Assembly: GCF_028416635.1 (NCBI RefSeq)
Contig: NZ_CP114013.1
Coordinates: 3,720,001-3,784,000 of the forward strand
Direction: 5' to 3'
Length of the DNA: 64,000 nt
Source: Baekduia alba
Lineage (GTDB): Bacteria; Actinomycetota; Thermoleophilia; Solirubrobacterales; Solirubrobacteraceae
How positions within the stretch are numbered: the stretch's first letter is position 1; every line of letters begins with the position of its first letter. A program made the position numbers and the translations under genes. This document shows, piece after piece, positions 1 to 64,000 of this stretch. The notes beneath the pieces are model-generated. The model was not told the DNA's origin and made no database searches. It saw only the letters and a program-made list of their open reading frames with translations.

Positions 1-931
1 CGGCCAGCGCGACCAGGCCGCCCGGGTTGTGGGCGCCGTCGATCACCGTGTCCGGCCCCGTCGCGATGAGCTCGAAGCGCCCCGGGACCAGCGTCGACGC
101 GCCCGCCGCGTGCACCGCGACGTCGTCGAGCGCGCGCCCGCGCGTCGCCAGGTAGGCGCGCGCGGCCTCGATCGCCAGCGCGAAGTTGCGCCGCTGGAAG
201 CTCCCGCGGGCCAGGACCTCCATCCCGGCGCCCGGGTCGGCGGGCGCGACGACCAGCGCGGCGTCCCGCTCGGCCGCCGTCCGCTCGGCCAGCGCCCGCG
301 CGTCCGGATGCAGGTCGGCGCCGAGGACGAGCGTCGTGCCGCGCTCCAGCACGTCGAGCTTCTCGGTGGCGATGTCGGCGACCGTCGGGCCGAGCCAGCG
401 CGTGTGCTCCAGGCCGACGTTGGTCAGCACGGAGACGTCGGAACTCAGGACGTTGGTCGCGTCGAAGCGCCCGCCGAGGCCGGCCTCCACCACCACGACG
501 TCCACGCCGGCGCGCGCGAACAGGTCGAACGCCGCGCCCGTCAGCAGCTCGAACTGCGTGACGCGGTCGTCGGGATCCGAGCGTCGGTCGACCTTCTCGG
601 CCGCGGCCGCCGCGCGCTGGACGGCAGCGGCGAACTCGGCGCCGCTGACGTCGGCGTCGTCGACCCGCACGCGCTCGGCGAACGTCACGAGGTGCGGCGA
701 CAGGTACGCGCCGACGCGCAGGCCGTGCCTGCGCAGGATCGCCGCGGACATCCGGACCGTCGACGACTTGCCGTTGGTCCCGACGACGTGCACCGCGCCG
801 AAGCGCTCCTGCGGGGAGCCGAGCGCGGTCAGCAGCCGGCGCATGCGGTCCAGCCCGAACCGCATCCCGAACAGCTCCAGCGACAGCAGCAGCCGCTCGG
901 CGTCCTCCAACCGCATCGTCCGCTCCGTCAC
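1..931 (-). CDS. folC: Bifunctional dihydrofolate synthase/folylpolyglutamate synthase, C-terminus cut by window edge
   Basis: FolC adds glutamate to dihydropteroate and to folates in the cytoplasm. Reading the minus strand, residues near 40-50 give the Mur-ligase type P-loop GTNGKSSTV, followed by GAYLSPHL, VEAGLGGRFDATNV and TNVGLEHT, all FolC hallmarks. The visible end reads VIDGAHNPGG, the start of the C-terminal ligase domain. The GTG start at 931 overlaps the valS stop by one base (TAGTG), which suggests translational coupling. An ATG five codons downstream (916) is the alternative start. About 310 codons are visible; the family usually has 420-450, so the last quarter lies outside the window. 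Confidence 0.93.
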   Translation of the reverse strand, partial: MTERTMRLEDAERLLLSLELFGMRFGLDRMRRLLTALGSPQERFGAVHVVGTNGKSSTVRMSAAILRRHGLRVGAYLSPHLVTFAERVRVDDADVSGAEFAAAVQRAAAAAEKVDRRSDPDDRVTQFELLTGAAFDLFARAGVDVVVVEAGLGGRFDATNVLSSDVSVLTNVGLEHTRWLGPTVADIATEKLDVLERGTTLVLGADLHPDARALAERTAAERDAALVVAPADPGAGMEVLARGSFQRRNFALAIEAARAYLATRGRALDDVAVHAAGASTLVPGRFELIATGPDTVIDGAHNPGGLVALA

Positions 932-3483
932 TACAGCGCCTCCAGCTCGGCGCGCAGCCGCTCCAGCTTCTCGCGCTCGGCGGCGACCACGGCCTCCGGC
1001 GCCTTGGCGACGAAGCCCTCGTTGGCCAGCTTGCCCTCGGCGCGCGTGATCTCGACCCGCAGCGTCTTGCGCGCGGCGTCGAGCTTCGCGGCCGCGTCGG
1101 CCGGGTCGACGCCTTCGAGCAGCTCGACCTGCACGCCGGCGACCGGGATCGCGGCGACCGGCGCGCGGGCGTCGTCGGCGCCGACCGGCGTCAGCCGCGC
1201 GAGGCGCGCGACCAGCGGGACGAGGCCGTTGTCGCCGAGGCCGTCCACCCGCGCCTCCAGGAAGGCGCCGGGCTTGACGCCGCCGGCGTCGCGCCAGGAC
1301 CGCACGGCCTGCACGGTCGCGATGACACGCTCGATGTCGTGCTCCGCGTCGCCGTCGCGGACGGCCCCGCCGTCCTCGGGGCCCGTGACGTGCGCGGCGA
1401 GGAGGCCGGTGCCGCCGACGTGCTCCCACAGCTCCTCGGTGACGAACGGGATGATCGGGTGCGCCAGCGCGATCGTCTCGCGCAGCACGTACAGCAGATG
1501 GGCGCTGAGGGCCTCGTCGTACTCACGGCCCTTGATCAGCTCCAGGTACCAGTCGCACAGCTCCGCGTAGACGAAGTCGTACAACCCGAGCGCGGCCTTG
1601 GAGAAGTCGAAGGCCTTGATCCGCTCCTCGAAGTCCGCGCGCGCGGCGACCAGGCGCGACAGGATCCAGCGGTCCTCGACGCTCGTCGGGCGAGGCGCCG
1701 GCTCGGTGGGCGGGTGGGACGGGTTCGCGTTGGTCACCACGAACCGCGTGGCGTTGAACAGCTTGTTGGCCAGCGCCTGGCCCTGGGCGACCTTCTCCTC
1801 GCTGAAGCGCACGTCCTGCGTCGAGGACATCGCCAGCAGGCCGAAGCGCACGCCGTCGGCGCCGTGGGCGTCGATCAGCTCGACCGGGTCGATCCCGGTC
1901 CCCAGCGACTTGGACATCCGGCGGCCGTCGGGCGCCTGGATGACCGAGTGGATGTAGACGTCGGAGAACGGGATGTCATCCGTGAACTCCAGGCCCATCA
2001 TCACCATGCGCGCCACCCACAGGAACAGGATGTCGCGCGCCGTCGAGAGCACGTCGGTCGGGTAGAACGCCTTCAGCTCGGGCGTCTGCTCGGGCCAGCC
2101 GAGCGTCGCGAACGGCCAGAGCGCCGAGCTGAACCACGTGTCGAGGACGTCGGGGTCGCGGGTCCAGCCCTCGCCGTCGGGCGCGGTCGTCCCGACGTGC
2201 GTGTCGTGGGTGGGGTGGGACCGATACCAGACGGGGATCTGGTGGCCCCACCACAGCTGGCGCGAGATGCACCACGGGCGGATGTTCTCCAGCCAGTCGA
2301 CGTACCGGCGCGACTGCGACTCGGGATGGATCCGGACCCGGCCCTCGCGCACGACGGCGATCGCCGGCGCGGCCAGCTCGTCCATCTTCATGAACCACTG
2401 CAGCGAGATCAGCGGCTCGATGCGCTGGCCCGAGCGGTGGCTGAACGGCACGGTGTGCGTGTAGGGCTCGCGCGCCCGGAGCGCGCCCGCGGCGTCGAGG
2501 TCGGCGACGACCTGGGCCTGCGCCTCGGCGACGGTCAGCCCCGCGTAGGCGGCGACGAGGTCGGTCATCCGCCCGTCCTCGCCGATCGCGCTGAGCTCGG
2601 GCAGCCCGTGCCGGCGCCCGATCTCGAAGTCGTTGGGGTCGTGGCCCGGCGTGATCTTCAAACAGCCGGTGCCGAAGTCGGTCTTGACGTACTCGTCGGC
2701 GACGATCGGCAGCTCGCGCCCGACCAGCGGCAGCGTCACGGTCTTGCCGACGAGGTCGCGGTAACGCTCGTCGTCCGGATGCACCGCCACGGCGACGTCG
2801 GCCAGCATCGTCTCCGGCCGCACGGTCGCGACGACCACCTCGCCGGAGCCGTCGGTCAGCGGGTAGGCGACCTGGAAGAGCGTGTCCTGGACCTCGCGCT
2901 CCTCGACCTCCAGGTCGCTGATCGCCGAGCCGGAGCCCGGATCCCAGTTGACCATGTAGTTGTCGCGGTAGATCCAACCCTTGTTGTACAGGTCGACGAA
3001 GACCTTCAACACGGCCTGCACGTAGCGCTCGTCGAGCGTGAAGCGCTCCTCCTCGTAGTCGAGGGACGCGCCCAGGCGCTTGAACTGCTCGATGATCGTG
3101 CCGCCGAACTCCTCGCGCCACTCCCACGTCTTCGCGATGAACGCCTCGCGGCCGATCGCCTCGCGCGACGTGCCCTCGCCGAGCAGGCGCTTCTCGACCT
3201 GCGTCTGCGTGGCGATGCCCGCGTGGTCGGTGCCCAGGATCCACTTCGCGCGGCGCCCGCGCTGGCGGTGGAACCGGATCAGCGTGTCCTGCACCGACCC
3301 GTTGAGCGCGTGGCCCATGTGCAGCGCGCCCGTGACGTTCGGGGGCGGGATCGCGATCGAGAAGCTCTCGTCGGCCGTGCCCTCCGGATCGGGGTGGAAC
3401 AGCCCGGAGTCCAGCCAGCGCTCGACGATGCGCGGCTCCACCTCCGAGGGCTCGAAGCGCTTGCGGTCCTTCAGGCTCGACAT
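931..3483 (-). CDS. valS: Valine--tRNA ligase
   Basis: Charges tRNA-Val with valine in the cytoplasm. The 850-residue product has the class-I signature HMGHALNG after PPPNVTGAL (about residues 47-60), the ValRS motif GTDHAGIATQ, a long CP1 editing insertion, and RMSKSLGTGID (about residue 520) as the KMSKS loop. The C-terminus (about 780-850) is rich in Lys, Glu and Leu and matches the ValRS tRNA-binding coiled coil. The start faces a divergent methyltransferase only 16 bases away. That leaves no room for a long leader such as a T-box. folC follows with overlapping stop and start codons. Confidence 0.97.
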   Translation of the reverse strand: MSSLKDRKRFEPSEVEPRIVERWLDSGLFHPDPEGTADESFSIAIPPPNVTGALHMGHALNGSVQDTLIRFHRQRGRRAKWILGTDHAGIATQTQVEKRLLGEGTSREAIGREAFIAKTWEWREEFGGTIIEQFKRLGASLDYEEERFTLDERYVQAVLKVFVDLYNKGWIYRDNYMVNWDPGSGSAISDLEVEEREVQDTLFQVAYPLTDGSGEVVVATVRPETMLADVAVAVHPDDERYRDLVGKTVTLPLVGRELPIVADEYVKTDFGTGCLKITPGHDPNDFEIGRRHGLPELSAIGEDGRMTDLVAAYAGLTVAEAQAQVVADLDAAGALRAREPYTHTVPFSHRSGQRIEPLISLQWFMKMDELAAPAIAVVREGRVRIHPESQSRRYVDWLENIRPWCISRQLWWGHQIPVWYRSHPTHDTHVGTTAPDGEGWTRDPDVLDTWFSSALWPFATLGWPEQTPELKAFYPTDVLSTARDILFLWVARMVMMGLEFTDDIPFSDVYIHSVIQAPDGRRMSKSLGTGIDPVELIDAHGADGVRFGLLAMSSTQDVRFSEEKVAQGQALANKLFNATRFVVTNANPSHPPTEPAPRPTSVEDRWILSRLVAARADFEERIKAFDFSKAALGLYDFVYAELCDWYLELIKGREYDEALSAHLLYVLRETIALAHPIIPFVTEELWEHVGGTGLLAAHVTGPEDGGAVRDGDAEHDIERVIATVQAVRSWRDAGGVKPGAFLEARVDGLGDNGLVPLVARLARLTPVGADDARAPVAAIPVAGVQVELLEGVDPADAAAKLDAARKTLRVEITRAEGKLANEGFVAKAPEAVVAAEREKLERLRAELEAL

Positions 3484-3499
3484 GAGAGGATCGCAGTGT

Positions 3500-4276
3500 A
3501 TGGACGACGCATCAGGACGGCCCCGCGAGTGGGACGCGGGGAGCTACCACGGCCTCGCGCAGCCGCACCAGCAATGGGGCGCGCAGATCCTCGACCGGCT
3601 GCCGCTGCGCGGTGACGAGACCGTCCTCGACCTCGGCTGCGGCACGGGCCGCGTGACCGCGCAACTGCTGGAGCGGCTGGGTCCGGACGGTCGCGCGCTC
3701 GGGATCGACGGCTCCGCGCAGATGGTCGAAGAGGCCGCGCGCCGGCTCGGCGACGACCCGCGCGCGTCGTTCGAGCAGCAGGACCTGGTGGAGCTGGCGG
3801 TCGCGCCGCCCGCCGACGCCGCGGTGTCGAGCGCGACGTTCCACTGGATCGCCGACCACGACCGGCTGTTCGCCCGCGTACGCGGCGCGCTGGTCGAGGG
3901 CGCGCCGTTCGTCGCGCAGTGCGGCGGGCGCGGCAACGTGGCCCACGTCGTCCGGGCGATCGAGGAGGTCAGCGCGCGCGAGCCCTACGCGCCGTCCTTC
4001 GCCGGCTGGCCCGGGCCGTGGAACTACGCCGAGCCCGAGGAGACGACCGCGCGCCTGGAGCGCGCCGGGTTCGCCGTCGAGCGCTGCTGGCTGGAGCCGT
4101 CGCCGCAGTACCCGGAGCCGCTGCGCGAGTTCCTGCGGACGGTGTCGCTCGGCTCGCACCTCCAGCGCCTGCCCGACGCGCTGCACGACGGCTTCGTCGA
4201 CGCCGTGGCCGAGGCGATGGAGCCCGACCCGGTCCACGACTACGTGCGGCTGAACATCGTGGCCCGGGCGGTCTAG
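3500..4276 (+). CDS. Class I SAM-dependent methyltransferase, trans-aconitate methyltransferase-like
   Basis: A 258-residue Rossmann-type methyltransferase. Motif I is VLDLGCGTGRVT (about residues 41-52) and motif II includes ALGIDGSAQMVEEA. FHWIADHDRLFARVRGAL resembles the region after motif IV in trans-aconitate methyltransferases, where a Trp follows the Phe-His pair. The start is ATG 3500, just after the valS promoter side. Tam methylates trans-aconitate, but overall similarity to other small-molecule methyltransferases is too general to fix the substrate here. It is transcribed away from valS and is followed 74 bases later by another methyltransferase, so the two may be co-transcribed. 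Confidence 0.8.
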   Translation: MDDASGRPREWDAGSYHGLAQPHQQWGAQILDRLPLRGDETVLDLGCGTGRVTAQLLERLGPDGRALGIDGSAQMVEEAARRLGDDPRASFEQQDLVELAVAPPADAAVSSATFHWIADHDRLFARVRGALVEGAPFVAQCGGRGNVAHVVRAIEEVSAREPYAPSFAGWPGPWNYAEPEETTARLERAGFAVERCWLEPSPQYPEPLREFLRTVSLGSHLQRLPDALHDGFVDAVAEAMEPDPVHDYVRLNIVARAV

Positions 4277-4350
4277 CACGGCGGGGAGACGCCGATGTGT
4301 GCCGACCGGACATGGCTTCGATCCGGAGGATCGGCGAGGATCGCCGCGGG

Positions 4351-5154
4351 ATGTCCGACGTTGCGCAGCTCAAGGAGCGTATGAAGGACTTCTGGGCGCT
4401 CGGCGACTACCCAGCGGTCGCCAAGCGCCTGATGCCGGCCGCTGAGACGCTCGTCGCGGCGTGCGGCATCGCCGTCGGCGACCGGGTGCTGGACGTCGCG
4501 GCCGGCGACGGCAACGCCGCGGTGGCGGCGGCGGGCACGGGCGCGCGGGTCACCGCCACCGACTTCGCGCCGTCGCTGCTGGCCGCGGGCCGCGCCCGCA
4601 CCGAGGCGCAGGGGCTCGACATCCGCTGGGAGGCGGCCGACGCCGAGGCGCTGCCCTACGCCGACGGCGCGTTCGACGCGGTCACGTCGGTCTTCGGGCT
4701 GATGTTCGCGCCGCGGCCGGAGGTCGCGATCGCCGAGGCGTTCCGCGTCACCGCGCCGGGCGGCGTCGTCGGCCTGACCGCCTGGACGCCGGACGGCTTC
4801 ACCGGGCAGATCACCACGTTGATGGGCGAGTACCTGCCGGTGCCGCTGGGCACCGACCGGCCGATCGACTGGGGCATCGAGACGACGGTGCGCCGCCGGC
4901 TGGCGCCGCACTCCTCCGGCCTGGAGGTCACGCGCGGGCACATCGTCTGGGAGTTCCCGTCGCTGCCCGCGACCCTGGCCTGGCAGGAGGCGAACTTCGG
5001 CGCGCTGGTCGCCGCGCGCGGGATGCTCGGCGACCGCTACGCCGAGCTGCGCGAGCGCTTCGCCGGCCTGATCGCGGAGTGGAACCGCGGCGAAGGCGGC
5101 GCCGTGCGCCTGCCGGCGTCCTACCTGCTGGTCGTGGCCCACCACGACCGCTAG
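4351..5154 (+). CDS. Class I SAM-dependent methyltransferase
   Basis: A 267-residue methyltransferase with motif I VLDVAAGDGNAAVAAA (about residues 48-63), acidic motif II ATDFAPSLL, and the post-motif segment ALPYADGAFDAVTSVFGLMF typical of the UbiE/Methyltransf_11 group. The substrate is unknown. The start is uncertain among three in-frame ATGs: 4312, 4351 and 4381. The last is preceded by AAGGAG and would remove ten residues; 4351 is chosen because the residues that follow read like the usual amphipathic N-terminal helix of the family. The gene ends just before the dehydrogenase relic on the other strand. Confidence 0.78.
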   Translation: MSDVAQLKERMKDFWALGDYPAVAKRLMPAAETLVAACGIAVGDRVLDVAAGDGNAAVAAAGTGARVTATDFAPSLLAAGRARTEAQGLDIRWEAADAEALPYADGAFDAVTSVFGLMFAPRPEVAIAEAFRVTAPGGVVGLTAWTPDGFTGQITTLMGEYLPVPLGTDRPIDWGIETTVRRRLAPHSSGLEVTRGHIVWEFPSLPATLAWQEANFGALVAARGMLGDRYAELRERFAGLIAEWNRGEGGAVRLPASYLLVVAHHDR

Positions 5155-5160
5155 GCCGAT

Positions 5161-5497
5161 CTAGGCCTGGTGCTGGAGGCCGTCGAGGACGCGGTCCAGG
5201 CGGAACGGGAGGTTGCAGTCTCGCACGCCGCAGGCGTGGTGGACGGCGTTGGCGACCGCGGCCGCCGCGCCGACGATCCCGATCTCCCCGATGCCTTCGA
5301 CCCCATCGGGTTGCGCCGTGTTGGTCACGGCCGCGCCGACGCGCAGGCCGCCGTCGTCGGCCTGCTCGATCGTCGTGCAGGGTCGCCCGCGTGTCGATGG
5401 CGAGCCGGTGCTCCTCGCCGTCGACGCTCAGGACGACGTCGCGCCGGTGGACCTCGTCGGCAGCGGCGCTCAGCCGACGCGACCTCCCGCAGGCCAC
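5161..5497 (-). pseudogene. Relic of a three-subunit YagTSR/xanthine dehydrogenase-type molybdoenzyme
   Basis: On the minus strand three family-specific fragments lie head to tail in about 300 bases. First is DVVLSVDGEEHRLAIDTRATL (about 5438-5378), the N-terminus of a 2Fe-2S subunit. After a frame change comes GGLRVGAAVTNTA (about 5350-5310), the FAD-subunit motif. Running straight on is GVEGIGEIGIVGAAAAVANA and the following residues to a TAG at 5161, the C-terminus of the molybdopterin subunit. The order 2Fe-2S, FAD, Mo matches yagTSR-type operons. Everything in between, well over 1,100 codons, is gone. No intact product can be made. This is a deletion scar rather than a gene. Confidence 0.75.
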
Positions 5498-5513
5498 GCC
5501 CGCGACGCCTGGG

Positions 5514-5777
5514 CTAGCGGCGGGAGCGGTGCACGCCGCCGTGGAACGGCAGCAGCTTGCGGCCGGCCGTCACGAGATCCAGCCGCCGCATGATCCGCAG
5601 CAGCTCGCTGCGCTCGTTCTTGGTGAGGTTGCGCGGGTTGCCGTGCGACTTCTTGACGATCCGCGACAGCTCACCACGGTCCTGCACGTCGAGCAGCCCC
5701 CAGTGCGCGCGCAGCACCATCGCGGCCTCGAGGAGCAGCAACCAGGGAACGGCCTTGCGGCCGGGAAGGTGTGGCAT
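5514..5777 (-). CDS. Small basic conserved-looking protein of unknown function
   Basis: An 87-residue product starting at ATG 5777. It begins MPHLPGRKAVPWLLLLEAAMV, a short hydrophobic helix, and continues with a strongly basic half (VKKSHGNPRNLTKNERSELL, then RRLDLVTAGRKLL). The Lys/Arg content, balanced composition and lack of the Arg/Ala/Pro skew seen in antisense frames of this genome support real coding. The basic half could bind nucleic acid, which is inference only. I do not recognise a family. It lies just upstream of the dehydrogenase relic and downstream of nudC on the same strand. Confidence 0.6.
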   Translation of the reverse strand: MPHLPGRKAVPWLLLLEAAMVLRAHWGLLDVQDRGELSRIVKKSHGNPRNLTKNERSELLRIMRRLDLVTAGRKLLPFHGGVHRSRR

Positions 5778-5797
5778 CGCTCAGGGGCTACCCGGCG

Positions 5798-6517
5798 TCA
5801 GCCCTGCTCGACCCAGTGATCGATCAGCAGCCGGGCGATCGCGGTCGGTGGTGGCAGCATCAGGCGGTCGGAGGCCGCGCCGTCGATCCAGAGCATGTCG
5901 CCGGGGACGGCGGCCGCGATCTCGGCGCGGGTGAACCAGCTGACGTCCTCGAGCTCCTCGTCGGCGCGGTGGATCTCGCCGCCGGCGTAGGTCGCGTGGA
6001 AGCCGAGCATCAGCGAGACCGGGAACGGCCAGGGCTGGGAGGCGATGTAGCGGACGTCGCGCACGGCGAGGCCGGACTCCTCCTCGACCTCACGCGCGAC
6101 CGCGTCCTCCAGGCGCTCGCCCGGCTCCACGAACCCGGCCAGCGCGCTGTAGCGCCCGGCCGGCCATCCGGCCTGGCGGCCGAGCAGCGCGCGGTCGCCG
6201 TCGGTCACGAGCATGATCACGACCGGATCGGTGCGCGGATGGTGCTGGTGGCCGTTGCCGCAGGCCCGGACGTGGCCGCCCTCGCGCGGCTCGGTCGCCA
6301 GCCCGCAGGTCCCGCAGAAGCGCGTCGCGCGGGCCCAGTTGGCCATCGCGCTCGCGTAGGCGATCACGCCCAGCTGCTGCGCCGGCAGCGACACGGCCAG
6401 CTCGCGCAGGCCCGTCAGCTCGACCGCGTCGCGCTCGATCGCGAAGACCGGCGCGCCCTCGTCGCCGACGCCGAGGAAGATCGCGTCGCGCAGCTCGCCG
6501 TCGTCGCCGTCGAGCAC
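5798..6517 (-). CDS. nudC: NADH pyrophosphatase, Nudix hydrolase (N-terminus probably longer)
   Basis: Hydrolyses NAD(H) and can decap NAD-RNA in characterised homologues. Visible motifs, in order: a zinc ribbon FCGTCG...ACGNGH in which the fourth ligand is His rather than Cys, the Nudix box GFVEPGERLEDAVAREVEEE, and the NudC-specific SQPWPFP. The first in-frame GTG is at 6517, but family-like sequence (IAFAGGALDRAGLRRTDDAW and onward) continues upstream to about 6652. No ATG, GTG or TTG is seen in that extension. The true start may be non-standard (ATC 6652 or CTG 6631), or the short form may be made. The gene follows clpX on the same strand. Confidence 0.88.
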   Translation of the reverse strand: MLDGDDGELRDAIFLGVGDEGAPVFAIERDAVELTGLRELAVSLPAQQLGVIAYASAMANWARATRFCGTCGLATEPREGGHVRACGNGHQHHPRTDPVVIMLVTDGDRALLGRQAGWPAGRYSALAGFVEPGERLEDAVAREVEEESGLAVRDVRYIASQPWPFPVSLMLGFHATYAGGEIHRADEELEDVSWFTRAEIAAAVPGDMLWIDGAASDRLMLPPPTAIARLLIDHWVEQG

Positions 6518-6695
6518 GACCGGCTCGACCGCCGCGCCGCCGCGGCCGACGACGATCCCCTGCGCGGCCGGATCGGCCCAGGCGGACGCCAGCCACGCGT
6601 CGTCGGTGCGCCGGAGGCCGGCGCGATCCAGCGCGCCGCCGGCGAAGGCGATGGGTTCAGGCGAGGAAGGCGTGGGACCGACCGACGACCGACCG

Positions 6696-7964
<1,269 letters not shown>

Positions 7965-8008
7965 CTACATCCGCCTCTTCAGTCTCTATCCGGAAGGACC
8001 AGCCGAGT

Positions 8009-8593
8009 CTAATGCTCGGAGATGACCCGGTCGATGATGCCGTACTTGACCGCTTCTTCGGAGCTCATGAAGTAGTCACGCTCCGTGTCGGTACGGACCT
8101 TGTCGTACTCCTGCTTGGTGTGCTGGGCGATGATGTGGTCCAAGCGCTGCCGGATGTCGATGATCTCCTTGGCGTGGATCTCGATGTCCGTCGCCTGGCC
8201 CTGGAAGCCGGAGGAGACCTGGTGGATCAGGATCTTCGCGTTGGGCAGCGCCATGCGCTTGCCCTCGGCGCCGCCGGCCAGCAGCAGCGCGCCCATCGAC
8301 ATCGCGATGCCCACGCAGATCGTCTGCACGTCGGGCTTGATGAACTGCATCGTGTCGTAGATCGCCAGACCCGCGTACACGCTCCCGCCAGGGGAGTTGA
8401 TGTACAGCGAGATGTCCTTGTCGGGATCCTCGGACTCCAGGTGCAGGAGCTGGGCCACGATCAGGTTGGCGATCTGGTCGTCCACCGGCGTGCCCAGGAA
8501 CACGATGCGCTCGTTGAGCAGGCGGGAGTAGATGTCGAACGCACGCTCACCACGTGAGGTCTGCTCGACGACCATCGGAACCAGTGGACTCAT
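8009..8593 (-). CDS. clpP: ATP-dependent Clp protease proteolytic subunit
   Basis: Serine protease barrel of the ClpXP complex. With ATG 8593 as start (194 residues, preceded by ACGAGGTCAC) the catalytic triad falls at Ser99 (AMSMGA), His124 (LIHQ) and Asp173 (ERDYFM), the usual spacing. The N-terminus [20 protein letters not shown] matches mature ClpP, so a longer in-frame start at 8638 is disfavoured. The Asn-Ser-Pro-Gly-Gly oxyanion segment is intact. clpX follows directly. The upstream neighbour tig is separated from it by a three-gene insertion. Confidence 0.96.
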
Positions 8594-8764
8594 GTGACCT
8601 CGTGCTCGTTCTCTCTCAGCGGGGTGTATTCCTGCCACGGTCTGCCGCGCAGGTTCGTGGACGTTAGCACCCGGCCAGGAGCGCTCCCTGGGCTTTCAGG
8701 TCGGTTCTGGACGAGCGTCCTTGAGCGTCGCAGACGACCGTCCTAGGTCCGTCCGACCGATCGT

Positions 8765-10183
8765 TCAGCACCTGGCCAGCGCGGTCCACGCGCCGCGCGC
8801 GTCCAGAAGCCGGGCGCCGCGCGTCGCACCGGGTTCGGGGGCGGGCCGGTCGCCGGACGCGAGGCGGTCGGCGAAGGTCAGCGAGCCCGGCTCCGGCGAG
8901 AGGATCACGCCGGTCGCGGGCGCCGCGCCGCCGACCCGGATCGCCGCCGGCGATCGGCCGAGCAGGTAGGCGACCTGCGGCACCGGGCGCTGCTGGGCCA
9001 GGAGCGGCGGGCCAGGGCAGGCGCGCAGCGCGCCGGCCGTGCGCGGCGCGACGAGGAGGTCCGTGAGGTCGCGCTGCTCGCCGCGGATCGCGCGGGTGGC
9101 GGTGGCGTGGCGGTGGGCGGCGCGGAGCGCTGTCGGCGTGGTGGCGAGGAGCACCGCCGCCGCGGCGATCGACGCGGGCGCGAGGACGCGGTGAACCGTG
9201 CACGCCGTGGGCGCCCACGCGGCCAGCAGCGCGAGCGCTGCCGCCGGCAGGATGGTGTAGCGGTACAGCAGCGGCAGGTCGGCGAGGCCGAGGACGAGGA
9301 AGCCGGCGAGGCCCGCGCCGAGGATCGCCAGCGGGAGCGCGGCGCGGCGCGGTACGAGCCAGACCGCGGCGATCGCGGCCGCGCCGCCGAGCAGCGCGAC
9401 GCCGTCGCCGAGGACGGCCGTGAGCGCGTCCGGGGCCAGCCGCAGCGCCGCGCCGAAGGACCGCGACCGCCCGAGATCGCCGGCCAGCGCGCGGGTGCCG
9501 TGCAGCGAGTGCAGCGGATCGCCGGTGGCGGCGAGGTCGGCCAGCAGCCAGAGGACGGGCGCGGCGAGCGCGAGCGCGACGAGCCGCCGGTCGCGCGCAT
9601 AGGCGCCGAGGGCGAGCGCGAGCGGCCACGCCTCCGGGCGCAGCAGGCCGGCGACGGCGAGCAGCGCGAGCGCGCGGCCGTGGCGCCGGCGGGCGACCGC
9701 CGCGCCGGCGCCGAGCACGAGCGCGAGGAACGGCACGTCGACCGAGCACTCCAGCGCCTCGCCGACCAGCAGCGGCCGCGTGAGCAGGATCGCGGCGGCG
9801 AGCGCGCCCGCGACCGGCCCGAACAGCCGCGCGCCGAGCACCGCCGCCGTGACGCCGACGGCCGCGAACGCGACGAGGCCGAGCAGCGCCAGCGCGGCGG
9901 GCGCGGCGTCGCCGAGCAGGCTCAGCGGCGACGCGACGGCGATGGCCAGCGGATGCGGCGTCGGCGCGACCGGCGCGGTCAGGTCCGGCACCGCGCCATG
10001 CGCGAGCTGCCGCCCCCACGCCAGCGACCACCACGCGTCATAGCCGGGCGCCGGCCGCCCGTAGGCGACGCGGAGCACGAGGGCGAGCACCGCCGTCCAC
10101 CCGACCACCGGCACCCGCGCGAGGGCACCGGAGGCGCGCCGCGCCGTGGCCGCGGGCGGCGCCGCGGCGACGGCCGCGCTCAT
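8765..10183 (-). CDS. Multi-pass membrane protein, putative GT-C type glycosyltransferase
   Basis: A 472-residue protein with about nine or ten hydrophobic segments between residues 30 and 370, then a soluble tail. The first loop, YDAWWSLAWGRQL, sits where GT-C (GT39/GT83-like) enzymes carry their acidic catalytic motif, and the Asp followed by Trp fits that class. Such enzymes move sugars from lipid carriers to acceptors outside the membrane. The acceptor here is unknown. The ATG at 10183 overlaps the stop of the upstream glycosidase gene (ATGA), so translation is coupled. The last gene of the surface operon inserted between tig and clpP. Confidence 0.7.
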   Translation of the reverse strand: MSAAVAAAPPAATARRASGALARVPVVGWTAVLALVLRVAYGRPAPGYDAWWSLAWGRQLAHGAVPDLTAPVAPTPHPLAIAVASPLSLLGDAAPAALALLGLVAFAAVGVTAAVLGARLFGPVAGALAAAILLTRPLLVGEALECSVDVPFLALVLGAGAAVARRRHGRALALLAVAGLLRPEAWPLALALGAYARDRRLVALALAAPVLWLLADLAATGDPLHSLHGTRALAGDLGRSRSFGAALRLAPDALTAVLGDGVALLGGAAAIAAVWLVPRRAALPLAILGAGLAGFLVLGLADLPLLYRYTILPAAALALLAAWAPTACTVHRVLAPASIAAAAVLLATTPTALRAAHRHATATRAIRGEQRDLTDLLVAPRTAGALRACPGPPLLAQQRPVPQVAYLLGRSPAAIRVGGAAPATGVILSPEPGSLTFADRLASGDRPAPEPGATRGARLLDARGAWTALARC

Positions 10184-11499
10184 CGCACGGTCACCCGCGC
10201 GTGCCAGGGCGCGACGCCCGTCTGCGTGAACGCGAGCCGCAACCTCGTCCCGCTGCGCGGCCGCCGGCGCGCGCAGTGCAGCAGGACGGTCGCCCGCCCG
10301 CCGGCGCGCACGCGGTAGGCCGCGCGGCGGAGGCCGGACGCCCGCACGTGGCCGACGCAGCGCGGCGCGCCCGCCGGGCACGACAGCAGGAGCCGCAGCC
10401 CGAGCCGTCCGCTGCGCCGGACCCGCGGAGAGCGCACGACGAGGCGGCGCGGGCCAGTGACGATCCCGCCCGCGCCGGCCTTCCCGCCCCCGGTCGCCCG
10501 GCCGGTGGCCGGGTCGACGCGCCCGCGCTGGTCCCACGGCGGCGTGGCCGACTGCTCCTGGCCGGGCGGGCGCGGCAGCGGCGGGACCTGGTGCGCGCGC
10601 TGGTACTGGAGCAGGACGTCGTAGGCGGGGCGCGTGGCCCCGTCGAGGCCGATCAGGCCCGTGTCCATCCGGCCGCCGCCCGTGAAGCTGTAGATGTAGG
10701 TGCGCGGGACGAGCGTGCCGTAGGCGTCGGCGACCCCCAGGGCGAAGGCGACCGCGCGCGCCGCGCGCGCCGGGTCGTAGCCCATCGTCTCGACGCCGTC
10801 GCGCGTGCGGAACCGCACGATCCCGCCGGTCTCGGTGATCCAGAGCCGCGCGCCGCCGATCGTCGACAGCATGCCGTCGAGGTCGGCGGTCGAGCGGCGA
10901 TCGGCGTCGCTGTAGTCGTGCAGCCCGTAGAGCGCCGGCGGATGCCGCGCAGCGGTGCGGAACGCCGCGAGCCACTGCGGCAGGCCGGGGTCGCCGCCCA
11001 GGACGTCGGCGGCGACGACCTCGCAGGTCGGGCAGGCGTCGACGAGCGTGTCGTAGTAGGCGGCAGCGCGGCCCGGGTCGTGCTGGGTCGGCTGCGTCTC
11101 GTGCGACGCCTCGTTCCAGGTCGTGAAGCTCGTCACCCATGGCCAGCGGTCGCGGAACGCGACCAGCGCCGTCCGGTAGTCGGTGACGCTGGGCAGCGTG
11201 CAGGGCAGGCTCGGGCACTGGTCCCCCGCGATGTGCTCGAACGCGACGTGCACGTCGACCCCGCTCGCCCGCGCGGCGCGCAGGAACGCGTCGGTGGCCT
11301 CCGGATGGTCGACCGCGATGTCCCACGGCACGACGAGCCGCACGTGGCCGACGCCGAGGTCGGTGAAGCGCCAGTCCGACAGCATCGCGACGCGGCTGTC
11401 GCTGATGCCGATGTCGGCGCGCGCGAGCGGCGCGCCGCCGAACGCGACCAGCGCCAGGACCGCGAGCGCCGCGGCGAGCCGTCGCGCCCTAGCGCCCAC
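10180..11499 (-). CDS. Secreted TIM-barrel glycoside hydrolase, GH39/GH5-like
   Basis: A 439-residue exported protein. Residues 1-28 form a signal peptide (RRLAAALAVLALVAFGGAPL). The barrel carries TTWNEASH with putative acid/base Glu130 and WITETGG with putative nucleophile Glu223, the spacing expected for clan GH-A retaining enzymes. After a Pro/Gly linker (about 300-350) comes a beta-rich C-terminal domain with three cysteines (LSCPAGAPRC, LLHCARRR), possibly for wall or carbohydrate binding. Start is GTG 11499, overlapping the upstream gene by 11 bases. The substrate cannot be told from the sequence. The exact GH family is also uncertain. Confidence 0.75.
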   Translation of the reverse strand: MGARARRLAAALAVLALVAFGGAPLARADIGISDSRVAMLSDWRFTDLGVGHVRLVVPWDIAVDHPEATDAFLRAARASGVDVHVAFEHIAGDQCPSLPCTLPSVTDYRTALVAFRDRWPWVTSFTTWNEASHETQPTQHDPGRAAAYYDTLVDACPTCEVVAADVLGGDPGLPQWLAAFRTAARHPPALYGLHDYSDADRRSTADLDGMLSTIGGARLWITETGGIVRFRTRDGVETMGYDPARAARAVAFALGVADAYGTLVPRTYIYSFTGGGRMDTGLIGLDGATRPAYDVLLQYQRAHQVPPLPRPPGQEQSATPPWDQRGRVDPATGRATGGGKAGAGGIVTGPRRLVVRSPRVRRSGRLGLRLLLSCPAGAPRCVGHVRASGLRRAAYRVRAGGRATVLLHCARRRPRSGTRLRLAFTQTGVAPWHARVTVR

Positions 11500-12430
11500 G
11501 CTTGCGGCCGATGGCCCGGGCCTTCGCGCGGCACGTCGTGCGCTTCTTGCCCTTCTTCGCGTCGCACGCCGACAGCGCCCGGGCGCGCTTCGCGCACGTC
11601 GCGCGCTTGGCGCGCTTCAGGGTCCGGCAGCTCTTCAGCGCCTTGGCGAGCTTCTCCGCCCGCACGCACGCGGCGCGTGCGGTGCCCTTCTTGACCGCGC
11701 AGCCCTTGGGCTTGGCGGGGACGACCGGACGCTTGACGACCGCGCCTTGACCGGTGGTCGGCGGCGTCGCGGGCGGTGCCGGGGCCGGGTTCGCGCCGGG
11801 GACGGGCGTCGCCGACCCGCCGCCGCCCTGTGTGCCGCCCCCGTCCGGCGTGCCCCCGCCGGGCGCGGCGACCGGCGTCAGCCCGACGTCGCGCGCGTCG
11901 TCCGACGACGCGGGCGCCGGCGTGCTGTAGGCGGTGACGTAGCCGCTGAGCGAGACCGCGACGCGCTCCAGCCACGGACCGCCCAGCGCGGTGACCCAGG
12001 AGAAGTGGCCGGACGCGTCGGTCTGCTGGGGGTTCGTGTGCGGCGTGACCGCGTTGATGGGCACCACCGTCCAGGGCTCACCGACCCACTGCAAAGTCAC
12101 GGAGGCGCCCGCCAAGTGCGCCGCCAGCTTCGCGGCCAGCGGGCTCAGGCCCTCGGCGACGCGCCGCTCGTAGACGTCGCGGTCATAGACGATCCCGTAG
12201 ACGATGCCATTCGGCGGCGAGCAGCCGGGCGTGTAGCCGCAGCCGCCGTATCCATACCCATACCCGTACCCGTACCCGTACCCATACCCATAGCCATAGC
12301 CGCCCGGCGTCGCGCGGTGCGGCGTCGGCGGCCCGCTCGCCCCCAGCGCCATCCCCGCCAGCAGCGCGACGAGGAGGACCGTGACGAGCGAGGCGAGAAC
12401 GAGGGTGAGGCGAGAGCTGGACCGTGGCAT
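11489..12430 (-). CDS. Secreted Tyr-Gly-repeat protein with Lys/Arg/Cys-rich tail
   Basis: A 313-residue protein with an N-terminal signal peptide or anchor (residues 8-30). Nine tandem Tyr-Gly pairs follow near residues 45-62, then GCGYTPGC. A central beta-rich domain (about 95-165; ASVTLQWVGEPWTVVPINAV) resembles carboxypeptidase-regulatory or Cna-B-like surface folds. A Gly/Pro/Thr linker comes next. The last 80 residues form a highly basic tail with Cys spaced by Lys/Arg (KGCAVKKGTARAAC, KSCRTLKRAKRATC, SACDAKKGKKRTTC), probably disulfide-bonded or wall-binding. I know no named family. First gene of the surface operon and overlaps the glycosidase start. Confidence 0.75.
   Translation of the reverse strand: MPRSSSRLTLVLASLVTVLLVALLAGMALGASGPPTPHRATPGGYGYGYGYGYGYGYGYGYGGCGYTPGCSPPNGIVYGIVYDRDVYERRVAEGLSPLAAKLAAHLAGASVTLQWVGEPWTVVPINAVTPHTNPQQTDASGHFSWVTALGGPWLERVAVSLSGYVTAYSTPAPASSDDARDVGLTPVAAPGGGTPDGGGTQGGGGSATPVPGANPAPAPPATPPTTGQGAVVKRPVVPAKPKGCAVKKGTARAACVRAEKLAKALKSCRTLKRAKRATCAKRARALSACDAKKGKKRTTCRAKARAIGRKRGR
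12245..12298 (-). repeat. Hexanucleotide tandem repeat coding for nine Tyr-Gly pairs
   Basis: Nine in-frame copies of a six-base unit (TAT or TAC followed by GGN) lie within the secreted repeat protein. Because the unit is two codons, slippage would change copy number without shifting the frame. Confidence 0.9.
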
Positions 12431-12527
12431 CGGCGCGGCAACCTATCAGCGACCGCAGCAGAACCCCAAACCGGTCAAGACGGACTGCCCGATCGGTCAG
12501 GCTGTCCGGTGAACGTCGATGCCGGAA

Positions 12528-12541
12528 AGACGCGAACGTCT
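12528..12541 (-). terminator. Hairpin terminator after tig
   Basis: On the minus strand, 13 bases past the tig stop, AGACG-TTCG-CGTCT forms a five-base-pair stem closed by a stable UUCG loop. It is flanked by G residues that can add G-U pairs, and a short pyrimidine run TTTCC follows. It would separate tig from the surface operon downstream. Confidence 0.55.
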
Positions 12542-12554
12542 CCCCCGCGATCGG

Positions 12555-13925
12555 CTACTCCTCGGTCGCGGCGGCGGGCTCCGCCTCGGCCTCGGCCGGG
12601 GCCGCGCCGCCCGCGCGCTCGGCGAGCAGCTCGACGGCCTGGCGCTGGGCGAGGTCCTCGACGAGGTCGTCGAGGCGGCCCTGCTGCTCGAGCTGCTTGC
12701 GCAGCTTCTCGGGCTTGGTGCCCTGCTGCAGGGCGGAGTCCTGGAGCGCGTCGAGGATGTCGCCGTCGGAGGGCTTGATGTCCTCGGCGGCGATCACGGC
12801 GGCCAGGACGGCCTCGCGGCGCAGCGCCTGCTCGGCGTCCGGCGTGGCCTCCGCGAGCAGCTCGTCCTCGGTCTTCTGCGCGATGCGCAGGTAGGCGTCC
12901 TTGGTGATGCCGCGGTGCGAGAGCGAGTGCAGCATCTGCTCCCACAGCTCGCGGGCGCGGGCCTCGACGAGCGACTCGGGGATCTCGACCGTGGCGCCCT
13001 CGACGACCTTGTCGAGCGCGGCCTCGCGGAACTCGGCCTCGATCTTCTGCTCGTCGGCCTCGCGCATGCGCGTGGCGATGTCCTCGCGCAGCTCGTCGAC
13101 GGAGTCGAAGCCGCCGGCCTCGGTCGCGAAGTCGTCGTCGAGCTCGGGCAGCTGCTTGGCCTTGACCTCGTTGACGGTGACCTCGAACCGGGCGGCCTGG
13201 CCGGCCAGGTGCGGGGCGGAGCCGTACTCCTCGGGGAACGTGACCTCGACGACCTTCTCGTCGCCGGCCTTGACGCCGGTCAGCTGCTCCTCGAAGCCCT
13301 CGATGAACTGGCCGGAGCCGAGCTCGAGCAGGTGGTCGCGGCCCTCGCCGCCGGCGAAGTAGTCGCGCTCGCCGTCCTCGCCGGCGATCGAGCCCTTGAA
13401 GTCGATGACGACGAAGTCGCCGCTCTCGCTGTCCTTCTCGACGGTCTCGAGGCGGCCGAGCTGCTGGCGCAGCTGCTCGACCTGCTCGTCGATCGCCTGC
13501 TCGTCGACCTCGGGCTCGCGGCGCTCGACCTCGAGCTTGGAGATGTCGCCGATCGTGGCGGTCGGGCGGACGCCGATCTCGATCGTGAAGGTCAGCGGCT
13601 GGCCCTCGTCGGGCAGGTCGCCGAGGTCGACGTCGGGGTCGCCGACGGGCTTGATCCCGGCCTCGTCGATGGCCTCGACGTACCAGCGCGGCAGCGCGGA
13701 GCGCACGGCCTCGTCGAGGATCGCCTCGCGGCCGATGCGCTGGACGACGACCGGCGCGGGCACCTTGCCCTTGCGGAAGCCCGGCATGCGCAGGTCGCGG
13801 CCCATGCGGCCGGCGGCCTCGGTGATCCGCCGCTGGACCTCCTGCGGGGTGACCTCCGCGGCGACTCGAACCCGGGACTCGGGGAGCTCTTCGACGGTGG
13901 TCTTGACGTTCGTTGCAGCGGCCAT
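12555..13925 (-). CDS. tig: Trigger factor, ribosome-associated chaperone and prolyl isomerase
   Basis: Binds at the ribosomal exit tunnel and shields nascent chains. The 456-residue product has the N-terminal ribosome-docking signature GFRKGKVP (about residues 47-54), an FKBP-type prolyl isomerase domain (about 160-245, with GSGQFIEGFEEQLTG), and a long helical C-terminal chaperone domain ending in an Ala/Glu-rich acidic tail. Start ATG 13925 gives MAAATNVKTTVEELPESRV, the expected beginning. In many bacteria tig, clpP and clpX are adjacent; here three surface-protein genes lie between tig and clpP. Confidence 0.96.
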   Translation of the reverse strand: MAAATNVKTTVEELPESRVRVAAEVTPQEVQRRITEAAGRMGRDLRMPGFRKGKVPAPVVVQRIGREAILDEAVRSALPRWYVEAIDEAGIKPVGDPDVDLGDLPDEGQPLTFTIEIGVRPTATIGDISKLEVERREPEVDEQAIDEQVEQLRQQLGRLETVEKDSESGDFVVIDFKGSIAGEDGERDYFAGGEGRDHLLELGSGQFIEGFEEQLTGVKAGDEKVVEVTFPEEYGSAPHLAGQAARFEVTVNEVKAKQLPELDDDFATEAGGFDSVDELREDIATRMREADEQKIEAEFREAALDKVVEGATVEIPESLVEARARELWEQMLHSLSHRGITKDAYLRIAQKTEDELLAEATPDAEQALRREAVLAAVIAAEDIKPSDGDILDALQDSALQQGTKPEKLRKQLEQQGRLDDLVEDLAQRQAVELLAERAGGAAPAEAEAEPAAATEE

Positions 13926-14044
13926 GAGGCTTCGGAAGATAGCGGGCAAGGACTCGCCCAGGGGGCTCGCCTTGCCTTGCGCGAGCTCGCCTGTCGGCGC
14001 ACTCGCCAGCCATCGCCGGGCGCGGACGTCTACGGTGCCGGCAC

Positions 14045-14191
14045 ATGGCCGCACGCCGCCTCTCCCCTTCCACGCGGGTTCTCGCGTGGCTGTACACCGG
14101 TCCACTCGGCCACCTGTACGGCGGCGTCGCGGACTGGGGCGTCCTGCTGTGGCGCCTGTCCCTCGCACGCGCACGCGTGCGAGGGACGTGA
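14045..14191 (+). CDS. 48-residue small protein, possibly membrane-associated
   Basis: ATG 14045 to TGA 14191 encodes a compact product with the segments RVLAWLYTGPLGHLYGG and VADWGVLLWRLSLARARVRG. The Gly-Pro-Leu-Gly-His turn between two hydrophobic or amphipathic helices and the Arg-rich end look like a conserved small actinobacterial protein type that I recall, from memory, as unnamed. Function is unknown. It lies alone on the plus strand in the space between tig and a secreted protein. The 3' end of the gene is itself one arm-pair of a long perfect hairpin (14159-14186), so the last dozen codons are shaped by that structure. Confidence 0.6.
   Translation: MAARRLSPSTRVLAWLYTGPLGHLYGGVADWGVLLWRLSLARARVRGT
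14159..14186. terminator. 12-bp perfect inverted repeat, probable bidirectional terminator
   Basis: Arms TCCCTCGCACGC and GCGTGCGAGGGA (14159-14170, 14175-14186) enclose a four-base loop. It lies downstream of the minus-strand secreted protein gene (stop at 14213) and inside the 3' end of the plus-strand 48-residue gene. There is no T-run, so it may be a structural or Rho-assisted end rather than a classical terminator. Confidence 0.55.
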
Positions 14192-14212
14192 TGCGCCTGC
14201 CCTACCGCTGCC

Positions 14213-15025
14213 TCAGCAGCTGACCGTGATGTGGAACGGGCGGTCGGTGACGTCGGGCGTGCCCGTGCCGTCGGCGCCGCCGCCGGCGCGCGTGCGCACC
14301 GAGACGGTCTTCTTGTCGGCGCCGAGCTGGGCCGAGGCCGCGCCGGCGTTGCTGATCGTCGACTCCGTCACCTGGATGGCGCAGGCCGAGATGTCGCTGG
14401 CGAACGCCACGTTGTAGTTGCCGTCCGACGTGCGGGCCGACGACGTCGCGCCGCGCTTGCCGCCGAGCGTGCCATCGGCGCCGACCGCGGCGAACGACGT
14501 GCTGCCCTGGACCGCGGCGGCGGCCACGGCGACCGCGTCGTCGTGCGCTGCCTTGGCGATGTCGTCGGCGCCCTTGCCGTCGACCTGGTCGGCGTTCAGG
14601 CCCGTCGCCACGCCGGTGGCGTTGGTCGTGAACGGCGCGGCCTTGGTGTTGCCCGACGTGATGCGGCCGACCTCGGTGCCGCCGTTGGCCGAGAACTCGA
14701 ACGCGCGGCCGTCGGCCAGGTTCGAGGCGCGCACGCACGGCTCGTTGCCCTTCTCGGAGCCGCCGAGCTTGGAACGGCAGCCGTAGATGGCGCCGCCGCC
14801 GTTGTCGGACTTGTTGGACTGGCGGGTGCCGTAGGTGCCGTTGTTGGCGATGATCTGCGTCTCGGAGGACAGCGCGGCCGAGGCGTTGGAGCCGGGGTTG
14901 CGCTTGCCGAGCAGCAGGTTCTTGCCCTCGCCGGACGCCATGGCGAACGACGAGGCGAGCAGGCCGATGACGACCGCGGAGACAAGGACCAGCGGGCCCT
15001 TGGATCGGAACAGCTTGCGGAACAT
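14213..15025 (-). CDS. Exported protein with NADQVDG-type motif, function unknown
   Basis: A 270-residue protein starting at ATG 15025, preceded by a good GGGAGG ribosome site. Residues 8-31 are a signal peptide or anchor (PLVLVSAVVIGLLASSFAMA). The mature part is Gly/Ser/Asn/Ala-rich and carries GLNADQVDGKGADDIAKAA, a motif shared by many actinobacterial exported proteins of unknown role that often occur in several copies. Four cysteines (YGCRSK, EPCVRA, SACAIQ and the terminal VSC) could form disulfides outside the cell. The last domain (about 195-270) looks like a beta-sandwich. No enzyme motif is seen. Confidence 0.72.
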   Translation of the reverse strand: MFRKLFRSKGPLVLVSAVVIGLLASSFAMASGEGKNLLLGKRNPGSNASAALSSETQIIANNGTYGTRQSNKSDNGGGAIYGCRSKLGGSEKGNEPCVRASNLADGRAFEFSANGGTEVGRITSGNTKAAPFTTNATGVATGLNADQVDGKGADDIAKAAHDDAVAVAAAAVQGSTSFAAVGADGTLGGKRGATSSARTSDGNYNVAFASDISACAIQVTESTISNAGAASAQLGADKKTVSVRTRAGGGADGTGTPDVTDRPFHITVSC

Positions 15026-15067
15026 GGGGTGGAAGCCTCCCTGTTGGTTTCCCTTTCCAAGATGAAC

Positions 15068-15092
15068 AGGTTGCGGAGCCCCAAGGTTGCGG
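15068..15092 (-). promoter_or_regulatory. Direct repeat upstream of the exported-protein gene
   Basis: The nine-base word AGGTTGCGG occurs at 15068-15076 and 15084-15092 (plus-strand reading), 16 bases apart, about 45-70 bases upstream of ATG 15025. The spacing would place both on nearly the same DNA face. It may be an activator site, but a chance repeat cannot be excluded. Confidence 0.3.
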
Positions 15093-15140
15093 TGCGCGGT
15101 CGGCAGTTGCCGCGCTGCAATGGATCGTGCCTGCGATCGC

Positions 15141-16475
15141 TCAGCGTTGCAGCGCGAAGATCGGCCATGGGCCGGGCACGCCGCGCAGCTCGTAGGCGCC
15201 GCGCATCTCGCACTCCAGGCCGGAGCCGACGACGGTGCCGTAGGTCGTCCCGGACATCAGGATCTCCTCCGGTTCGGCCATGTCGCACACGCGCGCGGCG
15301 ATGTGGACGGCCATGCCGCCGACGTCGCCGCCGATCAGCTCGCACTCCCCCGTGTGCAGCCCGGCGCGGATCTGGATCCCCAACCCGCGCACCCCGGCCG
15401 TGACCGTGCGCGCGCAGCGCAGCGCGTCGGACGGCGGGCCCTCGAACGCGGCGATGTAGCCGTCGCCGAGCGTCTTGACCTCGCGGCCGCCGTAGCGCTC
15501 CACCTCCCGGCGGAGCGCGTTGTCATGGGCCGAGAGCAGGTCGCGCCAGCGCGCGTCGCCCATCCGCGCCGCGTGGCCGGTGGCGTCGACGATGTCGGTG
15601 AACAGGATCGTCATCAGCCGCCGCTGCAGGCCGCTGGTCGCGGTGCGCGAGCCGGTCAGGAACTCCTCGATCTCGCCCAGCAGCGCCTCGGTGTCGCCGA
15701 TCATCGGCAGGCTGTCGGTGCCCGGCAGCTCGACCAGCCGCGCGCCCGGGATCAGCCGCGCCGACAGCCGCGAGTGGCCGACGTCGATCAGCTGGTCGCC
15801 GATGCGGTGCAGCACGAGCGTCGGGACGCGCAGGTTCGGCAGGTGCGCCCGGACGTCGACGCCCTGGAGGTTGGCCGCGATCTGGAGGAAGCCCGACGGG
15901 GTGGCGGACTGGCGCTCGAGCTTGCCCATCCACGCGCGCATCCGCGGGTCGCCGGCGACGCTCGGCGCCATCCGCTCGATGTTCGCGCCGCTGCCCCAGC
16001 GCTCGCGCAGCCGCGCCAGGCGCTCGGCGCGGTCGGTCGGCGTGTCGGCCCACGGAGCCTCGTCGTCGTGCTCGGTCGCGACGATCGCCGCGTAGAGGAT
16101 GAGCGCCAGCGTCCGGTCCGGCCGGCGCGCCGCGTACTCGATCGCCAGCGGCCCGCCGGCCGCGTAGGCCTGGACGACGACGCGGTCGCAGCCGGCGGCG
16201 TCGAGCACCGCGTCGAGGTCGGCGACCTCGTCCTCGAGCGCCACGCGCCCGCTCGGGCGGTCGCTGAGGCCGAGGCCGCGGCGGTCGATGAGGATCACGC
16301 GGGCGATCGAGCCCAGCCGCTCCCACCAGCGCCGCAACCCGGGCTCTTCGAGCAGCACCTCGACGTGCGAGGTGATCCCGCTGAGGAAGACGATGTCGAC
16401 CGGCCCGTCGCCGAGCACGCGGAAGGCGATGTCGAGATCACCGCTCTGCGCCCACTGGACGCGCCCCTCCTCCAT
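15141..16475 (-). CDS. Alpha/beta-hydrolase-fold plus class III adenylate/guanylate cyclase fusion
   Basis: A 444-residue two-domain protein. Residues about 10-265 form an alpha/beta-hydrolase fold (FLSGITSHVE, IDRRGLGLSDRP). The nucleophile elbow reads Ala103-Tyr-Ala105-Ala-Gly, so the Ser expected at 105 is Ala and hydrolysis is unlikely. Residues about 275-440 form a class III cyclase domain: metal-binding Asp in ILFTDIVDATGH, the Lys-containing EVKTLGDGYIAAFEG, and VHIAARVCDMAEPEEILMSG. The pairing is frequent in actinobacteria. The fold probably serves as a ligand sensor controlling cAMP synthesis. A Crp-type regulator lies next to it downstream of the opposite end. Confidence 0.85.
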   Translation of the reverse strand: MEEGRVQWAQSGDLDIAFRVLGDGPVDIVFLSGITSHVEVLLEEPGLRRWWERLGSIARVILIDRRGLGLSDRPSGRVALEDEVADLDAVLDAAGCDRVVVQAYAAGGPLAIEYAARRPDRTLALILYAAIVATEHDDEAPWADTPTDRAERLARLRERWGSGANIERMAPSVAGDPRMRAWMGKLERQSATPSGFLQIAANLQGVDVRAHLPNLRVPTLVLHRIGDQLIDVGHSRLSARLIPGARLVELPGTDSLPMIGDTEALLGEIEEFLTGSRTATSGLQRRLMTILFTDIVDATGHAARMGDARWRDLLSAHDNALRREVERYGGREVKTLGDGYIAAFEGPPSDALRCARTVTAGVRGLGIQIRAGLHTGECELIGGDVGGMAVHIAARVCDMAEPEEILMSGTTYGTVVGSGLECEMRGAYELRGVPGPWPIFALQR

Positions 16476-16604
16476 GGTGCGAGCCTACGCATCTGCGCGC
16501 CGCCTCGCCGCGCCTGGAACCACCGACCGGCGTGACGGGCGGCCGCCGTCCTGCGCTCGCCCGGCGGCCCCCGCCACGACGATCCGGGGCGCGGACGCGC
16601 AGGC

Positions 16605-17336
16605 TCAGGCCGGGGACATCAGGCGCTCGGTCACCGGGTCGACCAGGTGCGCGGGGTCGCCGCGCAGCAGCCAGCCGTCCTCGGTGCGCTCCAGCAGGCG
16701 GTCGCGGCCGAGGTCGCCGAGCGCGCTGGTGACCGACGGGCGGCGGGCGCCGACCAGGCGCGCGAGCGCGCTGTGGGTCAGGCCCATCGGGACGAGGATG
16801 CCGTCGGGCGTGACGCGGCCCCAGCGCTCGGCCAGCGCCCAGAGCGCCAGCAGCAGCCGGTCTTCGAGCCGGACGAGCTGGTTGACCACGAGCCGGACGG
16901 CGAGGCCGCGGTGGCGGCGCGCCGCGCGGGCGAAGAGCGCGTCGACGATCGGCGGGTAGCGGACGGCGAGGTGCAGGAAGCGCTCGTCGAGCACGGCGAG
17001 CTTCAGCGGCTCCAGGACGGTCCAGCGCGCGACGAGCGGCAGCTCGGAGGCCGCGCTGTCGGCGTCCCACGGGCGCAGGATGTCGCCGAAGCCGAGCACC
17101 TCGGTCGACGCGCGGCGGCCGAGGTCGAGGTCGCGCAGCAGCAGGCCGTCGAGGATCAGCAGGCCGAGCGGCGAGCCGCCGGGCTCCACGACGCCGGCGG
17201 CGTCCCAGCGTCCGGTCGGGACGCGCACGACCTCCGCGACCAGCTGGTGGGTCGCCCGCTGGAGCTCCTCGGGCGCCAGCCGATCCCCGAGCTCCGGGTC
17301 GGCGTCGAGCAGGCGAACGAGATCGTGGGCGGCCAC
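16605..17336 (-). CDS. Crp/Fnr-family transcriptional regulator
   Basis: A 243-residue protein with an N-terminal cyclic-nucleotide-binding-like beta-roll (about 25-130) and a C-terminal winged helix (about 150-225), where GLTHSALARLVGARRPSVTS is the recognition helix-turn-helix of the Crp type. The canonical phosphate-binding PRPxGExAL segment is not recognisable, so cAMP binding is doubtful. Start GTG 17336. It is encoded upstream of the cyclase fusion on the same strand, about 130 bases away. A functional link through cAMP is attractive but unproven. Confidence 0.83.
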   Translation of the reverse strand: MAAHDLVRLLDADPELGDRLAPEELQRATHQLVAEVVRVPTGRWDAAGVVEPGGSPLGLLILDGLLLRDLDLGRRASTEVLGFGDILRPWDADSAASELPLVARWTVLEPLKLAVLDERFLHLAVRYPPIVDALFARAARRHRGLAVRLVVNQLVRLEDRLLLALWALAERWGRVTPDGILVPMGLTHSALARLVGARRPSVTSALGDLGRDRLLERTEDGWLLRGDPAHLVDPVTERLMSPA

Positions 17337-17418
17337 TGCCCGTCGCAGGCTTCCCCGCGGAAGTCCGCGCTAACCCCTTTGGACGTTGGTTCGACGCCTG
17401 ACCGGGTAGCGGAGGTTG

Positions 17419-17562
17419 ATGGTCAGCCTCCCGCCGGACCCGGACCCACCCACCCCACCGCCTGCGCCGACGCCCGATCCCGCGCCCACGCCGCCTCCGG
17501 GCGCGCCGACGCCCGAGCCGGGACCGCCCGGCCCGCCACCGTCGCCGGGTCCGCAGATCTGA
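17419..17562 (+). CDS. Possible 47-residue proline-rich peptide
   Basis: ATG 17419 to TGA 17562 reads as an almost pure Pro/Asp/Ala/Thr sequence (MVSLPPDPDPPTPPPAP and onward). GGAGG lies only three bases before the ATG, which is too close. The opposite strand reads as a Gly/Ser/Val tract. It could be a real short peptide, the surviving linker of a lost surface protein, or non-coding sequence. This 240-base gap between the Crp-type gene and csoR shows nothing else I can support. Confidence 0.2.
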   Translation: MVSLPPDPDPPTPPPAPTPDPAPTPPPGAPTPEPGPPGPPPSPGPQI

Positions 17563-17578
17563 GATCCGGAGCGGTGTG

Positions 17579-17875
17579 CTACCCGCGGCGCATGAGACGG
17601 CCGACGGCGGCCATCAGCTCGTCGGTCTTCTCGACCTTCTCGGCCTCGTCGGGCGCGTTCATCACGCAGTGGTTGGCGTGCTGGTCGAGCAGGCCGAGCG
17701 CGACCTTGTCCAGCGCGGCCTGCACGGCGCTGATCTGCGTGAGGACGTCGATGCAGTAGCGCTCGTCCTCGACCATGCCCTCGATGCCGCGCACCTGGCC
17801 CTCGACGCGCCGCAGGCGCTTGAGGAGCTGGTCCTTGGTGGCGGAGTACCCGCGGGTCGCTGACGCGTCGGCCAT
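17579..17875 (-). CDS. csoR: CsoR/FrmR-family metal-sensing repressor, copper type
   Basis: A 98-residue all-helical DUF156 regulator. It has the Cys41 / His66 / Cys70 triad (RYCIDV, DQHANHC) that binds Cu(I) in CsoR, rather than the FrmR or RcnR patterns. N-terminal [16 protein letters not shown] is the DNA-contacting helix. A palindromic TACC...GGTA element lies 12 bases upstream of the ATG, consistent with autorepression. No copper ATPase or chaperone gene is adjacent, so its targets must lie elsewhere or it acts alone. Confidence 0.88.
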
Positions 17876-17886
17876 GTCGGCCAGGA

Positions 17887-17901
17887 TACCGCCCCGGGGT
17901 A
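17887..17901. promoter_or_regulatory. Candidate CsoR operator
   Basis: TACCGCCCCGGGGTA is a TACC-N7-GGTA palindrome with a G/C-rich centre. It resembles the TACCCC/GGGGTA-type sites known for CsoR and sits immediately before the csoR start and between csoR and the divergent dipeptidase gene. Confidence 0.5.
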
Positions 17902-17944
17902 CCTGCCATCACACGCTGCGAGCGCCGGGGTAGGGTTCCGCCGC

Positions 17945-18979
17945 GTGTCGACCCCGCTCCAGCCGATCTTCGACGGCCACCACGACGCGCTGACGCGCAA
18001 GGACGCCGACCGGCTCGTCGAGGGCCGCGACGGCGGGCACCTCGACCTTCCCCGCGCCGCGGCCGGCGGCCTCGTCGCGTCCATGTGGGCGATCTTCTGC
18101 TCGGGCCCGGGCGTGACGATCGCCTTCGAGCCACAGCCGGGCGGCGGCTACGACATCCCGCTCGAAGCCGAGCTCGCGCACGACGTCGCGTCGGCCGAAG
18201 CGGTCGCGGCGGCCGGCCGGCTGCTGGCGCTGGAGCGCGGCGGCCACCTGCGCGTCGCGCGCGGCGTGGACGACCTGGACGCCGCCGCCGCCGGCGGGCT
18301 GCCCGCCGCGGTCATGCACCTGGAGGGCGCCGAGTGCATCGACGAGGACCTGGAGGCGCTCGACGCCTGGCACGCCGCCGGCCTGCGCTCGCTGGGCCCG
18401 TTGTGGAGCCGGCCCAACCGCTTCGGCCACGGCGTGCCGTTCCGGTTCCCGTCCTCGCCCGACACCGGCGAGGGCCTGACCGCCGCCGGCCGGGCGCTGG
18501 TGCGCAAGTGCAACGCCTACAAGATCGCGGTCGACGTCTCGCACCTCAACACGCGCGGGTTCTGGGACGTCGTGGAGATCACCGACGCGCCGGTCATCGC
18601 GTCGCACTGCGGGGCGCATGCGGTCGCGCCCGCGTCGCGCAACCTCACCGACGACCAGCTCGCCGTCATCGGGACGTCCGGCGGCATCGTCGGGATCCCC
18701 TACATCCTGGACTTCCTGCGCGCCGACGGCGTCGTCGACCACGACACGCCGCTGAGCACGATCGTCGCCCACGTCCGCCACGTCGCCGACCACGTCGGCG
18801 TCGAGCACGTCGGCCTCGGCTCGGACTTCGACGGCGGCGACATCCCGGCCGCGCTGAGCGACGTCGCCGGCCTGCCCCGCCTGCTCGACGCGCTGCGCGC
18901 CGACGGCTTCACCGCCGACGAGGTCGCCGCGATCGCCTGGGGCAACTGGCGGCGGGTGCTCGCCGCGACGTGGGCCTAG
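17945..18979 (+). CDS. Membrane-dipeptidase family (M19) zinc dipeptidase
   Basis: A 344-residue TIM-barrel amidohydrolase with the full set of M19 signatures: DGHHDAL near the N-terminus, MHLEGAE (about 120-126, bridging Glu), VDVSHLN, ASHCGAHAVAP and GLGSDFDGG. No signal peptide, so it is likely cytoplasmic, as in most bacterial members, which hydrolyse dipeptides including D-residue forms. Start GTG 17945. It is divergent from csoR and convergent with an HxlR regulator, overlapping its 3' end by four bases. Confidence 0.92.
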   Translation: MSTPLQPIFDGHHDALTRKDADRLVEGRDGGHLDLPRAAAGGLVASMWAIFCSGPGVTIAFEPQPGGGYDIPLEAELAHDVASAEAVAAAGRLLALERGGHLRVARGVDDLDAAAAGGLPAAVMHLEGAECIDEDLEALDAWHAAGLRSLGPLWSRPNRFGHGVPFRFPSSPDTGEGLTAAGRALVRKCNAYKIAVDVSHLNTRGFWDVVEITDAPVIASHCGAHAVAPASRNLTDDQLAVIGTSGGIVGIPYILDFLRADGVVDHDTPLSTIVAHVRHVADHVGVEHVGLGSDFDGGDIPAALSDVAGLPRLLDALRADGFTADEVAAIAWGNWRRVLAATWA

Positions 18980-19428
18980 GCCGGGACGTCGGCGGCGTGC
19001 TCGTGGCGGCGACCGTCGAGCGGCTTGCCGCACACCCGGCACGTGAAGTGCGAGACCGGGTCGGCGAGGTGGTCGCCGTGCGGGAAGCGCGCCCGGCCCT
19101 CGCCGTCGAGCTCCTCGTAGGCCCACTCCTGGATCGCCATCAGCACGGGTGACAGCCCCCGGCCGCGCGCGGTCAGGTGGTACTCGTCGCGCGGCGGTCG
19201 CTCGGTGTAGCGGCGCTTCTCCAGGATCCCGGCGTCGACCAGGCTCCTCAGCCGCGCGCTGAGGACGTCCCGCGGCGCGCCCGTGGCGCGCTGGATGCCC
19301 GAGAAGCGGTGGTTGCCCCAGAACTGCTCGCGGACGATCAGCAGCGCCCAGCGCTCGCCGATCAGCTCGAGCGCGTCGGCGATGGCGCACGGCCGGGGCA
19401 GCGTCGTCGGTTCGGGATCCAAACTCAC
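18976..19428 (-). CDS. HxlR-family winged-helix transcriptional regulator
   Basis: A 150-residue protein. CAIADALELIGERWALLIVR (about 14-33) is the HxlR start with its conserved Cys, followed by FSGIQRATGAPRDVLSARL (recognition helix) and the wing RRYTERPPRDEYHLTARG. The C-terminus adds a CxxC pair plus His (FTCRVCGKPLDGRRHEH), possibly a small metal site not present in minimal HxlR proteins. It is divergent from the thiolase gene 65 bases away and probably controls it. The conserved Cys often senses reactive electrophiles. Confidence 0.88.
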   Translation of the reverse strand: MSLDPEPTTLPRPCAIADALELIGERWALLIVREQFWGNHRFSGIQRATGAPRDVLSARLRSLVDAGILEKRRYTERPPRDEYHLTARGRGLSPVLMAIQEWAYEELDGEGRARFPHGDHLADPVSHFTCRVCGKPLDGRRHEHAADVPA

Positions 19429-19492
19429 GTGCGCTAGGCTACCGCCATCTGAGTCGGTTGGAGTATCAAATCATGGGAGAACGAACAGAGCC

Positions 19493-20665
19493 ATGCGCGA
19501 AGCCGTGATCGTCGACGCCGTCCGCACCCCGATCGGCCGGGGCAAGGCCGGCAAGGGCGCGTTGCACCCCATCCACCCCGTGGACCTGCTCGCGCACTCG
19601 CTGCGCGCGCTGGTCGAGCGCACCGGCATCGACCCGGAGCGCATCGACGACGTGATCGGCGGCTGCGTCGACCAGGTCGGAGAGCAGGCCATGAACACCA
19701 CGCGCTACGCGGTCCTCGCCGCGGGCCTGCCGGAGAGCGTGCCGGCCACGACCGTCGACCGCCAGTGCGGCAGCTCACAGCAGGCCGTGCACTTCGGCGC
19801 CCAGGGCGTGATCGCCGGCGCCTACGACGTCGTCATCGCCTGCGGCGTCGAGTCGATGAGCCGCGTCCCGATGTGGTCCAACGTGCCGCCCGGCGCCGAC
19901 CCCTTCGGCCCCGGCGTGGCCGCGCGCTACCCCGACGGGCTGGTCCCGCAGGGCGTCAGCGCCGAGCTGATCGCGGCGAAGTGGGAGCTGCCGCGCTCCG
20001 ACCTGGACCGTTTCGCGCTGGAGTCCCACCGCCGCGCCGCCGTCGCCACCGACGAGGGGCGCTTCGCCGACGAGCTCGTCCCGATCGACGGCGTCGCGAC
20101 CGACGAGTCGATCCGGCCGGGCACGACGCTCGAGGCGCTCGCCGGCCTCAAGCCCGCCTTCGAGGACCCCGCGATGGGCCAGCGCTTCCCGCAGATCGAC
20201 TGGCGCGTGACGGCCGGCAACTCGTCGCCGACCAACGACGGGAGCGCGGCCGTGATGATCACGACGCCGGAGATCGCGCGCGCGCTCGGGCTGACCCCCA
20301 AGGCCAAGTTGAAGTCCTTCGCCGTCGTGGGCGACGACCCGCTGTACATGTTGACCGGCGTGATCCCGGCGACCGCCAAGGTGCTCCAGAAGGCCGAGCT
20401 GTCGCTCGCCGACATCGACCTGTTCGAGGTCAACGAGGCCTTCAGCTCGGTCGTCCTCGCCTGGCAGCGCGAGACGGGCGCCGACCTCGACAAGGTCAAC
20501 GTCAACGGCGGGGCGATCGCGCTCGGCCACCCGCTCGGCGCCAGCGGCGCCCGCATCACCGCGACGCTCGTCAACGCCATGGCCCAGAACGGCGCGCGCT
20601 ACGGGCTGCAGACCATGTGCGAGGCCGGCGGCCTGGCCAACGCCATGGTGTTGGAGGCCGTGTAG
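19493..20665 (+). CDS. Acetyl-CoA acetyltransferase / thiolase
   Basis: A 390-residue thiolase that condenses or cleaves acyl-CoA with acetyl-CoA. The nucleophile is Cys92 in DRQCGSSQQA. The C-terminal catalytic elements are NEAFSS, GGAIALGHPLGASGAR and the second catalytic Cys in QTMCEAGG. VRTPIGRGKAGKG at the N-terminus is typical. ATG 19493 follows a short gap after the divergent HxlR gene. Whether it serves beta-oxidation or acetoacetyl-CoA synthesis cannot be decided; no dehydrogenase or CoA-transferase is adjacent. Confidence 0.92.
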   Translation: MREAVIVDAVRTPIGRGKAGKGALHPIHPVDLLAHSLRALVERTGIDPERIDDVIGGCVDQVGEQAMNTTRYAVLAAGLPESVPATTVDRQCGSSQQAVHFGAQGVIAGAYDVVIACGVESMSRVPMWSNVPPGADPFGPGVAARYPDGLVPQGVSAELIAAKWELPRSDLDRFALESHRRAAVATDEGRFADELVPIDGVATDESIRPGTTLEALAGLKPAFEDPAMGQRFPQIDWRVTAGNSSPTNDGSAAVMITTPEIARALGLTPKAKLKSFAVVGDDPLYMLTGVIPATAKVLQKAELSLADIDLFEVNEAFSSVVLAWQRETGADLDKVNVNGGAIALGHPLGASGARITATLVNAMAQNGARYGLQTMCEAGGLANAMVLEAV

Positions 20666-20683
20666 GCGGCCGCGGTCGCGCGC

Positions 20684-22960
20684 CTAGGCGGCGGCGCGGG
20701 TCGGGACGACGCCCACGCTGACGCCGCCGCCGAGGCGCGCGTCGACCTCGGCCACCGTGGCCGGGATGTCCTCGGGCCGCGTCGGGCGCGCGTAGAGGAA
20801 GCCCTGGCCGAAGTCGCAGCCGAGGGCCTCGACGACCTGCCACTGCGCCTCGGTCTCGACGCCCTCGGCGACGACGCCGAAGTGCAGCGTCCGGGCCATG
20901 TCGCACACCGCGCGCACGATCGCCGCGGCCTCGCGCGACGACGCCAGCGAGGTGATGAACTGGCGGTCGAGCTTGAGCGCGTCGAGCGGCAGGTCGCGCA
21001 GGCAGGCCAGCGAGGACTGCCCGACGCCGAAGTCGTCCAGCGCGATCCGCACCCCGCGCTCGGCGAGCGCGTCGAGCGTGGCGGTCGCGACGTCGGGGTC
21101 CTCCATGACGGCGGACTCGGTCACCTCGACCACGAGCCGGTCGGCCGCGAGCGCGAGCTCGTCGAGCAACGCGAAGATGTCGTCGGCCAGGCCGGGGCGC
21201 GACAGCTGGACGCGCGACACGTTGACCGACATCCCCATGTCGAGCGCGAAGCCGGCGTCCTGCCAGCGGCGCAGCTGCGTCAGCGCCTCGCGCATGACCC
21301 ACTGGCCCAGCGGCTCGATCAGCCCGTGCTGCTCGGCGAGCGGGATGAAGCGCCCGGGTGGGATCTCCCCGCGCTCGGGATGGGTCCAGCGGATCAGGGC
21401 CTCGAAGCCGGACGCCTGACGGCGACCGAGGTGCACGAGCGGCTGGTAGACCAGGCGCAGGTCGCCGTCCTCGACCGCCTGGCGCAGGTCGTTGGTGAGC
21501 GCCAGGCGCTCGACGGTCTCGGCGCGCATGGCGTCGTCGAACAGCTCGGCGCGGCCGCGGCCGGCACGCTTGGCGCGGTACATCGCGACGCCCGCGTCGC
21601 GCACGAGGTCCTCGCCCTCCATCGGGGCGTCGGGCGCGGCGAGCGCGATCCCGATCGACGCGGTCGAGCGCAGCGACACGCCGGCGACGTCGACGGGCGC
21701 GCCGATCACGCTGAGCAGGCGCTCGGCGACGCGCACGCTCTCGGCCGGGTCGTCCAACCCCTCCAGCAGGATCGCGAACTCGTCGCCGCCCAGGCGCGCG
21801 AGCGTGTCGGACGGCCGCAGCACCTCGCTGAGCCGCGGCGCCAGCGCGCGCAGCAGCGCGTCGCCCGCCGCGTGGCCGAGCGAGTCGTTGATGCCCTTGA
21901 AGTCGTCGACGTCGAGGTACAGGACCGCGACGTACCGCCCTTCGCGCCGGCGCCGCGCCAGCGACAGCCGCAGCCGGTCGAGCAAGAGCATGCGGTTGGG
22001 CAGCTGCGTGAGCGGGTCGTGCAGCGCCTGGTGGCGCAGCCCGCGCTCGGCCGACAGGCGGCGCAGCGCGCCGGTCAGGACGTTGGCGACGGACTGCAGG
22101 AACGCGAGGTCGTCGTCGTCGAACGCGCGCGGCGACGTCGCGTACATGCCCAGGACGCCGAACGGCGCGTCGCCCTCGCCCGCGACCGCGACGGTCATGC
22201 CCGAGGCCAGGCCGCGGCCGCGCAGGTCGGAGACGTCGAAGCGCTCCTCGGTCGCGGCGTCGCGCACGACGACGGGGTTGCGGAGCGCCAGCGTGTAGCG
22301 GGCGTGCTGCTCGTCGAGGCGCGCGGCGACGCTCTCGCCCGGGTCGTCGGAGTGCGAGCCGCTGAGGTGGCGCAGCGGCGCGTGGTCGCCGTCGTCGGCG
22401 GCCAGGCCGGCGAGCGAGACGTCGAGGCTCGCGGTGATCGACCGGACGGTCGCGTGCGCGAGGGCGGAGAAGTCCTGCTCGGTGAGCGCCAGCTGCGACA
22501 GACGGGCGAGCGCGGTCTGCTGCTTGGCGCGCCGGTCGGCGCGATCCTCGGCCTGCTTGCGCGCGGTGATGTCCTGGAGCTGGCCGATGGCGTACAGCGG
22601 CTGGCCGTCGTCGCCGCGGACCAGCGCCATCGTGGTGTTGCCCCAGATCATGTCCCCGTTGGCGTGCCGGTAGGGACGGTCGAACTGGTAGCGCTCGATC
22701 TCGCCGATCGTCAGCCTCCGCCAGTTGTCCGAGGTCGGGCCGCCGTCGGCGTGGTGGACGAGCGCCATCCCTCCGGCCAGCAGCGCCTCGACCGGGTGGC
22801 CGAGCAGCTCGCTCAGCGCGCGGTTGACGCGCAGGAACGACCCGTCGAGCCCCACGATGGCCATGCTCACGCCCGCCTCCTCGAAGGCGATGCGGAAGCG
22901 GGCCTCAGCCTCGTGCAGCGTGCCGGGGTCGTGCTCCGGTGTGCGGACGGGATCCACCAC
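20684..22960 (-). CDS. PAS-GAF-GGDEF-EAL cyclic-di-GMP protein
   Basis: A 758-residue cytoplasmic signalling protein. PAS is at about 18-140 (FLRVNRALSELLGHP), GAF about 150-310, GGDEF about 320-480 and EAL about 495-745. The cyclase motif is intact (ARLGGDEFAILLEG). The phosphodiesterase motifs are also present: FEALIRW, VVEVTESAVMEDP, and DDFGVGQSSL, a mild variant of DDFGTGYSSL. Both making and degrading c-di-GMP is therefore possible. No membrane segment. It lies alone on the minus strand between the thiolase gene and the mmsA operon terminator. Confidence 0.93.
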   Translation of the reverse strand: MVDPVRTPEHDPGTLHEAEARFRIAFEEAGVSMAIVGLDGSFLRVNRALSELLGHPVEALLAGGMALVHHADGGPTSDNWRRLTIGEIERYQFDRPYRHANGDMIWGNTTMALVRGDDGQPLYAIGQLQDITARKQAEDRADRRAKQQTALARLSQLALTEQDFSALAHATVRSITASLDVSLAGLAADDGDHAPLRHLSGSHSDDPGESVAARLDEQHARYTLALRNPVVVRDAATEERFDVSDLRGRGLASGMTVAVAGEGDAPFGVLGMYATSPRAFDDDDLAFLQSVANVLTGALRRLSAERGLRHQALHDPLTQLPNRMLLLDRLRLSLARRRREGRYVAVLYLDVDDFKGINDSLGHAAGDALLRALAPRLSEVLRPSDTLARLGGDEFAILLEGLDDPAESVRVAERLLSVIGAPVDVAGVSLRSTASIGIALAAPDAPMEGEDLVRDAGVAMYRAKRAGRGRAELFDDAMRAETVERLALTNDLRQAVEDGDLRLVYQPLVHLGRRQASGFEALIRWTHPERGEIPPGRFIPLAEQHGLIEPLGQWVMREALTQLRRWQDAGFALDMGMSVNVSRVQLSRPGLADDIFALLDELALAADRLVVEVTESAVMEDPDVATATLDALAERGVRIALDDFGVGQSSLACLRDLPLDALKLDRQFITSLASSREAAAIVRAVCDMARTLHFGVVAEGVETEAQWQVVEALGCDFGQGFLYARPTRPEDIPATVAEVDARLGGGVSVGVVPTRAAA

Positions 22961-22968
22961 CTGAGGTA

Positions 22969-23012
22969 GTCGGCCACCGCACGGCCGACCTGAAGGCGCC
23001 GCGCGGCGGCGC
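22969..23012 (-). terminator. Double hairpin terminating the mmsA operon
   Basis: Directly after the aldehyde dehydrogenase stop (23014, minus strand) come a 7-bp stem GCGCCGC/GCGGCGC (22996-23012) and a second 7-bp stem GTCGGCC/GGCCGAC with a 7-base loop (22969-22989). No T-tract is visible. Confidence 0.5.
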
Positions 23013-23013
23013 G

Positions 23014-24456
23014 TCAGCCCAGCTTGATCATCGCGTGCTTGACGCGGGTGTAGTCCTCGAGGCCGTAGATCGAGAGGTCCTTGCCGTAGCCCGACTCCTT
23101 GAAGCCGCCGTGCGGCATCTCGGACAGGAACGGCAGGTGGTCGTTGACCCAGACGCAGCCGAAGTCGAGCTGGCGGACGGCCTCCATCGCGATGCCGACG
23201 TCGCGGGTCCAGACGCTGGCCGCCAGGCCGTAGGGGACGTCGTTGGCGAGCGCGAAGGCGCGGTCGGCGTCGACGCGCTGGACGGTGACGACCGGGCCGA
23301 AGACCTCGGACTGGACGATCTCGGCCTGCTGGTCGACGCTCGCGACGATCGTCGGCTGGACGAAGAAGCCGGCGTCGCGGCCGGCGCTCCCGCCGGTCAG
23401 GACCTCGGCGCCCGCGGAGGTCGCGCGGTCCAGGAAGCCCAGGACGCGCTCCTGCTGGCGGGCGGAGATGACGGGGCCCATCTCGACGGACTCGCCCTCG
23501 GCGGGATCGCCGACGACGAGCGAGGCGGTCGCCGGGACCAGCTCCTCCAGCAGCGCCTCGTAGATCCCCGGGCCGGCGAGCACGCGCGCCGCGGCGGTGC
23601 AGTCCTGGCCCGAGTTCACGAACGACGCGACGCGCAGGCCTTCGGCGACGGCCTTGGGGTCGGCGTCGTCGAAGACGACGACCGGCGCCTTGCCGCCCAG
23701 CTCCAGGTGCACGCGCTTGAGCGTGTCGGCCGCGGCGCGCGCGATCCCCTTGCCGGTCGCCACGCTGCCGGTCAGCGACACCATCGCGATCTCGGGATGG
23801 CGGACGATCGCCTCGCCCACGTTCGGCCCGTCGCCGGTGACGACGTTCAGGACGCCGGCCGGCAGGACGTCGGCCAGCAGCTCGGCGAAGCGCAGCGTCG
23901 AGATCGGCGTCAGCTCCGACGGCTTCAAGACCACCACGTTGCCCGCGGCCAGCGCCGGCGCGATCTTCCAGATCGCCATCATCAACGGGTAGTTCCAGGG
24001 CGCGATCTGCCCGACGATGCCCAGCGGCTCGCGCCGGACGAACGACGTGTAGCCCTTGCCGTACTCGCCGGCGGACGAGCCGGTCAGCGTGCGGGCGGCG
24101 CCGGCGAAGAAGCGCAGCTCGTCAGCGCAGATCGGCAGCTCCTCGGCGGCCAGCGACCGCGGCTTGCCGACGTTCAGCGACTCCAGCGCGGCCAGCTCCT
24201 CGCTGTGGCGGTCGATGACGTCGGCCATCGCCAGCAGGCGCTCCTGGCGCTCGCCCGGCGTCGTGTCGCGCCACCCGATCCGGGCGGCGCGGGCAGCGGC
24301 GACCGCACGCTCGACGTCGGCCGCCGTGCCCTCGGGCACGCGCGCGACGACCTCGCCCGTCGCCGGGTTGAGGATCTCGCGCGTGGCGCCATCCACGCCG
24401 TCGACGAGCTCGCCGCCGACGAGGTTCTTGTAGTCCTTCAGCGCGGTGGCGCTCAT
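23014..24456 (-). CDS. Gamma-aminobutyraldehyde dehydrogenase-like aldehyde dehydrogenase
   Basis: A 480-residue NAD-dependent aldehyde dehydrogenase. It shows the catalytic Glu in HLELGGKAPV (about 255), the catalytic Cys in NSGQDCTAAAR (about 290), and the C-terminal block WVNDHLPFLSEMPHGGFKES. This block is strongly reminiscent of 4-aminobutyraldehyde dehydrogenases (PatD/Prr type). It would convert 4-aminobutanal from putrescine to GABA. ATG 24456 overlaps the stop of the aminotransferase upstream (ATGA). Third gene of the operon, followed by a double hairpin. Confidence 0.9.
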   Translation of the reverse strand: MSATALKDYKNLVGGELVDGVDGATREILNPATGEVVARVPEGTAADVERAVAAARAARIGWRDTTPGERQERLLAMADVIDRHSEELAALESLNVGKPRSLAAEELPICADELRFFAGAARTLTGSSAGEYGKGYTSFVRREPLGIVGQIAPWNYPLMMAIWKIAPALAAGNVVVLKPSELTPISTLRFAELLADVLPAGVLNVVTGDGPNVGEAIVRHPEIAMVSLTGSVATGKGIARAAADTLKRVHLELGGKAPVVVFDDADPKAVAEGLRVASFVNSGQDCTAAARVLAGPGIYEALLEELVPATASLVVGDPAEGESVEMGPVISARQQERVLGFLDRATSAGAEVLTGGSAGRDAGFFVQPTIVASVDQQAEIVQSEVFGPVVTVQRVDADRAFALANDVPYGLAASVWTRDVGIAMEAVRQLDFGCVWVNDHLPFLSEMPHGGFKESGYGKDLSIYGLEDYTRVKHAMIKLG

Positions 24457-25844
24457 GCCACTCCGGCGGTCGTGCCCAGCCCCATGTGGGCGCTGGCGTC
24501 GGTCAGCACGTCGCTCAGCCGCGCCACGATGTCGTCGAGCACCGCCTTGTCGCTGATCAGCGGCGGGGCGATCTGCAGGACCGCGTCGCCGCGGTCGTCG
24601 GCGCGGGCGATGATGCCCGCCTCACGCAGGCGTCCCGGAAGGAAGCCGCGGAGGAGGTCGTCGCGCTCGGCCTGGTCGAAGCGCGTGTTGTCATCGTCCT
24701 TGACGAACTCCACCGCCCAGAAGAAGCCATCGCCGCGCGCGTCGCCCACGATCGGGACGTCGAGCAGCGTCGCCATCCGCTCGGCGAGGTACGGCGTCAG
24801 GTCCTTCACGTTGGCCAGGATGCCGTCGCGCTCGAAGATCTCCATGTTCTTCAGCGCGATCGCGGCGGCGAGCGGGTGGCCGCCGAACGTGATGCCGTGG
24901 CGGAACACCGCGCCGGACTCGACGATCGGGGCGATGACGCTCTCGGCGGCGACGACCGCGCCCATCGGCGCGTAGGCCGACGTCAGGCCCTTGGCCAAGG
25001 ACACCAGGTCGGGCGTGATGCCCTCGCGGCCGGTGGCGATCCACTCGCCGAGGCGTCCGCAGCCGGCGATGACCTCGTCGGCCATCAGCAGGATCCCGTA
25101 CTTGTCAGCCAGCGCGCGCAGGCCCTTCCAGTAGCCGGCCGGCGCGACGAGGCAGCCGCCGGCGTTCTGGACCGGCTCGGCGATGATGAGCGCGACCTCT
25201 TCGGGGTTGGCGGCGACGATCGCCGCCTCGACCTCGTCGAGCAGCTGCCGGCAGAACGCGTCCTGGTCGGTGACCGGCCCGCCGTCGGGCCCGCCGCGGA
25301 ACATGTTGGTGTTGCTGACGTGCGTGACGTCGATCGCGGGCTGGCCGAACGGGACCTTGAAGCGCTCGACGCCGGTGAACGACAGCGCGCCCAGCGTGAC
25401 GCCGTGGTAGGCGATGTGGCGGGCGATGGCCTTGGTGCGCTGCGGCTGGCCGATCGCGTGGTAGTGCTCGCGGGCGAGCTTCCACGCGGCCTCGACCGAC
25501 TCCGAGCCGCCGCTGGTGAAGAAGACGCGCTCCATCCCGGGCGGGGCGACCGCGGCCAGCTTGGCGGCCAGCTCGATCGACGCGGGATGCGCCGTGCCCC
25601 AGTTGGTGTTGAACGCCAGCGTCGTCAGCTGCGCCGCCGCGGCGGCCGCCATCTCCTCGCCGTAGGAGTAGCCGATCTGCGAGCAGAACAGCGACGACAA
25701 GGCGTCGATGTACTGCTTGCCCTTGGTGTCGAAGACATACGGCCCCTCCCCGCGCTCGAGCACGAGGAGGTCGTCGATGCCCTGCTTGGAGAAGTGCAGC
25801 AGCAGGTGCTCGCTGGCCGCCTGCTGGAGCTCGTCGTGCGTCAT
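24453..25844 (-). CDS. Class III omega-aminotransferase (beta-alanine/putrescine type)
   Basis: A 463-residue PLP enzyme of the acetylornithine/omega-amino acid group. It has FFTSGGSESVEAAWKLAR for cofactor phosphate binding, the Asp in LLMADEVIAGCGR that contacts the pyridine nitrogen, and the PLP lysine in SLAKGLTSAYAPMG. Near relatives move amino groups from beta-alanine, GABA, putrescine or spermidine to pyruvate. ATG 25844 is chosen because it overlaps the mmsA stop (ATGA); a second ATG at 25853 would add three residues. The product would supply aldehydes to the two flanking dehydrogenases. Confidence 0.9.
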   Translation of the reverse strand: MTHDELQQAASEHLLLHFSKQGIDDLLVLERGEGPYVFDTKGKQYIDALSSLFCSQIGYSYGEEMAAAAAAQLTTLAFNTNWGTAHPASIELAAKLAAVAPPGMERVFFTSGGSESVEAAWKLAREHYHAIGQPQRTKAIARHIAYHGVTLGALSFTGVERFKVPFGQPAIDVTHVSNTNMFRGGPDGGPVTDQDAFCRQLLDEVEAAIVAANPEEVALIIAEPVQNAGGCLVAPAGYWKGLRALADKYGILLMADEVIAGCGRLGEWIATGREGITPDLVSLAKGLTSAYAPMGAVVAAESVIAPIVESGAVFRHGITFGGHPLAAAIALKNMEIFERDGILANVKDLTPYLAERMATLLDVPIVGDARGDGFFWAVEFVKDDDNTRFDQAERDDLLRGFLPGRLREAGIIARADDRGDAVLQIAPPLISDKAVLDDIVARLSDVLTDASAHMGLGTTAGVA

Positions 25845-27325
25845 GCCGCCCATCGGGAAGTGACCACCTTCTTGCGCGTGTAGAACTCGACCGCGTCGCG
25901 GCCGTTGGCGTGGAGGTCTCCGTCGATGGAGTCCTTCCACCCCGAGAACGGGAACCAGGCGATCGGCGCCGCGACCCCGACGTTGACGCCGACCATGCCA
26001 GCTTCGACGCCGTAGCGGTAGGCGCGGGCCGCGCCGCCGGACTCCGTGAAGATCACCGAGGCGTTGCCGTAGCGCGACGCGTTGACCTTGGCGATCGCCT
26101 CGTCGAGGTCGGCGGCGCGCACGAGCGTCAGCACCGGGCCGAACAGCTCCTCGGTCAGGACGTGGTGGCCTTCCGGCACGTCGTCGAGGATCGTCGGCGC
26201 CAGCGTGCAGCCGCCGGGGCCGGCGTCGCCGCGGCCGTCGAGGACCACCGTCGCGCCGTCGGCCTCGGCGCGGTCGACGTCGGCGACGATGCGGTCGCGC
26301 TGCTGGGGCGAGACGACCGGGCAGACGTCGGTGGCCGGGTCGAGGCCGGCGCCCGTCGTCAGGCGGGCGGCGGCCGCGACGATGCGGTCGCGGGCGGCCT
26401 CCTGCTCGCCCTTGGTGCCCACGAGCACCGCGGTCGAGCCGGCGAGGCAGCGCTGGCCGGCCGCGCCGAAGGCCGAGCCCATGACGCCGCCGGTCATCAG
26501 GTCCGGGTCGGCGTCGGGCATGACGACCATCGAGTTCTTCGCCCCGCCGAGAGCCTGCACGCGCTTGCCGTTGGCGGTGGCGCGCTGCGCGACGTGGCGG
26601 GCGGTCTTGGCCGAGCCGACGAAGGAGATCGCGTCGACGCCCGGGTGGTCGAGCAGGCCGTTGACGACGTCGTGCGCGCCGTGGACCAGGTTGATCAGCC
26701 CGGCCGGGAAGACGTCGAGGCCGTTGGCCAGCTCGACGATGCGCGCGCCGGTGAGCGGGTCCTGCTCGGACGGCTTGAGGATGAAGGCGTTGCCCGCGGC
26801 CAGGGCGTAGGGCATGAACCACAGCGGGATCATCGCCGGGAAGTTGAAGGGGGTGATCGCGGCGACGACGCCGACGGGCTGGCGGACGAGCTCGACGTCG
26901 ACGCCGGTCGCGACGCCCTCGAGGTTCTCGCCCTTGAGCAGGTGCGGCATCGCGATCGCGGCCTCGCACGACTCGATGCCGCGCCCGACCTCGGCCGTCG
27001 CGTCGCCGAGCGTCTTGCCCATGTCGCGTGTGACGAGCTCGGCGAGCTCGTCGCGGTGGGCGTCGAGGACGCCGCGCAGCGCCATCACGGCGCGGGCGCG
27101 CTGCAGCGGCGAGACCGCGCGCCAGCGCGTCGCGGCGGCGCGGGCGGCGACGACCGCGGCGTCGACGTCGGCTGCCGTGGAGAGCGGGACGCGGGCGAGC
27201 AGCTCGCCCGTCGCGGGGTCGCGGTCGTCGAGCGTGTCGGCGGCGGTCGACGCGGCCCAGGCGCCGCCGACGTGGTTGGACAGGGTGCGGACGGCGGTGG
27301 AGGTGGGGACGGCGGTCGGGGTCAC
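25841..27325 (-). CDS. mmsA: Methylmalonate/malonate-semialdehyde dehydrogenase (CoA-acylating)
   Basis: Oxidises malonate semialdehyde or methylmalonate semialdehyde to acetyl- or propionyl-CoA. The sequence has the MmsA hallmark FNFPAMIPLWFMPYALAAGN, ALGGAKNSMVVMPDAD (where other ALDHs carry the catalytic Glu), the catalytic Cys in GAAGQRCLAGST and PFSGWKDSIDGDLHANG near the end. GTG 27325 with GGGAG upstream is preferred over a longer in-frame start at 27379, whose extra residues look non-coding. About 494 residues, normal for the family. First gene of the three-gene operon behind pucR. Confidence 0.94.
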   Translation of the reverse strand: MTPTAVPTSTAVRTLSNHVGGAWAASTAADTLDDRDPATGELLARVPLSTAADVDAAVVAARAAATRWRAVSPLQRARAVMALRGVLDAHRDELAELVTRDMGKTLGDATAEVGRGIESCEAAIAMPHLLKGENLEGVATGVDVELVRQPVGVVAAITPFNFPAMIPLWFMPYALAAGNAFILKPSEQDPLTGARIVELANGLDVFPAGLINLVHGAHDVVNGLLDHPGVDAISFVGSAKTARHVAQRATANGKRVQALGGAKNSMVVMPDADPDLMTGGVMGSAFGAAGQRCLAGSTAVLVGTKGEQEAARDRIVAAAARLTTGAGLDPATDVCPVVSPQQRDRIVADVDRAEADGATVVLDGRGDAGPGGCTLAPTILDDVPEGHHVLTEELFGPVLTLVRAADLDEAIAKVNASRYGNASVIFTESGGAARAYRYGVEAGMVGVNVGVAAPIAWFPFSGWKDSIDGDLHANGRDAVEFYTRKKVVTSRWAA

Positions 27326-27396
27326 CGAGGGGAGGCTCCCGCGTCCGGCCGTCCGTCCACAACAGGCGACTCGTCCCAAGATGGGCCGAGAGCCTG

Positions 27397-27410
27397 GACA
27401 CCTTGTCTAG
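27397..27410. promoter_or_regulatory. Candidate PucR operator before mmsA
   Basis: GACACCTTGTCTAG matches the site upstream of pucR at 29040 in the pattern GACAC-N3-GTCT-N-G. It lies 72 bases upstream of the mmsA start, in the short pucR-mmsA gap. Confidence 0.45.
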
Positions 27411-27414
27411 TCGG

Positions 27415-29022
27415 TCAGTCGCGCACGTGGCGCCGCGCCTGGAGCGCGAGGTGGAGCGCGAGCAGCGTCCGGGTGTCGGAGAGGTCGCTCTGCAGCACCG
27501 CTTCGAGCCGGGCGATGCGGTCGTACAGCGCCTGGCGGTTCAGGTGCAGGGCGCGCGCGGTCTCGGCCTTGCGCCCGCCGCAGGCGCACAGCGCCTCCAG
27601 CGTCGGCATCAGCTGGTGCTTGCGCCGGGCGTCATGGGCGACGACGGCGCCGAGGACCCGCTCGACGTACACGGCCAGCTCGTCGCGGTCGCGCCAGCGC
27701 CACAGCAGGCGGTCGAGGTCCATCCTGGTGGCGTCGTGCCAGCTCGTCGGCGGCAGGCCCTGCGCAGCGGCGCTGGACTCCGCGGCGTCCTTGAGCTGGC
27801 GCGCGACCAGCGGCCAGCCGGCGGTGCCGCCGACGGCGATGACGGCGTCGGGCGCGGCGGCGTGCAGGACGTCGGCCGCGCGGGTGGCCGCATCGGCGCG
27901 CGCGCTCGCGTCGCGCAGAGCCAAGACCACCAACAACGAGCCGTCGGCGGGATCGACGCCGACGAGGGCCGGCGCGCCCAGCGCGGCGAGGTCGCGCTCG
28001 ACGTCGCGGAGGGACGGCAGCCAGGAGGCCGCGGCGCCCACGCGCGCGCCGTCGCCGGCGTGCGACGCGCCGCCCAGGCGCGCCACGAGCGGCAGCAGGG
28101 CGCTCGCGCCGCGGTCGGCGAAGCCCATCGCGGTGGCGCGGGCGGCGGCGCGGTCGGGCGCGACGCGGCCGGCGGCCAACTCGGCGAGGAGGTCGCCCCG
28201 GCCGCGGGCCAGCAGCTCGTCCTCCTGGCGGGTGCGCAGCAGCGCGAGGGCGACGATGCCGGCGGCGCGGTCGATCGCCAGCGCGGCAAAGGCGTCGAGC
28301 GGCGCGTCGACCGGAAGCACGAGCAGGCGGCCGGCGGCGTCGGCGTCGCCGGTCGGCACGGGCGCGGCGACCCCGAGCGCGTCCGCGCCCCGCGCCGCCT
28401 GCGACCAGGCGCCGACGGGATCGTCCTCGGCCGCCGAGCTCGGCGGCGCGGCGTGGTAGAGCAGGCGGCCGTCGGCGGCTTCCAGGAACACCGGGTTGGC
28501 GAGCGCCTCGGCGAGCAGCGCGAGCACGCCGGGGATCCCACCGCCCTGGAGCATCAGCCCGGTGAAGCGCTCCTGGAGGCCTTCGGCGCGGCGCAGGAGG
28601 TCGTAGTGGTGGTTGACGATCTCGGTGTGGATCGCCTCGGTGACCGCGACGAACGGCACGGCGGCGTGCAGCTCGACGAGCGGGAGGTCGTGGCGCTCGG
28701 CGGCGACGACGAGCGCCGGCGGCAGGTGGTCGTTGTAGGTGTGTCCCAGCTCGATGACGAGCGCCGCGACCTGCCGCGCCGCGAGCTCGGCGACGAACCG
28801 GCGCTGGTCGGCCGCCTTCGCGCCGACGCCCATGCCCGTCGTGAGCAGCAGCTCCCCGCCGCGCAGCAGCGACGCGATGTTCGGGACCTCGCCGGCGTGC
28901 ACCCACCGGATCGGCCGCTCCAGATGCCCCGCGCCGGCGACGACCTCCGGCAGCCCGCGGCGCAGCGCCGGCAGCTCGAGCGCGGCGGCGACGGTGATGC
29001 GGGGCGAGGCGGAGTCGTCCAT
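27415..29022 (-). CDS. PucR-family transcriptional regulator
   Basis: A 535-residue regulator with three expected parts. An N-terminal PucR domain comes first (about 8-125; PIRWVHAGEVPNIASLLRGG, ELLLTTGMGV). A GGDEF-like central domain (CdaR type, about 290-400) follows. The C-terminal PucR helix-turn-helix (about 470-530) contains GGRKAETARALHLNRQALYD. ATG 29022 is preferred over an in-frame start eight codons upstream. Such regulators typically respond to purine, amino acid or amine catabolites. It lies directly upstream of the mmsA operon on the same strand, and copies of one 14-base motif precede both transcription units. Confidence 0.9.
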   Translation of the reverse strand: MDDSASPRITVAAALELPALRRGLPEVVAGAGHLERPIRWVHAGEVPNIASLLRGGELLLTTGMGVGAKAADQRRFVAELAARQVAALVIELGHTYNDHLPPALVVAAERHDLPLVELHAAVPFVAVTEAIHTEIVNHHYDLLRRAEGLQERFTGLMLQGGGIPGVLALLAEALANPVFLEAADGRLLYHAAPPSSAAEDDPVGAWSQAARGADALGVAAPVPTGDADAAGRLLVLPVDAPLDAFAALAIDRAAGIVALALLRTRQEDELLARGRGDLLAELAAGRVAPDRAAARATAMGFADRGASALLPLVARLGGASHAGDGARVGAAASWLPSLRDVERDLAALGAPALVGVDPADGSLLVVLALRDASARADAATRAADVLHAAAPDAVIAVGGTAGWPLVARQLKDAAESSAAAQGLPPTSWHDATRMDLDRLLWRWRDRDELAVYVERVLGAVVAHDARRKHQLMPTLEALCACGGRKAETARALHLNRQALYDRIARLEAVLQSDLSDTRTLLALHLALQARRHVRD

Positions 29023-29039
29023 CGGGCGCGACCAGGGTA

Positions 29040-29053
29040 GACACAACGTCTGG
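29040..29053. promoter_or_regulatory. Candidate PucR operator before pucR
   Basis: GACACAACGTCTGG lies 17 bases upstream of the pucR start and shares GACAC-N3-GTCT-N-G with the mmsA-upstream copy. It includes the imperfect palindrome AGAC-N5-GTCT. Confidence 0.45.
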
Positions 29054-29095
29054 TGCTCGCGGCGGGGCGACCCGCGGCGCCCGCGCGCGCTGGCG

Positions 29096-30073
29096 CTAGA
29101 TGTTGTCGCCGCCGAACGCCTCGGCGACCGAGTCGTCGGTGAAGATCCGGTGGATCGTGTCGGCCAGCAGCCCGGCGCAGCTCACGACGCGCAGCGCGCT
29201 GGGCGCCTGGTCGGGCACCGGCACGGTGTCGGTCACCAGCAGCTCCTCCAGCCCCAACGCGTCGACCCGCTCCACCGTCCCGGGGCTCAGGATCGGATGC
29301 ATCGCGACCGCGTTGACAGCCGTCACCTCGGCGTCGCGCAGCGCGCCGACGGCCTTCGCCAGCGTGGCGCCGGTGTCCAGGATGTCGTCGACCACGACGA
29401 CGGTCCGCCCCGCCACGTCGCCGATCACGCGATGGGTCGGGTTGTCGGCCTCGGGATCCAGGATCGCCAGCTCGGCTCCCAGGTGCGTGGAGAACTTCTT
29501 GGCCAGCTTGACGCGCCCGGCGTCGGGCGCGACGACGACCGCGTCCTCCGGCAGCCGGCCGCGCAGGTCGTCGGTCAGCATGTGCAGCGAGGTCATGTGG
29601 TCGACCGGCACACGGAAGAAGCCCTGCGCCTGGCCGGTGTGGAGGTCGACCGTCAGCACGCGGTTGACCCGCACGCTCTCCAGCATCCTCGCCACCGCCC
29701 GCGCGCTGATCGGCTCGCGCAGCCGCGACTTCATGTCCTGCCGCGAGTACCCGAACCACGGGATCACGGCGATCACGCGATGGGCGCTCGCCCCGACGGC
29801 CGCGTCGACCATGAGCACCAGCTCCATCAACGCGTCGTTGAGCGTCAGCGACCCGTCGCGCGTGCCCGCCAGCGACTGCACGACGAACACGTCGGCGCCG
29901 CGCACGGACTCCTCGTAGCGGCAGTACATCTCGCCGCTCGCGTAGGTCTGGAGGTCGACCGGTCCTGGCTCGACGTGCAGGCGCGTGGCGATCTCGTCGG
30001 CCAGCGCCGTCGAGCTGCGCCCCGCGAAGAGCATGAGCCGCTTGTCGTAGTCGAGAGGGAGATGCGTGGGCAC
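29096..30073 (-). CDS. prs: Ribose-phosphate pyrophosphokinase
   Basis: Makes PRPP from ribose 5-phosphate and ATP for nucleotide, His and Trp synthesis. The 325-residue protein has LMLFAGRSSTALADEIA at the start, IPWFGYSRQDMKSR (ATP-site loop), VLTVDLHTGQAQGFF, and the PRPP-binding motif VVVVDDILDTGATLAK. The motif wording differs a little from housekeeping Prs (for example GYSRQDMKSR rather than GYARQDRK), so it could be a second, divergent copy. It is not next to glmU or pth here. Divergent from the HD-GYP gene. Confidence 0.9.
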   Translation of the reverse strand: MPTHLPLDYDKRLMLFAGRSSTALADEIATRLHVEPGPVDLQTYASGEMYCRYEESVRGADVFVVQSLAGTRDGSLTLNDALMELVLMVDAAVGASAHRVIAVIPWFGYSRQDMKSRLREPISARAVARMLESVRVNRVLTVDLHTGQAQGFFRVPVDHMTSLHMLTDDLRGRLPEDAVVVAPDAGRVKLAKKFSTHLGAELAILDPEADNPTHRVIGDVAGRTVVVVDDILDTGATLAKAVGALRDAEVTAVNAVAMHPILSPGTVERVDALGLEELLVTDTVPVPDQAPSALRVVSCAGLLADTIHRIFTDDSVAEAFGGDNI

Positions 30074-30235
30074 GTGACCGACGATTCTCCCGACGCGGCG
30101 CGCGGCGTGCGGCGCGGCCCCTCCACGGACGTGGGACGCAACACACCATCTTTGTGCAGGTTTCGCGCAAGAACGTGGTGCGAAAGGGTGTGCGGCCGTT
30201 TGAACCCGCGGTCACGCGGAACGCTCAGCTCTCAC

Positions 30236-31189
30236 ATGGCACGCCTGCTCCCGCGCACGACGCACGCCGACCACCCGCTCCTGGCGCAGGTCGCGCAGCA
30301 GGCGTGCCGGTCGACGCACGCCACCGTCGTGGCGATCACCCGGGCCGAGAGCGCCGGCGACGGCGAGCACGCGCTGATCGCCTGCGCGGGCGACGCGAGC
30401 GCGCTGGACGACCTCGACGCGCTCCACCCCGACGACTTCCCCGACGGCGAGCACGTCGTCGTCGACCGCCACGCCGCCACCGGCCTGCTGCCGATCAGCG
30501 CGACCGCCTACGGCACGCTCGTCGTCGTCCGCCCGCGCCTGCGCCGCGGCCGCGCGCTGCGCGACGCGCTCGACGGCCTCGTCCTGCTCGCCGCCGAGGC
30601 CCTGCGCGCGGCCGAGGCCGAGCGCGACCTCGCGCTGACCCTCGACGCCAGCGTGCAGTCGCTCGCCCAGCTGCTGGACCTGCGCGACGGCTACACCGGG
30701 CAGCACAGCTCGACGGTCGTCGAGCTGTGCGAGGAGGTCGGGCGCCGCGTCGGCGTCGCGGGCGCCGAGCTCGATCACCTCCGGATCGCCGCGCACCTGC
30801 ACGACCTCGGCAAGATCGGCGTCCCCGACCAGATCCTGCACAAGGCCGGACCACTGGACGAGGCGGAGTGGTCGATCATGCGCGAGCATCCGGTCTGGGG
30901 CGCCCGCGCGCTGGCGCAGATCCCCGGCTTCCGCGCGGCCTCCCACGCCGTGCGACACCATCATGAACGCTGGGACGGCACCGGGTACCCGGACGGCCTG
31001 GCCGGCGAGCAGATCCCGATCGGCGCGCGCGTCATCGCGGTGTGCGACGCGTACGAGGCGATGACGGCCACGCGCCCCTATCGCCCCGCGCTGGCCGCGC
31101 CGTTGGCGCGCGAGCGCATCGTCGCCGGCACCGGCACGCACTTCGACCCGGCCGCGACCTGGGGACTGCTCGAGGCGCTCGCCACGTAG
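30236..31189 (+). CDS. HD-GYP domain phosphodiesterase
   Basis: A 317-residue soluble protein. The N-terminal half (about 1-135) resembles a degenerate GAF-like sensor without clear motifs. The C-terminal half is an HD-GYP domain, with HLHDLGKIGVPDQIL (metal-binding His-Asp) and RHHHERWDGTGYPDGLAGEQ (GYP motif with preceding His pair), then ARVIAVCDAYEAMTA. Such domains hydrolyse c-di-GMP. All metal ligands visible in the sequence are kept, so activity is likely. Start ATG 30236. Its stop codon overlaps the first iron-box-like element of the next operon. Confidence 0.9.
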   Translation: MARLLPRTTHADHPLLAQVAQQACRSTHATVVAITRAESAGDGEHALIACAGDASALDDLDALHPDDFPDGEHVVVDRHAATGLLPISATAYGTLVVVRPRLRRGRALRDALDGLVLLAAEALRAAEAERDLALTLDASVQSLAQLLDLRDGYTGQHSSTVVELCEEVGRRVGVAGAELDHLRIAAHLHDLGKIGVPDQILHKAGPLDEAEWSIMREHPVWGARALAQIPGFRAASHAVRHHHERWDGTGYPDGLAGEQIPIGARVIAVCDAYEAMTATRPYRPALAAPLARERIVAGTGTHFDPAATWGLLEALAT

Positions 31190-31199
31190 GGTGACCTAA
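31186..31199. promoter_or_regulatory. Iron-box-like site (DtxR/IdeR family), distal copy
   Basis: GTAGGGTGACCTAA differs by one base from the TTAGG-N4-CCTAA core found in actinobacterial DtxR/IdeR/DmdR boxes. It overlaps the HD-GYP stop codon and lies 18 bases upstream of the proximal copy. Confidence 0.5.
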
Positions 31200-31217
31200 G
31201 AGGTCGCGCCGTCTTTG

Positions 31218-31231
31218 TTAGGGTCACCTAA
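31218..31231. promoter_or_regulatory. Iron-box-like site (DtxR/IdeR family), proximal copy
   Basis: TTAGGGTCACCTAA is a perfect TTAGG-N4-CCTAA core, four bases before ATG 31236. Its position suggests a leaderless or very short-leader transcript repressed when iron is ample. Confidence 0.6.
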
Positions 31232-31235
31232 CGAG

Positions 31236-31706
31236 ATGGCGCCGTCGTCCACCACCTCCGCCGCCGGAACCCCCGCGTCCGCACGTCCGTTCCCGCTGCG
31301 CACCGGCGCCGCGCCGGTCCTGCCGCTCGACGGCTGGCGCTTCCCGCCCGGCGCGCCCGAGCAGCACGCCCGCAACGACACGATCCGGGCCTACGACCCC
31401 GACGCGGCGGAGCGCCAGCCGCTGACGCCGGCGAGCGTCGAGGCCGAGGTCGTCTGGGTGCAGCGCGCCGGCGCGCCGGCGGGCCGCGGCGCGCGCCTGC
31501 TGGACGCGATCAAGGCCACCACCTTGCCGGAGCGCGACCGCGACGGGCCGCCGCCCGAGCTCTGGTTCGCCGGCGAGGCCCTCGCCGTGCGCGGGCTGCG
31601 CGAGCACCTGCGCGGCGAGCGCGGCCTGCCGATCGGGCCCATGCAGGCGATCGGCTACTGGCAGCACCGCGACACGCCCGACGACGTCGAAGACGACGAG
31701 TCCTAG
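31236..31706 (+). CDS. Shortened siderophore-interacting-protein-like reductase
   Basis: A 156-residue product with the ends of a siderophore-interacting protein but little of its middle. RPFPLRTGAAPV matches the usual N-terminus. RNDTIRAYDPDA sits where the FAD motif RxYTxR belongs, but Tyr is Asp. EVVWVQRAGAPAGRGARLLDA, LWFAGEALAVRGLREHL and GYWQH match the C-terminal NAD(P)H-binding end. Full-length proteins are about 250-280 residues, so roughly 100 are missing in frame. Flavin binding looks doubtful. It lies just behind two iron boxes and ahead of the siderophore importer, so it is probably still expressed under iron limitation. Confidence 0.65.
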   Translation: MAPSSTTSAAGTPASARPFPLRTGAAPVLPLDGWRFPPGAPEQHARNDTIRAYDPDAAERQPLTPASVEAEVVWVQRAGAPAGRGARLLDAIKATTLPERDRDGPPPELWFAGEALAVRGLREHLRGERGLPIGPMQAIGYWQHRDTPDDVEDDES

Positions 31707-31730
31707 CCCCCGCGCTGCGCCGGCGACCGC

Positions 31731-32741
31731 ATGGCCCTCCGCCGTACCACCTCGACTCGCGCCCTCGGGCTGCTCGCCGCGCTCGCGATCCTCGTCTTCA
31801 CGCTGCTGCTGTCGATCAGCGTCGGCGCCAAGCCCATCGCGCTGCACCGCGTGTGGGAGCTCCTGCTGCACCCCGACGGCTCCGACGACGCGATCGTCAT
31901 CCGCGACCTGCGCATCCCCCGGACCATGTTGGGGCTGTTGGTCGGCGCGGCGCTCGGCGTGGCCGGGGCGCTGATGCAGGCGCTCACCCGCAACCCGCTG
32001 GCCGACCCCGGCCTGCTCGGCATCAACGCCGGCGCGGCGACCGCGATCGTCGTCGGCGTCGCGCTGCTCGGCGTGTCCGCCCCCAAGACCTACATCTGGC
32101 TCGGTTTCGCCGGCGCGGCGGCCGCGGCGATCGTCGTCTACGGCGTCGGCGCCCAGGGCCGCAGCGGCGCGACGCCCGTCCGGCTCGCGCTCGCGGGAAC
32201 CGCCGTGACGTTCGCGCTGACCGCGGTCGTCAACGGGATCACGGTCGCCGATCAGGAGACGCTGGAGCGCTACCGCTTCTGGCTCGTCGGCGCGCTCGGC
32301 GGCCACGACGCCGACACGACCTGGCAGATCGCGCCGTTCCTCGGCGTCGGGTTGGTGGTCGCCCTGGCGCTGGCGCGGCCGCTCAACGCGCTCGCGCTCG
32401 GCGAGGACGCGGGCCGGGCGCTCGGCGCGCACGTCGGCCGGACGCGCGCCGCGGGCGCCGTCGCGGTCACGCTGCTGTGCGGCGCCGCGACGGCCGCGGC
32501 CGGGCCGATCGTCTTCCTGGGGCTGACGGTCCCGCACGTCGCCCGCGCGATCTGCGGGCCCGACCAGCGCTGGGTCCTCCCCTACAGCGCCGTGCTCGCG
32601 CCAACGCTCCTGCTCGCCGCCGACGTCATCGGCCGCGTCGTCGAGCGCCCGGGCGAGATCGAGGTCGGCATCGTGACCGCCTTCCTGGGCGGCCCGGTCT
32701 TCGTCGCGCTGATCCGCCGCCAGCGGATCGCCCAGCTGTGA
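31731..32741 (+). CDS. FecCD-family iron-siderophore ABC transporter permease
   Basis: A 336-residue inner-membrane protein with about nine or ten transmembrane helices. LRIPRTMLGLLVGAALGVAG and ALMQALTRNPLADPGLLGIN are the signature of FecC/FepD-type permeases. GPIVFLGLTVPHVAR is the conserved region that docks the ATPase. It pairs with the next gene to form the channel. ATG 31731 lies 24 bases after the siderophore-interacting gene, so it belongs to the same iron-controlled operon. Confidence 0.92.
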   Translation: MALRRTTSTRALGLLAALAILVFTLLLSISVGAKPIALHRVWELLLHPDGSDDAIVIRDLRIPRTMLGLLVGAALGVAGALMQALTRNPLADPGLLGINAGAATAIVVGVALLGVSAPKTYIWLGFAGAAAAAIVVYGVGAQGRSGATPVRLALAGTAVTFALTAVVNGITVADQETLERYRFWLVGALGGHDADTTWQIAPFLGVGLVVALALARPLNALALGEDAGRALGAHVGRTRAAGAVAVTLLCGAATAAAGPIVFLGLTVPHVARAICGPDQRWVLPYSAVLAPTLLLAADVIGRVVERPGEIEVGIVTAFLGGPVFVALIRRQRIAQL

Positions 32742-33793
32742 CGACCGGCGGCCTGATGCTGCGGATCGGCCTGCTGCATCGCGCGGGCGTGTTCCGCACC
32801 ACGCCGCCGCGAGTGGTCGTCGTCGGCGCGGTGCTGACCGTCGCCTGCGCGGCGCTGCTCGTCGTCGCGGTCGGAACCGGCGACTACCCGATCGCCCCGC
32901 TCGACGTCGTCGACGCCCTGCTCGGCCGCGGCGACACCGCGACCTCGTTCGTCGTCGAGACGCTGCGGCTGCCGCGCGCGCTGACCGCACTGCTGGTCGG
33001 CGCGGCGCTCGGCGCGGCCGGCGCGGTGTTCCAGTCGATCGCGCGCAACCCGCTCGGCAGCCCGGACATCATCGGCTTCACCGCGGGCAGCAGCGCCGCC
33101 GCCGTCTTCGAGATCGCGGTCATCGGCGGCGGGACGGCGGCGATCGCGGCCGGCTCGATCGTCGGCGGCCTGCTCACCGCGTTCCTGGTGTACACGCTCG
33201 CGTGGCGCCGCGGCGGCGTCCAGGGCTACCGGCTGGTGCTGATCGGGATCGGCGTGAGCGCGACGCTCGAGGCGCTGACGAACTACCTGCTGACGCGCGC
33301 CCGGATCGAAGACATCCAACGTGCCTCGGTCTGGTTGGCAGGGTCCTTGAACGGCCGCGGGTGGGAGCACGTGTGGCCGACCCTGGCCGGGGTCGTGCTG
33401 CTGCTGCCGGTCGCCGTCGCCGTGCAGCGCCCGCTGCGGATGATCGAGATGGGCGACGACGCGGCACGGGCGCTGGGCGTGAGCGTCGAGCGCGCGCGCC
33501 TCGGCGCGCTGCTGGCCGGGACGCTGCTGACCGCGGTCGCCACGGCGGCGGCGGGCCCGGTCACGTTCGTCGCGCTGGCCGCGCCGCAGATCGGCCGCCG
33601 GCTGACCGGCGCGACCGGCCCGGGCGTCATGACCGCCGCGCTGACCGGCTCGGTCCTGCTCCTGGCCAGCGACGTCCTGGCCCAACGGCTGTTCCCGTCC
33701 ACCCCGCTGCCCGTGGGCGTCATGACCGGCGGGCTCGGCGGCCTGTACCTCGTGTGGCTCCTGGCCCAGGAAGCCCGGAAGGGACGCGCATGA
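32738..33793 (+). CDS. FecCD-family iron-siderophore ABC transporter permease, second subunit
   Basis: A 351-residue permease from GTG 32738, whose codon overlaps the previous stop (GTGA); ATG 32756 is a shorter alternative. It has the same family signatures in the FepG-like variant: LRLPRALTALLVGAALGAAG, VFQSIARNPLGSPDIIGFT and AGPVTFVALAAPQIGRRL. About nine or ten helices. The two permeases are clearly related but distinct, as in FepD/FepG heterodimers. Confidence 0.91.
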   Translation: MTTGGLMLRIGLLHRAGVFRTTPPRVVVVGAVLTVACAALLVVAVGTGDYPIAPLDVVDALLGRGDTATSFVVETLRLPRALTALLVGAALGAAGAVFQSIARNPLGSPDIIGFTAGSSAAAVFEIAVIGGGTAAIAAGSIVGGLLTAFLVYTLAWRRGGVQGYRLVLIGIGVSATLEALTNYLLTRARIEDIQRASVWLAGSLNGRGWEHVWPTLAGVVLLLPVAVAVQRPLRMIEMGDDAARALGVSVERARLGALLAGTLLTAVATAAAGPVTFVALAAPQIGRRLTGATGPGVMTAALTGSVLLLASDVLAQRLFPSTPLPVGVMTGGLGGLYLVWLLAQEARKGRA

Positions 33794-34611
33794 CGCGCCT
33801 GCTCGGCGAGCGGCTGACCCTCGGCTACGACGACCGGACCGTCGTCGACGGACTCGACGTGACGATCCCGGACGGCTCGTTCACGGTCGTCGTCGGGCCC
33901 AACGCCTGCGGCAAGTCCACCATGTTGCGCGCGCTGGCGCGGATGATCAAGCCGTCGGAGGGTCGCGTGGTGCTGGACGGCGAGGCCATCACCTCGCTGC
34001 CGTCCAAGGAGGTCGCGCGGCGGCTCGGGCTGCTGCCGCAGTCCTCGATCGCGCCCGACGCGATCACGGTCGCCGACCTCGTCGCCCGCGGTCGCTACCC
34101 GCACCAGGGGCTGCTGCGGCAGTGGTCGCGCGACGACGAGACCGCCGTGGCCGCGGCGATGGCCGCGACGCGCGTCGACGACCTCGCCGGCCGGCCGGTC
34201 GACGAGCTGTCCGGCGGCCAGCGCCAGCGGGTGTGGCTGGCGATGGCGCTGGCGCAGGAGACGCCGCTGCTGCTGCTCGACGAGCCGACGACGTTCCTGG
34301 ACATCACGCACCAGATCGAGGTCCTGGACCTGTGCGCCGAGCTGCACGAGGAGCAGGGCCGGACGCTCGTCGCGGTGCTGCACGACCTCAACCACGCCTG
34401 CCGCTACGCGACGCACCTGATCGCGATGGCCGGCGGCGCGATCGTCGCCGAGGGCGACCCGTGCGCGATCGTCGACGCCGAGCTGGTGGAGCGCGTCTTC
34501 GGGCTGCGCTGCCGCGTCGTCGACGACCCGGAGACCGGCACGCCGCTGGTGGTGCCGGCGGCGCGCCGGCGGGCCGTGAAGCCGCGCCCGGTCGAGACGG
34601 CGGGTCGGTAG
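33790..34611 (+). CDS. Iron-siderophore ABC transporter ATP-binding protein
   Basis: A 273-residue FepC-like ATPase. Walker A is GPNACGKSTMLRAL (the Ala-Cys variant common in siderophore importers), the signature is ELSGGQRQRVWLAMALAQ, Walker B is LLLLDEPTTFLD and the switch His lies in AVLHDLNHACRYA. ATG 33790 overlaps the permease stop (ATGA). No periplasmic-type binding lipoprotein gene is in the operon, so the importer must use one encoded elsewhere. Confidence 0.93.
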   Translation: MTRLLGERLTLGYDDRTVVDGLDVTIPDGSFTVVVGPNACGKSTMLRALARMIKPSEGRVVLDGEAITSLPSKEVARRLGLLPQSSIAPDAITVADLVARGRYPHQGLLRQWSRDDETAVAAAMAATRVDDLAGRPVDELSGGQRQRVWLAMALAQETPLLLLDEPTTFLDITHQIEVLDLCAELHEEQGRTLVAVLHDLNHACRYATHLIAMAGGAIVAEGDPCAIVDAELVERVFGLRCRVVDDPETGTPLVVPAARRRAVKPRPVETAGR

Positions 34612-34620
34612 GTGTCGGAT

Positions 34621-34651
34621 GATCCGCCGCGAGACGATCTCGCGGCGGATC
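34621..34651. terminator. 14-bp perfect hairpin between the iron importer and marR
   Basis: GATCCGCCGCGAGA and TCTCGCGGCGGATC (34621-34634, 34638-34651) form a perfect stem with a three-base loop ten bases after the ATPase stop. It can end the iron operon. The central AGACGATCT (34632-34640) also recurs upstream of the MFS gene, so the same spot may be a MarR operator. Confidence 0.55.
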
Positions 34652-34673
34652 GACCGCGCGGTATCGTGGGGCC

Positions 34674-35180
34674 ATGGCCGCCCCGACCGACACGCCCGTG
34701 CCCGCGACCGCACCGGGGCCGCTGACCGACAACCTGTGCTGGCTGCTGTCCCGGGCGAGCCACGTCCTGACCACCGAGTTGACGGCCGCGCTGCACGACC
34801 TCGGCCTGGCGCCGCGCGGCCACATGGTGCTGATCGCCGCCGAGACCGGCGCCTGGTCCCAGACGGAGATCGCCAAGATGGTGGGGTTGGACAAGACCAC
34901 CATGGTGGTGACGATGGACGAGCTCGAGCGCGCCGGCCTCGCCGAGCGCCGCCCGTCTCCCACCGACCGCCGGGCCCGCGTGATCGTCGTGACGAAGGCG
35001 GGCACGCGGCTGCTGCGCAAGGCCGACGCGATCTTCGACCGGATCCGCGGCGATGTGCTGTCGACCCTGCCCGGCGACCAGGGCACGGTCCTGGTCGACG
35101 CGCTGCGGACGCTCGTCGGCGACCGGCTGTCCGAGCCGGTGGCGACGGCGCAGCCGGTGCGTCGCCGCGCGCCGCGTTAG
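34674..35180 (+). CDS. MarR-family transcriptional regulator
   Basis: A 168-residue winged-helix repressor. SQTEIAKMVGLDKTTMVVTM (about 60-80) is the recognition helix region. DELERAGLAERRPSPTDRRA and the following residues form the wing with the family's DxR-type basic tip. It is followed at once by an MFS efflux gene on the same strand, the standard MarR/efflux arrangement. The nine-base palindrome AGACGATCT occurs before both genes and is the likely operator. Confidence 0.9.
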   Translation: MAAPTDTPVPATAPGPLTDNLCWLLSRASHVLTTELTAALHDLGLAPRGHMVLIAAETGAWSQTEIAKMVGLDKTTMVVTMDELERAGLAERRPSPTDRRARVIVVTKAGTRLLRKADAIFDRIRGDVLSTLPGDQGTVLVDALRTLVGDRLSEPVATAQPVRRRAPR

Positions 35181-35207
35181 TAGGGCCACACAAGATAGTC
35201 CCGTACA

Positions 35208-35216
35208 AGACGATCT
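35208..35216. promoter_or_regulatory. Candidate MarR operator before the MFS gene
   Basis: AGACGATCT, identical to the centre of the hairpin upstream of marR (34632-34640), lies 15 bases before ATG 35232. Flanking ACAAGA direct repeats (around 35189 and 35205) may extend the site. Confidence 0.4.
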
Positions 35217-35231
35217 GTTATGGTCGCTCTC

Positions 35232-36701
35232 ATGAGCGTCCTCGCCGTCGAACACCAAGAGCAGCCGAGCCAGACCGGGAGCCCGCTGGAGGCCGCGCGT
35301 GACCGGACGGTCGCGCTCGTCATCCTCTGCGCCGGGTTCTTCATGACGATCCTCGACACGACGATCGTCAACGTCGCGCTCCCGTCGATCCAACGGGACC
35401 TCGGGTTCTCGCAGGCGCATCTGGCCTGGGTGCTCAACGCGTACCTGATCGCCTTCGGCGGGCTGCTCCTGCTCGCCGGGCGCCTCGGCGACCTCGTCGG
35501 GCGGCGCGCCGTCTTCCTCACCGGGCTGTGGGTGTTCATCGGCGCCTCCGCGCTGTGCGGGCTCGCCCAGTCGCAGACGATGCTGATCGCCGCGCGGTTC
35601 GTGCAGGGCGCGGGCGGCGCGCTGACCAGCGCCGTGATCCTGGGCATGGTCGTCACACTGTTCCCGGAGCCGCGCGAGCAGGCCAAGGCGATCGGCGCCT
35701 ACGCCGCGGTCGGCGCGGTGGGCGCGAGCGCCGGGCTCGTCACCGGCGGCATCCTCACGCAGGCCATCAGCTGGCACTGGATCTTCTTCGTCAACGTCCC
35801 GGTCGGGATCGCCACCGCGGTCGCCGCCCTGCGCCGCCTCCCGCGCGACGCCGGCCTCGGGCTCCGCGCCGGCGCCGACCTGCCGGGCGCGCTGCTCGCG
35901 GTCGCCGCGCTGATGCTCGGCGTCGACGCGATCGTCGAGGCCGCCGACCGCGGCTGGACCTCCGGCCGCACGCTCGGCGTCGGCGCGCTCGCGGTCGCCC
36001 TGGCCGCCGCGTTCGTCCTGCGCGAGCGCACGGCCCGCGCGCCGCTGGCGCCGCTGCGGATCTTCCGGATCCGGTCGGTCGCGGTCGCCAACACCACCCA
36101 GATCCTGCTCATCGCCGGCGCGTTCGGCCAGCAGTTCCTCGTCGCGCTCTACCTCAAGGGCGTCAAGGGCTTCGGCCCGATCGAGATCGGCTTCGCCACG
36201 CTGCCGATCGCGCTCGTCATCGGCACCGTCGCCCTCCAGCTGTCCGGCCGCGTCATGCAGCGGATCGGCGTGCGCCCGACGCTCCTCGTCGGCCTCGCCC
36301 TCTCCGCGCTCTCCTTCGCCCTGCTCGCCCGCCTGCCCGCCGCCTCGACCTACGCCGTCGACCTGCTGCCGTCGTTCGTGCTCATGGGCCTCGGCTTCGG
36401 CCTCGCCTCCCCCGCGCTCACCACCCTCGCGATGCGTGACGTCGCACCACAGGACGCGGGCCTCGCCTCCGGCCTCGTTAACACCACCCAGCAGATCGGC
36501 GCCGCCCTCGGCCTCGCGATCCTCGCCACCCTCTCCACCTCCCGAACCGAGCACCTGACGGCCGCCGGCCAGGCGACCACCGACGCCCTCACCGGCGGCT
36601 ACCGCCTGGCCTTCGCGGTCGCGGCCGGCCTCGTGCTCGTCGCGATCGGGGTCGCGGCGCTGCCGCTGGGCGGGAAGGATCCGGCGGCGCCGCGGAGCTG
36701 A
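35232..36701 (+). CDS. MFS drug:proton antiporter, DHA2 (EmrB/QacA) family
   Basis: A 489-residue exporter with 13-14 predicted membrane helices. FFMTILDTTIVNVALPSIQR (about 35-55) is the DHA2 motif D1. LAGRLGDLVGRRAVFLTG is motif A in the 2-3 loop. GAVGASAGLVTGGILTQ is motif C, typical of antiporters. ATG 35232 is preferred; an ATG four codons earlier is also in frame. Paired with the MarR gene upstream, it probably expels a toxic compound that also acts as inducer. Confidence 0.91.
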   Translation: MSVLAVEHQEQPSQTGSPLEAARDRTVALVILCAGFFMTILDTTIVNVALPSIQRDLGFSQAHLAWVLNAYLIAFGGLLLLAGRLGDLVGRRAVFLTGLWVFIGASALCGLAQSQTMLIAARFVQGAGGALTSAVILGMVVTLFPEPREQAKAIGAYAAVGAVGASAGLVTGGILTQAISWHWIFFVNVPVGIATAVAALRRLPRDAGLGLRAGADLPGALLAVAALMLGVDAIVEAADRGWTSGRTLGVGALAVALAAAFVLRERTARAPLAPLRIFRIRSVAVANTTQILLIAGAFGQQFLVALYLKGVKGFGPIEIGFATLPIALVIGTVALQLSGRVMQRIGVRPTLLVGLALSALSFALLARLPAASTYAVDLLPSFVLMGLGFGLASPALTTLAMRDVAPQDAGLASGLVNTTQQIGAALGLAILATLSTSRTEHLTAAGQATTDALTGGYRLAFAVAAGLVLVAIGVAALPLGGKDPAAPRS

Positions 36702-36813
36702 GCCGCGGCGGAGACGGTGGGCGGCGGGCGGCGGGCGCGATCCCATCGCCGCGGGCAAGAGGCTGCGCCGCCACGGGTGTGCCATCCGCGTGAGCCGATG
36801 GCGCCGGTGGCAC

Positions 36814-36844
36814 GGCGCCGCGAGCGAGATTCGCCCGCGGCGCC
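36814..36844. terminator. Hairpin between convergent MFS and sugar-binding-protein genes
   Basis: GGCGCCGCG (36814-36822) pairs with CGCGGCGCC (36836-36844) around a 13-base loop, ten bases past the stop of the minus-strand gene. It can serve both convergent genes. The rest of the 153-base gap shows only low-complexity G/C sequence. Confidence 0.5.
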
Positions 36845-36854
36845 ATGGCAACTC

Positions 36855-37898
36855 CTAGTTGAACGCGTACTTCTGGTACTTGTCCACGTTGTCCTGCGTC
36901 ACCACCGCCGCCGGCACGACGACCTGGCGGGGGACTTCCGGCGGGACGAGCTCGGGCAGGCCCTGGCCGAGGGCGATCAGGCGGGCCATGTTGACGGCGG
37001 AGGCCGCCATGTTGGGGTTGTAGAGGAAGGTCGCGCGGTAGAGGCCGCCGGCCTTGATCTGCTTCATCGCGTCCGACGAGCCGCCGACGCCGGTCAGGAA
37101 CATCTCCTTGTCGCGGCCCGCGTTGCGGATCGCCTGGACGACGCCCTGGGCCATGTCGTCGTCGTGCGTGTACACGGCGTCGATCTTCTTGTTGGCGTTG
37201 AGGATGTTCTCCATCACCTTGAGCCCGGTGTCCGGGTTGAAGTCGCCCGGCTGGCTGGCCACGATCTTGATGCCGCCGTTCGGGCACTTCTTCTTCAGCT
37301 CGTCGGTGAAGCCCTTCGAGCGGTCGGTGGTGACCGAGATGCCGGCCAGGCCCTGGATCTCCACCACGTTGCCGCTGCACTTCAGCTGGTCGCCGATGTA
37401 GTCGGCCGCCAGCGTGCCGATCTGGTAGTTGTCGCCCAGGATCGTGGCCGTGGCCGCGTCCTGCTTGCTGAACAGGCGGTCGATGTTGACGACCGGGATC
37501 CCGGCGCGCTCGGCCTTCTGCGCGACGGGCGTCAGGGCCTCGCCGTCCTGCGGCAGGACGACCAGCGCATCGGGCTTCTGCGCGATCGCCTGCTCGATCT
37601 GCTGGGCCTGCGAGTCGGCGTCGGCGGCCTGGAGCAGCTCGAAGTCGACGTCCTTGTGGAGCGCCGCGGCGGCCTTGGCGTTCTTGGAGATCGCGCCGAG
37701 CCAGCCGTGGTCGGTCGGCGGGACGCTGGCGATGATCTTCACCTTCTTGCCCGTGGTCCCGCTCTCGCTGTCGGCGGTCTGCGCCGCCGGCGCCTGCACC
37801 GTCACCGTCTTGGTGCTGCTACTGCTGCCACACGCGGCGAGTCCGAGCGCTGAGAGCGCCACGACCGCCGTGGTGATGGGAAGCCGCATGCGCGACAT
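36855..37898 (-). CDS. Sugar ABC transporter substrate-binding lipoprotein, RbsB-like
   Basis: A 347-residue exported lipoprotein. ATG 37898 is chosen because AGGAGG lies just upstream; in-frame ATGs further up are unlikely. A signal peptide ends in the lipobox LAAC followed by a Ser/Thr linker. The mature protein is a Peripla_BP_4 fold: ASVPPTDHGWLGAISKNAKA, ALVVLPQDGEAL, GIPVVNIDRLF, and YTHDDDMAQGVVQAI, close to ribose/galactofuranose-type binders. Fourth and last gene of the sugar import operon. The sugar is not identifiable by eye. Confidence 0.9.
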   Translation of the reverse strand: MSRMRLPITTAVVALSALGLAACGSSSSTKTVTVQAPAAQTADSESGTTGKKVKIIASVPPTDHGWLGAISKNAKAAAALHKDVDFELLQAADADSQAQQIEQAIAQKPDALVVLPQDGEALTPVAQKAERAGIPVVNIDRLFSKQDAATATILGDNYQIGTLAADYIGDQLKCSGNVVEIQGLAGISVTTDRSKGFTDELKKKCPNGGIKIVASQPGDFNPDTGLKVMENILNANKKIDAVYTHDDDMAQGVVQAIRNAGRDKEMFLTGVGGSSDAMKQIKAGGLYRATFLYNPNMAASAVNMARLIALGQGLPELVPPEVPRQVVVPAAVVTQDNVDKYQKYAFN

Positions 37899-37937
37899 CT
37901 CGTGTCTCCTCCTCATGATGATGGACAACGCGTACAT

Positions 37938-38972
37938 CTAGTACCGGGCCTCCGGGCGCTGGAGCAGGACCGCACCCAGCACGATCGCGCCCTTGGTGAC
38001 CTGTTGGACCTCGGTGGACAGGTTCAGCTGCGTCATCAGGCTGAAGATCAGGGCGAAGGTCAGCACCCCGAGGAACGTCCCGACGATCGTCGCCCGGCCC
38101 CCGGCCAGGCTCGTCCCGCCGATCACGACGGCGCCGATCGCGTCCAACTCATACAAGTTGCCGCTGACCGGCGACGCGCTGCCCAGGCGCGCGCACAGCA
38201 GGACCGTCGCGACACCCGCGAGCAGCCCGGACAGGACGTAGACGCTGAAGATGATCCGCCGAACCGGGACGCCGGCGATCCGCGCCGCCTCCCGGTTGCC
38301 GCCGACCGCGACCACGTAGCGCCCGTACCGCGTGCGGTTCAGCAGCACCCAGCCGCCGACGCAGACCGCCAGGAAGATGTAGACCGAGACCGGGATCCCG
38401 GCGATCCGACCCGAGCCGAACCAGAGCAAGGACAATGCCTTGGGCTCGCCGAACGACCCGCCGTTCAGGTCGAGCAGCCCCACCGGCAGCTTGTCGTTCA
38501 ACAGCAGCGCGATGCCGCGCCCGATCGAAAACATGGCCAACGTCGCGATGAACGGCACCACCCGCCCGTAGGCGACCGCGATCGCGTTGACGCTGCCCAG
38601 CGCGGTCGCGAAGCCGATCGCTCCGATGATGAACAACAAGGTCCCGCCCGACCCGTCCTTGACCAGGATCCCGCCGAACAGACCGGCTGCCGCGACGATC
38701 GAGCCGACCGACAGGTCGATGCCCGCCGTCGCGATCACGAACGTCATGCCGATCGCCAGGACGCCGACCACCGACGCCTGCGTGAGCATGTTGCGGATGT
38801 TGTCCCACGTCGGGAACGTGTCCGGCTTGGCGATCGCGCCCGCGACGAACAGCGCGACGACGACGAAGGCCAGCGCGTACTCCTGCAGCTCGAGCCCGCG
38901 GACGCGCGTCAGCATGCTCGGGCCGCTCGGCGTCTTCGGGACGGTGGGTTCCGTGGCGTTGGTGGTGCTCAT
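37938..38972 (-). CDS. Sugar ABC transporter permease, RbsC-like
   Basis: A 344-residue membrane protein of the BPD_transp_2 family with about ten helices. VLAIGMTFVIATAGIDLSVG (about 73-92) is the family's most conserved stretch. GRGIALLLNDKLPVG and AVGGNREAARIAGVPVRR are also typical. It starts three bases after the ATPase stop, so translation is probably coupled. It forms the channel for the RbsB-like protein encoded downstream. Confidence 0.92.
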   Translation of the reverse strand: MSTTNATEPTVPKTPSGPSMLTRVRGLELQEYALAFVVVALFVAGAIAKPDTFPTWDNIRNMLTQASVVGVLAIGMTFVIATAGIDLSVGSIVAAAGLFGGILVKDGSGGTLLFIIGAIGFATALGSVNAIAVAYGRVVPFIATLAMFSIGRGIALLLNDKLPVGLLDLNGGSFGEPKALSLLWFGSGRIAGIPVSVYIFLAVCVGGWVLLNRTRYGRYVVAVGGNREAARIAGVPVRRIIFSVYVLSGLLAGVATVLLCARLGSASPVSGNLYELDAIGAVVIGGTSLAGGRATIVGTFLGVLTFALIFSLMTQLNLSTEVQQVTKGAIVLGAVLLQRPEARY

Positions 38973-38975
38973 GGC

Positions 38976-40511
38976 TCAGGCAACCTCTTCGGCGAGATCG
39001 GGGGAGTCGGTGGGCGCCACGGCGTGGCGCAGCAGGTCGCGCAGGCTGGCGGTCGCGCCGTCGACCTCGGCGACCACCTCGCCCTCGCGCATGACGAGGA
39101 TCCGCGAGCAGATCCCGACGAGCTCCTCCAGCTCGGAGGACACCATCAGGACGCCGAGGCCCTCGGACGCGGCGAGGTCGCAGATCAACCGGTACAACTC
39201 GGCCTTGGTCGCGACGTCGACGCCGCGCGTGGGCTCGTCCAGCAGCAGGACGCGGCAGCGCCGCAGCAGCCAGCGTGCCAGGACGACCTTCTGCTGGTTG
39301 CCGCCCGACAGCAGGCGCGCGATGCGGTCGACGTCGTCGGGGACGGTGTTCAGCCGGCGCAGCTCCTGGCGCGCGACGTCGCGCTCCTCGCCGACGTCCA
39401 GCAGCGCGCGGCCGAACCGCGGCAGCACGGACAGGCTCACGTTCTTGGCCAGCGACCAGTCGAGGACCAGCCCCTCCGACTTGCGGTCCTCGGGCGCGAG
39501 GCCGAGGCCGGCGTCGATCGCGCGGCGCGGCGAGCCGGGCTTCAAGGCCTTGCCATCGACGTCGACGGCGCCCTCCTCCGGGACGTCGAGCCCGTAGATC
39601 AACCGCAACAACTCAGTCCGGCCGGAGCCGACCAGGCCGCCGAGCCCGACGACCTCTCCCGCGCGAACCTGCAGCGACACCCCGCGCACCATGGGGAGCC
39701 GCCGCAGGCCGCGGACGTCGAGGAGGACGGGGGCGTCCGGACGCGCGGCCGGGCGCTCCGGGTAGAGCTGCTCGACGCGCCGGCCGACCATCAGGGCCAC
39801 CAGCTCGTCGGTCGGCGTCGTCGCGGGCAGGCCGGTCGCGGCCGTCGCGCCGTCGGCCAGCACCGTGACGCGATCGCCGATGCGGCGGATCTCGTCCAGG
39901 CGATGCGAGATGTAGATGACGCCGACGCCCTCGCCCGTGAGGCGCCGGACGACCGCGAAGAGCGTCTCGATCTCGCCCTCGTCGAGGATCGCGGACGGCT
40001 CGTCCATGATCAGCAGCCGGACGTCGCCCGACAGCGCGCGGGCGATCGAGACGATCTGCCGCGCCGCGGGCCGCAGCGCGCGGACCTTCACGCTCGGCGA
40101 GATCTGGTCGTGGCCGAGCCGCGCGAGCAGCGCGGCGGCCTCGCGGCGCATGGCCTCGCGGTCGAGCAGCCCGACGCGGCGCGGCTCGTGCCCGAGGAAG
40201 ATCGACTCGGCGACGGACAGGTCCTCGACCAGGTCGAGCTCCTGGTAGATGGTGGCCACGCCGCGCTTGAGCGAGCCCGCGGGGTCGCCGGCGGGCAGCG
40301 GCTCGCCGGCGAAGAGGATCTCGCCGGCGGTCGGCTCGACCGCGCCCGCGACGCACTTGATCAGCGTCGACTTGCCCGCGCCGTTGGGGCCGAGCAGGCA
40401 GTGGACCTCGGCGGCGCGGACGTCGAGGTCGACGCCGCGCAGCGCCCGGACGCCCGGATACTCCTTGGTGAGGCCGCGGACCTCGAGGATGGGCCGCGCG
40501 TCGTCGGTCAT
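38976..40511 (-). CDS. Sugar ABC transporter ATP-binding protein, RbsA-like double cassette
   Basis: A 511-residue protein with two fused ATPase domains. In the first, Walker A is LLGPNGAGKSTLIK, Walker B is LLIMDEPSA, and the signature is the unusual LRPAARQ instead of LSxGxxQ. In the second, the P-loop is degenerate (GLVGSGRTELLR, normal for this family), the signature LSGGNQQKV is intact and Walker B is VLLLDEPTRGVD. Length fits RbsA/MglA. Second gene of the operon, 31 bases after the oxidoreductase. Confidence 0.92.
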   Translation of the reverse strand: MTDDARPILEVRGLTKEYPGVRALRGVDLDVRAAEVHCLLGPNGAGKSTLIKCVAGAVEPTAGEILFAGEPLPAGDPAGSLKRGVATIYQELDLVEDLSVAESIFLGHEPRRVGLLDREAMRREAAALLARLGHDQISPSVKVRALRPAARQIVSIARALSGDVRLLIMDEPSAILDEGEIETLFAVVRRLTGEGVGVIYISHRLDEIRRIGDRVTVLADGATAATGLPATTPTDELVALMVGRRVEQLYPERPAARPDAPVLLDVRGLRRLPMVRGVSLQVRAGEVVGLGGLVGSGRTELLRLIYGLDVPEEGAVDVDGKALKPGSPRRAIDAGLGLAPEDRKSEGLVLDWSLAKNVSLSVLPRFGRALLDVGEERDVARQELRRLNTVPDDVDRIARLLSGGNQQKVVLARWLLRRCRVLLLDEPTRGVDVATKAELYRLICDLAASEGLGVLMVSSELEELVGICSRILVMREGEVVAEVDGATASLRDLLRHAVAPTDSPDLAEEVA

Positions 40512-40542
40512 GCCGAGCCCTCCAGCGGCAAGAACCCCAACA

Positions 40543-41703
40543 TCATCGCGGGACCTCCACGGGCGTGGGCACGTCGACCCAGGCGTGCTGCGCCGCGCTG
40601 GCCATGACGGCGTCGGTGAGCCGCGCGGCGCGCACGCCGTCGGCGAAGCGCGGCAGCCCGTCGGGGTCGACGCCGTCGCGGATCGCGGCGTAGACGTCGG
40701 CGACGAACAGGTCGAAGCAGTCGGCGTAGCCCTGCGGATGGCCGGCCGGCAGGACCGCGAGGCGCGCGGCCGGGGGCGACAGCGTCCCGGGGTCGCGGCG
40801 CAGCAGCGTCGCGGCCTCGCGCCGGCCCCACCACAGCGTCTCCGGGTCCTCCTGGTCGAACGCGAGGGCGCCGCCGGCCGCGTCGACCTCCAGCCGCAGC
40901 GCGTTCTTGCGGCCGGCCGAGACCTGGCTGACGACCAGCGAGCCCATCGCGCCGCCGTCGGTCTCGAACTGGACGAGCGCCACGTCCTCGGTCGCGACCG
41001 CGTGCAGCGCGCCGCCGTTGCCGTCGGCGACCGCGAACGCCGCGCGCGCCGGCCCGTCGCGCCGCTCGGGCACCGCCGTGTGCGTCCGCGCCGACAGCCG
41101 CGCGATCCGCTGGCCGGTCACGAACTCGGCGAGGTCGCACCAGTGCGAGCCGATGTCGGCGAACGCGCGCGACGCGCCGCCGAGCGCCGGGTCGACGCGC
41201 CAGTTGTGGTCCTCGGAGGACAGCAGCCAGTCCTGCAGGTAGGTGCCGTGGACGAGGTGGACCGCGCCGAGCCCGCCGTCGGCGACGCGCGCCCGCGCCT
41301 CGCGCACGGTCGGGTAGTAGCGGTAGACGAAGGGGACGGCGGCGACGCGGTCCGCGGCGCGCGCGGCGTCGGCGAGCGCCTCGGCGTCCTGCGTCGCGGT
41401 GGCCAGCGGCTTCTCGCACACGACGTGCTTGCCGCCGGCCAGCGCGGCGAGGGCGAGCGGGCCGTGGAGGTGGTTGGGCGTGCAGATGTGGACGACGTCG
41501 AGCTCGGGGTCGGCGACCAGCTCGTCGGCCGACATGTAGGCCTTGGGCACGTCGAGGCGATCGGCCGCGCGACGCGCGCTCTCGGGCGACGACGCGGCGA
41601 CGCCGACGAGGCGGCCGCCTGCCAGCCGGGCGGACCGCGCGTGCACGGCGCCGATGAACCCGGCTCCGGCGATTCCGACGCGCAGCTCCTTCCTCGTCCT
41701 CAT
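40543..41703 (-). CDS. Gfo/Idh/MocA-family NAD(P)-dependent oxidoreductase
   Basis: A 386-residue sugar or inositol dehydrogenase-like enzyme. The N-terminal Rossmann fold reads VGIAGAGFIGAVHARS. HICTPNHLHGPLALAALAGG and KHVVCEKPLATATQDAEAL carry the family's catalytic Lys (EKP). The C-terminal alpha/beta domain follows (about 130-360). ATG 41703 is preferred over an in-frame start 12 codons up, which would lie within the operator region. First gene of the sugar operon and divergent from the ROK regulator; presumably acts on the imported sugar. Confidence 0.9.
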   Translation of the reverse strand: MRTRKELRVGIAGAGFIGAVHARSARLAGGRLVGVAASSPESARRAADRLDVPKAYMSADELVADPELDVVHICTPNHLHGPLALAALAGGKHVVCEKPLATATQDAEALADAARAADRVAAVPFVYRYYPTVREARARVADGGLGAVHLVHGTYLQDWLLSSEDHNWRVDPALGGASRAFADIGSHWCDLAEFVTGQRIARLSARTHTAVPERRDGPARAAFAVADGNGGALHAVATEDVALVQFETDGGAMGSLVVSQVSAGRKNALRLEVDAAGGALAFDQEDPETLWWGRREAATLLRRDPGTLSPPAARLAVLPAGHPQGYADCFDLFVADVYAAIRDGVDPDGLPRFADGVRAARLTDAVMASAAQHAWVDVPTPVEVPR

Positions 41704-41720
41704 AGGGCGACCGTAATGCG

Positions 41721-41737
41721 GACTTTGTTCGAAAGTC
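41721..41737. promoter_or_regulatory. Candidate ROK-repressor operator, copy near the oxidoreductase gene
   Basis: GACTTTGTTCGAAAGTC is a perfect six-base inverted repeat around GTTCG, 18 bases upstream of ATG 41703. A similar element lies at 41793-41807. The region is clearly richer in A/T than its surroundings. Confidence 0.55.
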
Positions 41738-41792
41738 AAGCATAAGTCTGTCGATTTCTGCCAGACGACACGAACTTCCGCGTGTTCTGCGT

Positions 41793-41807
41793 ACTTTCTT
41801 CGGAAGA
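41793..41807. promoter_or_regulatory. Candidate ROK-repressor operator, copy near the ROK gene
   Basis: ACTTTCTTCGGAAGA matches the other copy in ACTTT-N-TTCG-R-AAG (12 of 15 bases the same as ACTTTGTTCGAAAGT). It lies 30 bases upstream of the ROK gene ATG. Confidence 0.5.
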
Positions 41808-41837
41808 TCCCTGCGAAAGCGTGCGATACTTGCCGCC

Positions 41838-43040
41838 ATGGCAGCGGGAGCCGCGGGGCGCAACGGACCTCTTCTTGGAGCCGGCTCCGTGCTGCGCCTG
41901 ATCCGCGACGGCGAGGCCACGACCCGCGCGGCGCTCGCGCGCCGGACCGGGCTCGCGCGCTCGACCGTGGCCCAGCGCGTCGACGCGCTGCTCGCCCACG
42001 AGCTGGTCTACGAGGCCGGCGGCGAGGCCTCGACCGGCGGGCGCCCCGCGACCGTCCTGGCCTTCAACCACCGGGCCGGCGTCGTGCTCGTCGCCGATCT
42101 CGGCGCGACGCACTCGCGCCTGGCGATCAGCGACCTCGCCGGCACACCGCTGGCCGAGGTCGCGTTCGACATGGACATCGCCGACGGTCCCGAGCCGGTG
42201 CTCGCCAACATCGGCGAGCGCTTCGAGGCGCTGCTGGAGGAGGCGGGCCGGAGCGCCAGCGAGGTGCGCGGGATCGGCGTCGGCGTCCCGGGCCCCGTCG
42301 ACTTCCCGGCCGGCCGGCCGGTCAACCCGCCGATCATGCCCGGTTGGGACGGCTTCTCGATCCCACAGTGGTTCGGCCGAACCTACGACGCGCCCGTGTT
42401 GGTGGACAACGACGTCAACATCATGGCCTTGGGCGAGCACTGGGCGCACTGGCGTGAGCTCGACCACCTCCTGTACGTCAAGGTCGGGACCGGCATCGGC
42501 TCCGGGATCGTCTCCGGGCGCGGCATCCACCGCGGCGCCCACGGCGCGGCCGGCGACATCGGGCACATCCGCGTCAGCGACCACGACGACGCGATCTGCC
42601 GCTGCGGCAACCTCGGATGCCTGGAGGCGGTGGCGGGCGGCCGCGCGCTCGCGCTCCGGCTCAGCGCCGCGGGCATCGAGGCCGCCGGCAGCCGCGAGGT
42701 CGTCGAGCTCGTCCGCGCCGGGCGGCCCGAGGCGATCCTGATGGTCCGCGAGGCCGGCCGCGTGCTCGGCGACGTCCTGGCCGGCTGCGTCAACTTCTTC
42801 AACCCGGCGGCGATCGTCGTCGGCGGCGACATCGCCGAGGCCCAGGACCACCTGCTCGCCGGCGTCCGCGAGGCCGTCTTCCAGCGGTCGCTGCCGCTGG
42901 CGACCCGCGACCTGACCATCGCCAACTCCCGCCTCGGCGACCGCGCCGGCGTCGTCGGCGCGGCCATCATGGTCATCGACCACGTCCTCTCCCCCGAGGC
43001 CGTGGACCGCGCGGTGCAGGGCGACGCGACGGCGGCCTGA
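41838..43040 (+). CDS. ROK-family transcriptional repressor
   Basis: A 400-residue NagC/XylR-type regulator. The N-terminal helix-turn-helix is TRAALARRTGLARSTVAQRV (about 28-48). The sugar-kinase fold follows with DLGATHSRLAISDLAG (phosphate loop), GVGVPGPVDFPAG, VKVGTGIGSGIVSG and the ROK zinc motif CRCGNLGCLEA. The Asp in VDNDVNIMALGE is in the position of the ROK catalytic base. It probably senses the sugar imported by the divergent operon and represses it through the paired palindromes in the 134-base gap. Confidence 0.92.
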   Translation: MAAGAAGRNGPLLGAGSVLRLIRDGEATTRAALARRTGLARSTVAQRVDALLAHELVYEAGGEASTGGRPATVLAFNHRAGVVLVADLGATHSRLAISDLAGTPLAEVAFDMDIADGPEPVLANIGERFEALLEEAGRSASEVRGIGVGVPGPVDFPAGRPVNPPIMPGWDGFSIPQWFGRTYDAPVLVDNDVNIMALGEHWAHWRELDHLLYVKVGTGIGSGIVSGRGIHRGAHGAAGDIGHIRVSDHDDAICRCGNLGCLEAVAGGRALALRLSAAGIEAAGSREVVELVRAGRPEAILMVREAGRVLGDVLAGCVNFFNPAAIVVGGDIAEAQDHLLAGVREAVFQRSLPLATRDLTIANSRLGDRAGVVGAAIMVIDHVLSPEAVDRAVQGDATAA

Positions 43041-43063
43041 GCCGCTCGATAGCGTCCGCGCCG

Positions 43064-43552
43064 ATGCCCGAGCTCGAGCTGACGCGCACACCGGAGGATC
43101 GCAACGTGTACGCCTTGGACGGCGTCGGCCGGTTGTGGCTCAAGGGATGGCTGTCCAAGGGCGCGACCGTCGAGGCGCGCGACCGGTCCTACGAGATCAG
43201 CCGACGCGGGCTGTTCGCGCCGGTGACCGAGGCGACGGACGCCGCGGGCACGACGATCGGCACGTTCCGCGGCCGCACGATCAAGCGCGGCGGGACGCTC
43301 ACGTGGGCGGGCAAGGAGTACACCTTGCGTCCGGCGAGCCTGTTCAAGGAGCGCTACGCGCTGACCTCGGGCGACCAGGAGCTGGCGACGATCGACGGCA
43401 AGGGCTGGGGCAAGCGGCCGGTCGCGATCGCCGTCGACGACGCGACGCCGATCGATCCCGGGCTGTTGCTGTTCGCCGCGTTCGTCGTGCGCGGCCTGGC
43501 CGAGGACGCGTCCTCGGCGGCGGGCGGCGCGAGCGCCGCGGCGACGGGCTAG
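43064..43552 (+). CDS. Uncharacterised beta-rich protein, LURP-one/Tubby-like
   Basis: A 162-residue protein from ATG 43064, 23 bases after the ROK gene. The alternation of short strands, with YEISRRGLFAPVTEATDAAG, TIGTFRGRTIKRGGTLTWAG and FKERYALTSGDQELATIDGK, followed by a hydrophobic helix (PGLLLFAAFVVRGLAEDA), matches the pattern of LURP-one-related/Tubby-like barrels with a central helix. That assignment is inference from pattern. No catalytic motif is seen. Function unknown, and co-transcription with the ROK gene is possible but not required. Confidence 0.65.
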   Translation: MPELELTRTPEDRNVYALDGVGRLWLKGWLSKGATVEARDRSYEISRRGLFAPVTEATDAAGTTIGTFRGRTIKRGGTLTWAGKEYTLRPASLFKERYALTSGDQELATIDGKGWGKRPVAIAVDDATPIDPGLLLFAAFVVRGLAEDASSAAGGASAAATG

Positions 43553-43577
43553 GCGCTGCACCGCGGGGAGCGCGGCC

Positions 43578-44030
43578 TCAGTCGCGGCGCTCGATCAACC
43601 GCGACATGATGATCTGCGAGCGCGTGCGGACCACCGACGCCTCGCGCTGGAGCTCCATGATGATCCGCTCGAGGTCCTGGGGATCGCGGGCCCGGACGCG
43701 GACGATGCAGTCGGCGTCGCCGGTGACGCTCCAGGCCTCGGCGACCTCCGGGATCGGCCGCAGCGACTCGCGCACGCGGTCCAGCCCGATGCCGGGCGCG
43801 TAGAAGAGCTCGATCAGCGCCTCGGTCGTGGCGCCCAGCGCGGCCGGGTCGACCAGCGCGGTGAACCCGCGCAGGACGCCGCGCTCGCGCATCCGGTCCA
43901 CGCGCCGCTTGACCGCCGGCGCGCTCAACGCGACGCGCCGGCCGACGTCGTCGTAGGTCGACCGGCCGTCATCGACGAGGCACGCAAGAATCTTGTGATC
44001 AACCTCGTCTACACGCAGGTTTTCGGGCAT
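43578..44030 (-). CDS. Lrp/AsnC-family transcriptional regulator
   Basis: A 150-residue regulator with the N-terminal AsnC helix-turn-helix (VDEVDHKILACLVDDGRST, then RRVALSAPAVKRRVDRMRER) and a C-terminal RAM ligand-binding domain (TEALIELFYAPGIGLD, EVAEAWSVTGDADCIVRVRA). ATG 44030 fits; upstream in-frame sequence runs into the divergent promoter. Members sense amino acids. Its divergent partner is the DUF6421 operon 54 bases away, which ends in a threonine aldolase gene, so an amino-acid signal such as threonine or glycine is plausible. Confidence 0.92.
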   Translation of the reverse strand: MPENLRVDEVDHKILACLVDDGRSTYDDVGRRVALSAPAVKRRVDRMRERGVLRGFTALVDPAALGATTEALIELFYAPGIGLDRVRESLRPIPEVAEAWSVTGDADCIVRVRARDPQDLERIIMELQREASVVRTRSQIIMSRLIERRD

Positions 44031-44084
44031 CAGGCGCACGATAACGGTCTTGAGCGCATCCCGGAAGGCGCGTAGCCTCAACCC

Positions 44085-46202
44085 ATGGCTCCCCTGCGTC
44101 CCGTGATCCGTGTGCTCTTCGACGAGGCCCATCAGGAGGCCTGGACCGTCCGGCCGGAGGTCGCGGCGCGCATGCAGCCCTCGCATCCCGCCGACGTGTC
44201 CTACGCGCGCGCGGCCCACCTCCTCCGCGCCCGGCGCGTCGAGGTCGACGCCCACGCCAAGGGCCCGCTCGGCGCGCAGGCGCTGAAGCAGGCCGACGTC
44301 GTCGTCCTCGCCCACCCCTCCGAGCCCAAGTGGGAGGCCACGACCGGCGCCGGCGCCCCCGTCCTGGCCGACGCCGAGCTCGACGCGCTCGAGGCGTACG
44401 TGAACGCCGGCGGCGGCCTCGTCGTGCTCGGCGAGAGCGAGCAGGACAAGTACGGCAACAACCTCAACGCGCTGCTCGCACGCTTCGGGATCCAGATCGA
44501 CCACGCGACGGTCCAGGACTACGAGCGCAACCTCAACAGCACGCCGTCCTGGGTCCGCGCTGACCTCGGCACCGGCGAGCGCGGCGCGGGCGGCGACCTG
44601 CTGGCCGGGGTCAACGGCGCGTGCTTCTACCGCGCCGGCACGTTGACCGTCACCGACGCGGGCGCCGACTTCCAGGTGCTCGCGAGGACGACCGCCTCCG
44701 CGAGCGCGCCCAACGCGCCGCTGGCGATCGCGCTGCGCCACGGCGCGGGGCGCGTGGTCGCGCTCGCCGACTCCGACCTGTTCGGCGACGACTGCCTCGG
44801 CGACCTCGGCCACGAGGCGCTGTGGACCAACATCATGGCCTGGGTCGCCCAGCACGCCTATGCGACGCCGGCCGCGCCCGCGGTCTCCGCCGCCGCCGCC
44901 GACCCCGCGTGGGCCGCGCTGCGCGACGCGACCGACGCGCTGCGCGTCCTCCAGGAGGCCGACGGCTCGCTGGACGCGACCAAGCACGACGCGAACGCGG
45001 CGCGTGCGCTGGTCGACACGATGGCGACGAGCGTCGAGGCCCTCGCCCCGCGCTTCCCGCACCAGCGCGAGCACCTCGCGGCGACCGTCGCCGACCTCCG
45101 CGCGTGGGACTTCGGCAAGCCGGACTTCACCGCCGCGCTGGAGCGGTTCCGCCCCGACCGCGATCGCGCCGACGGCATCGAGCACCTCGTGCTCTTCCCC
45201 ATGTACACGCAGAACGGCTCGCGCGACACGCGGTACGAGGCGCTGCTGATCCGCACGCCGTGGCCGGCGTGGCTCGCCGAGCTCGAGCGCGACCGCTATG
45301 ACAACGCGAAGTTCGTGCCGGTCACGCTGACCGACAACACCGCGGGCTACGACTCCGAGTGCGCCGTGCTGTTCCCGGAGACCGTGTCCGTCGCCGGCAA
45401 GCCCGCCAACCACTTCGGCGGCATCTTCTGCGACCGCGAGGCCGAGCGCTTCCGCCGCGTCGTCCGCGCCGCGGCCGACACCGTCGGCCTCAACCTCCCG
45501 CCCGACGCCGGCGCGCTGCTGCGCTCCGAGCGCCTGTCGCTCGACACCTACGTGCTGTGGGACCTCGTCCACGACCGCGCCCACAGCCGCGGCGATCTGC
45601 CGTTCGACCCCTTCATGATCCGCCAGCGCATGCCGTTCTGGATGTACTCGCTGGAGGAGCTGCGCTGCGACCTGACCGCGTTCTCGGAGGCGGTGAAGCT
45701 CGAAGGCGAGGGCATGGCCTTCGCGCGCAACGTGCAGTACGCGATCCTGTTCGACCGCATCTTCCGCTTCCCGGTGACGGGCACGCGCGTGCGCAACTAC
45801 GATGGGCTCGGCGGGCAGCTGCTCTTCGCCTACCTGCACCGCCACGGCTTCGTGCACTGGACCGACAACCGCCTGACCGTCGAATGGGACCGCCTCGCCG
45901 AGGGCGTCGCGGGCCTGCGCGCCGACGTCGAGACGCTCTACCGCGAGGGCATCGACCGCTCCAAGCTCGCGCAGTGGGGCGCCGCGCACGACCTCGTCGC
46001 GCGCTACGTGCCGGCCGCGTCGGGCTCGGCCTGGGTCGCCGGGACGCGCGCCTACGCCGACGTCGAGGACCCGCGGCCCTACATCGACGACGTCAAGCCC
46101 GACGAGTTCCCGCTGAGCATGTTCTACACCTCGCTGAAGGCCAAGCTGGCGCCGACGCTGGTCCGCCCGGACGCGCCGCGGCGTGAGGCGGTGCCGGCGT
46201 GA
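44085..46202 (+). CDS. DUF6421-family protein with N-terminal glutaminase-like fold
   Basis: A 705-residue protein of unknown function. Residues about 5-260 look like a DUF4350/ThuA-type flavodoxin-like domain (IRVLFDEAHQEAW, ADVVVLAHPSEPKW, GGGLVVLGESEQ, VVALADSDLFGDD). The rest matches what I recall as DUF6421, conserved in Streptomyces. This part has a possible metal-site pattern: His496-x3-His500 (LVHDRAHSRG) and, 24 residues later, Glu524-Glu525 in LEELRCDL, loosely like the H...H/EExRxD pairing of M49 peptidases. That comparison is speculative. The next gene overlaps its stop (GTGA). First gene of an Lrp-divergent operon. Confidence 0.75.
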   Translation: MAPLRPVIRVLFDEAHQEAWTVRPEVAARMQPSHPADVSYARAAHLLRARRVEVDAHAKGPLGAQALKQADVVVLAHPSEPKWEATTGAGAPVLADAELDALEAYVNAGGGLVVLGESEQDKYGNNLNALLARFGIQIDHATVQDYERNLNSTPSWVRADLGTGERGAGGDLLAGVNGACFYRAGTLTVTDAGADFQVLARTTASASAPNAPLAIALRHGAGRVVALADSDLFGDDCLGDLGHEALWTNIMAWVAQHAYATPAAPAVSAAAADPAWAALRDATDALRVLQEADGSLDATKHDANAARALVDTMATSVEALAPRFPHQREHLAATVADLRAWDFGKPDFTAALERFRPDRDRADGIEHLVLFPMYTQNGSRDTRYEALLIRTPWPAWLAELERDRYDNAKFVPVTLTDNTAGYDSECAVLFPETVSVAGKPANHFGGIFCDREAERFRRVVRAAADTVGLNLPPDAGALLRSERLSLDTYVLWDLVHDRAHSRGDLPFDPFMIRQRMPFWMYSLEELRCDLTAFSEAVKLEGEGMAFARNVQYAILFDRIFRFPVTGTRVRNYDGLGGQLLFAYLHRHGFVHWTDNRLTVEWDRLAEGVAGLRADVETLYREGIDRSKLAQWGAAHDLVARYVPAASGSAWVAGTRAYADVEDPRPYIDDVKPDEFPLSMFYTSLKAKLAPTLVRPDAPRREAVPA

Positions 46203-46885
46203 GCCGCCCGCTCGACGGCCGCCGCGTGGCGGTGGCCGGCGCGGGCGGGGGCCTCGGCCCGACGGTCGTGCGCGCGCTCGCCGACGCCGGGGCCTGGGTC
46301 GCCGCCGCCGACCGCACGGTGGACCACTGCTCGCCGGTCGCCGAGATCGCCGACGTCGTCCACGGCGTCGACCTGCTGACCGCCGCGGGCGCCCAGCAGT
46401 GGGCCGACGCGGTCGGCCCGGTCGACGCGGTCCTGCACCTCGTCGGCGGCTGGCGCGGCGGCAAGAGCGTCGAGGACATGGACCTGGCCGACCTCGACCT
46501 GCTCGAGGACCTGCTGTTCCACACGGTCGTGCACACGACGCGCGCCTTCGCGCCGCTGCTGAAGGCCGCGGGCGCCCGCGGGCGCTTCGCGCTGGTCTCC
46601 TCGTCGGTCGTCGGCCACCCGACCGCCGGCAACGCCGCCTACGCGGCGACCAAGGCGGCCGCCGAGGCCTGGACGCTCACGCTCGCCTCCGAGCTGGCCG
46701 AGACCGGAGGGACGGCCAACGTCGCCGTCGTCACGGCGATCGCCACGCCGCAGATGCGCGAGGAGAACCCGGACAAGGCCTACAAGTCGTTCACCGACGT
46801 CGGCGAGATCGCCGACGCCCTCGTCTTCCTGTGCTCGGACGCCGCCCGCAAGATGAACGGGCAGCGGCTGCACCTGCACGGCTAG
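46199..46885 (+). CDS. Short-chain dehydrogenase/reductase
   Basis: A 228-residue SDR. The cofactor motif is VAGAGGGLGPTVVRAL (about 12-27), in which the usual TGxxxGxG begins with Ala. VLHLVGGWRGG replaces the NNAG block. The catalytic Ser is in LVSSSVVGH, and Tyr and Lys are in YAATKAAAEAW. GTG 46199 overlaps the DUF6421 stop (GTGA), so the two proteins are made together and may act on one substrate. The short C-terminus (NGQRLHLHG) is usual for small SDRs. Confidence 0.9.
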   Translation: MSRPLDGRRVAVAGAGGGLGPTVVRALADAGAWVAAADRTVDHCSPVAEIADVVHGVDLLTAAGAQQWADAVGPVDAVLHLVGGWRGGKSVEDMDLADLDLLEDLLFHTVVHTTRAFAPLLKAAGARGRFALVSSSVVGHPTAGNAAYAATKAAAEAWTLTLASELAETGGTANVAVVTAIATPQMREENPDKAYKSFTDVGEIADALVFLCSDAARKMNGQRLHLHG

Positions 46886-46896
46886 CCTGCAGGCCC

Positions 46897-47928
46897 ATGC
46901 GCGCGTTCGCCTCCGACAACTACGCCGGTGCCCACCCCGAGGTCCTCGCGGCCATCGCGGAGGCCAACGTCGACCATGCCGTGTCCTACGGCGCCGATCC
47001 GTGGACGGCGCGGGCCAACGAGCTGATCCGCGCGCAGTTCGGCGCGCAGGCGCAGCCGTGGCTGGTCTTCAACGGCACGGCGGCCAACGTCCTGTCGCTC
47101 GGCGCGCTGACGCGCACGTGGGAGTGCGTGGTCACGCCCGAGACGTCGCACCTGCACGTCGACGAGGCCGCCGCGCCCGAGCGCCTGGCCGGCGTCAAGC
47201 TGCTCACGCTGCCGACCGAGGAGGGCAAGCTCAGCCCGGCGCAGATCGAGCCGCTGCTCGCGCGCCAGGGCGACGAGCACGCGCCGCAGGTGCGCGTCGT
47301 CTCGGTCGCCAACACGACCGAGCTGGGCACCGTCTACAGCGTGGCGGAGATCCGCGCGCTGGCCGACGTCGCCCATGCCAACGGGCTCCTGCTCCACGTG
47401 GACGGCTCGCGGCTGGCCAACGCCGCGGTCGCGACCGGCGCCTCGCTGGCCGAGCTGACCACCAAGGCCGGCGCCGACGCCGTCTCGTTCGGCCTGACCA
47501 AGAACGGCGCCCTGGGCGTCGAGGTCGTCGTCTTCCTGCGCGATCCCGGCCCCGAGGGCTTCGCCTGGCTGCGCAAGCAGCACGCGCAGCTCTCGTCGAA
47601 GATGCGCTTCCAGGCGGCGCAGGTCGTCGCGCTGCTGGAGGACGACCTCTGGCGCCGCTCGGCCGCGCACGCCAACGCGATGGCCGCCGCGCTGGCCCAG
47701 CGCGTCGCCGCGATCCCCAGCATCCAGCTGACCCGCCCGGTCCAGGCCAACGCGGTGTTCGCGCTCCTGCCGCGCGAGCTGGCCGACGCCGTCCGCCCCG
47801 ACTTCCCGTTCTACACCTGGGACGAGTCCACCGGCGAGGTCCGCTGGATGTGCTCCTGGGACACGACCGAGGACGACGTCGCGGGCTTCGCGGCGGCGCT
47901 CGAGCGCGCGGCGGCCGCCACGGCATAG
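46897..47928 (+). CDS. Low-specificity L-threonine aldolase / beta-eliminating lyase family
   Basis: A 343-residue PLP enzyme of the aldolase type that splits threonine into glycine and acetaldehyde. FASDNYAGAHPEVLAAI replaces the usual SDT start. VFNGTAANVLSLGAL binds PLP phosphate. LLLHVDGSRLANA carries the Asp that pairs with the ring nitrogen, and the PLP lysine lies in FGLTKNGALGVEVV. Twelve bases after the SDR gene on the same strand. Substrate range is not fixed by sequence; serine, phenylserine or allo-threonine are possible. Confidence 0.9.
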   Translation: MRAFASDNYAGAHPEVLAAIAEANVDHAVSYGADPWTARANELIRAQFGAQAQPWLVFNGTAANVLSLGALTRTWECVVTPETSHLHVDEAAAPERLAGVKLLTLPTEEGKLSPAQIEPLLARQGDEHAPQVRVVSVANTTELGTVYSVAEIRALADVAHANGLLLHVDGSRLANAAVATGASLAELTTKAGADAVSFGLTKNGALGVEVVVFLRDPGPEGFAWLRKQHAQLSSKMRFQAAQVVALLEDDLWRRSAAHANAMAAALAQRVAAIPSIQLTRPVQANAVFALLPRELADAVRPDFPFYTWDESTGEVRWMCSWDTTEDDVAGFAAALERAAAATA

Positions 47929-47937
47929 GGTTGTGCG

Positions 47938-49101
47938 GTGAGCGACGCCGCGCAGCTGCTCGAACGTCACCAGCCCTACCTGAAGTACGACAGCCAGGAG
48001 GCGTTCTTCGCCGACGCCGCCGAGATCTTCGTCGAGAGCCCCGGGATGCGGCTGCGGCGCAAGGGCAGCAGCGCCGACGTCGCGGTCGCGGGCGACGCGC
48101 TCTCGCTCGCGTTCCTGGCGACCGACCCCGACCCGTATCCGGGGACGGCGCTCAAGCCCGCCGCGACCGACACGGTCGGCGTGCCCGACAAGGACTACCG
48201 TGCCCGCGCCGCCGCGCTGCATGTGCAGCCCGAGCTGCGCAACGTCTGCTACGGCCACGTCATCGCCGATCGCGACGGCGCGCGCTGGTTGCAGTACTGG
48301 TACTTCTATTTCTACAACGACTACAACCTGATCGGCCGCGTCATCAAGGCGGGCCTGCATGAGGGCGACTGGGAGACCGTGCAGGTGCGGCTGAACGCCG
48401 CCGACGAGCCCGACTACGCCGTCTACGCCCAGCACTCGCACGCGGCCGGGCGGCCGTGGGACCAGGTCGAGCGGGTGCCGGCGACGCAGCGGCCGGTCGT
48501 CTACGTCGCGCGCGGATCGCACGCCGCCTACTTCGAGCCCGGGACCAAGTGGACCGGCGTGTGGTTCGACTACGCCGACGGCAAGCGCCAGAGCCCGGAG
48601 CGCCAGCGGCTCGTCGAGATCGTCAAGGGCGACGCCGCCGTGCGGTGGGTCCGCTGGCCGGGCCGTTGGGGCGACACGCCGAAGGGGCCGCTGCCGCAGG
48701 ACGCCGACAGCCCGCGCTCGCCCGGCTCGCACACGCAGTGGCTCGACCCGCTGGCGCTGCTCGACGTCGCCGCGACGGCCGCGCCGGCGCTCGTCCCCGC
48801 CGACCGCCCCGCCCCGCCCGCGGCGCCCGGCGTGACGCTCACGCGGCTGGCCGGCGGCGACGCGCGCCTGGACTGGACGGTCGTGCCCGGCGCCGACGGG
48901 ACGCTGCCGACGGCGCTGACCATCACCATCAACTCGAAGGACGAGCCGGCCCCGCCGCGGACGTTCAACAAGGCGATCGACGGCACCGGCGGGTCGGTCG
49001 CCCTGGAGGGCCTGGACCCGGCCAACCGCTATGACGTGTTCGTCAGCGACGTGTCGACCGACGGCATCGCGTCCGAGTCCGTCCGGCGCGACCTGGCTTA
49101 G
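47938..49101 (+). CDS. Vps62/DUF946-related protein with C-terminal fibronectin-III-like domain
   Basis: A 387-residue protein from GTG 47938, ten bases after the aldolase gene. The core (about 10-265) has WLQYWYFYFYNDYNLIG, LHEGDWETVQVRL, YAQHSHAAG and YVARGSHAAYFEPG. These are the aromatic and His-rich blocks of the Vps62/DUF946 group known from fungi, plants and some bacteria, with no established activity. The conserved His and Glu could form a metal site. Residues about 285-387 form a fibronectin-III-like beta-sandwich after a Pro/Ala linker. No signal peptide is obvious. It overlaps the convergent helicase gene by four bases. Confidence 0.75.
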   Translation: MSDAAQLLERHQPYLKYDSQEAFFADAAEIFVESPGMRLRRKGSSADVAVAGDALSLAFLATDPDPYPGTALKPAATDTVGVPDKDYRARAAALHVQPELRNVCYGHVIADRDGARWLQYWYFYFYNDYNLIGRVIKAGLHEGDWETVQVRLNAADEPDYAVYAQHSHAAGRPWDQVERVPATQRPVVYVARGSHAAYFEPGTKWTGVWFDYADGKRQSPERQRLVEIVKGDAAVRWVRWPGRWGDTPKGPLPQDADSPRSPGSHTQWLDPLALLDVAATAAPALVPADRPAPPAAPGVTLTRLAGGDARLDWTVVPGADGTLPTALTITINSKDEPAPPRTFNKAIDGTGGSVALEGLDPANRYDVFVSDVSTDGIASESVRRDLA

Positions 49102-51104
49102 GCGTCGAAGGTCGCCACGGCCGCGTCGAGCCCGACGTGGCGCAGCTCCGGCGCGCCGGCCAGCGCGGCCGGCAGCGGCGCCTGGTGGACGATCGCCAGC
49201 GCGCGGGTCGAGCGGGTCAAGGCGGTGTACAACCCCCCGCCGCCGCCGTCGGGGCGCTCGGCCAGGATCGCGGCGGGCTCGACCACGACCACCGCGTCGA
49301 ACTCCAGCCCCTTGACGGCTTGAAGGCCGAGCAGGTCGACGCCGCCCGTGAGGTGGTCGGTCGTCTCCGACAGCCCGGCGGCCGCCACGAGCGGCGCGTG
49401 ATGGTCGGCGGCCGCGACGACGCCGACGCTGCCGACCCGATCGCGCAGCGCGGCGGCGATCGCCTGCACCGACCGGGCGAGGTCCGCGCCGTCGGCCGCC
49501 GCGATCGCCAGCGCCGCCCACGGCGCCTCGCGCACGCCGCGCGGCTGGGTCTCGATCCCGGCGGGCGCGACGGTCGCGGCGAGGCGCAGGAAGTCGTCGG
49601 GCACGCGGTAGCTGACCTCGAGCTGCGCGACGTCGAAGCGCCGGACGCCGGCCGCGCCGACGACCGCCGACCACGACTCGAGCTCCGCGTCGGCCGTGCG
49701 CTGGGCGATGTCGCCGAGGATCGTCATCGCGTGCCCGCGGGCGCGGCGCGCCGCCATCCGCAGCTCCATCGGCGTGAGGTTCTGCGCCTCGTCGACGACG
49801 ACGTGGCCGTAGGTGCGCAGGTCCGGGTCGACGAGCCAGCGCGCCTCGTCGAGCAGCGGCACGTCGCTGTGGCGCAGCGCGCCCTTGGGCTTCGGCGGGC
49901 CTGAGCTCAGCAGCAGGTCGACCTCGTCGTCGTCCAGCAGCCCGCGCGCCGCGTCGGCGAGGCGTGGCCGCCCCTTCAAGGCCATCAGGAACAGCTGGTC
50001 GGCGGTCACGCGCGGCCAGACGGCGGTGACGAGCTTCTGGAACTCCTTGGTGCGCCGGATCGCCGTCCCGTCGTGGGCGCGCGTCATGACCCAGTCGGCC
50101 ATCCGCGCCCGGAAGCGCTCGCGGCCGGCCTCATAGGAGCGCGTCTGCTCGCGCGTGGCGGCGACCAGCGGGGCGACGTCGGCCGGCGCGATGACGACGA
50201 GGTCGCGCCCGTTGCGGATCCGGACGGTCTCCGCCACCGGCGCGACGCGCGCCCAGAGCAGCCGCTCCAGCAGGGGCGCCATCCGGCCGCTGCCCTTCAG
50301 CGTGGCGACGTCGGTCGGCTCGGCGGCGCGGGCGCCGCGCGCCGGCGCCAGCGCGTCGACGGGCTTCTGCTCGACGGTCGTCTCGCCCAGCGACGGCAGC
50401 ACCTGCGAGATGTAGGCGATGAAGACCTCGTTGGGCCCGACGACCAGCACGCCGGCGCGCGCGAGCGCCGGATCGGCGTACAGCAGCCACGCGGCGCGGT
50501 GCAGCCCGACCGCCGTCTTCCCGGTCCCAGGCCCGCCCTGGATCACCAGCGCGCCCTCGACGTCGCGCGCGATCAGCTCGTACTGGTCGGGCGTGATCGT
50601 GGAGACGATCTGGCGCATCTCCCCCACGCGCCGGCGCGTGATGTCCTCGACGATCGCGGCGTCCAGGACGCGGGAGCCGTCGGCCGCCGCCAGCGTCTCG
50701 TCCACGAAGCCGAGCACGCGACGGTCGTCGACGTCGAGGCGGCGCCGGCCGAGCAGCCCGCGGTGGTCCGCGGTCGTCGCGGCGTAGAACGGCTCGGCCG
50801 CCGGCGCGCGCCAGTTGACCACCAACAACTCGTTGTCCTCGTCGGCGATCGCGTGACGGCCGATGTAGCGCCGCTCGCCGGCCGCCTCGTCGATCCGGCC
50901 GAAGAACAGCGGCCCGCTGCTGGCGGTGTAGAGCCGCAGCCGCTCGCGGCGCATGCGCTCCAGCGCCTCGTTGGCGAACTCGTCGATGCCCGCGCCGCGC
51001 TCCCCGCTGAGCGCGCGCAGGACGTGGTCGTAGGCCGACCACGTCCGGTCCAGGTGCGCCTGCTCGGCCGCCAGCTCCCGATCGGTCGTCGCTTCGGCGC
51101 TCAC
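49098..51104 (-). CDS. HelD/HelR-type superfamily 1 helicase-like RNA polymerase motor
   Basis: A 668-residue UvrD-like ATPase. The start is GTG 51104 (VSAEATTDRELAAEQAHLDR); the N-terminal coiled coil is what inserts into RNA polymerase in HelD. FFGRIDEAAGERRYIGRHAI and NWRAPAAEPFY are HelD-specific. Walker A is VIQGGPGTGKTAVGLHRAA, Walker B is HVVVDEAQNLTPMELRM, and motif VI is near LYTALTRSTRALAIVH. HelD/HelR clears stalled polymerase and in some actinobacteria confers rifamycin tolerance. Convergent with the Vps62-like gene and divergent from the PLC-like gene, so probably its own transcript. Confidence 0.88.
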   Translation of the reverse strand: MSAEATTDRELAAEQAHLDRTWSAYDHVLRALSGERGAGIDEFANEALERMRRERLRLYTASSGPLFFGRIDEAAGERRYIGRHAIADEDNELLVVNWRAPAAEPFYAATTADHRGLLGRRRLDVDDRRVLGFVDETLAAADGSRVLDAAIVEDITRRRVGEMRQIVSTITPDQYELIARDVEGALVIQGGPGTGKTAVGLHRAAWLLYADPALARAGVLVVGPNEVFIAYISQVLPSLGETTVEQKPVDALAPARGARAAEPTDVATLKGSGRMAPLLERLLWARVAPVAETVRIRNGRDLVVIAPADVAPLVAATREQTRSYEAGRERFRARMADWVMTRAHDGTAIRRTKEFQKLVTAVWPRVTADQLFLMALKGRPRLADAARGLLDDDEVDLLLSSGPPKPKGALRHSDVPLLDEARWLVDPDLRTYGHVVVDEAQNLTPMELRMAARRARGHAMTILGDIAQRTADAELESWSAVVGAAGVRRFDVAQLEVSYRVPDDFLRLAATVAPAGIETQPRGVREAPWAALAIAAADGADLARSVQAIAAALRDRVGSVGVVAAADHHAPLVAAAGLSETTDHLTGGVDLLGLQAVKGLEFDAVVVVEPAAILAERPDGGGGGLYTALTRSTRALAIVHQAPLPAALAGAPELRHVGLDAAVATFDA

Positions 51105-51150
51105 CGATCCACCGTAGCGACCGCGGCGTCGGCCGGTAGGCTCCGCCCCC

Positions 51151-53298
51151 GTGAGCCGGCCACGCCGCGACCTCCTCGCGCTCGGGCTGTCGTCGCTGGC
51201 GGCGCTGGCCGCCGTGCTCGCGATCGTCACGCTGTACCTGCGCCAGGAGGTCGCCGACCGCGACGCCTTCGCCGATCGCGCGGTCGCGGCGCTGCAGGAG
51301 CCCACGGTGCGGGACGTCGTCGCGCGCGAGATCGTCGTCGGCCTGCTCGAGCGCGGGTCGCCCGACCTCGTCACCGCGCGTCCGCTGCTGGAGAGCGCGG
51401 TCGGCGCGGTCGTCGGGACCGATCCGTTCCGGGCGCTGGTGCGCGGCGCGGCGCTGCAGGCCCACAGCCTGCTCTTCGACCGCGGCAACGCGTTCGTGCT
51501 CGACCTCGCCGACACCGGGACGGTCGTGATCTCGGCCGTGCGCAGCCTCGCGCCCGACGTCGCCGCGCGGCTGCCCGCGCACGCCGACGCGACGCTGATC
51601 GACCTGCGCGATCGGCCGTTCGCCGACGACACGCTGCGCGCCGCGGACAAGATCCGGACGTGGGCGCTCGTCCTGCCGTTCCTCGCGCTCGGGCTGCTGG
51701 CGGCGGCGGTGGCCGTGGCCCCCGACCGCGGCCGCGCGCTGACGGCCTTCGGGCTCGCGGTCGGCGTCGTCGCCATCGTCGCCGAGATCGCGCTGGCGAC
51801 GGCCCGCACGCTCGTGCTGCGCGACCTGCACGGCACCGACGCGGTCCCGACGGCGGACCTGCGCACGGCGGTCGGCAGCGTGTGGGACGCGTTCCTCGGC
51901 GACCTCGGCGGGCTGCTGCTGATCGCCGGGGTGGTCGGCTTCGTCCTGGCCGCCGGCGTCCTGTCGGCGATCGACCCGGACGCCGTGCGCCGCCAGGTCG
52001 CGCGGGTCACGCGGCGCCCGACGGCGCCGGCGGCGCTCGGCGCCCGCGGCGTGACGATCGCGGTCGCGGGCCTCCTGGTGCTGCTGGAACCCGACCTCGC
52101 GCTGCGCATCCTGGCCTACGTCCTGGGGGCCGGCCTGGTGTACGTCGGGAGCACGGAGCTGCTGACCGCGCTCGGGCGCGCGGGGCTGCGGCACTCCGGG
52201 CCGGCGCCGGCGCCCGAGCCGGCGCCGGGCGGTGCGCGGCGACGCCTGACGATCGCCGGCGCCACCGCGGTGCTCACGCTCGTCGTCGCCTCCGGCGCGG
52301 CGGCGCTGGTGCTGCGCGAGGAGCGGCCGGAGAACGACGCCGCCGCCACGCCCGCCGCCGGCTGCAACGGCTCGACGGCGCTGTGCTCGCGGCGGCTGAA
52401 CGAGGTCCTGTTCCCGGGCACGCACAACTCGATGGGCGCCGCGGACGTCGCCGGCTGGTCGCTGCCCGACCAGCGGCGCTCGATCCCGCGCCAGCTCAAG
52501 GACGGCATCCGCCTGTTCCTGTTGGACCCGCACTACGGACGGACGCTCAACGGCGGCCGCGTGCAGACCGACTTCGCCGGCGAGGGACGCGACGCCAACA
52601 AGGTCGCCAAGGAGCTCGACGACGGTGCGCTCGTGGCGCTGGACCGCCTCGGCGTGAACATCACGCGCACGCAGAGCGGCGCGCGCGGGCCGCGCGAGGT
52701 CTGGCTCTGCCACACGGTGTGCGAGCTCGGCGCGACGCGGCTGACCGACGTCCTGACCTCGATGCGCCGGTACCTGGTGGCCAACCCGGGCGTGGTCGTG
52801 GAGCTCGTGCTGGAGTCCTACGTCACCGACGCGAGCCTGCGCGAGGCCTTCGAGGACACCGACACCGTGAAGTACGCGGCGACGCTGGACCACAGCGCGC
52901 CGCTGCCGACGCTCGGCGAGCTGGTGGCCGACGGCACGCGGATGGTGGTCTTCACCGAGCACACACCCAGCGGCACGGTCCCGTGGCTCAACGACGGGTT
53001 CTCGTGGATCCAGGACACGCCGCTGGGCAACCGCGCGCCAGGCGACTTCGCCTGCCAGCGCTTCCGCGGCACGAGGACGAGCCCGATGTTGATGCTCAAC
53101 CACTGGATCGAGCGCTTCCCGCCGTCGCCCACCGCGCAGCGGCCGATCCTCACCCAGGCGTTCCTCGAGCGGCGGATCGCGCAGTGCGAGAAGGAGCGCG
53201 GGATGCCGGTGTCCGGGATCGCGGTGGACTACTACGACGAGGGCGACGTCGTGCGCGTCGCCGCCGAGCACAACGCCAAGCCCGTGGAGGCGCCGTGA
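51151..53298 (+). CDS. Multi-pass membrane protein with extracellular PI-PLC X-like domain
   Basis: A 715-residue protein. Helices are predicted near residues 8-30, 170-190, 197-217, 250-270, 300-340 and 367-386. A soluble PLC-like phosphodiesterase domain (about 400-715) follows, with His425 in FPGTHNSMGA and His521 in VWLCHTVCE in the place of the two catalytic histidines. Four or five cysteines around the domain suggest an extracellular location. The substrate could be a phosphoinositide, another phosphodiester lipid or a polymer. The next gene overlaps the stop (GTGA). A close membrane-anchored PLC of this layout is not one I can name. Confidence 0.8.
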   Translation: MSRPRRDLLALGLSSLAALAAVLAIVTLYLRQEVADRDAFADRAVAALQEPTVRDVVAREIVVGLLERGSPDLVTARPLLESAVGAVVGTDPFRALVRGAALQAHSLLFDRGNAFVLDLADTGTVVISAVRSLAPDVAARLPAHADATLIDLRDRPFADDTLRAADKIRTWALVLPFLALGLLAAAVAVAPDRGRALTAFGLAVGVVAIVAEIALATARTLVLRDLHGTDAVPTADLRTAVGSVWDAFLGDLGGLLLIAGVVGFVLAAGVLSAIDPDAVRRQVARVTRRPTAPAALGARGVTIAVAGLLVLLEPDLALRILAYVLGAGLVYVGSTELLTALGRAGLRHSGPAPAPEPAPGGARRRLTIAGATAVLTLVVASGAAALVLREERPENDAAATPAAGCNGSTALCSRRLNEVLFPGTHNSMGAADVAGWSLPDQRRSIPRQLKDGIRLFLLDPHYGRTLNGGRVQTDFAGEGRDANKVAKELDDGALVALDRLGVNITRTQSGARGPREVWLCHTVCELGATRLTDVLTSMRRYLVANPGVVVELVLESYVTDASLREAFEDTDTVKYAATLDHSAPLPTLGELVADGTRMVVFTEHTPSGTVPWLNDGFSWIQDTPLGNRAPGDFACQRFRGTRTSPMLMLNHWIERFPPSPTAQRPILTQAFLERRIAQCEKERGMPVSGIAVDYYDEGDVVRVAAEHNAKPVEAP

Positions 53299-54035
53299 CC
53301 ATCACCTATGACCTGAGCCGCCGGCGCCTGGACGACGACACGTTCACCACCATCTACGCGACGCGCCATCCGCGCGCCGGCACGCGGGTCCGGGCCGAGC
53401 ACTTCCCCGAGCCCGCGCGGCTGGACGTCTGGTGCGCGACGCAGGGCGTGCCCGAGGCCATCATCGGCGGCTTCTTCCTGCGCGACCCGTTCCGGCCGCT
53501 GGGCGAGCTGTGGCTGGACGGCGCGGCGGTCGGGCACGAGACGGTCGCCAACGGCTTCGCGGCGACGCGGGCGGTCGTGCACGTCGACGGCGACGGCCTC
53601 GCCTTCGGCCCGCGCTCGGCGTTCCCGGACGCGCCGGCGGGCGACCTCCTCCAGGCCGGCCCACTGCTGGTCGCCGGCGGGGAGGTCGTCTTCGACGGCA
53701 GCGACCCGGAGGGCTTCTCGGCGACCGCGACGCAGTTCGACTCCGACATCACCGTCGGGCGCCATCCGCGCGCCGCGCTGGGCCTGACGGAGACCGAGAT
53801 CGTCGCGGTGGCGTGCGACGGGCGGCGGTCGGGCGTCGACGCCGGGCTGACGATGGCCGAGCTCGCGCAGGTGCTGCGCGACCTCGGCGCGACCGACGCC
53901 ATCAACCTGGACGGCGGCGGCTCGACGACGCTCGTGCACCGCGGCCACCTGCTCAACCGGCCCTACTCCGAGCAGGACCAGCCGGCGCCGGAGTCGCGCC
54001 CGATCGTCAGCGCGCTGCTGCTCGAAGCGCGATGA
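53295..54035 (+). CDS. Phosphodiester glycosidase (NAGPA-like) family protein
   Basis: A 246-residue protein from GTG 53295, coupled to the PLC-like gene. PEAIIGGFFLRDPFRPLGEL, RSGVDAGLTMAELAQVLRDL and AINLDGGGSTTLVHRG are the diagnostic blocks of the NAGPA domain, which in animals removes GlcNAc from mannose-6-phosphodiesters and in bacteria acts on phosphodiester-linked sugars. No signal peptide is present, so it appears cytoplasmic unless exported with help. Length equals one domain. The pairing with a PLC-like phosphodiesterase suggests a joint phosphodiester-sugar substrate. Confidence 0.88.
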   Translation: MTITYDLSRRRLDDDTFTTIYATRHPRAGTRVRAEHFPEPARLDVWCATQGVPEAIIGGFFLRDPFRPLGELWLDGAAVGHETVANGFAATRAVVHVDGDGLAFGPRSAFPDAPAGDLLQAGPLLVAGGEVVFDGSDPEGFSATATQFDSDITVGRHPRAALGLTETEIVAVACDGRRSGVDAGLTMAELAQVLRDLGATDAINLDGGGSTTLVHRGHLLNRPYSEQDQPAPESRPIVSALLLEAR

Positions 54036-54367
54036 TGGCGGGTGCCATGACCGACCTCCCCACGCCCGTGGCGACGCTCCTGGCCGCCGCCAACGCCAAC
54101 GACGTCGACGGGTTCCTGGCGGCGTTCACCGCCGCCGGCGTCGTCGACGACTGGGGCCGGGAGTTCCGCGGCGCCGACGCGATCCGCGACTGGAGCGACG
54201 CGGAGTTCATCGGCGTGCAGGTCGCGCTCGACGTCACCGAGGTGCAGCAGCGCGGCGACGAGACGATCGTCACCGCGCAGGTCGGCGGCGATGGCTTCAA
54301 CGGCCCCAGCCACTTCGCGTTCACGGTCGACGGCGACCGCGTCGCCCGCATGGCGATCCGCGCCTGA
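54032..54367 (+). CDS. SnoaL/NTF2-like protein
   Basis: A 111-residue alpha+beta cone protein. LLAAANANDVDGFLAAFTAA (about 14-33), VDDWGREFRGADAIRDWSDA and DGDRVARMAIRA are typical for SnoaL-like polyketide-cyclase/isomerase folds, whose members range from enzymes to binding proteins. Start choice is open: ATG 54032 and 54035 overlap the previous stop (ATGATG), and ATG 54047 gives MTDLPTP. The first fits the coupling seen in this trio. Function unknown. Confidence 0.85.
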   Translation: MMAGAMTDLPTPVATLLAAANANDVDGFLAAFTAAGVVDDWGREFRGADAIRDWSDAEFIGVQVALDVTEVQQRGDETIVTAQVGGDGFNGPSHFAFTVDGDRVARMAIRA

Positions 54368-54392
54368 GCGGCGCGGATCGCCGGGGGCGGAC

Positions 54393-56240
54393 CTACTCGG
54401 GGGCGACCAGCGAGAACCGGCCGACGAGGGTGCGCAGCTCGGAGGCCGTGGCGGCCAGGGTCTGCGCGGAGGCCGCGATCTGCTCGGTCGAGGCCGACGT
54501 CTCCTCGGTCGAGGCCGAGACCTGCTGCGTGGCGGCGCTCGTCTGCTCGGCGACCGCGGCCACCGAGGCGACCTCGTGGCCGACCTGCGACGACGTCGCC
54601 GACAGCTGCTGGGCGGCGGCGGCGATCTGCGACACGCGGCCGCTCATCTCCTGGACGTGGTCGTTGATGACGTCGAAGGCCTCGCGGGCCTGCTCGACGA
54701 CGCCCGCGCCCTCGTCCGTGCGCTGGCCGCCGAGCTCGACGACCTCGACCGCGCGCTTGGTCTCGTTCTGGATCTCGCCGATGAGGGTCGAGATCGAGGC
54801 GGCCGCCTGCTGGGACTCCTCGGCCAGCTTGCGGACCTCCTCGGCCACGACGGCGAATCCGCGGCCCTGCTCGCCCGCGCGCGCCGCCTCGATGGCGGCG
54901 TTCAACGCCAGCAGGTTGGTCTGCTCGGCGATCGTCGTGATGGTGTCGACGATGCCGCCGATCTGCTCGGACTTCGAGCCGAGGTCGCGGATCGCCTCGG
55001 TCGCCTCGGTCGAGGCGGAGCGCACGGCGGCCATCGCCTCGGTGGCCTGCGCGACCGACGCGGCGCCGGCCGTCGCGACCTCGCGGGCGGCCTCGGCGGC
55101 GCGCGCGGTCTCGGCGGCCGACTCGGCGGAGCTGCGGGTCGCGTCGGCCATCTCGTCGGTCAGGCGCCGTGCGCCCTCGACGGTGTTGACCTGGCGCTCG
55201 GCGCCCGCCGCGACCTCGCCGATGGCGTGCGCGATCTCGCCGACGGCGCGACCGGCCTCCTCGGAGGTCGACGCCATCTGCTCCGACGCCGAGGACAGCA
55301 CGATCGCGCTCTCGCCGACGCGGCCGATCATGCCGGCCAGCGAGTCCAGCGACGCGTTGTAGCCGTCGATCGACTTCGCGGTGTCGACCGTGATCTCGTC
55401 GACCATCTCGGCGATGTCGCCGATCTCGTCGCTGGACACGCGGCCGCGCGGCCGGGTGGCGACGGCGGCCTTGCGGGTCAGGTCGCCCTCGGAGATCGCG
55501 ACGAGGCCGTCGCGCAGGGAGGCGGTGTCGTTCTCGCGCAGCGACGTGAGCTGCTTGCGAATGCGGGTCACGCCGCGCTTGACCTGGCCGGAGATCAGCA
55601 GCGCGGCGGCGAGGCCGAGGATCGCGGCGAGGGCGAGCGCGCCGAGGATCAGCGTGCGGCCCGTGGTGAAGGCGTCGCCGATCTTGGCGTTCGCGGCCTT
55701 CGCGCTCTTGTCGCTCGCGGTCGCCATGGCCAGCGAGTTCGCGTCGATGGTCGCGACGTCCTTGCCGATCGCCACGCTGAGCGTGGCGTTGCGCGGATCG
55801 TCGGGCTTGAGCTTGAGCAGCGTGGCCAGGTCGGCCTTGTAGGCCTTGCTGCCGGTGAGGATCTTCGCGACGTACGGCTTGAGCGCGGTCGGCGCCTGGT
55901 TCAGCGACGCGGCGATGGCGGCGAGCGCCTTCTCGTCCTTGGCGATGGCGGGCAGGAGCGGCTTCGCGCGCGGGTCCTTGCCCGCGGCGGCGACGTCCCC
56001 GCCGTGCTCGGCCACGATCTGGCTGTACGTCGCGCCCTGCAGCGCGAGGTCCTTGGACAGCGCGTTGGTACGGAGCGCGGCCGTCGTCGGCGTGTAGGTC
56101 TCGTTGTAGAGGTTGGAGCCCTGGTCCTTGACGTCAGCGAGGCGCGTGATGGCGAGGAGCGCGATGACCGCGGTCAGGACGATGAGCAGCAGGGTGCTGG
56201 CGAGGAGCTTCGTGCGAATGGACAGACGCAATGCGCCCAT
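54393..56240 (-). CDS. Methyl-accepting chemotaxis protein
   Basis: A 615-residue receptor. TM1 is residues 9-31, followed by a periplasmic-type four-helix sensor (about 35-190), TM2 about 193-215, a HAMP region, and a long signalling coil (about 300-600). The hairpin tip [20 protein letters not shown] is intact, with [20 protein letters not shown] after it. Ala/Glu/Ser heptads at both ends provide methylation sites. No che or flagellar gene is in the window, so it is an orphan receptor here. Confidence 0.95.
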
Positions 56241-56354
56241 GGGGATACGACCTTTTCGGAGGAGGTGCGACGGCTCCCGAGTCGTCGGCGCCTAGGCACG
56301 CGGTTCGAGCGGGCTCGACGGATGGCCGAGCCGCCGATGTCAGCGCGCCGACCT

Positions 56355-57827
56355 TCAGCGCCCGACGCTGAACTGCTCCACGCCGATGACCGGCTTGAGC
56401 GCGTGCTCCTCCGCACGGCCCGCGAAGGCGTCGCGCAGCACGTCGCCGCCCAGCGCGTTGCCCAGCGCCGCCATGATCATCCCCTGGTCGAGCGAGAGGT
56501 AGGAGCCCGACGGCGTGCGGGTCTGGACGTTGACGCTGTCGCGGAAGCCCCACTTCCCGTACATGTCGGGGTACTGCTGGAGCTTGGCGAGGTCGGCCAG
56601 CGCCGCGCGCGGCGCGTAGCGCAGGCCCAGGAACGCGGCGTGCGGCGTCACGACGCCGTTGGTGTAGGCCGACGGCGGCGGGTCGGGCTGGGCCGGGCGG
56701 CCGCCCGCGCCGTCGCAGCCGGCGAAGCCGTGGTCGACGAGCGTGCGGTCCTCGTTGGACGGGTTGCCGTTGGGGTCCATGCCGACCGCGTCGACGCCGT
56801 AGGCGCCGTAGCCGCCCTCCGGCGTGTTGGACGGGCTGAACCCCCAGACGCCGTAGCCCGCGTCGACGAGGCCGTGGTGGATCTGCGCGGCGACCGTCCG
56901 CGGGTGGTTCAGGCCCCAGCTGCCGGGCGCCCAGCGCTCCTCGGGGACGAACAGGTCGGGCATCAACGCCTCGAACATGCTGCCGCCCCACGAGGGCACC
57001 AACTTGGTGTTGTTGTAGGAGTAAGCGCCCTCGTAGACCGGGACGCCGAAGTAGGTCCGGGTCTCCCCCGTCGGCTTCTGCTCCTGGAACGCCCGGTCGC
57101 ACGTGTCGGGGAACGTGCGCCAGCGGCCGTAGTACTCCTTGGCCGGCAGCTGACCCTTGCTGATCCCGAGGTAGTCGACGATCCGGCTCTCGGAGACCAC
57201 GGTGTCGTAGCAGCACGGCGACGCGGCGGGGTCGTCGGGCCGGTAATGGAAGAGCACGCGGTTGACGTCGGGCCGGTAGTAGAAGCCGAAGTTCATCGCG
57301 TCGTACAACGCGCCGGCGCGCGCGGAGAGCCGCGGCACGCTGCGCTGGACGATCCGCAGGCCGACGGCCAGCCAGCCGTTGTCGACCGAGCTCAAGATGG
57401 GGTGGAACTCGTCGGTCGGGCTCGGCGGCCAGGCCGTGAGCTTCGCGCCCGTCCGGTGGTCGTACCAGTTGTAGTACTGGCCGGTGTCGCCGAAGCGTTC
57501 CATGTGCTCGAGCGTCGTGATGGTCTTGGTCAGGCGCTCGGTCAGCTCCTGGTCGCGGATGATCCCGAGCCGGCGCGCGGCGACCGCGGACCACATGTAG
57601 GCGCCGATGTTGGTCGTCGACGTCTGGACGCTCGTGGTGCCGTCGGCGTTGAGGATGTCGGCGGGCAGGCCCGAGCCCGGGTCGGTCATCGCCGCCATCG
57701 ACGCCCACGTGCGCGCCGCGTAGTCGCGCAGCGGCCCGTCGCCTCCCCCGTGCGCCGACGCCACCGGTGCGCAGACCGCCATCAGCAGCGCGACGAGCGC
57801 GACCGCTCTCCCGACCCTGGTCAGCAT
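56355..57827 (-). CDS. Secreted glycoamylase-like / beta-1,2-glucanase-type glycoside hydrolase
   Basis: A 490-residue exported enzyme with signal peptide (residues 1-25, ending ASA). It resembles the glycoamylase-like (PF10091)/GH144 group, (alpha/alpha)6 barrels acting on beta-1,2-glucans and related glycans. Matching blocks are TNIGAYMWSAVAARRLG, YYNWYDHRTGAKL, SSVDNGWLAVGLRI, YEGAYSYNNTKLVPSWGGSM, FEALMPDLFVPE and VTPHAAFLGLRYAP. GVWGFSPSNTPEGGYGAYGV is the usual loop. The substrate is inferred only from the family. It precedes the chemoreceptor on the same strand. Confidence 0.85.
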   Translation of the reverse strand: MLTRVGRAVALVALLMAVCAPVASAHGGGDGPLRDYAARTWASMAAMTDPGSGLPADILNADGTTSVQTSTTNIGAYMWSAVAARRLGIIRDQELTERLTKTITTLEHMERFGDTGQYYNWYDHRTGAKLTAWPPSPTDEFHPILSSVDNGWLAVGLRIVQRSVPRLSARAGALYDAMNFGFYYRPDVNRVLFHYRPDDPAASPCCYDTVVSESRIVDYLGISKGQLPAKEYYGRWRTFPDTCDRAFQEQKPTGETRTYFGVPVYEGAYSYNNTKLVPSWGGSMFEALMPDLFVPEERWAPGSWGLNHPRTVAAQIHHGLVDAGYGVWGFSPSNTPEGGYGAYGVDAVGMDPNGNPSNEDRTLVDHGFAGCDGAGGRPAQPDPPPSAYTNGVVTPHAAFLGLRYAPRAALADLAKLQQYPDMYGKWGFRDSVNVQTRTPSGSYLSLDQGMIMAALGNALGGDVLRDAFAGRAEEHALKPVIGVEQFSVGR

Positions 57828-57862
57828 GCGCGCCGGTTACCCGCCGGCACCGGCGCGCGAAC

Positions 57863-59575
57863 CTAATGATGTCGCTTGGCTGCCCGCACGGTGAGCGTCT
57901 TGCGCGACACGACGCGGGTCTTGCCGTTGGCCAGCTTCTCGGTGGCGATGAAGTCGACCTTCACCTTGCCGTTCTTCTTGAGGATGCGCTGGCCGAGCTT
58001 GTTGAGCTTGATGGTGACCTTGGCCGACTGGCCGCCGCGCAGGGTCACGGCCTTGGTCGCCAGCGTACGCGGCTTGTGCTTCTTCTTCGCGGCGAGCGAC
58101 GACGGGAAGCCCACGACGTACTCGTGCTCGTTGACGAGGTAGACGAGCGCGCAGCGCGCCTCCGGCGGCCCAACGCAGATCTGGTTGGTGTTGATCGCGC
58201 CGTTGCCGGTCTGCGGCGGGTCGAGCTTGGCCTGGCCGACGGTGGCCGGCCTGAGGACGACGGGCGGCGCGTTCGAGGCCGGGGTGGTGGCGGCCGGCGT
58301 GGCGGTGCCGCCGCCGGCCGTGCCGCCCGGGCTGCCGGAGCCGGAGCCGCCACCGTCGCTCGGGGGCGGCGTCACGGACCCGCCGACCACGCCGGCGAGG
58401 CGGTTGAGCTTGTTGTCGGTCGTGGTGAACCAGATGTCGGCGGCGCTGGCGCCCACCGCCAGCGGCGCGGAGTCCGACCCCGTCTTGGTGAACGTCGCGG
58501 TCGGCGGCGCCGACGCGGTCCCGGGCACGATCCGGACGAGCGCGTTGGACGCGCTGAACAGCTTGTAGACCGTCATCCACAGCGTGCCGTCCGGCGCGGC
58601 GACGATCTGGCGCGGGTTGCCGGCGGCCAGCGACGGGTCGACCGACGACAGCAGGTACTGCGTCATCGTGTGCGTGCCCGGGTCGAAGCGCCCGAACTTG
58701 CGGTTGTCGACGTTCGTGAACCAGATCGCACCGTCGGCCGCGACCGCGACGTCGCTCAGCCCCGTGCCGGTGTACGACCCCGAGCACGGGTTGTTGGCCG
58801 GGTTCTCGCACGGAGAGACCTGGTACTCGTCGTAGTGGTCGCCCGCGCCCGCGTAGGTGCCGATGCGGTAGCCGGGGTTGCCCGGGTTCTCCTCGGCGAA
58901 CCACGGGCGGCCGGTGGGGTCGACCGCGATGCCCGACGGCTGGGCGGGGTAGCGCAGCCCGTTGAGCGAGGTGTTGCCGTTCTGGATGGCGATGTTGGGG
59001 CCCTCGAACAGCCCGCCGTCCCAGCGGGCGATGCGGTTGCCGTAGTAGGTCGGCGCGACGTTGCTGTCCCCCTTCTCGGTGAACCACATGCCGCCGCCCT
59101 TGGCGGGCGCGACGTCTCCGAGGTCGGTGTAGCCGGGCAGGCCGTAGGTCACGATGCCGGTGCTCGTGCCGGGCGAGAGCGCGGAGGGGTTCGCGACCCC
59201 GTAGCCGCCCGTGCTGTGCACGAAGTACAGCTTGCCGTCGTCCTTGTTGTAGGTGACGGACCGCAGCTGGTCGCTGCAGCAGCCGGCGTTCGGCCGGTCG
59301 GGCGTCGGGAAGAACGTGAGGCCGCCGCTCGTGCCGGCGGTGGCCTCCGCGGGCTTCATCCGCCCGAGCGTCGGCGTGTCCTGGGTGCCCGCGGGGCTGG
59401 TGTGCTGCGGGCCGGCGACGCCGAACCAGACGTTGCCGTCGCCGTCGGTCGTCACCCCGAAGTTGGAGACCGTGTAGCCCGCCGGAAGCGGGAAGGAGTC
59501 GAGCGCCGCCGCGCCCGTCGCAGACACCATCAGGAGCGTCGCCGAGAGAGCCACGAGGGCCGCGATCCGTCGCAT
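57863..59575 (-). CDS. Secreted Vgb-like beta-propeller protein
   Basis: A 570-residue exported protein, ATG 59575 (TTG 59581 is an alternative). The signal peptide is residues 1-24. The body (about 30-400) repeats blade motifs such as DGDGNVWFGVAG, AKGGGMWFTEKG, DPTGRPWFAEEN, ADGAIWFTNVDN, APDGTLWMTVYK and SAADIWFTTTDN, as in streptogramin lyase/virginiamycin B lyase (Vgb) propellers. The Vgb catalytic His pair is not recognisable, so enzymatic activity is doubtful. A Gly/Ser/Pro/Thr linker (about 400-445) leads to a C-terminal Lys-rich beta-domain. It is divergent from a LuxR regulator with two shared palindromes between them. Confidence 0.82.
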   Translation of the reverse strand: MRRIAALVALSATLLMVSATGAAALDSFPLPAGYTVSNFGVTTDGDGNVWFGVAGPQHTSPAGTQDTPTLGRMKPAEATAGTSGGLTFFPTPDRPNAGCCSDQLRSVTYNKDDGKLYFVHSTGGYGVANPSALSPGTSTGIVTYGLPGYTDLGDVAPAKGGGMWFTEKGDSNVAPTYYGNRIARWDGGLFEGPNIAIQNGNTSLNGLRYPAQPSGIAVDPTGRPWFAEENPGNPGYRIGTYAGAGDHYDEYQVSPCENPANNPCSGSYTGTGLSDVAVAADGAIWFTNVDNRKFGRFDPGTHTMTQYLLSSVDPSLAAGNPRQIVAAPDGTLWMTVYKLFSASNALVRIVPGTASAPPTATFTKTGSDSAPLAVGASAADIWFTTTDNKLNRLAGVVGGSVTPPPSDGGGSGSGSPGGTAGGGTATPAATTPASNAPPVVLRPATVGQAKLDPPQTGNGAINTNQICVGPPEARCALVYLVNEHEYVVGFPSSLAAKKKHKPRTLATKAVTLRGGQSAKVTIKLNKLGQRILKKNGKVKVDFIATEKLANGKTRVVSRKTLTVRAAKRHH

Positions 59576-59579
59576 GGCC

Positions 59580-59596
59580 AAGAACTACCAGTTCCT
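59580..59596. promoter_or_regulatory. Candidate LuxR-type operator, copy next to the propeller gene
   Basis: AAGAACTACCAGTTCCT follows AAGAAC-N5-GTTCYT, with one mismatch in the right arm. It starts five bases upstream of ATG 59575 on the propeller side. Confidence 0.5.
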
Positions 59597-59633
59597 GGTG
59601 TGGTTGCGTTGGGCAGGTCCGTGCCACATACGT

Positions 59634-59650
59634 AAGAACACGTAGTTCTT
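59634..59650. promoter_or_regulatory. Candidate LuxR-type operator, distal copy
   Basis: AAGAACACGTAGTTCTT is a perfect six-base inverted repeat with a five-base spacer, 54 bases (about five helical turns) from the first copy. It lies between the divergent propeller and LuxR genes. Confidence 0.55.
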
Positions 59651-59704
59651 GCCTGGTCGTCCGGGTAGGCCGCGATCCCGCCGCGCTCGCTAGGTTGCCG
59701 CGAC

Positions 59705-60775
59705 ATGCCGGAAGGCGGACTGCCGGAACGCGAGCTCCAGGGCCTCCTGGAGATCCTCGGGGAGGTTCATCACGCCGAGGACCTGCCGTCCTTCCGCGCG
59801 GCGCTGCTCGACGTGCTGCCGCGCGTCATCCCCAACGCCTACACGTCCTACAACGAGATCGCGGCCGACGGCACGCCGCTCGTGACGATCGTCAACCCGG
59901 AGCCCGGCGGCGTCTTCCTGGAGAAGTGGGGCCGCTACGGCCACCAGAACCCGCTGGTCAACCGCTACCTCGAGACGCGCGACCCGCGTGCCCAGCGGCT
60001 GTCGGACGTCATCGCGCTGGACGAGCTCCGCCGGCTCGAGCTGTTCCAGGAGGTCTTCGCGCCGCTCGGCGTCAACCACCAGCTGGCCGTGACCCTGCCG
60101 GCGCCGCCGCGCCTGCTGATCGGCCTCGCGCTGGTCGACGAGCGCGACTTCACCGACCCCGAGAAGCGCATGCTCGACCTCGCGCGCCCGCACCTGATCC
60201 AGGCCCACGCCAACGCGGCGCTGCGCGAACGGCTGCACGATGTCCTGGCCGCGGTCGAGGCGGGGCTCGACGACTCCGGCGAGGCGCTGGTCGTCGCCGA
60301 CGCGCAGGGCCGTGTCGAGTTCGCCACGCGCGCGGGCCGCGCGGCGCTCGGCCTGCTGGCCGACCGCGACCACCCGCGCGGCACGCGCCTGCCCGACGCG
60401 TTGCGCGACGTGACGAGCCGCGACTGGCCGGCCACCGCGGTGTTCGAGGTCGGCGGCACGCCGCTCGTGGTCCGGCGCATGGCCGCGGGATCGCGCGGGG
60501 GCGCGACGGTCCTGGTCTTCGAGCGCGGGGCGCGTGGCGCGTCGCGCGAGCTGTTGGTGTCGCTGGGCCTCTCGGCCCGCGAGGCCGAGGTGCTCCAGGC
60601 GATGATGCGCGGCCGCGCGACCGCGGCGATCGCCACCGAGCTCGGCGTGAGCCCCCGCACCGTCTACAAGCACGCCGAGCGCATCTACTCCAAGCTCGGC
60701 GTGCACGACCGCATCGCGGCGGTCAGCGCGGCGTGGGCGGCTCTGGACGCGGGCCGCGGCGCCGTCGCCGGCTGA
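59705..60775 (+). CDS. LuxR-family transcriptional regulator
   Basis: A 356-residue protein. The first 170 residues are a GAF-like region with no known motif (ADGTPLVTIVNPEPGGVFLE). A PAS-like segment follows (about 190-260; LVVADAQGRVEFATRAGR). The C-terminal GerE/LuxR helix-turn-helix is GLSAREAEVLQAMMRGRATA, then IATELGVSPRTVYKHAERIY with KLGVHDRIAAV. ATG 59705 is the natural start. The divergent propeller gene shares the 129-base intergenic region and its paired palindromes, so it is the likely target. Its 3' end overlaps the convergent YfhO-like gene by 53 bases. Confidence 0.9.
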   Translation: MPEGGLPERELQGLLEILGEVHHAEDLPSFRAALLDVLPRVIPNAYTSYNEIAADGTPLVTIVNPEPGGVFLEKWGRYGHQNPLVNRYLETRDPRAQRLSDVIALDELRRLELFQEVFAPLGVNHQLAVTLPAPPRLLIGLALVDERDFTDPEKRMLDLARPHLIQAHANAALRERLHDVLAAVEAGLDDSGEALVVADAQGRVEFATRAGRAALGLLADRDHPRGTRLPDALRDVTSRDWPATAVFEVGGTPLVVRRMAAGSRGGATVLVFERGARGASRELLVSLGLSAREAEVLQAMMRGRATAAIATELGVSPRTVYKHAERIYSKLGVHDRIAAVSAAWAALDAGRGAVAG

Positions 60776-63299
60776 CCGTCAGCGCGATCGCGCCGCCGAT
60801 CAGCCCCAGGAACGCGAGCAGGCTCAGCAGCGCACCGGCCTTCAGGCCGGGCATCGCGTAGCTCCAGACGATCTCGTGCCGGCCGGGCCCGGCGACCACG
60901 CCGCGCATCACGCTGTTGACGCGGACCGGGGCGGCCTTCCTGCCGTCGACCGTCACCGACCAGCCGTCGGTGTAGCTGTCGTTGAGGACGACGAGGCCGC
61001 GGCGGTCGAGCGTGGCGTCGAGCGTGACGCGCGCGTTCTCCTCCTTGGCGATCGCGACGCGGCCCTTGGCGACGGGCGCGTGGGCGAGCGCCCTGGCGGC
61101 GGGGTCCTTGCTCTCGATCACGACCGAGTTGTTGGGGAGGAACGCCGGGCGGGTGATCAGCGTCTCGGTCTCGCCCTGGTCGTCGGCGACCTCGACGCTG
61201 CTCGGGAGCTCGACGCGCGGCGCGGCGCGCGCGTTGCGCAGGATCGTCGCGTCCTCACCCGAGTACACGATCCTGAGGCTGTTGAGCACGGGGTTCAGGC
61301 GCACCTCGGGTCCGGGCTTGATCCCCGGGTCGCCGACGACGTAGCGCGCGCCGAGCACGCTCTCCACCTGGACGGTGTTCTCGTCCTGGGCGGGCATGAT
61401 GAACGGCGTCCAGTCGGCCTGGTCCGGGTTGGCCATGCGCCACAGGCTGAACAGGCGCCGCGTCGGGTTCGGCGGGTCGTAGCCGCGGATGTCGGAGAGG
61501 CCATACGTCGTCGACCAGTCTTGGAGCAACGCGTTGCCCATCCCGACGATCCGGCCCTCGCTCTTGTGCTGCTGCAGGTAGCTGATGGCCTGGGTCTTGG
61601 GCGGGATCACGTCGTCGGCGGGACCCATCGGCTGGTAGCCGTTGGCGAAGTGCAACCCGTCGGCGGCGGCGAGCAGGACCACGGCGACGGCGATCCCGTA
61701 GCGCCAGCGCGGGCGGCGCAACGCGAGCAGGAGCGCCGCGCCGACGCCGAGGGCGAAGAACACGAACCACGCCGTGCTCGTGAGCTCGATCACCTTCCGG
61801 ATCGGGAACGAGGTGCCCGCGGTGAAGTGCTTGAACGTGTGGCTGAGGTCGGAGCCGCCCGCGCCGATGCTGACGAGCACGATGAAACCCAGGCACAGCG
61901 CGACTGCTGGGACCGCCAGCCGCCGGCGCTGCTCCGCCGGGCGGTCGATCAGGTCGCGCAGGCCGAACGCGGCGAGGATCGCGGTGCCGAAGGCGTACAC
62001 GAAGTGCATGCGCTGGTTCTGCACCACGTCGAAGGGCGGGACGTGGGTGACGAAGTCCCACAGCACCGGGATGTGCACCGGCACCGTGATCCCGACGAAG
62101 GCGAGCACCGCGAACGGCGCCTTGCGGCGCCACCCGCCGCGCGAGATCAGCGCGACGAGCGCGAACAGCAGCGACACGACGCCGGCGTAGAACGTGCGCT
62201 CGTTGTAGTTGACGCTCCCGCCGGCGCTGTTCGGCCCGGCGCCCATCTCGATCGAGCTGGGCCGGCCCCACCAGTCCGGGAACAACGTGGTCTTGATCGC
62301 GTCGAACGGCATCACCGTGCCGGGCAGCGTCCCCCTGCCGTTCGCGCGCGCCTGCGTGCCGATGGTGCCGTGGCTCGACAGCGCCTCGGGGATCAGCATC
62401 ACGGCCATGAGCAGGACGCCGAGCACCAGGCCGCCGCAGGCGAGCCCGAGCCGGCGCAGGCGCTCGCCGCGCTCGAGGTCGGGCACGAGCCACACGCGCA
62501 CGAGCGTGTAGAGGCCGGCCATCGCCATCAGGTGGACCTGCATCCCCGGATGGCCGCCGCCCAGCCCGATCGCGGTCGCGACGCCGAGCCAGAGCATCGT
62601 GGTGATCCGCGCGCGCTCGAAGAGCCGCTCGATGAGCCACACCATCCACGGCAGCAGCACGGCGACGGCCGGCAGCGTCTCGTGCGTCAGCCACGTGATG
62701 TTCAGCGCGCTGAACGCGAACGCCACGCCGGCGAGCAGCCCCGGCAGGAAGCCGAGCCGCAGCTGGCGCGCGACGAGGTAGGTCCCGAAGCCGCCGGCCC
62801 AGAGCTTCAGCGCCGCCGACAGTCCGAGCGCGTAGTTGAGCGGCAGCGTCCACAGCGGCAGGTTGAACGGCGTGAACAGCCCGTTCTGCGGGTTGGAGAG
62901 GAACGGGATCCCGCCGAACACGTGCGGGTTCCACAGCGGCAGCGTGCCGCTGCGGATCGACTCGCGCGCGAAGGACCGCCACGGGTAGTCCGCCGTCGCG
63001 ATGTCGCTGAGCAGCGGGTTGTAGTAGCTGTGGATGTCCGCCGGCGCGTAGGCCTGCCACGGCGTGAAGCCGTAGAGCACCGAGATCGGCGACAGGATCT
63101 TGGCGCCGATCAGCACCGGCCAGAGGTACGCGAAGATCAGCCCCGCGATCAGCAGCGCCGCGGTGAGGTCCGGATGCGCCCTGAAGAACCGCACCGGCGC
63201 CGAGTCGGCGACGGCGCGAGCCCGGGTGCCCCAGGCGGCGCTGCGCGGGATGGGCGCGGCTGCGGGCGCAGCGCGCTTGACCTTGCCGGTCGTGGCCAT
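60723..63299 (-). CDS. YfhO-family multi-pass membrane protein
   Basis: An 858-residue protein with about 12-14 membrane helices. PAAALL-type long hydrophobic runs alternate with extracytoplasmic loops holding DIHSYYNPLLSDIATADYPW and LPLWNPHVFGGIPFLSNPQN, the loop signature of YfhO (GT-C-like) proteins needed for teichoic-acid glycosylation in Firmicutes. The C-terminal third (about 560-800) is a beta-rich extracellular domain ending in a final helix and a basic tail. Its role in this organism is unknown. Start ATG 63299. The 3' end runs 53 bases into the luxR gene on the other strand. Confidence 0.87.
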   Translation of the reverse strand: MATTGKVKRAAPAAAPIPRSAAWGTRARAVADSAPVRFFRAHPDLTAALLIAGLIFAYLWPVLIGAKILSPISVLYGFTPWQAYAPADIHSYYNPLLSDIATADYPWRSFARESIRSGTLPLWNPHVFGGIPFLSNPQNGLFTPFNLPLWTLPLNYALGLSAALKLWAGGFGTYLVARQLRLGFLPGLLAGVAFAFSALNITWLTHETLPAVAVLLPWMVWLIERLFERARITTMLWLGVATAIGLGGGHPGMQVHLMAMAGLYTLVRVWLVPDLERGERLRRLGLACGGLVLGVLLMAVMLIPEALSSHGTIGTQARANGRGTLPGTVMPFDAIKTTLFPDWWGRPSSIEMGAGPNSAGGSVNYNERTFYAGVVSLLFALVALISRGGWRRKAPFAVLAFVGITVPVHIPVLWDFVTHVPPFDVVQNQRMHFVYAFGTAILAAFGLRDLIDRPAEQRRRLAVPAVALCLGFIVLVSIGAGGSDLSHTFKHFTAGTSFPIRKVIELTSTAWFVFFALGVGAALLLALRRPRWRYGIAVAVVLLAAADGLHFANGYQPMGPADDVIPPKTQAISYLQQHKSEGRIVGMGNALLQDWSTTYGLSDIRGYDPPNPTRRLFSLWRMANPDQADWTPFIMPAQDENTVQVESVLGARYVVGDPGIKPGPEVRLNPVLNSLRIVYSGEDATILRNARAAPRVELPSSVEVADDQGETETLITRPAFLPNNSVVIESKDPAARALAHAPVAKGRVAIAKEENARVTLDATLDRRGLVVLNDSYTDGWSVTVDGRKAAPVRVNSVMRGVVAGPGRHEIVWSYAMPGLKAGALLSLLAFLGLIGGAIALTVSRRRRRGPRPEPPTPR

Positions 63300-63530
63300 T
63301 CGCGCGATCGTGCCACAAGCACACGCCGTCGTTTCCGGTTTCCCCTGCCAGTTGGATCAGGCGGCCTGCGACGGCGACCCGGCGGTGTCCACCGTCCGCT
63401 CAGCGCGCGCCCCGACGAGCAGCGCACGGGAATCCAGCCTGCCGCCCGGGCAGGTGGACACGGTTGTTTTCCACAACGGTCACCGGTAGTCATTGGTGTG
63501 CCTCCCAACCACGAGCGGAAGGAGCGTGAC

Positions 63531-63869
63531 ATGCGGTTACGCGCACGGACCATGCTGGCCACGATCGTCGCGACGGGGTGCGTCGTGCTGGCGCTCTCGG
63601 GCGCGGCGCTGGCCGGGTTCTTCGACTACACCTTGAGCAGCGCGCCGAACGACACGTTCCAGACCCGGGGCGTCGGCCACGACTACACGTATCTGCACTC
63701 CTCGATCAACAGCAGCTCCACGACGTGCGTGGCGCGCGGCGGTGGCTCGAGCTTCTGCGCCTCGGGCACCGCGTCGCACAGCTACGTCGACACCTGCGGC
63801 TCCTGCCTGAGCTACTACAAGCAGAAGACCGGCGGGACCTTCGACATCTCCGCCCACGACGAATGGTGA
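63531..63869 (+). CDS. Small exported Cys-containing protein of unknown function
   Basis: A 112-residue protein with a strong GGAAGGAG ribosome site before ATG 63531. Residues 5-27 are a signal peptide (MLATIVATGCVVLALSGAAL). The mature chain is rich in Ser, Thr, Gly, Tyr and His (GVGHDYTYLHSSINSSSTTC) and has four Cys (TTCVAR, SSFCAS, VDTCGSC), suiting two disulfides. I do not recognise a family. The 231 bases upstream hold two short inverted repeats (around 63438-63454 and 63463-63477) and a likely promoter region. The next gene overlaps its stop. Confidence 0.7.
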   Translation: MRLRARTMLATIVATGCVVLALSGAALAGFFDYTLSSAPNDTFQTRGVGHDYTYLHSSINSSSTTCVARGGGSSFCASGTASHSYVDTCGSCLSYYKQKTGGTFDISAHDEW

Positions 63870-64000
63870 GCTCCACGATGCGCCGACTCCAGCTGTTCTG
63901 CACCGTCTTCGTCGCCGCCATCGCGGTCGCCGCGATCGCCTTCGCGCTGCCCGCCGTCAGCGACGACGACCCCGACACGTGCTTCACCTACGACGGCACG
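63866..64000 (+). CDS. Exported protein, truncated by window edge
   Basis: From GTG 63866, whose codon overlaps the previous stop (GTGA), the frame stays open to the end of the window (45 codons). An ATG at 63878 is also in frame. MRRLQLFCTVFVAAIAVAAI then AFALPAVSDDDPDTCFTYDG reads as a signal peptide or N-terminal anchor followed by an acidic, Cys-containing mature start. The rest is outside the window. It is coupled to the small exported protein before it, so the two likely form one extracellular unit. Confidence 0.6.
   Translation, partial: MSSTMRRLQLFCTVFVAAIAVAAIAFALPAVSDDDPDTCFTYDGT

What the first reader, a model, noticed from the sequence alone, without database searches (positions are those of the whole stretch)
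51151..54367. Coupled trio: membrane PLC-like enzyme, phosphodiester glycosidase, SnoaL-like protein
Two enzymes that cut phosphodiester bonds from opposite sides, lipid/polymer and sugar, are translationally coupled with a small binding-type protein. The first acts outside and the second has no signal peptide, so a substrate may be cut outside and finished inside. I know no described system with this layout.
Basis: partly seen in the sequence, partly recalled or inferred. Interest (0 to 1): 0.6.

Follow-up and report, generated by a model that had tools for sequence, protein, structure and literature searches.

The report
Recently joined PLC–phosphodiester glycosidase operon
Three overlapping soil-bacterium genes really are there (a membrane-anchored phospholipase C-like enzyme, a sugar-phosphodiester-cutting enzyme and a small common fold protein), but a sister species has the same surroundings without the last two, so this looks like a recently assembled operon, with only one other species seen to place the two enzyme genes side by side.

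Summary
The three ORFs exist and overlap as described. The first (51151-53298) is a predicted seven-TM protein with an extracytoplasmic PI-PLC-fold domain (VIA Z 20 to Listeria PI-PLC; catalytic-type His425 and His521 invariant in 27 relatives) that no Pfam model covers. The second (53295-54035) is a genuine NAGPA-family protein (PF09992 E 5e-29; Z 26 to BACOVA_00430) without a signal peptide and with the main conserved residues kept. The third is an ordinary SnoaL_2 protein, one of 27 above cut-off in the genome.

The trio is not a conserved system. A congeneric species keeps the whole block at about 80% DNA identity, but its PLC runs straight into the MCP gene: the 1.1 kb NAGPA+SnoaL segment is missing there. 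PLC-family genes mostly stand apart from NAGPA, and type-A NAGPA mostly has other neighbours. The genome's other NAGPA (type B) belongs to a far better conserved pair, with a GT4 glycosyltransferase (32 of 34 loci).

The PLC/NAGPA link is not pure chance: the window NAGPA's sister, in G308, also abuts a PLC, from the other half of the PLC tree and in the opposite order. Most likely: a recent operon of two loosely linked phosphodiester enzymes in different compartments. A stepwise outside-inside pathway is untested.

The parts
51151..53298 (+). 715-aa membrane protein: seven predicted TM segments plus a C-terminal PI-PLC-fold domain
   Evidence: ORF; hydropathy and loop charges; AlphaFold model and VIA match Z 20 to 1aod
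51172..52314 (+). membrane module (residues 8-388): TM1, ~136-residue external helical segment, then six TM segments; N-in, C-out by the positive-inside rule
   Evidence: occurs alone in L061 and L062 and as a separate gene upstream of the PLC gene in L054
52354..53286 (+). PI-PLC-fold catalytic domain (residues 402-712); GTHNS His425 at 52423-52425, His521 at 52711-52713; all six cysteines of the protein lie here and are invariant in 27 relatives
53295..54035 (+). NAGPA (phosphodiester glycosidase family), 246 aa, no signal peptide, GTGA overlap with the PLC stop
   Evidence: PF09992 102 bits; VIA Z 26.2 to 3ohg and 25.0 to 6pku; conserved residues
53904..53924 (+). NLDGGGS motif of NAGPA (residues 204-210), identical in all 77 outgroup proteins
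54032..54367 (+). SnoaL_2/NTF2-like protein, up to 111 aa (start ATG 54032, 54035 or 54047)
   Evidence: PF12680 29.8 bits, cut-off 27; one of 27 in the genome above cut-off
53275..54395 (.). segment absent from the syntenic locus of sister species G206 (L131), where 62 bp lie between the two aligned flanks
   Evidence: blastn of window against L131: 46002-53274 and 54396-59991 align at 80% and 78%

Best explanation
A recently assembled three-gene operon, not an inherited system. Gene 1 is an older membrane phosphodiesterase: a 7-TM anchor holds a PI-PLC-fold domain outside the membrane, where two histidines (425 and 521) would act as general base and acid to cut the phosphodiester of a phospholipid such as PI, PIM or a relative, leaving diacylglycerol. 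Gene 2, a cytoplasmic phosphodiester glycosidase of type A, was placed behind it together with an unrelated SnoaL-fold gene; it would hydrolyse a sugar-1-phosphodiester (a glycosyl-phosphate compound or a nucleotide sugar) to free sugar and phosphate monoester. The two enzymes work in different compartments and share at most a general role in turnover of glyco-phospho compounds, which may explain why this NAGPA sublineage has come to lie beside a PLC gene at least twice. Shown: gene layout, families, predicted folds, conserved residues, presence/absence difference between sister species, two separate juxtapositions. Inferred: topology, cleavage chemistry, substrates, functional link, direction of change (gain rather than loss). 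Unknown: role of the SnoaL protein.
For: Overlapping ORFs. Sister species G206 with the same block but no NAGPA/SnoaL; window and G206 PLCs are sisters, 100/100. PLC in 33 and NAGPA in 52 of 199 class genomes, with only two same-neighbourhood cases besides the window. Separate juxtaposition in G308: NAGPAs of window and G308 are sisters (95/87) while their PLCs lie in opposite halves of the PLC tree (100/100) and the gene order is reversed. Chance of one more touching pair among ten genomes about 0.012, of two pairs within 4 kb about 0.0002 (rough, after the fact, ignores shared ancestry). Topology: charges on the predicted inner loops, a relative with a signal peptide before the PLC domain (L058), six invariant cysteines in the external domain.
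Against: Recurrence beside a PLC (G308, and looser in G157, G306, G309) hints at a more specific partnership than this account grants. Whether the 1.1 kb segment was gained here or lost in G206 is not settled by two genomes; the other congeners searched lack the PLC. No expression or enzyme data.
Confidence: 0.6

Rival explanations
1. Dedicated two-compartment pathway: the external PLC domain releases a phospho-sugar head group (for example a glycosylated inositol phosphate or a glycosyl-phosphodiester), which is imported, and the cytoplasmic NAGPA splits the sugar from the phosphate.
For: Gene overlap with a good ribosome-binding site; external versus cytoplasmic location; a second, separate juxtaposition in G308; PI and PIM are reported among polar lipids of a Solirubrobacter strain (PMC10722151).
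Against: Sister species has the PLC without type-A NAGPA; type-A NAGPA occurs in genomes with no PLC found (G172, G371, G063, G085); no transporter in the operon; a PI-PLC releases a cyclic or linear phosphate monoester, which is not itself a sugar-1-phosphodiester unless the head group carries one (known chemistry).
Confidence: 0.17
2. NAGPA is a cytoplasmic nucleotide-sugar or glycosyl-phosphate hydrolase unrelated to the PLC; the operon is a positional accident.
For: The vertebrate enzyme also hydrolyses UDP-GlcNAc (PMC12024695); the type-B relatives lie beside a GT4 glycosyltransferase, a nucleotide-sugar user, in 32 of 34 loci; NAGPA-A neighbours differ between most genomes.
Against: Recurrent PLC proximity of type A is unlikely by chance.
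Confidence: 0.2
3. PLC and NAGPA act on the same side because NAGPA leaves the cell by a non-classical route or is held at the membrane through the PLC or SnoaL protein.
For: Tight coupling of the genes; described bacterial NAGPA domains often sit in exported proteins.
Against: No signal peptide or TM segment in any type A or B protein aligned; type B is linked to a cytoplasmic-type GT4.
Confidence: 0.03

Closest known systems
Bacterial PI-specific phospholipase C (Listeria, Bacillus, S. aureus; e.g. 1aod, 1ptd, 3v18)
   Same: PI-PLC barrel fold over residues 404-712 (Z 19-20), GTH(D/N) motif with the first catalytic His, QLxxGIR segment
   Different: Anchored by a seven-TM module; about 15% identity; no Pfam PLC model reaches its cut-off; DPHYG after the second strand; six invariant cysteines
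NAGPA / DUF2233 phosphodiester glycosidases (vertebrate 'uncovering enzyme' 6pku/6pkg/6u11; BACOVA_00430, 3ohg; Slr0280, 5h3k)
   Same: Fold (Z 22-26) and NLDGGGS, R, DGR, E residues
   Different: Cytoplasmic, stand-alone; V/I in place of the Asn of the N-G-G-F motif seen in solved relatives; Asp/Glu at position 182 where most other bacteria have Ser/Ala
Type-B NAGPA + GT4 glycosyltransferase pair of Thermoleophilia (own genome C1:2.876-2.879 Mb)
   Same: Same NAGPA family, no signal peptide
   Different: Conserved gene pair with a glycosyltransferase; nearest PLC in any such locus read is 5 kb away (L064)
Two-enzyme TelC (lipocone) + NAGPA surface proteins of Bacillota (PMC12419801)
   Same: A NAGPA combined with an enzyme proposed to cut lipid-linked phosphates
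   Different: One large exported polypeptide, different lipid-cleaving fold, both domains outside the cell

Membership tests
PI-PLC-like phosphodiesterase superfamily | PI-PLC barrel fold | tested here: met
   VIA Z 20.0, rmsd 3.6, 239 residues to 1aod; the first 24 rows are all bacterial PI-PLC
PI-PLC-like phosphodiesterase superfamily | two catalytic histidines | tested here: met
   His425 (in GTHNS, aligned with Listeria GTHDT) and His521 invariant in 27 relatives; the match of His521 to the second PI-PLC His is by position only
PI-PLC-like phosphodiesterase superfamily | substrate-binding Arg after the second strand (Arg69 of the B. cereus enzyme, from memory) | tested here: inconclusive
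   DPHYG stands there (His461 in over 90% of relatives); no residue-level structure overlay was available
Pfam PF00388 (PI-PLC-X) | score over the curated cut-off | tested here: not met
   no match in the window protein; weak matches in 3 of 16 relatives, best E 0.01. Filed in the fold superfamily, not in PF00388
PI-PLC-like phosphodiesterase superfamily | cleavage of phosphatidylinositol | not testable with these tools
   needs an enzyme assay
NAGPA (PF09992) | score over the curated cut-off | tested here: met
   102 bits against 25
NAGPA (PF09992) | DUF2233 fold | tested here: met
   Z 26.2 to 3ohg, 25.0 to 6pku; model pLDDT 87
NAGPA (PF09992) | family-wide conserved residues | tested here: met
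   R159, D175-G176-R177, G184, E189, N204-S210, N221 agree with 77 outgroup proteins
NAGPA (PF09992) | Asn of the N-G/A-G-F motif | tested here: inconclusive
   V/I57 in all Thermoleophilia members aligned; Asn in solved relatives, but the motif was found in only 21 of 77 outgroup stretches by a crude search
NAGPA (PF09992) | phosphodiester glycosidase activity | not testable with these tools
   needs an enzyme assay
SnoaL_2 (PF12680) | score over the curated cut-off | tested here: met
   29.8 bits against 27
Conserved PLC/NAGPA/SnoaL system | gene order kept in relatives | tested here: not met
   absent from sister species locus L131 and from all other PLC loci read
Recurrent PLC/NAGPA pair | adjacency in a separate lineage | tested here: met
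   one case, G308 (L125): NAGPA then PLC, 24 bp apart

The most novel reading that the evidence does not exclude
A cytoplasmic NAGPA sublineage has been recruited at least twice to partner a seven-TM PI-PLC-fold enzyme, forming a two-compartment route that turns over a phosphodiester-linked glycolipid or cell-surface polymer.
Probability: 0.13. Interest if true: 0.55.

Novelty: new variant of a known kind. Interest (0 to 1): 0.3.

Why it matters
If the link is real it would give a first substrate context for cytoplasmic bacterial NAGPA proteins and for a widespread, unnamed membrane PLC family of Thermoleophilia that Pfam does not cover. As it stands, the useful results are that family (7-TM module plus PI-PLC-fold domain) and the conserved NAGPA-B/GT4 pair, which is a better entry point to NAGPA function in these bacteria than the trio.

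Tried and rejected
Pfam, NCBIfam, PADLOC and PHROGs scans gave no PLC model for the first protein and no defence or phage system for the trio (PHROGs gives only weak, unnamed matches to NAGPA). A PDB sequence search with the single PLC sequence found only one weak match to an OxyA protein, taken as chance; a profile was needed. Foldseek on the full-length PLC model gave one clear hit (a PI-PLC) and many chance matches to membrane proteins. The genome-contig scan with NAGPA-A mostly returned distant NAGPAs. A phylum-wide search (396 genomes) found no close NAGPA relative outside the class. SnoaL beside PLC in Conexibacter-type loci (L074, L077, L138) was considered as support for the trio and set aside: different position, different gene neighbours, and SnoaL proteins are abundant. 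The 5 kb PLC/NAGPA distance in G122 (L064) concerns a NAGPA beside its GT4, of the type-B context. Literature: no paper found on a PLC/NAGPA operon; Das et al. 2013 on DUF2233 is not held.

Full report
What is there. Three ORFs run in one direction with overlapping ends: 51151-53298, 53295-54035 and a third ending at 54367. The second starts with GTG inside the stop of the first, four bases after GGAGG; the third can start at ATG 54032, 54035 or 54047. The unit is bounded by a divergent HelD/HelR-like gene and a convergent MCP gene. The window lies in a 5.86 Mb single-contig genome.

First protein. No protein-family library names it. A profile of 16 relatives' C-terminal domains finds Listeria PI-PLC in the PDB (E 7e-6), and the AlphaFold model of the full protein (mean pLDDT 81, above 90 over most of the domain) matches bacterial PI-PLC at Z 19-20 over residues 402-712. 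His425 of GTHNS and His521 are invariant in 27 relatives, as are all six cysteines of the protein, all in this domain. Seven hydrophobic segments with positive loops on the predicted inner side put the domain outside; one relative carries the PLC domain alone behind a signal peptide (L058), one has the membrane module and the PLC domain as two overlapping genes (L054), and the membrane module occurs alone (L061, L062). Disulfides and topology are inference.

Second protein. It is a clear NAGPA member, with the fold of BACOVA_00430 and the vertebrate uncovering enzyme (Z 26.2 and 25.0) and the positions that are nearly fixed among 77 distant bacterial relatives. Two differences from many relatives stand out: V/I57 in place of Asn in the N-G-G-F motif of solved relatives (the Asn may not be universal) and Asp/Glu182 instead of Ser/Ala. 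None of the aligned Thermoleophilia members has a signal peptide.

Two NAGPA types. Type A (window-like) was found in about a dozen genomes of the order; type B includes the paralog in the same genome at C1:2878149. Type B lies next to a GT4-type glycosyltransferase in 32 of 34 loci; type A does not, apart from an outlying member in G063. The GT4 pair is the conserved NAGPA context in this class.

Is the trio conserved? No. In the same-genus genome G206 the PLC (76% identical) sits in the same block (DUF6421 protein, SDR, aldolase, Vps62-like, HelD, PLC, MCP, glucoamylase-like, Vgb-like), and the window DNA aligns at 80% up to 53274 and at 78% from 54396, with 62 bp between in G206. G206 has only the type-B NAGPA and no close relative of the SnoaL protein. 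Elsewhere PLC genes have many different neighbours.

Is the PLC/NAGPA pair chance? Probably not wholly. In G308 a NAGPA lies 24 bp upstream of a PLC on the same strand; in G157 they are 1.2 kb apart and divergent, with a baeRF-like gene between; in G306 and G309 about 5.6 and 6.6 kb apart in a shared layout. The window and G308 NAGPAs are sisters (95/87), but their PLCs come from opposite sides of the PLC tree (100/100), and the order is reversed, so these are separate juxtapositions. A simple simulation gives 0.012 for one extra touching pair and about 0.0002 for two pairs within 4 kb in ten genomes; it ignores shared ancestry and was done after seeing the data. Against this, type-A NAGPA (counting the outlying G063 and G085 members) is present without any PLC found in G172, G371, G063 and G085, and apart from the PLC in G111, G198, G213, G220, G307 and G370.

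Mechanism. The PLC chemistry (His base/acid attack on the lipid phosphodiester outside the membrane) follows from the fold and residues; PI and PIM exist in at least one Solirubrobacter strain (PMC10722151). The NAGPA chemistry (release of a sugar from a phosphodiester) follows from the family; UDP-GlcNAc hydrolysis by the vertebrate enzyme is reported (PMC12024695), so a cytosolic nucleotide-sugar role is a serious rival. An outside-then-inside pathway would need an importer, which the operon lacks, and a head group that carries a glycosyl phosphodiester. The SnoaL protein is one of 27 in the genome above cut-off and adds nothing to the argument.

Verdict. Observation confirmed; interpretation partly supported: a recently assembled operon of known kinds of protein, with a weak recurrent link between two of them.

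Noticed in passing
G000:C1:2876747-2878928 (L078:4748-6929): The paralogous type-B NAGPA abuts a GT4 glycosyltransferase gene (31 bp between); the same pair recurs in 32 of 34 type-B loci of the class. A conserved pair for which no paper was found.
   Followed up: partly
L054, L058, L061, L062: The 7-TM module and the PLC domain of the PLC family are separable: alone, as two overlapping genes, or with a signal peptide.
   Followed up: partly
L070, L079, L133, L136, L144: A ~240-290 aa protein family (F4, hydrophobic N-terminus, no Pfam match in the one tested) recurs within three genes of the PLC, in four of five loci directly beside it.
   Followed up: partly
L126, L127, L141: Neighbourhood of PLC, baeRF-like protein, CitMHS and AbgT transporters and a peptidase-like protein, in which NAGPA-A is present (L126, L127) or absent (L141).
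   Followed up: no
window 44103-49101: A DUF6421 protein with a ThuA/DUF4350-like N-terminus heads a tightly spaced four-gene run (DUF6421, SDR, aldolase, Vps62-like) kept in G206.
   Followed up: no
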